Below, in pieces: positions 1 through 24,293 of a stretch of 24,293 nt of DNA; the stretch's first letter is position 1, and every line of letters starts with the position of its first letter. The DNA is from a virus: positions 1-24,293 of IMG/VR virus record IMGVR_UViG_3300009420_000088; one strand, 5' to 3'. The translations under genes and the position numbers were made by a program. Under the pieces are notes generated by a model. The model was not told where the DNA came from and did not search any database. It saw only the letters and a list, made by a program, of their open reading frames with translations.

Positions 1-105
1 AGAATTGATCGCAACGAATTATACATTGATGTTGCTATTGAACCTGCAAAAGCCGCAGAATTCATTTATATTCCAATACGTGTTGTAAATACAGGCACTT
101 TATAA
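1..105 (+). CDS. gp18: Tail sheath protein, C-terminal end (partial)
   Basis: Frame 1 is open from the window edge to the TAA at 103-105 and encodes 34 residues ending in IPIRVVNTGTL. The segment AIEPAKAAEFIYIPIRVV resembles the C-terminal strand of contractile tail sheath proteins of T4-like phages, where the last domain contributes to the inter-subunit mesh of the sheath. The position directly before the tail tube gene matches the T4-like order 18-19. Only the tail end is visible, so the call rests on a short stretch plus synteny. A terminator-like hairpin follows at once, which fits the end of a late transcription unit. Confidence 0.72.
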   Translation, partial: RIDRNELYIDVAIEPAKAAEFIYIPIRVVNTGTL

Positions 106-118
106 TATTTTAACTTAA

Positions 119-147
119 TTAACCCGGTGGATAAACCATCGGGTTAA
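119..147 (+). terminator. Terminator-like hairpin after the sheath gene
   Basis: Arms TTAACCCGGTGG (119-130) and CCATCGGGTTAA (136-147) pair over 12 bp with one G-U wobble and a 5-nt loop ATAAA. A short T run (152-155) follows only after a few bases, so termination may be partial. It sits 14 nt after the sheath stop codon and just before a new late promoter motif, as expected for a boundary between sheath and tube transcripts. Confidence 0.65.
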
Positions 148-165
148 TGCATTTTGGGAGAATCC

Positions 166-180
166 AATAAATACTAGAAA
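166..180 (+). promoter_or_regulatory. T4-type late promoter motif upstream of gp19
   Basis: AATAAATACTAGAAA matches the T4 late promoter (TATAAATACTATT type), which is read by host RNA polymerase carrying the phage late sigma gp55 with gp33 and the sliding clamp. The 14-nt string ATAAATACTAGAAA recurs exactly at 6657-6670 ahead of another late gene. It lies about 22 nt before the gp19 start and after a terminator. The first base is A rather than the usual T. Confidence 0.65.
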
Positions 181-201
181 CGATTTGTTGGAGATTATTA
201 C

Positions 202-837
202 ATGGCAAATTTAACGAAATTTGGTGTACCATTAGGTAATACAGTTACTCCAGTCATTATGCCTAAATTGGCGTATAGGTTTAGAGTAACATTTGTAAAC
301 TTAGGTGGAAGCGGAGAAAATTCGATAAAACTGAGTAATCAATTAATGTCAGTAAGTAAGCCGAATTTGAGCTACGATCCGATTCAAGTTGATGTCTATA
401 ACAGTAAGATTTTCATGGTTGGTAAACATACATGGGAAACTGTTACAGTTACTTTTAGAGATGACATTAGCAACGAATCAGTTATCGCACTCAATAAACA
501 AATCCAACTTCAATTAGACCATGATGCCCAAAGTGCGCCAACCTCAGGCGCTCAGTATAAGTTTCAAACAGTTATTGAAACTCTAGACGGTACAAATGGT
601 GATTCATTTGATTCAGACAGTAATGTGTTAGAGTCATGGAAGATGTCGGGTTGTTTTATTAGTAGTATTAATTATGGAGAAATGGATTATGCAAATAATG
701 CAATTCAACAAGTTAGCACAACTATTCAATATGACAACGCAAGTCATGAAGCGGGAACATTGGACGGCAACGATATAAACACATTAACTGGCCATTCATT
801 ACCAGTACTACAATCTAATAGCTCTGCAACATCTTAA
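202..837 (+). CDS. gp19: Tail tube protein gp19
   Basis: This 211-residue protein is the major tail tube subunit of a contractile tail, stacked in hexamers inside the sheath. The N-terminal part (about 20-100) has the strand-rich pattern PKLAYRFRVTFVNLG and YNSKIFMVGKHTWETVTVTF, and the C-terminal part (145-178) has MSGCFISSINYGEMDYANN, both typical of T4 gp19-like tubes. It is somewhat longer than T4 gp19 (163 aa), with an insertion around residues 105-145. A GGAG Shine-Dalgarno lies upstream of the ATG. It follows the sheath gene, as in T4, and has its own late promoter motif. The family is clear. Confidence 0.88.
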   Translation: MANLTKFGVPLGNTVTPVIMPKLAYRFRVTFVNLGGSGENSIKLSNQLMSVSKPNLSYDPIQVDVYNSKIFMVGKHTWETVTVTFRDDISNESVIALNKQIQLQLDHDAQSAPTSGAQYKFQTVIETLDGTNGDSFDSDSNVLESWKMSGCFISSINYGEMDYANNAIQQVSTTIQYDNASHEAGTLDGNDINTLTGHSLPVLQSNSSATS

Positions 838-863
838 TATAAACTTTATATAGGGGTTAATGC

Positions 864-1862
864 ATGGCATTCTTAGGTAAGATTCTGGGCAATTACGCAG
901 ATCAAAGTTTTGAAAATATGGTCCCATCTGGAACCTCTGCGACTGCTCTACCCAGGAAATCATATCAGTGGACTTTGGGTCTTGAAGTTTATCCTAATGA
1001 AGGTGCTAGTAATTCAGATAACCCTAAAGCAGAAGAAGAGACTTCACTTTGGGAAGATGCAAAAGCATGGGGAGACGAAGCACTATTTGGTTCAGACCCC
1101 CCAGACCCAAATAAATTTCAAGATATAAATTCACTTTTAAAACGAGCAGTTCTTGTTCCTCAATCTGTACAATTACCACAAACGTCAATTGATAATACAT
1201 TATTGAATCAATATAACAGAAAAAGAATTGTACAAACAGGTCTTCAATTTTCACCGGTAACTATTACGTTTTATGATACACGTGATAATCCTATTACGTT
1301 ATTAATAATGCAATACTTAAATTATTACTGGAGAAATTTTAGAGTAGATCTTAATGGTAGTAATAAAGATTTGTCAAATACTGGAGACAAAGGAGCCAAG
1401 CACAGTGAAGGACTTAGTTTAACAGAAGATGCTTATGAAAAAATAACATCCGCATCTGAGGCTTTTGGTTATTATCTACCAAACTATACTGAATTAACTT
1501 CAAAATTAGATGGCATTCTATCAGGTGCAAATATAGGTGGTAGAAATAAGTACTTTTTTAGACGAATTTTTATTAATAAAGAGCATGGTTCAAGTTCATC
1601 ATATGTTCGTAAAAATACACCAAAACGAATTAGTCATATATTATATCATCCAGTAATTACAGATATATCATCTAGTGATTTAAGTTATACCGATAATGGC
1701 ATTATAACATATAGTATAACCTTTGCATACGAAAATTGGTCAGTATATGATTATGGCGATGCAAAAAATTCAAGTAGTTTATATGATACAGCATCAGATT
1801 ACTTTAGTAGTGGCGAGCCAGCCCCAGCACCAACAGGAACACCAAACCCACATGCGGGTTAG
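864..1862 (+). CDS. Tail-tube-fold baseplate protein, gp54-like (tentative)
   Basis: The 332-residue product starts after an AGGGG ribosome site. Residues 256-292 (HILYHPVITDISSSDLSY, then ITYSITFAYENWSVYDYG) follow the same pattern as the C-terminal strand pair of gp19 and of T4 gp54, the baseplate tube initiator (320 aa). An earlier segment (about 95-160, including VTITFYDTRDNPITLLIMQYLNYYWRNF) matches the central tube-domain strand-helix unit. An acidic insert (45-90) and a central insert (165-225) are specific to this protein. It lies next to gp19. Inference: it is a baseplate protein nucleating or capping the tube, most like gp54; gp48-like or a second tube-like virion protein are alternatives. 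Confidence 0.52.
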   Translation: MAFLGKILGNYADQSFENMVPSGTSATALPRKSYQWTLGLEVYPNEGASNSDNPKAEEETSLWEDAKAWGDEALFGSDPPDPNKFQDINSLLKRAVLVPQSVQLPQTSIDNTLLNQYNRKRIVQTGLQFSPVTITFYDTRDNPITLLIMQYLNYYWRNFRVDLNGSNKDLSNTGDKGAKHSEGLSLTEDAYEKITSASEAFGYYLPNYTELTSKLDGILSGANIGGRNKYFFRRIFINKEHGSSSSYVRKNTPKRISHILYHPVITDISSSDLSYTDNGIITYSITFAYENWSVYDYGDAKNSSSLYDTASDYFSSGEPAPAPTGTPNPHAG

Positions 1863-1871
1863 GATTTTAAT

Positions 1872-2219
1872 ATGGCAGTAGTAGCAACAGCAAATGAAGG
1901 AAGTTATGTTAGTACACTATTAACGAATAGTGATAGCGTCGTTGTGATTGATGATATTGAACTTGGATTAATTAAAAAAACATTGCTTGATAATGGAACA
2001 AACGAAAGTGTAGTAACAAACTTTGCTAAAGAGATAATCCTAATAGCAAAAACATTAAAAATGAATGCCCAAGATTTAGCCACCCAAATTGTTGAAGGTG
2101 CTATTGATTTTGATGATCAAATTTATTCGCAGTTAAATTCAAGTCGTAATCTAACTAGTAAAATAGGTAAGATTAACTTAGAGCAAAATGCTCCATTAGT
2201 AAATGAATTATTTTTTTAA
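1872..2219 (+). CDS. Unknown 115-residue protein in the tail/head block
   Basis: I do not recognise this family. The protein is short, lacks membrane segments and signal peptide, and is probably mostly helical after residue 25 (segments IELGLIKKTLLDNG and NFAKEIILIAKTLKMNAQDLATQIVEG). The start has a GGA-type ribosome site in the gap after the tube-fold gene. The gene is packed 9 nt from both neighbours, between a tube-fold gene and gp4, so a role in tail or head assembly is likely by context only. Confidence 0.6.
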   Translation: MAVVATANEGSYVSTLLTNSDSVVVIDDIELGLIKKTLLDNGTNESVVTNFAKEIILIAKTLKMNAQDLATQIVEGAIDFDDQIYSQLNSSRNLTSKIGKINLEQNAPLVNELFF

Positions 2220-2227
2220 GATGAAAA

Positions 2228-2662
2228 ATGCCAAAGTATCAACAAGGAACTTACACACCAACAAATCCAGCAAAGTATGTTGGAAAACATGACCCCAAAT
2301 ACCGTTCTGGTTGGGAACTCGTGTTTATGCGGATGTGTGACAACCATTCAGGCATTATAAAATGGGCATCAGAAGCAACTAAAATTCCATATAGAAATCC
2401 ATTTACAGGCCGCACACACAATTACATACCAGATTTTTTTATTGTTTATCAAGATAAAAACGGTAAATCTCATGCAGAAATTGTAGAAATTAAACCAAAA
2501 GCACAAAGTAAATATATGGAAGGGCAAAGGCGTTCAGATAGGAATGCTTTTGTATTAAATGTTGCCAAATGGCAATCTGCAGATGAATGGTGTAAACGCC
2601 AAGGCATGAAATTTAGAGTAGTAACAGAAGCGGATATATTTAAAAACGTTAAGGGAAAATGA
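2228..2662 (+). CDS. gp4: Head completion protein gp4 (TnsA-like nuclease fold)
   Basis: The 144-residue product matches the gp4 (50/65) head-completion family, which acts on filled heads before tail joining. The sequence shows the family pattern KYRSGWELVFMRMCD (24-38), YIPDF (66-70) and EIVEIKPK (84-91). E30, D69 and the E87-x-K89 pair are the expected acidic and lysine residues of a restriction-endonuclease or TnsA-type fold. Length is close to T4 gp4 (150 aa). The last four bases form an ATGA overlap with the terminase small subunit gene, suggesting translational coupling of head completion and packaging genes. Confidence 0.82.
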   Translation: MPKYQQGTYTPTNPAKYVGKHDPKYRSGWELVFMRMCDNHSGIIKWASEATKIPYRNPFTGRTHNYIPDFFIVYQDKNGKSHAEIVEIKPKAQSKYMEGQRRSDRNAFVLNVAKWQSADEWCKRQGMKFRVVTEADIFKNVKGK

Positions 2663-3162
2663 CAGAAAAACTAGAACAACTGTTTAATTTGCCCCCGGCA
2701 GAAACAGACGAGCAAATAAATTTAGATGATGTAAAATTGGAAGTAGATGCTGACGCATTACCAGCAGTAACAGAGCCTATTTCGCAAGAAGTAATGGATA
2801 CTGGGTTTAAAATTGATGCGGCACTAGATACTGTTAGAAATTTACAAGATTCTGACCTTGATATGGATACTCTTGCTAAAAAAGCAACTGATGCATTTGA
2901 TGATCTATTAGATTTAGCAAATAATGTAGAAGACAGACATGCTGGAAAAATATATGAAGTTGCAAGCACAATGCTTGGAAATGCAATAACTGCAAAACAA
3001 AACAAACAAGATAGAAAATTGAAAACAATCGAATTACAATTAAAAAAATTAAAACTGGAGTCTGATACTACGAACCCAGGTCTAAACCAAGTAATGAATG
3101 ATGAAGTTGTTATAAATACTAGAAATGATTTGTTAGCAAATCTATCTGCTTATAAGGGTTAA
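2659..3162 (+). CDS. gp16: Terminase small subunit gp16
   Basis: A 167-residue, acidic, helix-rich protein whose length fits T4 gp16 (164 aa). The central part (about 56-118) holds the family pattern: a long helix with LAKKATDAFDDLLDLANNVEDRHAGKIYEVASTMLGNAITAKQ, given here as two parts around residue 75, ahead of a charged coiled-coil-like stretch. gp16 forms a ring that recognises concatemeric DNA and stimulates gp17. Translation starts at an ATGA overlap with gp4. Three unknown genes separate it from gp17, whereas in T4 the two are adjacent. The identification rests on pattern, length and synteny. Confidence 0.75.
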   Translation: MTEKLEQLFNLPPAETDEQINLDDVKLEVDADALPAVTEPISQEVMDTGFKIDAALDTVRNLQDSDLDMDTLAKKATDAFDDLLDLANNVEDRHAGKIYEVASTMLGNAITAKQNKQDRKLKTIELQLKKLKLESDTTNPGLNQVMNDEVVINTRNDLLANLSAYKG

Positions 3163-3169
3163 AAAACTG

Positions 3170-3688
3170 ATGAAAGATTTTCGCACATACGTAGCCGAGG
3201 CTAAAAAAGTCAATGAATATAAACTCAGATTAGCTCTAAATGAGTTGACAGATTCGACTAACGTAGGTAAAATAAAGCAATATTTAGAGCAATATGGATT
3301 ACATGGATTTAAAAATCCTAATAAAACAATAATCCAAAAGAGCCCGATGGGCCTTAAAACTCACAATGCTGAAGTTTTCATTGTTGAGTTTTCAACGGAT
3401 GTTCCGTTAAGTTTACAAAAAGCACGACAAGATTTATGTCATGCATTAGATGTAAATGAAAACTTCTTAATTGTTAATGATAAGAACCATGTATTAGAGC
3501 AAGAAGAAGAAGAGGCTCAAGCAAACGAAACATACGAAACCAAACTTAGTACTTCAAGTGAATACAGTAAAAAAGAGATAGATGCAGTAGATGGTCCACA
3601 ACAATTTGGTAATGAATTCGTTGATGCTTTCTTAAAAGAGATGGAAGTAGATAGAAAAGAACGTGAAAAAGCAGAGGTATCAGCATGA
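3170..3688 (+). CDS. Unknown protein with prohead-type N-terminus
   Basis: This 172-residue protein opens with MKDFRTYVAEAKK. Short leaders of this kind occur on several T4-like head, core or internal proteins, and the gp21 prohead protease cuts after Leu/Ile-x-Glu; VAE-A here is close to, but not exactly, that site. A small alpha/beta segment follows (about 35-100: hydrophobic strands EVFIVEF and ENFLIVND), then a highly acidic tail (EEEEEAQANE near 105). The gene ends in an ATGA overlap with the next gene. Its place between the terminase subunits suggests a virion or packaging role, which is inference. Confidence 0.6.
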   Translation: MKDFRTYVAEAKKVNEYKLRLALNELTDSTNVGKIKQYLEQYGLHGFKNPNKTIIQKSPMGLKTHNAEVFIVEFSTDVPLSLQKARQDLCHALDVNENFLIVNDKNHVLEQEEEEAQANETYETKLSTSSEYSKKEIDAVDGPQQFGNEFVDAFLKEMEVDRKEREKAEVSA

Positions 3689-4125
3689 ATACAGTACTAC
3701 CAACAACTAATCCAGCAGTAGAAGATATTAAAGATCTTGCCCGAAAATTAAATGAATTAATGGGTGATGATAAGGAAACAACTGATGTTGTCGAAATACC
3801 GCCAATTGAAGATCAAGATGCTGATCCAGTTGGAGATGGTAATGATCAAGATGATGGCAAACAGGATGGAAAACACTTAACAAAAGTTAAGACTTTGTTA
3901 AATCGTATTGAAATTCTATCTGGTAATGAATTTTTTGACACACAAGATAGAGCAAGGTTAATGAACATCGTTAAAAAGATGTTACAAGGGGATCATGTTC
4001 CATACAATCATGTTTATATTTTAATTGATATGTTGCTACAACTTTTAGAGTTCTTAGAGCATGATAGCATGGTTGTAATGCGATTAGTTTCGTACTTAAA
4101 AAATAAAGATAAATTTGATTATTAA
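3685..4125 (+). CDS. Unknown 146-residue acidic/helical protein
   Basis: I do not recognise the family. The N-terminal half is acidic and likely disordered (many D and E at 27-62, including DADPVGDGNDQDDGKQDGKH). The C-terminal half (64-146) is predicted helical and hydrophobic in heptads (HVYILIDMLLQLLEFLEHDS), which would suit an oligomerising bundle rather than a membrane span. It is translationally coupled to the preceding gene by an ATGA overlap. Location between gp16 and gp17 suggests a late, possibly virion-associated product. Confidence 0.58.
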   Translation: MNTVLPTTNPAVEDIKDLARKLNELMGDDKETTDVVEIPPIEDQDADPVGDGNDQDDGKQDGKHLTKVKTLLNRIEILSGNEFFDTQDRARLMNIVKKMLQGDHVPYNHVYILIDMLLQLLEFLEHDSMVVMRLVSYLKNKDKFDY

Positions 4126-4137
4126 AAGGATGGTATA

Positions 4138-5103
4138 ATGGATATTACTATACAAAACGCTTCTGTACAAGATATGGACAGACTAATGAAAATGATTGAC
4201 GGTATGTCTGATGAACCACCAGTAATGCCATCTGATGACGACGCTCCAATGGGAGGCGGTTGTTCTGTCTGTGGAGGTGATGACCATGGAGACCACGACC
4301 ATCCACATGATGATGCTTCACCTGAGCCGAGCCCTTGTGGTAGTGATGATGACGAGCCAGTTGACCATGCACAAGTAATGAGAAAACACATGGGTACGCT
4401 TGCAAATGCCGCCAATGACGTAGAAGAAGGACGTCATGGAAATGCACCAGCAAATACAAATGATGGAGCACCAGATGTTAAAGGTGATACACATACTGAT
4501 TATAGTATTAGAGGTGCAATAAAGAACCATCATGCATCAACAATTTCAGGTGATAATCCATTAGACGATATTAAAGAATCAGAAATGCTTGAACGATATA
4601 CTGGTTTTACTGGTAGAGACTTATCTATAGACTTATCTAAAAAAAAAGATGATATAGAAGAAGCACCACCAGGTATTCAACAAGCAAAAGCAGGCGTACA
4701 GGCGGGAAACGCCCCCGCACCATCACCCACACAGGCACCAGCAGGAGCACCAGTCGCACCAGCACCAGCACCAGCACCTGATCCAAAAGTTGCTCAACTA
4801 GCAAAACAACAACAGGTATCCGCTCAAAAAGCAGTTGGTGAATTAGCCAAAACCGCAAAAGTGCTTGCTACATCTGTTAAAACTATGCAAACTATAGCAC
4901 CAGGACTTGGTATGGATATTAATAAAGATCCAGAAATACAAGCAATGCAAACACTTGCTGGCAATTTAAAGACTAAAGCAGACGCAACAGCCGCGGCCGC
5001 AAAGCAAATACCTGATCCTGCAAAAATGACACAAACCGGTCCACCAAATACAGTGGCTCCGCCAGCCCCATTGGCACCAGCCGCACAGTCAGGCGTAGCA
5101 TAA
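4138..5103 (+). CDS. Low-complexity Asp/His- and Pro/Ala-rich protein
   Basis: The 321-residue protein has an AAGGATGG ribosome site. Residues 1-24 form a possible helix. Residues 32-80 are Asp-rich and contain CSVC (42-45) followed by H50, H53, H55, H57 and C67, a likely metal-binding patch. Residues 176-217 are Pro/Ala-rich with alternating APAPAPAP, a flexible linker. Residues 218-300 are Ala/Lys-rich and helical (KQQQVSAQKAVGELAKTAK and following). No known enzyme motif is seen. It could be an extended or disordered virion component; that is inference from composition and context directly before gp17. Confidence 0.6.
   Translation: MDITIQNASVQDMDRLMKMIDGMSDEPPVMPSDDDAPMGGGCSVCGGDDHGDHDHPHDDASPEPSPCGSDDDEPVDHAQVMRKHMGTLANAANDVEEGRHGNAPANTNDGAPDVKGDTHTDYSIRGAIKNHHASTISGDNPLDDIKESEMLERYTGFTGRDLSIDLSKKKDDIEEAPPGIQQAKAGVQAGNAPAPSPTQAPAGAPVAPAPAPAPDPKVAQLAKQQQVSAQKAVGELAKTAKVLATSVKTMQTIAPGLGMDINKDPEIQAMQTLAGNLKTKADATAAAAKQIPDPAKMTQTGPPNTVAPPAPLAPAAQSGVA
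4756..4778 (+). repeat. Short GCACCA tandem repeat in coding sequence
   Basis: Four near-perfect six-base units (GCACCA) encode the alternating Pro-Ala linker of the surrounding gene. Being in multiples of three, changes in copy number would keep the frame. The flanking sequence has related CACCAG units, and this patch is richer in G and C than the rest of the window. Confidence 0.7.
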
Positions 5104-5115
5104 TAAATAATCTTT

Positions 5116-6660
5116 ATGTCAACCGTAGATACCGGATTAGTAAAAAAGCCCCATCAAACGGAACGGTATACACAAGGTCAAGTTGATGAATTAGGAAAAT
5201 GCATTGCAGATCCTATATATTTCATTAACAGTTATACCAATATCCAACATCCGTTAAAAGGCAGACTTCAATTTAACTTATTTGATTTTCAACGAACTCT
5301 GATTGAAACATACCATAATAACAAATATAGTATAACAATGATGGCACGGCAAACTGGTAAGTCAACTACTGCCGCGGCATATTTGTTATGGTATGCAATG
5401 TTTAGACCTGATAGTACAATACTTGTTGCTTCTAACAAGTATGCTAATGCTCAAGAAATAATGACTAAATTGCGATTTGCGTATGAAACTTGTCCAGATT
5501 TTTTACGAGCAGGATGTATTGCATATAATAAAGGTAGTATAGAATTTGATAATGGGTCACGTATAATTGCTCAAGCAACAACAGACAACACAGGTAGAGG
5601 TATGAGTTTAAGTTTGGTTTACTTAGACGAGTTTGCTTTTGTCCCGCCACGTATAGCACAAGAATTTTGGACTAGTATTTCTCCTACATTAAGCACAGGC
5701 GGAAGTTGTATTATTACAAGTACACCTAACCAAGATGACGATCAGTTTGCACGTATTTGGAAAGAAGCAACAAATTGCACAGATGAATTTGGTAATGAAA
5801 CTGAAATTGGAATAAATGGATTTAAATCATATCTTGTTAAATGGGAGGAACATCCAGAGAGAAATAAAGACTGGGCAAAAAAAGAAGAAGCAAAAATAGG
5901 TGAAGAACGATTTAGGCGTGAACATAATTGTGAGTTTATTGTTTGGGATGAAACACTAATTAAGCCTATAAAATTATTAGACTTGGGTGGTATTGAACCT
6001 TTATCTAGGCAAGGGCAAATACGATTCTTTAAGCATATTGATAAAGAAAAAAAGTATTTTATGGCGTTAGATCCAGCAATGGGTACTGGTGGTGATAATG
6101 CTGCGATTGTATTGTATTCAGCACCTAGACTTGAACAAGTAGCAGAATGGCAACATAACAAGTCAAATGTCAAAGAACAATTATTAGTCATGAAAACTAT
6201 GTTAGATAATTTGATAGAACACGGCGTTGAGCCAAATAATATCTACTGGAGTGTAGAAAATAATACGTTAGGTGAAGCAGTAATCCAGTTAATAAATGAA
6301 ATGGGTGAAGATATGTTTCAAGGAGTATTTGTCCATGAGGCAGGAAAGAAACGTAAAGGGTTTACAACAACACATAAATCAAAATTACAAGTTTGTAGTA
6401 AATTTAAATTGTTTGTTGAAAATAATAAAATTATCATGTATAGCAAAAACTTAGTCAGAGAAGTTAAAAATTTTATTGCTAAAGGCGGAAGTTACGAAGC
6501 AAAAAGTGGAGAAACTGATGACCTTGTGTTAGCAACATTACTTGCTATTAGATTATTAGAACAAGTTGGTGTTTATGAAGAAGATATCTATTCTGACATG
6601 ATTGACGCATTAGATGAAGGTGAGTCAATCAAGCCTATGCCAATCGCAATATTAACATAA
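5116..6660 (+). CDS. gp17: Terminase large subunit gp17 (ATPase/nuclease)
   Basis: This 514-residue protein is the DNA-packaging motor and headful nuclease. The ATPase domain shows Walker A RQTGKST (78-84), Walker B LVYLDE (167-172) with catalytic E172, and the coupling motif TSTPN (201-205). The C-terminal RNase-H-like nuclease domain shows ALDPAMGTGGD (317-327) with D319, VENN (380-383) with E381, and ETDD (466-469) with D468/D469, the three acidic positions expected from T4 gp17. It is shorter than T4 gp17 (610 aa), mainly at the N-terminus. No clear Shine-Dalgarno precedes the ATG at 5116, so start-site strength is uncertain; the 12-nt gap to the upstream gene allows re-initiation. Confidence 0.96.
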   Translation: MSTVDTGLVKKPHQTERYTQGQVDELGKCIADPIYFINSYTNIQHPLKGRLQFNLFDFQRTLIETYHNNKYSITMMARQTGKSTTAAAYLLWYAMFRPDSTILVASNKYANAQEIMTKLRFAYETCPDFLRAGCIAYNKGSIEFDNGSRIIAQATTDNTGRGMSLSLVYLDEFAFVPPRIAQEFWTSISPTLSTGGSCIITSTPNQDDDQFARIWKEATNCTDEFGNETEIGINGFKSYLVKWEEHPERNKDWAKKEEAKIGEERFRREHNCEFIVWDETLIKPIKLLDLGGIEPLSRQGQIRFFKHIDKEKKYFMALDPAMGTGGDNAAIVLYSAPRLEQVAEWQHNKSNVKEQLLVMKTMLDNLIEHGVEPNNIYWSVENNTLGEAVIQLINEMGEDMFQGVFVHEAGKKRKGFTTTHKSKLQVCSKFKLFVENNKIIMYSKNLVREVKNFIAKGGSYEAKSGETDDLVLATLLAIRLLEQVGVYEEDIYSDMIDALDEGESIKPMPIAILT

Positions 6661-6670
6661 ATACTAGAAA
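6656..6670 (+). promoter_or_regulatory. T4-type late promoter motif after gp17
   Basis: CATAAATACTAGAAA overlaps the gp17 stop codon and lies 18 nt before the next ATG. Fourteen of its bases are identical to the site upstream of gp19 (167-180), including the part downstream of the TATAAATA core. An extra GGAG ribosome site follows for the downstream gene. This is the best internal evidence for the late promoter consensus of this phage. Confidence 0.68.
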
Positions 6671-6688
6671 TATTTTGGAGTATTTTTA

Positions 6689-8008
6689 ATGCCAATACAA
6701 ACAGACAATAAATTAGCAATGTTGAGCGATGAAATATTAAAATATGTTACTGGCATTGGCTCCAAAGTTACAATGTATAATGAAGAGGGTTCAAGTGAAA
6801 TTGATGCTTTAAAAGCAAATCGATTCATTGATAAGAAAAACGATTATCAAATTTTTCTTGATTCAACAACTTCACCATCAACAGTTAGAGTTTATTTTGG
6901 TGCAAAAGCAGATGTATTAGATCCAAAAGAAGGTCAAATAAACTACGAAAGTTTAATAAACTTTTTACGAGAACGTAGTAGAACAGCACCATTTTATGAC
7001 ATCATTGTACGTAAATACGGAAAAGAAATACGAGAAAAAGATTTTGCTCGTATACCTAAAATTAAAAAAAGGGAAAACGAAATGGCTCAGATGCGAGAAA
7101 GTATGGTAAAACCATATGGGTCTGCAAAGAAAAGTACACATGTGTTACAACCTGCAAAAATTCAGATTACACATACTAAAGAAATTGATGAAGAAAAAGT
7201 AGGTAGCAGATCAAGAAATATTCAAGATATTATGATTGAAAATACAAGAGGCGAACGATTTTACATGCCAGTTAAAAATATGACTGCCGCAAGAGCAATG
7301 GCACGCCATATTGGTAATGAAGGTTCCCCATATGATGCTCAAGGTCGACATATTATTTCCCTTGCAGAAGATATTAAAACTTTAAGAACTTTTGCCCGAG
7401 CCATGCAAAAGGAAGGTTTAAATGAACATGCAAGTGTAATTTTAGATCGTGTACGAGAACAAGTAGAAAATAATAAAAAACAATTAACACAAATCAAGTC
7501 AAGCAGGTCATATAACAGTTACTTTGAAAATTGGGAACAACCAGAACTTAAAATGGTTACAGAAGACCAATTGGATAATTTATATTCAGTATTTGGTTTA
7601 GAAGAACATGTTGAAGGCCCATGGGAAATTATTTCTCAATTGAGTGAAGATATTTTAGAAGGTCTTGACATTGAAGAAGATCTAGTGTATACTGAGAACT
7701 ACAATATAGATAATATTAAATGGAACAAAGATGCAGAAATTAATGAAAACTTTGATCCAACAACCCAGTTTATTGTTTACAGTTCAAACATAACGGGTGA
7801 TGATGATTTTAGAACATCAATGCTAAATTTAAGTGAAAACTTTGAATCACTTAATGATGATCAAAAATCTCGTTTTATCAAAATTTGGAAAGGCGTTATT
7901 GAAAAAATGAAGCCAGCACCAAAGGGTGAAAACATGATGGAAACGGCATCGACAAATTATACAAGTAATATCGAAAAACTTGCCAACGTAGACTTTTTTC
8001 AAATATAA
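6689..8008 (+). CDS. Unknown late protein, 439 residues
   Basis: I do not recognise a named family. The protein is soluble-looking and charged. The N-terminal third (1-105) looks like a compact alpha/beta domain ending in YDIIVRKYGKEIREKDFARIPK. A central part (about 150-285) has KIQITHTKEID, then NIQDIMIENTRGERFYMP and MTAARAMARHIGN, followed by long helices. The C-terminal part (290-439) is acidic. Late expression is indicated by the promoter motif that overlaps the gp17 stop, plus a GGAG ribosome site. Inference: a virion or assembly protein specific to marine T4-like phages. No catalytic motif was seen. Confidence 0.66.
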   Translation: MPIQTDNKLAMLSDEILKYVTGIGSKVTMYNEEGSSEIDALKANRFIDKKNDYQIFLDSTTSPSTVRVYFGAKADVLDPKEGQINYESLINFLRERSRTAPFYDIIVRKYGKEIREKDFARIPKIKKRENEMAQMRESMVKPYGSAKKSTHVLQPAKIQITHTKEIDEEKVGSRSRNIQDIMIENTRGERFYMPVKNMTAARAMARHIGNEGSPYDAQGRHIISLAEDIKTLRTFARAMQKEGLNEHASVILDRVREQVENNKKQLTQIKSSRSYNSYFENWEQPELKMVTEDQLDNLYSVFGLEEHVEGPWEIISQLSEDILEGLDIEEDLVYTENYNIDNIKWNKDAEINENFDPTTQFIVYSSNITGDDDFRTSMLNLSENFESLNDDQKSRFIKIWKGVIEKMKPAPKGENMMETASTNYTSNIEKLANVDFFQI

Positions 8009-8018
8009 GGAATATTGA

Positions 8019-8495
8019 ATGACTAAAGAAATAAAAGTAGAAAAACCAGAACAAGGATTTGAAAATACTTGGGACAAATCAGTTGATATTCTTAAAAAGT
8101 ACAAAAACATAGTTCTTGAGCATGAAGATGGACATCCACTTGCTGATAAAGAACTAGATACTATTTTAAAGAAGTTTCCTAATGAACTTGAAGATGTAAT
8201 TGATGGCGGAGAGAATCTTGATGAGCCAAAGCATGATACATTTTATAAAGCATTACTTGGACATTATATGCATACAGGTGAAATGGATTACAACGTAATG
8301 ACCGGAGATGAAGGTCGAGCCCACGAGTGGGTACAAAATGAATTAGAAGGTTACGTTAAGCAAGGCGGAGAATCCGAACGGGATGCGTATATGCATAAAG
8401 ACGGCCAAAACGAAATTGAAGGTTTCGGAAGCGACATGGACGACCCAGATGACTTTAAAAGTCAAAAAACCTCATTTGGCGATTTCCAGCCGTAA
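8019..8495 (+). CDS. Unknown acidic 158-residue protein
   Basis: No family recognised. The product is strongly acidic, with a helical first half (ENTWDKSVDILKKYKNIVLEH and following) and a C-terminal tail rich in D, G and E (SDMDDPDDFKSQKTSFGDF). AAGGA precedes the ATG at a good distance and the gap to the preceding gene is 10 nt, so the two are probably cotranscribed from the late promoter at 6656. It is the last gene before the strong early-type promoter of gp32. Confidence 0.62.
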   Translation: MTKEIKVEKPEQGFENTWDKSVDILKKYKNIVLEHEDGHPLADKELDTILKKFPNELEDVIDGGENLDEPKHDTFYKALLGHYMHTGEMDYNVMTGDEGRAHEWVQNELEGYVKQGGESERDAYMHKDGQNEIEGFGSDMDDPDDFKSQKTSFGDFQP

Positions 8496-8507
8496 ATTAA
8501 AGTATAA

Positions 8508-8515
8508 GATAAATA
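8508..8515 (+). promoter_or_regulatory. Weak late-promoter-like site in the gp32 upstream gap
   Basis: GATAAATA matches seven of eight bases of the T4 late core TATAAATA. It lies in the 154-bp gap between 8495 and 8650 and could give a late gp32 transcript in addition to the sigma70-type promoter. In AT-rich sequence such matches arise often by chance and the CTAGAAA extension is absent, so this is only a candidate. Confidence 0.25.
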
Positions 8516-8531
8516 ATAATGAATTTAAAGG

Positions 8532-8561
8532 TTGACAACATGCCCTAAGATGTTGTATAAT
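8532..8561 (+). promoter_or_regulatory. Strong sigma70-type promoter for gp32
   Basis: TTGACA (8532-8537), an 18-nt spacer and a perfect TATAAT (8556-8561) form a near-consensus host-type promoter. Transcription should begin near 8568-8570, giving an 80-nt leader. A perfect 7-bp inverted repeat ACAACAT/ATGTTGT (8535-8541 and 8550-8556) lies between and partly over the two boxes, a possible operator. The early-type promoter suits gp32, which is needed from the onset of replication. Confidence 0.85.
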
Positions 8562-8589
8562 AGTTCGTATGTAGTTAAATTTTACTGCA

Positions 8590-8642
8590 TATGATCGAGG
8601 CAATCATAAACTAATAATAACTAACATAGGCTAATATAGGAG
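8590..8642 (+). promoter_or_regulatory. Structured gp32 mRNA leader, possible autogenous operator
   Basis: A hairpin TATGAT-CGAGGCA-ATCATA occupies 8590-8608, which is -60 to -42 from the gp32 AUG. It is followed by unstructured AU-rich sequence made of three decamers in exact 10-nt register (8611 CTAATAATAA, 8621 CTAACATAGG, 8631 CTAATATAGG). The Shine-Dalgarno AGGAG is at 8638-8642. In T4, gp32 represses its own translation by nucleating on a leader pseudoknot and spreading over unstructured RNA up to the start. The arrangement here is analogous, but I could not identify a pseudoknot partner for the loop. Confidence 0.5.
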
Positions 8643-8649
8643 AACTAAT

Positions 8650-9672
8650 ATGGCTACACTCGCAGACATTCGAGCTAAACTGCTCGAACAACAACAATCA
8701 ACCTCACAATCAACTTCCGACAACGCAATTTATCCATTTTGGAATATTCAAACTGGACAATCTTCGTTGATGCGGTTTCTTCCAGATGCAGACGAAGAGA
8801 ACACGTTCTTTTGGAAAGAGCGTCAAATGGTTCGTTTGGCATTTCCAGGTATTAAGGCTCAGGACGAGCATAAGAATATTACCGTCCAGGTTCCTTGTAT
8901 CGAAATGTGGGGAGAAACATGTCCAATTCATGCTGAAATTCGACCTTGGTTTAAGGATCCAAGTTTAGAAGATGAAGCTCGCAAATATTGGAAGAAACGA
9001 TCTTACATTTATCAAGGATTTGTCGTAGACAGTCCGATGACTGAAGATCAAGTCCCCGAAAATCCTATCCGCAGATTTGTAATAAATCCGGGTATTCACA
9101 AAATCATTACAGCCGCATTAATGGATCCTGAGTTTGAGGAAGTTCCTACCGATTATGAAAAAGGAACAGACTTTAAATTAGTCAAAACTCAACAAGGTCA
9201 GTATGCAGATTATTCAACTTCTAATTGGGCACGTAAAGAGCGATCTCTTAATGAGACTGAACGAGCCGCTATCGAAACCAATGGGTTGTTTACACTTAAT
9301 GATTACATGCCAAAGAAACCTTCAGAAACAGAACTGAAGGTCATAATTGAAATGTTTGAAGCCAGTGTTGATGGACAACTTTATGATCCAGAACGTTGGG
9401 CCGATTATTACAAACCATATGGTCTTAAATCAAATGGTAATGGAAATACTGGAGCATCTCCAGTGACTCCGACTCCGAAACCAACTGCTTCTGAAACAAC
9501 TGAAGCATCTGCTTCAGCGGTTACGGATGAAAAGCCATTTGGAGATGACTCCACTCCTTCCGAAACGATTACAGCGACGGTTACAGCAGATCCTTCCGCA
9601 GACGGCAAAAAGCCAGATGCAAAGGAAATTCTTGCTATGATCCGTAATCGTAAAACGGAACAGGCTCAATAA
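8650..9672 (+). CDS. gp32: Single-stranded DNA-binding protein gp32
   Basis: The 340-residue protein coats single-stranded DNA during replication and recombination and organises the T4-type replisome. Residues 30-60 (FWNIQTGQSSLMRFLPDADE) and 83-100 (CIEMWGETCPIHAEIRPW) match gp32 of cyanophage-like T4 relatives. C83, C91 and H94, with H74 as a possible fourth ligand, form the zinc subdomain of the OB core; KYWKKRSYIYQGFVV (113-126) is the conserved DNA-binding stretch. Residues 265-320 are a Thr/Pro/Ala-rich linker, and the tail ends in KEILAMIRNRK. It is longer than T4 gp32 (301 aa). AGGAG lies 7 nt before the ATG. Transcription ends at a hairpin just downstream. Confidence 0.94.
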   Translation: MATLADIRAKLLEQQQSTSQSTSDNAIYPFWNIQTGQSSLMRFLPDADEENTFFWKERQMVRLAFPGIKAQDEHKNITVQVPCIEMWGETCPIHAEIRPWFKDPSLEDEARKYWKKRSYIYQGFVVDSPMTEDQVPENPIRRFVINPGIHKIITAALMDPEFEEVPTDYEKGTDFKLVKTQQGQYADYSTSNWARKERSLNETERAAIETNGLFTLNDYMPKKPSETELKVIIEMFEASVDGQLYDPERWADYYKPYGLKSNGNGNTGASPVTPTPKPTASETTEASASAVTDEKPFGDDSTPSETITATVTADPSADGKKPDAKEILAMIRNRKTEQAQ

Positions 9673-9683
9673 TAAGTACAATT

Positions 9684-9713
9684 TTAGGGGGGTCGAAAGA
9701 TCCCCTAATTTTC
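9684..9713 (+). terminator. Rho-independent terminator after gp32
   Basis: A G-rich arm (9684-9694, TTAGGGGGGTC) pairs with GATCCCCTAA (9699-9708) around a GAAA tetraloop (9695-9698), with G-U pairs and one bulged G. TTTTCT follows directly. This is a convincing intrinsic terminator separating the highly expressed gp32 transcript from uvsX. Confidence 0.85.
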
Positions 9714-9728
9714 TAATTATGGAGAAAT

Positions 9729-10748
9729 ATGAGTAGACCATTTGATATTAGTAAATTTAGAACATCGATAACTAAAGCAGTACCTGGCATGTCAGTCGGG
9801 TTTACAGACACGATTGACTGGATTGATACAGGCAATTATGCCCTTAACTATTTGATTAGTGGACAGTTTGATAGAGGCATTCCACTAGGTAGAGTTACAT
9901 GTTTTGCTGGAGAAAGCGGATCAGGTAAAAGTTCTATCTGTTCAGGTAATTTAGTAAAGCAAGCACAACAAAAAGGTATATTACCAATTGTACTTGATTC
10001 AGAAAATGCACTTGATTCAGATTGGTTACAAGCATTAGGTGTCGATACTTCAGAAGATAAACTTATGCGATTTGGCGTTTCAATGATTGACGAAGTTGCT
10101 AAATTTGTAAGTGAATTTATGAAAGGATATAAAGATCAATATTCAGATATGCCCTATGAGGAACGACAAAAAGTTTTGTTTGTTGTTGACTCATTAGGTA
10201 TGTTACTTACACCAACAGATGTTGATCAATTTGAAAAAGGCGATATGAAAGGTGATATGGGTCGCAAACCCAAAGCACTTACTGCATTGGTTAGAAATGC
10301 AGTTAATCTAATTGCCGGAAATCCTGTAGGCATAGTAGCAACAAATCATACTTATGCTTCACAGGATATGTTTGACCCAGACGATAAAATTAGTGGGGGT
10401 CAAGGATTTGTATATGCTTCATCTATTGTTGTTGCTATGAGGAAACTTAAACTCAAAGAAGATGCAGATGGAAATAAAATAACTGATGTACGTGGAATTA
10501 GAGCGGCTTGTAAAGTAATGAAAACTCGTTTTTCAAAACCGTTCGAAAGTGTACAAATAAAAATCCCTTATGAATCTGGAATGGATCCGTATAGTGGTTG
10601 TGTTGAGTTATTTGAAAAGGCCGGTCTTTTAGTTAAAGATGGGAATAAACTCAAATATACACAACCAGATGGAACTGAAATAAAGGAATTTAGAAAGAAT
10701 TGGATTCCTGAAAAATTACAAGTTATAATTGATGACTTTCAAGACTAG
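9729..10748 (+). CDS. uvsX: UvsX recombinase (RecA/Rad51 family)
   Basis: The 339-residue protein is the phage strand-exchange recombinase that starts recombination-dependent replication. Walker A is GESGSGKSS (61-69). Walker B is KVLFVVDS (148-155) with D154. The DNA-binding loop and signature run through ATNHTYASQDMFDP (204-217) and SGGQGFVYASS. The N-terminal sequence TDTIDWIDTGNYALNYLISG is typical of UvsX. It is shorter than T4 UvsX (391 aa) at the C-terminus. GGAGA precedes the ATG. It heads a compact group with a small unknown gene and uvsY, its mediator, which supports both calls. Confidence 0.95.
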   Translation: MSRPFDISKFRTSITKAVPGMSVGFTDTIDWIDTGNYALNYLISGQFDRGIPLGRVTCFAGESGSGKSSICSGNLVKQAQQKGILPIVLDSENALDSDWLQALGVDTSEDKLMRFGVSMIDEVAKFVSEFMKGYKDQYSDMPYEERQKVLFVVDSLGMLLTPTDVDQFEKGDMKGDMGRKPKALTALVRNAVNLIAGNPVGIVATNHTYASQDMFDPDDKISGGQGFVYASSIVVAMRKLKLKEDADGNKITDVRGIRAACKVMKTRFSKPFESVQIKIPYESGMDPYSGCVELFEKAGLLVKDGNKLKYTQPDGTEIKEFRKNWIPEKLQVIIDDFQD

Positions 10749-10759
10749 GAGAATGTAGT

Positions 10760-11020
10760 ATGTTTAATGAGGAAAGGGTTCAATTATTCGTAGACATATA
10801 TGAAATTGGGAAAGCATATATCAAAAATATAGAAGTGCCAACATTTGTTGAAGAAATGGCACGAGCATTTGAGAACAGTGATATGGGTTTAGAAGACGAT
10901 TATCATGAACTTAAAAATTTTGATGGTGTGCTTTTTGCAATACTCCACACAATGTATGGAGAAGATGATACTGTCGAGGATGATGGAGACCCCCTACAAA
11001 TTGGAAATGGTGATTTCTAA
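10760..11020 (+). CDS. Unknown 86-residue acidic protein between uvsX and uvsY
   Basis: No family recognised. The small acidic protein has a likely helical N-terminal part (VQLFVDIYEIGKAYIKNIEV) and an Asp/Glu-rich end (GEDDTVEDDGDP). AGGAG precedes the ATG and the gap to uvsX is 11 nt. It lies 9 nt before uvsY, so the three genes are almost certainly cotranscribed. A role with the recombination proteins is suggested by position only. Confidence 0.62.
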   Translation: MFNEERVQLFVDIYEIGKAYIKNIEVPTFVEEMARAFENSDMGLEDDYHELKNFDGVLFAILHTMYGEDDTVEDDGDPLQIGNGDF

Positions 11021-11029
11021 AATATAACG

Positions 11030-11488
11030 ATGCAAACTTGGTTTAAACGTGTTCAGGATAATCTGGCAGTTCTTCCTGAGTGTATTACTTATTTTGATGC
11101 TGAGTTACCGCAAGCAAGATATGATTGTGCCCTCAAAGGAAATGTTGAAAAATTGAGTAGAGAAATACCTCAAATTGTTGAACACAGATTTAACCAGTTG
11201 CAAGAAATAGAAGCCATCCTTGAAAATCTAAATATTCAACTCAGGAAACTACGAAGTAAAAAATACAGGCAGTTTTTAGAACACTATCAACGAGCTTTAA
11301 CTAGTAGAGATGCTGAAAAATATATAGATGGTGAAGACGAAGTTGTCACAATGCAGTTACTAATTAACGAGTTTGCGTTGATTAGAAACAAATTCCATGG
11401 CGTCATAAAAGCCCTCGAAGCAAAGCAATTTCAAATTAATAACGTGATAAAGCTCAGGGTAGCCGGCCTTGACGACGTTACTTTATAG
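11030..11488 (+). CDS. uvsY: UvsY-like recombination mediator
   Basis: A 152-residue, helix-rich protein of about the size of T4 UvsY (137 aa). It has the family layout: an N-terminal helix pair, the basic segment RKLRSKKYRQFLEHYQRAL (77-95), an acidic turn with KYIDGEDEVVTMQ (101-113), and a C-terminal helical end with KFHGVIKALEAKQFQINNVIK. UvsY loads UvsX onto gp32-covered single-stranded DNA. No Shine-Dalgarno is evident before the ATG at 11030, so translation may depend on coupling with the preceding gene. The uvsX neighbourhood and a terminator after it support the call. Confidence 0.8.
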   Translation: MQTWFKRVQDNLAVLPECITYFDAELPQARYDCALKGNVEKLSREIPQIVEHRFNQLQEIEAILENLNIQLRKLRSKKYRQFLEHYQRALTSRDAEKYIDGEDEVVTMQLLINEFALIRNKFHGVIKALEAKQFQINNVIKLRVAGLDDVTL

Positions 11489-11513
11489 CGAAAAACGGCA
11501 GGAAAAATGCAAG

Positions 11514-11536
11514 AAAAGGCAAAAAAATGCCTTTTT
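11514..11536 (+). terminator. Rho-independent terminator after uvsY
   Basis: AAAAGGCA (11514-11521) and TGCCTTTT (11528-11535) pair perfectly over 8 bp with a six-A loop, and the T run extends to 11536. The A run on the 5' side pairs with the T run, so it could act in both directions. It ends the uvsX-uvsY transcript 14 nt before the next promoter. Confidence 0.85.
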
Positions 11537-11549
11537 CTGAAGAAACCTG

Positions 11550-11587
11550 TTGACTCTTTGGCATGAAGGTAGTATAATAGTGGTATG
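11550..11587 (+). promoter_or_regulatory. Sigma70-type promoter for the AAA+ ATPase gene
   Basis: TTGACT (11550-11555), a 17-nt spacer and perfect TATAAT (11573-11578) are followed after six bases (AGTGGT) by ATG at 11585, which coincides with the expected transcription start. The same TATAAT-AGTNNT-ATG layout recurs at other early promoters of this window. The site lies right after the uvsY terminator. Confidence 0.85.
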
Positions 11588-11632
11588 ATGAATAAGAAAG
11601 CAAATATTGTTAACAACAAAGCAGAGGTGCAA

Positions 11633-12646
11633 ATGGAAGTTGTAATCAATTCAGGCGTTTATTACGGTAAATCAGTAGCCGGTTTACACGGAACTTTAGT
11701 AAAGGAATTTACTAGTTTTGGAAAGCCAAGAGGCAAGTATACAGGATACGTTACTGTAAGTGTTGGCGGTAAAGACATGAGAGTCAAAGTTACCGGAATT
11801 AGCGATTATTCAACCGTAAATACTAGTAAAGATATGGAAACTCAAATTATTAAACAAACTCCCGTAGAAGAGAAAGTTGAAACAGACGAGCAGGTTATTG
11901 AAAGACTTCGTGTACGTTTCGAGATCCTGGATGAAATGACACAGGGCTCAATTGACGGTATTGTACGTGGTATGGTTGTAACAGGCCCTCCAGGAGTTGG
12001 CAAAAGTTACGGTGTTGAAAAAGTTATTGAAAAAAATAGCATGTTCGATAAACTTGCTGACAAACCAATTAAGTTTGGAACTGAAAAAGGTGCGGCAAGT
12101 GCAATTGGTTTATACCAGTTACTTTACAGGTATGCAGATCCAGGAAGCGTGTTGGTACTTGATGACTGTGATAGCATCCTTTTTGATGAAGTAAGTTTGA
12201 ACTTGCTTAAAGCCGCTCTTGATAGTGGTAAGAAAAGGATGATTAGTTGGAATACAGAAAGTTCAGCATTGCGTAGAGAAGGTGTTCCGGAGAAGTACGA
12301 GTTTTGCGGAAGCATTATTTTTATTACCAACCTTAAATTTGATAAAACCCGTGGTAAAATTAAAGACCATTTAGCCGCAATTATGTCACGTTGTCATTAC
12401 TTGGACCTCACAATGGATACTATGAGAGACAAGATGCTTCGTGTAAAGCAGATTGTACGTGATGGTATGCTTAGTGAGTATAAAATGGACGAAAAAAGTG
12501 AGCAAGAGATTGTCAATTTTATGGAAGATAATAAAACCAAGTTACGTGAAGTTAGTTTGAGAATGGTAACTAAACTGGCTGACTTGTTTAAAATGAGTCC
12601 AGAACGTTGGAGAGCACTTGCTGAAAATACTTGCATAAGGCGGTAA
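11633..12646 (+). CDS. AAA+ ATPase of unknown role
   Basis: I place the start at 11633 (337 aa) because GAGGTG lies just upstream; an in-frame ATG at 11585 would add 16 residues but sits at the predicted mRNA 5' end. Residues 1-60 are strand-rich and Gly/Lys-rich (GYVTVSVGGKDMRVKVTG). The AAA+ module has Walker A GPPGVGKS (118-125), Walker B SVLVLDDCDS (172-181) and sensor-1 SIIFITN (227-233). Residues 265-337 form a helical C-terminal domain ending in RMVTKLADLFKMSPERW. Its own early-type promoter and its position among recombination genes suggest a DNA-metabolism or remodelling role. It is not the gp44 clamp loader as far as I can see; the partner is unknown. Confidence 0.85.
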   Translation: MEVVINSGVYYGKSVAGLHGTLVKEFTSFGKPRGKYTGYVTVSVGGKDMRVKVTGISDYSTVNTSKDMETQIIKQTPVEEKVETDEQVIERLRVRFEILDEMTQGSIDGIVRGMVVTGPPGVGKSYGVEKVIEKNSMFDKLADKPIKFGTEKGAASAIGLYQLLYRYADPGSVLVLDDCDSILFDEVSLNLLKAALDSGKKRMISWNTESSALRREGVPEKYEFCGSIIFITNLKFDKTRGKIKDHLAAIMSRCHYLDLTMDTMRDKMLRVKQIVRDGMLSEYKMDEKSEQEIVNFMEDNKTKLREVSLRMVTKLADLFKMSPERWRALAENTCIRR

Positions 12647-12668
12647 GTGCAAAATAACAATTTAAGTG

Positions 12669-12697
12669 TCCGTGTTGCGGGTTACTCGTAACACGGA
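12669..12697 (+). terminator. Stable hairpin between the ATPase and dnaJ genes
   Basis: TCCGTGTTGCG (12669-12679) pairs with CGTAACACGGA (12687-12697) over 11 bp with one G-U, leaving a 7-nt loop. The following TCGTCATCT is not a good T run, so it may attenuate, process or stabilise mRNA rather than terminate. No promoter is obvious between it and dnaJ. Confidence 0.55.
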
Positions 12698-12714
12698 TCG
12701 TCATCTGTAGAACT

Positions 12715-13815
12715 ATGGCAAAACGAGACTATTACGAAACTTTGGGTGTTAATAAACAGTCAAACCCTGAAGATATTAAAAAAGCATATCGTAAAGTTGC
12801 CATGAAATACCATCCTGATCGAAACCAAGGCGATAAAACTGCCGAATCCAAATTTAAAGAAGCATCAGAAGCATACGAAATCTTAAGTAACCCTGAAAAA
12901 AGACAACAGTACGATACTATTGGCATGAATATGCATCAACAAGGCACCCAGCCTGGTCAAGGATTTCATCAACATCCAGGAGGATTTAGTTTTAATTTTG
13001 GTAGTGGTGGATTTGAAGGTGCTTTTGGAGACATGTTTGGACAACAAGGACAGTTTGCGGGTCAACAACGTCCTCAACAACGTATTGTAAAGGGTAGAGA
13101 TTTACATATAGGCCTAACTATATCATTTGCAGATGCTATCAAAGGTTGTATAAAAAATGTAACAATATTGCGACCTGATATATGTGCCGACTGTAATGGT
13201 GCTGGAGTTAGGGATGCAATGAAAGCCCCTAGATGCGGAGTATGCCAAGGCACCGGGCACATGGGCGTGTCAGGTGTATTAAATGTAAATCAACAATGCA
13301 ACCGTTGTGGTGGCAGAGGTATAATAATTGATCAAAATACCCAATGTAATACTTGTCATAGTCACGGCAGAGTAAGAAAAGAAAAAACATTAAGTGTAAA
13401 TATTCCTCAAGGTGTAGATACTGGAATCAAAATTAAATTAACAGAGCAGGGTGAAGCAGGCCCTAATATACATAATTCGATATTTGGTGATTTATATGTT
13501 ACTATAGCAGTCAATCAAGATTCTCGTTTTAAACGAGACGGCGTGCATCTTCATTGTTCACAAAAAGTTAAACTTACAGATTTTTTTATGGGTGGAAGTT
13601 ATGATATCGAAACTTTAGATGGTACAATAAATCTTAAAATTCCACAAAATACTCAACCAGGCACAACAATGCGAGTTGTTGGCAAAGGCGTGCCAGCATT
13701 AGGATCTCAACAACACGTTGGCGATTTATTAGTCAAAGTAGAAGTTGAAATTCCAAAAAATTTAAATAGAGAACAAAAAAGATTAATTGAAAAATTACGT
13801 AATCTTGGTATATAA
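12715..13815 (+). CDS. dnaJ: DnaJ (Hsp40) co-chaperone, full type I architecture
   Basis: This 366-residue protein has every part of bacterial DnaJ (376 aa in E. coli). The J domain (1-70) carries HPD at 33-35, the motif that triggers DnaK ATPase. A Gly/Phe/Gln-rich linker covers 77-122. Four zinc-binding repeats start at C157 (CADCNGAG), C174 (CGVCQGTG), C195 (CNRCGGRG) and C211 (CNTCHSHG, slightly degenerate). Two C-terminal substrate-binding domains follow (to about 350). No dnaK or grpE is in the window, so it presumably acts with host DnaK, for example in virion assembly or replication. No clear ribosome site precedes the ATG. Base composition matches the neighbours, so any host acquisition is old. 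Confidence 0.95.
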
Positions 13816-13818
13816 ATA
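13811..13818 (+). promoter_or_regulatory. Late promoter core TATAAATA overlapping the dnaJ stop
   Basis: A perfect TATAAATA overlaps the dnaJ stop codon (13813-13815) and lies about 20 nt before the start of the next gene at 13837. The downstream ACTA seen at the best late sites is replaced by TTCA. It may allow late expression of the small Cys protein and the glycosyltransferase-like gene. Confidence 0.45.
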
Positions 13819-13836
13819 TTCATGGAGGATCTCATT

Positions 13837-14154
13837 ATGAGATATACAACCATGTTACATGTAACATGTACTAACATGGAATGCGAATGGGTGCAGTTAG
13901 GTTGGTCCATTGATCATTGCATGAAACAAATAGAAGATTTTAACACTTATTATGAAACTCTTGACCCCGAATCACAGGCGCATTACGGAGGTCCAAATAG
14001 TTTGGAAACAAATTATGGGCAATGCCATAATTGTGGTGCTCCATCGAGACGAGGACAATTCCGAAGAGCCACCAATGAAGAAGTAGCAACAGGGATGATT
14101 TACAGTATGAAGTCAGTTATGTTACATGACTTCGACGAACTTGCCGATGCATAA
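13837..14154 (+). CDS. Small Cys-containing protein, possible zinc ribbon
   Basis: I choose the ATG at 13837 (105 aa) because GGAGG (13824-13828) sits 8 nt upstream; the ATG at 13822 overlaps that site and would add five residues. The protein has C11, C16 and C28 near the N-terminus and a CHNC knuckle at 63-66, which suggests a zinc ribbon. No known family is recognised. The initiator ATG lies in a palindromic stretch (13829-13843, ATCTCAT and ATGAGAT arms), which could limit translation from read-through mRNA. It follows dnaJ closely and overlaps the next gene. Confidence 0.68.
   Translation: MRYTTMLHVTCTNMECEWVQLGWSIDHCMKQIEDFNTYYETLDPESQAHYGGPNSLETNYGQCHNCGAPSRRGQFRRATNEEVATGMIYSMKSVMLHDFDELADA
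13851..13868. repeat. Perfect 18-bp palindrome CATGTTACATGTAACATG
   Basis: The palindrome lies inside the 5' part of the small Cys gene. Its half-site CATGTTACA occurs again as an inverted pair inside uvsW (15621-15648). It could be a protein-binding site, a cruciform or chance; coding constraint on the encoded residues does not demand perfect symmetry. Confidence 0.6.
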
Positions 14155-15310
14155 AATTAATATTTGTATTAGTGATGCCGAATTTGTTGGATTCGGTGAT
14201 AAAATTAATACCCTATATAGATATGTAAGGTTTTGCCAAGCAATTAATGCAAGGATGACCCTTTACATTAAACTTAACCAACTTGGCAATTATTACGAGG
14301 ATAAATTTCATACCCGCACCCTTACCGAATTATTACAATATTTAGACAACAAATATATTGATAAAATAATTTATTGTCATCCTAAATTTGATAACTTTTT
14401 TAATAAAATAGTACTTACATTTTTTGAGTTTGATGTTGCTAAAAATACATGTACTGAAGTAGAACCAGATCGAATAGCAACACGAGTAATTGGACAAACT
14501 AAGATTGAATCGTCTTTTGGTACAAATGATGGTAATTTTTATGATGTAATTAATGACTATAGAACAAAATATATAGATGATTTTTTGGATAATGACAACT
14601 TAGTTTTAACAGCAATGCCATATAATTGGTTTAAAACTTTAGTTGCTGGTATGCAATATCGACCACATATTCCGATGGCTAAGCCAATGGATAAAAATCA
14701 GTCAGTATGTTTTGTAGAAGGTTATATGGAACATTATGAAACATTTAATGCTATCGACTATTTGGACAAAATAAAGTATAATAAAATAAACATAAAACCA
14801 TTTAACGATTTTTTTGGTGCATGGGTAAAATTGGCAATGCATCCAGATGTTCAGGCATCTGTTTCAAACCATTTAAAAAGTTGGGCTGATCAACATTTTT
14901 TAAAATATAATTTCATTAAGTGCAACCAACGAGTTGATATATTTGAGCAAATCGGGCAAGCAACATTTGTAATTGGTAGAGAAGGGTTGCATAGTAATAT
15001 TGCTGGTATGTTTGACGTACCATATATTATAGTTTTACCAGAAGAATTATTTAAAATTAGAATGGATATTGAACTGATTAAAACTGATTCTATACTTGAA
15101 TTTTTTTGGAATCATCATTCAAATTATCCAGGTTGTTATTATATACGAGCATCTAGTTTAACTAAGATTCCAAATATTTTTGATGTTATAATGGAAAATT
15201 TAAACAAAGAGAAATATTTGCTAAGAGACAAATGTTTAGATTGGGATTTGAATCCGTATCATTTTAATACGCCAATACTAAACGACACCCTTAGAACTCA
15301 GGTTTATTAA
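14147..15310 (+). CDS. Probable GT-B-type glycosyltransferase
   Basis: The preferred start at 14147 gives 387 residues and overlaps the previous stop by 8 nt; an ATG at 14126 is also possible and neither has a clear ribosome site. The N-terminus has the GT-B-like pattern AEFVGFGDKINTLYRYVRFC (9-28) followed by AINARMTLYIK, resembling the Gly-rich opening of fucosyltransferase or heptosyltransferase-like folds. The C-terminal part has IGQATFVIGREGLHSNIAG and DVPYIIVLP (near 270-305), the usual donor-site layout in such enzymes. No signal peptide or membrane span. It may modify phage DNA, a virion protein or host surface sugar; the substrate is unknown. The call rests on fold-level pattern only. 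Confidence 0.55.
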   Translation: MHKINICISDAEFVGFGDKINTLYRYVRFCQAINARMTLYIKLNQLGNYYEDKFHTRTLTELLQYLDNKYIDKIIYCHPKFDNFFNKIVLTFFEFDVAKNTCTEVEPDRIATRVIGQTKIESSFGTNDGNFYDVINDYRTKYIDDFLDNDNLVLTAMPYNWFKTLVAGMQYRPHIPMAKPMDKNQSVCFVEGYMEHYETFNAIDYLDKIKYNKINIKPFNDFFGAWVKLAMHPDVQASVSNHLKSWADQHFLKYNFIKCNQRVDIFEQIGQATFVIGREGLHSNIAGMFDVPYIIVLPEELFKIRMDIELIKTDSILEFFWNHHSNYPGCYYIRASSLTKIPNIFDVIMENLNKEKYLLRDKCLDWDLNPYHFNTPILNDTLRTQVY

Positions 15311-16764
15311 TGCAATGTACAATAGAAATTAAAGATGAAGTAAATGCTAAGATTCATAATTTAAGCATACAAACTAGACGTAGGCTTGAAAAGGAATTTA
15401 AGTATATGATGCCTCATGCATACCATGTACCAGCATTTAAACTTGGTAGATGGGATGGTTGTATAAGTTTCTTTAGTCCAGGTGGTTTAACTAATGTTGC
15501 ATTATTAGAAAAAATTGTACCAATATTAGTAAATGAAGGTTATGACGTTGGCCTTAACGATAAAAGAACCACGCCTGTTAATTTTAACTTTCCAGCAGTT
15601 ACTAGTGACAAATATAAACATGTAACATGGCCAAAAGGGCATGTTACAGAGGGTGAAGGCATTATACTCAGGGATTACCAAGTTAGTATTATTAACGAGT
15701 TTCTAACTAACCCACAATGTATACAAGAGATTGCAACAGGTGCAGGCAAAACATTAATTACTGCATGTCTAAGTGAGATGGTCGAACCATATGGTAGAAG
15801 CCTTGTTATTGTTCCAAACAAGAGTCTAGTAACGCAGACTGAAGATGATTATAAAAACTTAGGATTGGATGTTGGTGTATATTTCGGGGATAGAAAGGAA
15901 ATTGGTAAGACCCATACAATATGCACTTGGCAAAGTTTAAATATTATTGATAAAACATTTAAAGATGCAACATCTGATATGTCCTTAGCAGAGTTTGCTG
16001 AGGATGTGATTTGTGTCATGGTTGATGAAGTACATATGGCAAAAGCAGATGTATTGCGTAGGCTATTGACACAATCATTTAATCATATTCCAATACGTTG
16101 GGGGCTTACTGGAACAGTACCCAAAGCAGATTGGGAGAAAGTTAGTTTAGAAGTAAGTTTAGGGCAAGTTACAAATAAATTAGGAGCCGCTGAACTACAA
16201 GAAAAAGGCGTATTAGCAAATTGTGAAGTTAATGTTATTCAACTTGCTGATATAGTAGAATTTCCAACATATCAACAGGAACTTACTTTTCTAACTACAG
16301 ATACCAAACGTGTCGATTACATGGCACAATTTATAGAAACAATTTCTAAGTCTGGTAATACGTTAGTATTAGTAGATAGAATTAAAGCAGGCAAAATGCT
16401 ACAAGAAAGGTTAGGCGATGAGAGCACTTTTATTTCCGGATCAGTTAAAGTACAAGAACGACGGGAGTCATACGATGAAATACAAACTGCTGACAACAAA
16501 GTCATTATCGCTACTTATGGGGTTGCATCTGTTGGCATCAATATTCCTAGGATATTCAATTTGGTCCTCATCGAGCCAGGTAAGAGCTTCGTCAGAGTCA
16601 TCCAGAGTATTGGGCGTGGTATTAGACGAGCCGGAGATAAAAACTTTGTCCAAATTTGGGACTTAACATCAACAGCAAAATTCTCCAAACGGCATTTAAC
16701 TGCTCGGAAAAAGTTTTATAAAGAGGCCCAATATCCATTTAACATACAAAAAGCGACATATTAA
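15310..16764 (+). CDS. uvsW: UvsW helicase (SF2 RNA-DNA and DNA helicase)
   Basis: The 484-residue protein unwinds R-loops and branched DNA and helps switch T4-like phages from origin- to recombination-dependent replication. The N-terminal domain (1-115) has FKLGRWDGCISFF, typical of UvsW. Motif Q/I is RDYQVSII and ATGAGKT (142-148), motif II VDEVH (238-242), motif III GLTGT (265-269), and motifs V-VI are ATYGVASVGINIP and QSIGRGIRR. T4 UvsW is 503 aa. It starts with a one-base overlap on the preceding stop (TAATG), so it is translationally coupled to the glycosyltransferase-like gene. A long inverted repeat lies within it. Confidence 0.94.
   Translation: MQCTIEIKDEVNAKIHNLSIQTRRRLEKEFKYMMPHAYHVPAFKLGRWDGCISFFSPGGLTNVALLEKIVPILVNEGYDVGLNDKRTTPVNFNFPAVTSDKYKHVTWPKGHVTEGEGIILRDYQVSIINEFLTNPQCIQEIATGAGKTLITACLSEMVEPYGRSLVIVPNKSLVTQTEDDYKNLGLDVGVYFGDRKEIGKTHTICTWQSLNIIDKTFKDATSDMSLAEFAEDVICVMVDEVHMAKADVLRRLLTQSFNHIPIRWGLTGTVPKADWEKVSLEVSLGQVTNKLGAAELQEKGVLANCEVNVIQLADIVEFPTYQQELTFLTTDTKRVDYMAQFIETISKSGNTLVLVDRIKAGKMLQERLGDESTFISGSVKVQERRESYDEIQTADNKVIIATYGVASVGINIPRIFNLVLIEPGKSFVRVIQSIGRGIRRAGDKNFVQIWDLTSTAKFSKRHLTARKKFYKEAQYPFNIQKATY
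15621..15648. repeat. Inverted repeat inside uvsW sharing the CATGTTACA half-site
   Basis: Arms 15621-15632 and 15637-15648 (TGTAACATGGCC and GGGCATGTTACA) match over 11 of 12 positions around an AAAA loop. In RNA this would be a strong hairpin inside the uvsW message. It uses the same half-site as the palindrome at 13851. Confidence 0.6.
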
Positions 16765-16765
16765 C

Positions 16766-17266
16766 ATGTATATATTAACAGAAAATAACATACCATATAA
16801 TATAGATTCGGTACCTGATGAAGTTGAAGATCTTAAGTATTGTGTATTGGATTATACATCATCAGATGTCACTTATACTCACATGCCACTTATATTTTTA
16901 GAATCTTTTAATGCACCTAGTGCAATTCTACAAGTTGATGATGTGCAAATCGAAATGCCATTAGATTGGAGTGTAATTTGTGGAGAACCATCTGCTGGTG
17001 AACCAGAAATACTTCCATTAGCAACGATTAATCAGAGAGGTTTTAAGGCGTTTGAAACAAATCCAAAGTCGAGTATTATGCCAAGTTGGCCATTTATTGA
17101 TATTGTAAATGTATATACTGAAAAGAAATGGTTTGTGCCAAAATTAAAATATGGGCATTTACTATGTGTACCAATAGAGGATAAACCAAAACCCCGGTGT
17201 TTGTACTTCGTAAAAGAAGTAAGCAAATTACCCGAGGTTTTGGATTTAGATAAGATATGGCTTTAG
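16766..17266 (+). CDS. Unknown 166-residue protein downstream of uvsW
   Basis: No named family recognised. It starts one base after the uvsW stop and looks like a globular mixed alpha/beta protein. The C-terminal two thirds (about 60-166) carry a tight pattern with MPLDWSVICGEP, ATINQRGFKAFETNP, MPSWPFIDIVNVY, KLKYGHLLCVPI and RCLYFVKEVSKLPEVLD, which looks well constrained. No catalytic motif, membrane segment or signal is visible. Coupling to uvsW is the only context. It ends 3 nt from the stop of a convergent minus-strand gene, with no terminator between. Confidence 0.64.
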   Translation: MYILTENNIPYNIDSVPDEVEDLKYCVLDYTSSDVTYTHMPLIFLESFNAPSAILQVDDVQIEMPLDWSVICGEPSAGEPEILPLATINQRGFKAFETNPKSSIMPSWPFIDIVNVYTEKKWFVPKLKYGHLLCVPIEDKPKPRCLYFVKEVSKLPEVLDLDKIWL

Positions 17267-17269
17267 CCC

Positions 17270-17731
17270 TTATGCATTATCAGTGAAATCGTCATCATCA
17301 GTGTTAGCAACATCATCGTCACCTGCTTCTTCCATGCGGACTATGCCGGCGGAAGCCGCTGAACCCATTTGCCATTGCAAAGATGTCCCGTCTAATGCGT
17401 TAGATCCTGTTCCACTTGGTGCAACTAGAGTAACTTTCTTCGCTGAAATTTTTGAAACTGTATATGTTTCTGCATCAGCACCTAATACCATAATCGACAT
17501 TTCGCCTGCACTTAAAGCCGCTGGTAAAACACCAGTTTTTAGTGTACAAGTGTGTTCTGTATCTGCTGTACCTGTTTCAGTACATACAAATCTTTTAGAA
17601 CCTTTTTGTCTAACGATTGTACCTTCTTTAACGGCTGTTCCGTTATGGAAGGAAACTTTGATTTCGTTTGCACCAGCAGTTGCGCCTGCGACCGCTGTTG
17701 TAAACATTTTTTTATTTAATGGTCTTCCCAT
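17270..17731 (-). CDS. Probable late virion structural protein (MGRPLNKK family)
   Basis: The start is set at 17731 (153 aa) because AGGAG lies 7 nt upstream on the minus strand; the longer frame from 17773 would run through the leader hairpins. The opening MGRPLNKKMF is like that of small structural proteins in marine T4-like phages. The body is strand-rich, with Ala/Gly/Thr-rich segments (TAVAGATAGANEIKVSFHN) and an acidic end (DDDVANTDDDDFTDNA). A late promoter motif (CATAAATA) lies upstream on the same strand. Inference: a decoration or other surface virion protein. It is one of two minus-strand genes in the window. Confidence 0.68.
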   Translation of the reverse strand: MGRPLNKKMFTTAVAGATAGANEIKVSFHNGTAVKEGTIVRQKGSKRFVCTETGTADTEHTCTLKTGVLPAALSAGEMSIMVLGADAETYTVSKISAKKVTLVAPSGTGSNALDGTSLQWQMGSAASAGIVRMEEAGDDDVANTDDDDFTDNA

Positions 17732-17758
17732 TTGTTTTCTCCTAGTTAGAAGTCCGAT

Positions 17759-17810
17759 GTGGGTTCTACCCACTACGGGGTTGGTACCCCATAAGTCCTA
17801 TAAAAATAGG
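17759..17810 (-). promoter_or_regulatory. Three tandem hairpins in the leader of the minus-strand structural gene
   Basis: Three perfect stems lie side by side: GTGGGT/ACCCAC with a 3-nt loop (17759-17773), GGGGT/ACCCC with a 4-nt loop (17777-17790), and CCTAT/ATAGG with an AAAA loop (17797-17810). They fall between the late promoter and the AGGAG site, so they would form in the 5' leader of the minus-strand mRNA. They may stabilise the message or block read-through from other units. It is not a tRNA: no acceptor stem and no 7-nt anticodon loop. Confidence 0.6.
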
Positions 17811-17813
17811 TAC

Positions 17814-17842
17814 TTGAACTATTCAAATATTTATGCTATAAT
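17814..17842 (+). promoter_or_regulatory. Sigma70-type promoter for the gp62-like gene
   Basis: TTGAAC (17814-17819), a 17-nt spacer and perfect TATAAT (17837-17842) precede an ATG at 17848 by five bases (ACAGT). Transcription should start at or within two bases of that ATG, so the message would be leaderless. The spacer contains the late promoter core of the opposite strand. Confidence 0.82.
17828..17835 (-). promoter_or_regulatory. Late promoter core on the minus strand, overlapping the sigma70 site
   Basis: On the minus strand this reads CATAAATA, seven of eight bases of TATAAATA and identical in its core to the site at 6656. It is correctly placed, about 97 nt upstream of the minus-strand structural gene and ahead of the hairpin leader. 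It lies entirely within the spacer of the plus-strand early promoter. Confidence 0.55.
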
Positions 17843-17847
17843 ACAGT

Positions 17848-18318
17848 ATGAGTAAGAAATCTGTACCAATTAAACAACTTTTATCGGCAATCGATCATCG
17901 CAAGAAAGATTTCTACGATAAAATTGACAATGACACGTATAAAATAGAACCATGGCTTGCAATGCGATGGGCAAGTAGTGTAAGTAATAAAGTTTTTAAT
18001 ATAGTTGCACACCATTTATTATTAACAAATGATTTTGTAAATGTACATTTTAACGTATTAAGTAAACATCCAAAATTACAATGGTTATTATTAACTATTA
18101 CTGGTGCAAAAACAGGTAGATATCATCAGTGGATACCACCTGGTAAACGTGGAAAGAAAAATAAACTAAAGGAATTTGTATATATTAATAATCCAACTTG
18201 GAATGAAGAAGAATTAGAGTTGTTTTTTACAGTTAATACAAAAAAAGAGCTAGAAGAATACGTTGGCAGTTTTGGATTAACACCTAAGCAAACCAAGGAG
18301 TTGTTTGGAAAGTCTTAA
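17848..18318 (+). CDS. Possible clamp-loader small subunit (gp62-like)
   Basis: The 156-residue basic protein has a helical pattern, with EPWLAMRWASSVSNKVFNIV (34-53), a region with HFNVLSKHPKLQWLLLTITG, then YHQWIPPGKRGKKNKLKEF. In gp62 of T4 relatives, a comparable run (residues of the LQ-LL type followed by a basic KRF-KW segment) is found, and T4 gp62 is 187 aa. gp62 pairs with gp44 to load the sliding clamp. gp44 and gp45 are not in this window. The early-type promoter and the replication neighbours agree with this, but sequence support is thin; an unknown replication-linked protein is the alternative. Confidence 0.45.
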   Translation: MSKKSVPIKQLLSAIDHRKKDFYDKIDNDTYKIEPWLAMRWASSVSNKVFNIVAHHLLLTNDFVNVHFNVLSKHPKLQWLLLTITGAKTGRYHQWIPPGKRGKKNKLKEFVYINNPTWNEEELELFFTVNTKKELEEYVGSFGLTPKQTKELFGKS

Positions 18319-19045
18319 ACCAAGGATATGTAAGTTTTGTAATAAGTCGTTTAGGCGAGAACGAACTCTCGCTAGTCATGTTTGTGAACCAAAACGTAGA
18401 CATGCAGATAGTGTAGAGCGTTATTGGGAACTTGCATTTAGAGCATATCAAAAATTTTACAAATATAATTATCCAACACGTACAAAGGATCGCACAAAAG
18501 ATCAATTTATAAAAAGTCAGTATTATGGTGGTTTTATAAAGTTTGGGCGATTTTTACATACTGGCTTAGTGCTTAATCATGAAAAATATGTCGAGTATGT
18601 AATACGCAATGCAATTAAATTAGAAAAATGGTCTAGTGATGCAATATATGAGGAGTATTTAAAAGAGCATTTATTTAAAGAAACTGTTGAAAGAGCCGCG
18701 GAGCGGATGATGTTGTATATAATGAACTGGTCTAGTGATAATGAAAAACTAGCAGACAATTTTTTTAATGAACTAACACCAGCAAAAGCATTACTATTAA
18801 TACGTAATGGAACAATGAGTCCATGGATTGTATATGGTACACAACAAGGTGAAAAGATAATTGACAGTATGTCAGATGAGCAATTAAATATTGCAGTTAA
18901 GTTTATTGACCCAAAGAAGTGGAAACCAAAAATACATCTTAAACAGAGTGAAGTTAAGTGGCTAAAAGATATATTCAATAACTTAATTATACAAGACGAA
19001 CTAAGGGAAGAACTTAATAGGAAATTTGATGAAAGTTACGGCTGA
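18305..19045 (+). CDS. Zinc-finger protein conserved in marine T4-like phages, TTG start
   Basis: The start is TTG at 18305, with AAGGAG at 18295-18300 four bases away and a 14-nt overlap with the preceding gene. Residues 9-27 form a C2H2-like finger: CKFC (9-12), then H25 and C27 in SFRRERTLASHVCEPKRR. A basic stretch follows. The rest (35-246) is an all-helical-looking domain with YYGGFIKFGRFLHTGLVLN and ITSPW-like NGTMSPWIVYGT. I recall this layout in marine T4-like phages as a protein without known function. A DNA-binding role near the replisome genes is inference. Total length 246 residues. Confidence 0.7.
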   Translation: MESLKPRICKFCNKSFRRERTLASHVCEPKRRHADSVERYWELAFRAYQKFYKYNYPTRTKDRTKDQFIKSQYYGGFIKFGRFLHTGLVLNHEKYVEYVIRNAIKLEKWSSDAIYEEYLKEHLFKETVERAAERMMLYIMNWSSDNEKLADNFFNELTPAKALLLIRNGTMSPWIVYGTQQGEKIIDSMSDEQLNIAVKFIDPKKWKPKIHLKQSEVKWLKDIFNNLIIQDELREELNRKFDESYG

Positions 19046-19613
19046 CATTGATATAGATTGTGCTGATCGAACAGAAATACTAAAATATTTTAAACATGTT
19101 TCTGCAAAGCAAAAGAATGGTAAACCACACAACTCTGGCGTCTACTTCCATGATGTGCCATATGATCCATTAACTGATTTATGTTTATTAGAATATGACC
19201 AAGCAGAAGATATGGGGTTTTTTAAAATTGACTTACTTAATGTTCACTTATACAAGGATGTTAATGGTAGAGAACATTTGTATAAACTATTGAATGAGAA
19301 CCCAGACTGGAATTTACTGCAACATAAAGAAATTGTAGATATGCTATTTCATTTAAATGGCCATTTCGATATCGTTAATACTCATAATCCAAAAAGTATT
19401 GAACAATTAGCAATGTTACTTGCAATTATAAGACCAGCAAAGAGAGCATTGCTGGGCCGATCGTGGCCAGCAATAGAAAAAACAGTATGGCAAAAGCCTG
19501 TGGACGATTCATATTATTTTAAAAAATCTCATGCAGTAGGGTATGCACATGTTATTGTTTTACAACTAAATTTGTTACGTGAAAATCCTCAGAAATTTTT
19601 AGCACAGAGTTGA
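19029..19613 (+). CDS. Miniature DnaE-like (C-family polymerase palm) protein
   Basis: Start ATG at 19029 (194 aa); it overlaps the preceding gene by 17 nt. Four blocks run colinear with bacterial DnaE. Block 1 TADIDIDCADRTEILKYF (4-21) corresponds to the PDFDVDF palm motif with D401/D403 of E. coli; here D6 and D8. Block 2 NSGVYF through GFFKIDLL (35-70) corresponds to AGGVVI...GLVKFDFLGL; D68 matches D555. Block 3 IEQLAMLLAIIRP (124-136) matches FEDMIALVALFRP. Block 4 FKKSHAVGYAHVIVLQLNLL (164-183) matches FNKSHSAAYALVSYQTLWL. The PHP domain, most of the fingers, and the clamp- and tau-binding regions are missing. Whether it polymerises DNA is unknown. It lies in the replication cluster. 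Confidence 0.7.
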   Translation: MKVTADIDIDCADRTEILKYFKHVSAKQKNGKPHNSGVYFHDVPYDPLTDLCLLEYDQAEDMGFFKIDLLNVHLYKDVNGREHLYKLLNENPDWNLLQHKEIVDMLFHLNGHFDIVNTHNPKSIEQLAMLLAIIRPAKRALLGRSWPAIEKTVWQKPVDDSYYFKKSHAVGYAHVIVLQLNLLRENPQKFLAQS

Positions 19614-19960
19614 ATCTGGCGTCTTTTAATTCTTTTTTCGTTTATTGAATTTAAACTAACTGTTGGGCCTTTAGACACTTTTGCATTTTTGCTATTAAAT
19701 GTCTTAAGAGCGTAATGAAATTTATGAAATCTGTTACCTAGTACTAAATTAATTGGAATGATGCGGTTCGATTCCCACCACCATTCATCTGCTAAACTTA
19801 AAAACTCTTGTTTGTCCATTTCGTCTACTTTTTCATACACATAAACACTTGTAACTGCCTGTGTCTGATTTTGTATAATTCCAACTATTTCTCCGTTGGT
19901 ACCAAGTTCAAGCACACTCAAAAACGGAAATTTCTCTAAAAAATCTTCTTCTACATCCAT
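19589..19960 (-). CDS. Conserved unknown minus-strand protein, 123 residues
   Basis: This minus-strand gene fills an otherwise empty gap and ends with a 25-nt tail-to-tail overlap with the DnaE-like gene. The protein has a patterned strand-rich core: FLSVLELGTNGEIVGIIQNQ (13-32), TSVYVYEKV, SLADEWWWESNRIIPINLVL (55-74), FHYALKTFNSK, and a basic end KRRQIQLCAK. The WWWESNR-IPIN region resembles a small conserved protein seen in cyanophage-like myoviruses. AGGAT precedes the ATG. No late promoter motif is visible upstream on the minus strand. Function unknown. Confidence 0.72.
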   Translation of the reverse strand: MDVEEDFLEKFPFLSVLELGTNGEIVGIIQNQTQAVTSVYVYEKVDEMDKQEFLSLADEWWWESNRIIPINLVLGNRFHKFHYALKTFNSKNAKVSKGPTVSLNSINEKRIKRRQIQLCAKNF

Positions 19961-19969
19961 ATAAAATCC

Positions 19970-19983
19970 TATAAATACTAATT
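19970..19983 (+). promoter_or_regulatory. Late promoter TATAAATACTAATT, best match in the window
   Basis: The eight-base core is perfect and the following ACTA agrees with the T4 late consensus and with the sites at 166 and 6656. It lies 18 nt before the start of a structural gene, in the 41-nt gap between divergent genes. Confidence 0.78.
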
Positions 19984-20001
19984 ATAATAAGGTCGACAGA
20001 T

Positions 20002-20772
20002 ATGAAACTTCACAAGTATACAGTTAATTTAAGTGCATCAACTGGCAAGAAGCGTACATCACGTTCTGCCAAAACTAGTCACACCCCAATAAGGTTTTTT
20101 AAAGGGGCAGAGAATAATATTACTTTATCTATTGCCGATGACAAAAATAAAGATATTAGCATGTCTAGTTATGATATTCTTGGAACATTAATTGACCCGT
20201 CTTCAACTGTAATATTTAGTAAGGCCTGCAGGGCTGTTTCAGAAGATTTTACAAAATACGAATTTTCATTACAAGCAGACAAATTACTTGGTGTAGAAGC
20301 AGGATTTTACAAATTAAGTTTCAGTTATGCTGATGATATAAATCAATTACCTTTATACGTTGATAATGCCTTAAACAATACAGTTAGTGTAGAAGTTGTT
20401 AAAGACAATTATACTTGGTTTGAAGAATCAACTGTAATAGAAGCATTTAATGTTATAGACAACATCAATGATATTAGCGAAACCCCAAGTTATAAAGGCG
20501 ACCAACATTACGAAGATACAAACGGACTTCACACTTTCGCATTTTATGCCACAGGCTTTACTGGTAAAGTATGGGCTTATGGTACATTAGATGCTGACCC
20601 AAACGACAATGCACATTGGTTTCCATTAAAGTTAGATACTATAGAAGATTACAATACTATGACGGCAAAGACCGGTATCGAACCTTTCAATGTTACCTGC
20701 AACTTAGCATTTATCAAATTTAAAGTAGATACAGACTCAGGAACGATTGACAAAATACTCTATAGGCGCTAG
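20002..20772 (+). CDS. Late virion structural protein, 256 residues
   Basis: The protein has a Lys/Arg/Ser/Thr-rich N-terminus (1-26), then an Ig-like strand pattern (30-135) with PIRFFKGAENNITLSIADD, SYDILGTLIDPSSTVIFS and GFYKLSFSYADD, similar in style to the BppU-type N-terminal domain of phage baseplate or fibre adaptors. The second half (170-256) is a smaller strand-rich domain with FAFYATGFTGKVWAYGTLD. A strong late promoter lies just upstream and AAGG precedes the ATG. Inference: baseplate or tail-fibre associated structural protein. The promoter of the downstream primase lies inside its 3' end. Confidence 0.6.
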   Translation: MKLHKYTVNLSASTGKKRTSRSAKTSHTPIRFFKGAENNITLSIADDKNKDISMSSYDILGTLIDPSSTVIFSKACRAVSEDFTKYEFSLQADKLLGVEAGFYKLSFSYADDINQLPLYVDNALNNTVSVEVVKDNYTWFEESTVIEAFNVIDNINDISETPSYKGDQHYEDTNGLHTFAFYATGFTGKVWAYGTLDADPNDNAHWFPLKLDTIEDYNTMTAKTGIEPFNVTCNLAFIKFKVDTDSGTIDKILYRR

Positions 20773-20775
20773 AAT
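20747..20775 (+). promoter_or_regulatory. Sigma70-type promoter for primase
   Basis: A perfect TTGACA (20747-20752), a 17-nt spacer and TAGAAT (20770-20775) are followed after six bases (AGTAGT) by the primase ATG. The -35 and most of the spacer lie within the 3' end of the late structural gene. It would give a leaderless primase message. Confidence 0.72.
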
Positions 20776-20781
20776 AGTAGT

Positions 20782-21780
20782 ATGACGATTGTCCAGGAAA
20801 AAGTACGTTCTTTTATTCCGTTCAAAGCAAAGAGTAGCCCAGGTGGTTGGATATCACATAATTGTCCTATGTGTATGTTATTAGGCCATAGACGGGCAGA
20901 CACCAAGGGCAGAGGCGGTTGGCGGTTTAATCAAGACGGCGCAATAGGGTATAATTGCTTTAATTGCGGTTTTAAAACAGTATACAAATCTGGTAAGTTA
21001 AATCCAAAATTAGTTAAATTATTAAAAGCATTAGGTGCTCAGAAACAAGAAATAGACGAGATACAATTAATTGCTATTAGGACATCGGATCTTGTAAAAA
21101 CTGCATGGCAAGAAAAAACAACAACTGTTGATGAATGGAAAGAAGTTATATTACCAGGTAGTGCCAAAAAAATAAATGAATGTGATGCAACTGAGAATTT
21201 TGTTGAAGCAGTAAAATACATTGCAGACAGAAAACTTTTAGATTTAGCAGATTGGTATTTTAGCGATCATAAAATATATGATATGCAACATAGGATTATC
21301 TTGCCTTATAAGTACGGCAATAAAATAGTTGGCTATACTGCAAGGCATATTCAATCATTAAACAAGGGCAGAGTTTCAAGTAGGTACATAACTCAGCAAC
21401 CACGAGACTATGTTTATAATTTAGATGCACAAAAAGACAGTCGTAAGTATGTTATTGTTACAGAAGGCCCGTTTGATGCATTAAGTGTTGATGGTGTTAG
21501 TGTTGGCTCTAATAGAATAAGCAGAGGTCAAGTTAACATTATAAACAGTTTTGGTAAAGCAGTAATAGTATTACCTGACTTTGATCATGCTGGTAAGGAT
21601 TTTGCAAGGCAGGCTATTAAGCATAAATGGTCAGTGAGCTTCCCGCAATGGAAGAAAAAATACAAAGATCCAAATCAGGCAATGGTTAAGTTAAGTAGAT
21701 TGGATATATTAAAAAGTGTTTTAGAAGGTAGGGTAACAAATCCTACTAAAATTAAAGTATTACTATCACAGTGGAAATAA
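20782..21780 (+). CDS. gp61: DNA primase gp61
   Basis: The 332-residue protein makes RNA primers for lagging-strand synthesis in complex with helicase gp41. The N-terminal zinc-binding part has CPMC (28-31) and CFNC (59-62) with GGWRFNQDGAIGYNC between. The TOPRIM catalytic core has VIVTEGPFDALSV (224-236) with E228, then IVLPDFDHAGKDFA (262-275) with D266 and D268. RIILPYKYGNKIVGYTAR (171-188) is the usual strand pair before it. T4 gp61 is 342 aa. The ATG lies at the predicted transcription start and has no Shine-Dalgarno. The helicase gene follows 3 nt later. Confidence 0.94.
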   Translation: MTIVQEKVRSFIPFKAKSSPGGWISHNCPMCMLLGHRRADTKGRGGWRFNQDGAIGYNCFNCGFKTVYKSGKLNPKLVKLLKALGAQKQEIDEIQLIAIRTSDLVKTAWQEKTTTVDEWKEVILPGSAKKINECDATENFVEAVKYIADRKLLDLADWYFSDHKIYDMQHRIILPYKYGNKIVGYTARHIQSLNKGRVSSRYITQQPRDYVYNLDAQKDSRKYVIVTEGPFDALSVDGVSVGSNRISRGQVNIINSFGKAVIVLPDFDHAGKDFARQAIKHKWSVSFPQWKKKYKDPNQAMVKLSRLDILKSVLEGRVTNPTKIKVLLSQWK

Positions 21781-21783
21781 TTA

Positions 21784-23157
21784 ATGGCTGAAGAAATTAA
21801 AGATTACACACCAGAATTACAAAAACTATTTGTAGAAACTCTAATATCAGATTCTGAAACATACAGTAGGTGTCAAAATATATTAAGTCATACATATTTT
21901 GAACAACCATTTATGGATTGTGTTCAATTTATAAAAAAATATGCTGATCAATATGGCAATTTGCCTGATACCGAAAAGATTCATGCAACATGTGGTGTAC
22001 AATTAAAAACTATAGAAACACCAACTGATCATGTATCATGGTTTTTAGATGAGTTTGAGCAATTTTGTAGACACAAAGCACTTACCGATGCAATTTTAAC
22101 TAGCACAGACTTATTAGAAAAGAACCAATTTGGTGCAGTAGAAGCACTTATTAAAGAGGCTGTAGGGGTTGGACTTGCTAAGAACTTGGGTACAGACTAT
22201 TACGAAAATCCAGCAGATAGACTTACAATATTAAGAGATAGAGACGGCAGAACAACAACAGGTTGGAAAAGTATAGATAAAAAACTTTATGGTGGATTTA
22301 ATAAAGGTGAATTAAACATATTTGCAGGTGGTAGTGGTGCAGGTAAAAGTTTATTTTTACAAAATTTAGCTCTTAATTGGAGTATAGAAAAACTTAATGT
22401 TGTATATGTAAGTTTGGAATTGTCTGAAGGATTAAGTGCAATGCGACTTGATAGTATGTCAACTGCAATACCCTCAAAAGAAATTATGAAAAATATTGAG
22501 GATGTATCTATTAAAGTACGTATGGATTCCAAACGTAATGGCAATTTACAAGTTGTACAGTTACCAAATGGTGTAAATGTTAATGATATAAAGGCATATC
22601 TTAAAGAATACCAAATACAACGAAAATGTAAAATAAATTGTGTTATAATTGACTATTTAGATTTAATGATGCCAGCAGGTCGTAAAGTACCACCAAGTGA
22701 TTTGTATGTTAAAGACAAATTAGTATCGGAAGAGTTAAGAAATTTAGCAGTTGAAGGTGATTATTTGTTTGTTACTGCATCACAATTAAACAGAGGTGCA
22801 GTAGATGAAATAGAATTTGATCACTCACATATTGGTGGTGGTATTAGTAAAATACAAACTGCTGACAATGTTATAGGCATTTTTAGTAGTCGCACAATGC
22901 GAGAACGTGGTCGTGTACAGATACAGTTTATGAAAACACGTTCTAGTAGTGGTGTTGGACAAAAAGTTGATTTAGAATTTGATCAAGAAACACTTAGAAT
23001 ACGTGATTTAGCAGAAGATGCCCAACAAGTAGATGAAACAGAAAGTATTATAGATAAATTAAAGAAAAAAAGTAATGTGGAGTTTATTAAAGAACCAAAA
23101 TCTACTCCAACAAATAATGCGGACCATCTTCGTAGTTTACTAAAGAAATTCGATTAA
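21784..23157 (+). CDS. gp41: Replicative DNA helicase gp41 (DnaB-like)
   Basis: The 457-residue protein is the hexameric 5'-3' replication fork helicase and works with the adjacent gp61. The N-terminal domain (1-130) is helical. The RecA-like motor has GELNIFAGGSGAGKS (175-189) as Walker A with K188, VVYVSLELSE (206-215), and NCVIIDYLDLM (285-295) as Walker B with D290. TASQLNRGAVDE and DNVIGIFSSR, with an arginine near the finger position, follow. T4 gp41 is 475 aa. The C-terminal tail is acidic then basic. No ribosome site is visible in the 3-nt gap, so translation is probably coupled to primase. Confidence 0.95.
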   Translation: MAEEIKDYTPELQKLFVETLISDSETYSRCQNILSHTYFEQPFMDCVQFIKKYADQYGNLPDTEKIHATCGVQLKTIETPTDHVSWFLDEFEQFCRHKALTDAILTSTDLLEKNQFGAVEALIKEAVGVGLAKNLGTDYYENPADRLTILRDRDGRTTTGWKSIDKKLYGGFNKGELNIFAGGSGAGKSLFLQNLALNWSIEKLNVVYVSLELSEGLSAMRLDSMSTAIPSKEIMKNIEDVSIKVRMDSKRNGNLQVVQLPNGVNVNDIKAYLKEYQIQRKCKINCVIIDYLDLMMPAGRKVPPSDLYVKDKLVSEELRNLAVEGDYLFVTASQLNRGAVDEIEFDHSHIGGGISKIQTADNVIGIFSSRTMRERGRVQIQFMKTRSSSGVGQKVDLEFDQETLRIRDLAEDAQQVDETESIIDKLKKKSNVEFIKEPKSTPTNNADHLRSLLKKFD

Positions 23158-23167
23158 CAAAAATAAA

Positions 23168-23175
23168 ATAAATAT
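23168..23175 (+). promoter_or_regulatory. Weak late-promoter-like site AATAAATA
   Basis: Seven of eight bases of the late core, as at the gp19 site, but without the CTAGAAA extension, in a 49-nt gap between gp41 and the next gene. A small hairpin ATACG-GACA-CGTAT follows (23176-23189). AT-rich context makes chance likely. Confidence 0.28.
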
Positions 23176-23206
23176 ATACGGACACGTATCTCTAAGGTTT
23201 TAATAA

Positions 23207-23461
23207 ATGAAACATAAAACAAAATCATTGCTGGAGGAAATTAATAGTATAACCCCAGTCAGAGATAAGAAGCAAATTTTACGCTCTCGCGGTGAAAATG
23301 CAATCGCTGGAATGATTAATCTTCTCGAATACATTGAAAATCAATGGGGTGAAGATGAAGCAGAACGCATTGTTAGTCGTGTTATGTTGAGCGTAAAAAA
23401 ACGAGACCCCCAAAAATTTTATAATACTCTATCAAGTCTAAGGTACCATAATGAACATTGA
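23207..23461 (+). CDS. Unknown 84-residue helical protein
   Basis: No named family. The basic, helix-rich protein contains LRSRGENAIAGMINLLEYIE (25-44) and then an amphipathic stretch EDEAERIVSRVMLSVKKRDPQKF (about 49-71). This looks constrained and like a small marine-phage protein of unknown role. A weak TAAGG ribosome site lies upstream. It ends in an 11-nt overlap with the next gene, so the two are probably coupled. Confidence 0.64.
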   Translation: MKHKTKSLLEEINSITPVRDKKQILRSRGENAIAGMINLLEYIENQWGEDEAERIVSRVMLSVKKRDPQKFYNTLSSLRYHNEH

Positions 23462-24293
23462 AGACCTTATCCGCAAAAAGGGAATGGCTCATATAGAGGA
23501 ATTGCCTACACATGCATTTATCAGATATGTGCGGGAAATAGAACACGTAAGTATTAGTGAAAAATTAGACGGGGCAAATTTACAAGTTGGTGTCGACGAA
23601 CATGGGTTTTATACGAGTCGAGGCGCAAAAGGTGGCGACAAACAGTATAATTCTGATGGTTACGGTACACGATTTGCAAGTACATATATGCGAGCGGCAC
23701 ACAAAGCCCTGGATAAAGTATCAGATACTTTAGAGGAGAATGGTGTCAGGCAAGGGACTGAAATAAATTTAGAAGTATTTTTCGGTGCTTTACCTAATAC
23801 CGTTCCATATAATGCTGATGGTATAAATCGTATAGTTTTCCTCGGTCAAACCGCTGGCGATAAGATTAATTTAACACGTTTGGCCAAAGACTTAAATGGT
23901 GTTCGTGTAACGATACAACTACAAAATGTACCTGATACTAATGACGGAAAAGATATATCCTATAATACTAGGAACTATGTATTTGAGTTTACACAGGTAC
24001 CTCAAATAAAAAATAAAATTAGTGATAGTAGAGTACAACAAATAGAGCAAGAGCTAACTGAGTATGAAAAATGGCTTGGTGGTGCTAGTGAGTTGGGTGG
24101 TCTTCCAAATCAAGAAGCCATTAATCTCAATATGAATAAAATCACAAAAGATAAACGTGATGGTGCAAAAGTAGTCAGAGAGAAAATTAAAGCTCAAGAC
24201 TTACAATTTAAAATGCTAGTAAAAAATGTTTTATTAGATACTTTTGTAAGGGATCGTGGAAGTAAATTTGGTCCAAAACCTGAAGATGGGGGA
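23451..24293 (+). CDS. Ligase-type nucleotidyltransferase, N-terminal part (partial)
   Basis: An open frame runs from the ATG at 23451 to the window end (281 codons, no stop). Residues 36-43 (SEKLDGAN) match nucleotidyltransferase motif I (KxDG), making K38 the likely AMP-accepting lysine. TSRGAKGG (55-62) fits motif Ia, and EINLEVFFG (104-112) fits motif III with E108. The N-terminus (1-35) is helical, and residues 190-260 insert a helical, coiled-coil-like stretch with many K and E. Motifs IV and V would lie near or past the window end. It joins or seals nucleic acid ends, or caps or charges another substrate; DNA versus RNA ligase cannot be settled here. Confidence 0.68.
   Translation, partial: MNIEDLIRKKGMAHIEELPTHAFIRYVREIEHVSISEKLDGANLQVGVDEHGFYTSRGAKGGDKQYNSDGYGTRFASTYMRAAHKALDKVSDTLEENGVRQGTEINLEVFFGALPNTVPYNADGINRIVFLGQTAGDKINLTRLAKDLNGVRVTIQLQNVPDTNDGKDISYNTRNYVFEFTQVPQIKNKISDSRVQQIEQELTEYEKWLGGASELGGLPNQEAINLNMNKITKDKRDGAKVVREKIKAQDLQFKMLVKNVLLDTFVRDRGSKFGPKPEDGG

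Follow-up and report, generated by a model that had tools for sequence, protein, structure and literature searches.

Overlapping early and late promoters have been described in the T4-related phages RB49 and S-PM2, where both serve the same gene and result in middle-type expression (PMC2984593). In the cyanomyovirus S-PM2 the late promoter is NATAAATA (PMC2984593), and a paper on the jumbo phage AR9 speaks of leaderless transcripts (PMC5312081). For the freshwater-2 RNA family (RF02980), to which the leader of one of the genes considered below belongs, a limited literature search returned no paper. The window analyzed here, i.e., the whole 24,293-base virus record IMGVR_UViG_3300009420_000088, comes from a virus related to jumbo T4-like phages, such as Pseudomonas phages Ettore and PA5oct (Wroclawvirus), Vibrio phage 2.275.O and Agrobacterium phage Atu_ph07; at the DNA level the window displayed no similarity to named phages.

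The gene order of the window (uvsW-type helicase, phrog_11279, the gp62-like gene of phrog_11758, a 246-aa gene, a DNA polymerase piece, a small reversed gene, a virion gene, primase and helicase) is that of the jumbo phages Ettore (Arenbergviridae), 2.275.O and Atu_ph07, which share with it the arrangement around uvsW, phrog_11279, the gp62-like gene, the DNA polymerase piece and the small reversed gene. Unlike these phages, the window contains an additional reversed gene (17731-17270) between phrog_11279 and the gp62-like gene. The latter two are directly adjacent in Ettore and 2.275.O and 268 bases apart in Atu_ph07; no reversed gene is annotated between them in any of the three phages, and freshwater-2 was not found there. 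A full DnaJ-type chaperone gene with J, zinc-finger and C-terminal domains is present in the replication region of the window (12715-13815), and a second divergent junction, between the small reversed gene and the virion gene, is located at 19960-20002 and carries TATAAATA on the plus strand. Among the contigs L008, L149, L150, L151, L153 and L155, several have back-to-back late-type cores on both strands at this second junction.

Homologues of the gp62-like gene (17848..18318, plus strand, 156 aa, predicted leaderless) occupy the corresponding position in the gene order of jumbo T4-related phages. The designation of this gene as gp62, introduced by the earlier note, is unproven, as phrog_11758 is a PHROG without assigned function and no solved relative was found: a profile built of nine homologues matched no PDB chain up to E = 1. 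Since the alignment of these nine sequences was too diverse for the contig search, it was replaced there by single-protein searches. The reversed gene (17270..17731, minus strand, 153 aa) actually starts at 17731 with MGRPLNKK.... The same note had called its product structural, a label which also lacks proof: the protein gave no PHROG match, Pfam returned only a baseplate-J match below the cut-off, and the beta-rich structure model (mean pLDDT 77.6) found no significant match in the PDB, its fold matches being phage proteins, almost all of them without assigned function. A search of named phages with this protein gave no match; its homologues were found behind freshwater-2 leaders in many contigs. 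In Sinorhizobium phage Phosso a reversed MGRPLKK gene is located nearby, and freshwater-2 was not detected in this phage.

Directly upstream of the gp62-like gene, a sigma70-type early promoter with 10/12 consensus positions, TTGAAC-17-TATAAT, occupies positions 17814..17842 of the plus strand. Its -35 hexamer lies at 17814-17819 and its -10 hexamer at 17837-17842; the 17-bp spacer is within the 16-18 bp range of sigma70-type promoters, and a TG one base 5' of the -10 hexamer makes the latter an extended one. The T4-type late promoter core CATAAATA is found on the minus strand at 17828..17835, wholly within the early spacer, so that the nesting reported in the earlier note was confirmed to the exact coordinate. 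By count, neither motif exceeds chance: the window contains 54 sigma70-like sites vs 63 ± 7.5 in shuffled sequences, 2 occurrences of CATAAATA vs 3.2 expected, and 3 of TATAAATA vs 4.2 expected. Position and relatives must therefore decide whether the motifs are real, and judged in this way both promoters appear credible, each standing above chance by position though not by count; the proposal of an early plus-strand and a late minus-strand promoter on one site is thus supported. A perfect inverted repeat, TTGAA-CTA-TTCAA (17814..17826), can also be read from the sequence; it overlaps the early -35 hexamer, adjoins the predicted late start, and possibly represents an operator or a short 5' hairpin of the late mRNA.

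The late core precedes a freshwater-2 RNA leader (17729..17811, minus strand), which consists of three hairpins, includes the SD and the start codon of the late gene, and matches the covariance model of RF02980 above gathering (71.1 bits vs the gathering score of 49.9), with a fold z-score of -2.9. Freshwater-2 loci were collected from viral contigs by a promoter-blind pattern and retained only when an SD and ATGG followed downstream. Among the matches listed, 55 of 60 loci carry NTAAATA within 80 nt upstream, vs 31 of 1200 control windows (2.6%) represented by stretches further upstream, and the late core of the window is located at a similar offset from the leader, i.e., its position just upstream of the late gene is kept in the relatives. 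All four cultured relatives and four large freshwater-2 contigs carry genes of gp55-type late sigma factors (phrog_234 and phrog_12791); none was found in the window itself, which is a 24-kb fragment. Because of the upstream cores in these 55 loci, the agreement of CATAAATA with the NATAAATA core of S-PM2, and the late-sigma genes of the relatives, the predicted late promoter is very likely real. In a search of whole records freshwater-2 was detected in six of them, in one copy each and always somewhat below the cut-off. The gene behind freshwater-2 usually begins with MGRP (loci among L009-L147). In two phages manA RNAs are located upstream of the freshwater-2 element (L019, 5660-5873; L024, 2601-2808), and in a third one a glutamine riboswitch is found there (L016, 3146-3192).

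As to the early promoter, its -10 hexamer ends 5 nt before the gp62-like ATG at 17848 and no SD was found upstream of this start; therefore the gp62-like mRNA should be leaderless, with transcription beginning no later than the start codon, a placement also predicted for other early genes of the clade. Strong sigma70-type promoters with the -10 hexamer exactly 6 nt before the ATG were also revealed at the AAA-domain gene (11550-11578, region 11550-11590) and at the primase gene (20747-20775, region 20747-20790) of the window. In a set of 19 contigs and records from this clade, 12 promoters with at least 10/12 consensus positions end 5-6 nt ahead of a long ORF's ATG (about 8 of these 12 being independent, as several contigs are redundant), vs about 15 for the remaining gaps between -40 and +60 taken together. 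In the 12 viral records behind the fetched loci, the pattern TTGAMW-16..18-TATAAT-4..7-ATG gave 17 matches vs 1 for the reversed pattern. The gap of the primase promoter is retained in L161, L163, L167/L169 and L008 at 38-47% protein identity; part of its -35 hexamer belongs to the end of the preceding coding sequence, and constraint on the encoded protein may account for some of this conservation. These data support leaderless early promoters in the clade in general and, by its position, the putative gp62-like one as well; the latter is conserved, without any change, only in the near-identical contigs L002-L006.

The overlap itself is retained base-for-base in the same L002-L006, five contigs near-identical to the window in this region, and is common to them only. 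Most other relatives have no reversed late gene at this place. The same divergent gene pair is present in L153, L155 and L158, whose gp62-like proteins are 28-32% identical to that of the window and whose freshwater-2 leaders, at 41-47 bits, fall slightly short of the gathering score; in L153 and L158 the flanking genes, too, come in the order uvsW - phrog_11279 - reversed late gene - gp62-like. Counted from the ATG of the gp62-like gene, the late core (TATTTA on the plus strand) is situated at -101 to -95 in L153, -89 to -83 in L155 and -84 to -78 in L158, and the best early match at -58 to -26, -50 to -21 and -56 to -27, respectively, leaving the core 20-40 nt clear of the early match. As these early matches are weak, the separation is well established with regard to the late core but only approximate with regard to the early site; the true early start sites in these contigs are thus uncertain, and transcription of the genes could begin at another place. 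An early-type promoter with at least 9/12 consensus positions covers the late core on the opposite strand in 4 of 52 freshwater-2 loci, with no clear enrichment over the 3.8% of control positions; at 10/12 the overlap occurs in 2 of the 52 loci vs 0.8% of controls, both times with a divergent repeat-protein gene. L033, L046, L068 and L111, in which TTGACA lies over the late core next to a divergent repeat-protein gene, were considered as an independent nested pair and rejected, their -10 matches being poor or misplaced with respect to the start codon; part of their -35 match stems from the common late-promoter flank TACTTGTCAA.

The leader start (17811) and the ATG (17848) are separated by only 36 bases, the last 34 of which must hold the early site when the promoter is a leaderless one. 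When the 55 observed core-to-leader distances were applied to this locus, 98% of them produced an overlap with the early promoter and 82% a complete nesting. As 98% of the empirical late-core offsets overlap here, the overlap is explained without selection for nesting, and, considering that relatives with the same genes keep the two signals apart, it is most likely a by-product of compaction, i.e., of tight packing, rather than a conserved switch. Probably, then, the locus is a compacted divergent region in which real early and late promoters share 36 bp and the order of their use is set by the change of sigma factor. The earlier note had instead proposed a mutually exclusive early-to-late switch, and had named separate sites in relatives as evidence against it. 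A selected switch of this kind, where late complexes would shut off the early gene and the early polymerase would delay the late one, would agree with the complete nesting in the window and L002-L006, with the dyad TTGAA-CTA-TTCAA on the shared site and with the length of 29 bp, too short for two polymerases at once; we nevertheless consider it unlikely, since in distant contigs with the same divergent pair the late core does not reach the best early match, such overlaps are not clearly enriched in the 52 freshwater-2 loci, and geometry alone predicts the overlap. With the sites lying apart in L153, L155 and L158, nesting is not kept among these distant relatives having this gene pair, and the claim of a selected switch is not supported.

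The early promoter could alternatively be dismissed as a chance match of TTGAAC-17-TATAAT in AT-rich DNA, leaving the late promoter alone functional and the gp62-like gene read from upstream transcripts. This would be in line with sigma70-like sites being no commoner than in shuffled sequences, and with the gp62-like gene of L161-L169 and Ettore, which sits in an operon without its own promoter; yet it leaves aside the extended -10 hexamer, the 5-nt gap to the ATG, common to other early genes of the clade, and the absence of an SD at the gp62-like start, consistent with a leaderless mRNA, and appears rather improbable. Even less credence can be given to the opposite suggestion, namely that CATAAATA on the minus strand is no promoter but an AT-rich word present by chance: although its count in the window is at chance level, 55 of the 60 loci listed have an NTAAATA core at about this distance from their freshwater-2 leader, which makes the suggestion highly improbable.

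Under the preferred reading of a compacted region, a late module composed of the NATAAATA late promoter, the freshwater-2 leader and its gene would sit reversed within the replication cluster, and the gp62-like gene would be driven by its own host-sigma70 early promoter, giving a leaderless mRNA from a -10 hexamer 5 nt before the ATG. With a leaderless start on one side and a late leader of 83 nt on the other, only 36 bp would remain between leader and ATG, which places the late core within the spacer of the early promoter. From the motifs, their geometry, the comparative support for both promoters and the gp55-type genes of the relatives we infer start sites and timing as follows: early, the host RNA polymerase with sigma70 would transcribe rightwards, covering the gp62-like gene and those that follow it; late, by analogy with T4, polymerase with a gp55-type sigma factor would transcribe leftwards, starting at about 17822 and passing freshwater-2 before it enters the reversed gene. 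RNA polymerase footprints do not allow two polymerases to sit on 29 bp at once, and local mutual exclusion on this site is physically likely; with the order of events set by the change of sigma factor, the overlap would add at most local competition.

A more tentative proposal, which we regard as possible rather than probable, is that in these jumbo T4-related phages some early replication mRNAs are leaderless and that one late gene is read with a freshwater-2 leader from a T4-type late promoter. If this were true, the early-to-late change would also be a change in the mode of translation start, and both modes would meet on one 36-bp site at this locus. Of more use than the nested pair itself are two results to which it led: leaderless early mRNAs with a fixed promoter-to-ATG distance represent a candidate class in jumbo T4-related phages, and the freshwater-2 RNA gains a genomic context, as it appears to open a late phage mRNA that begins at a T4-type late promoter immediately upstream.

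Compared with the described systems, the locus resembles AR9 in its predicted leaderless early mRNAs in a jumbo phage and differs from it in the promoters employed, AR9 having its own multisubunit RNA polymerases (PMC5312081) and the window host sigma70-type promoters. With respect to RF02980, the leader of the late gene shows no difference from the family as an RNA; the present data add to it a T4-type late promoter, located immediately before the leader in 55 of the 60 loci listed. With RB49 and S-PM2 the locus shares an early sigma70-type and a T4-type late promoter within one intergenic region of a T4-related phage. In those phages both promoters serve the same gene, whereas in the window they face opposite ways and serve different genes; an overlap of the RB49 type, with both promoters on the same strand, is thus ruled out by the opposite strands observed.
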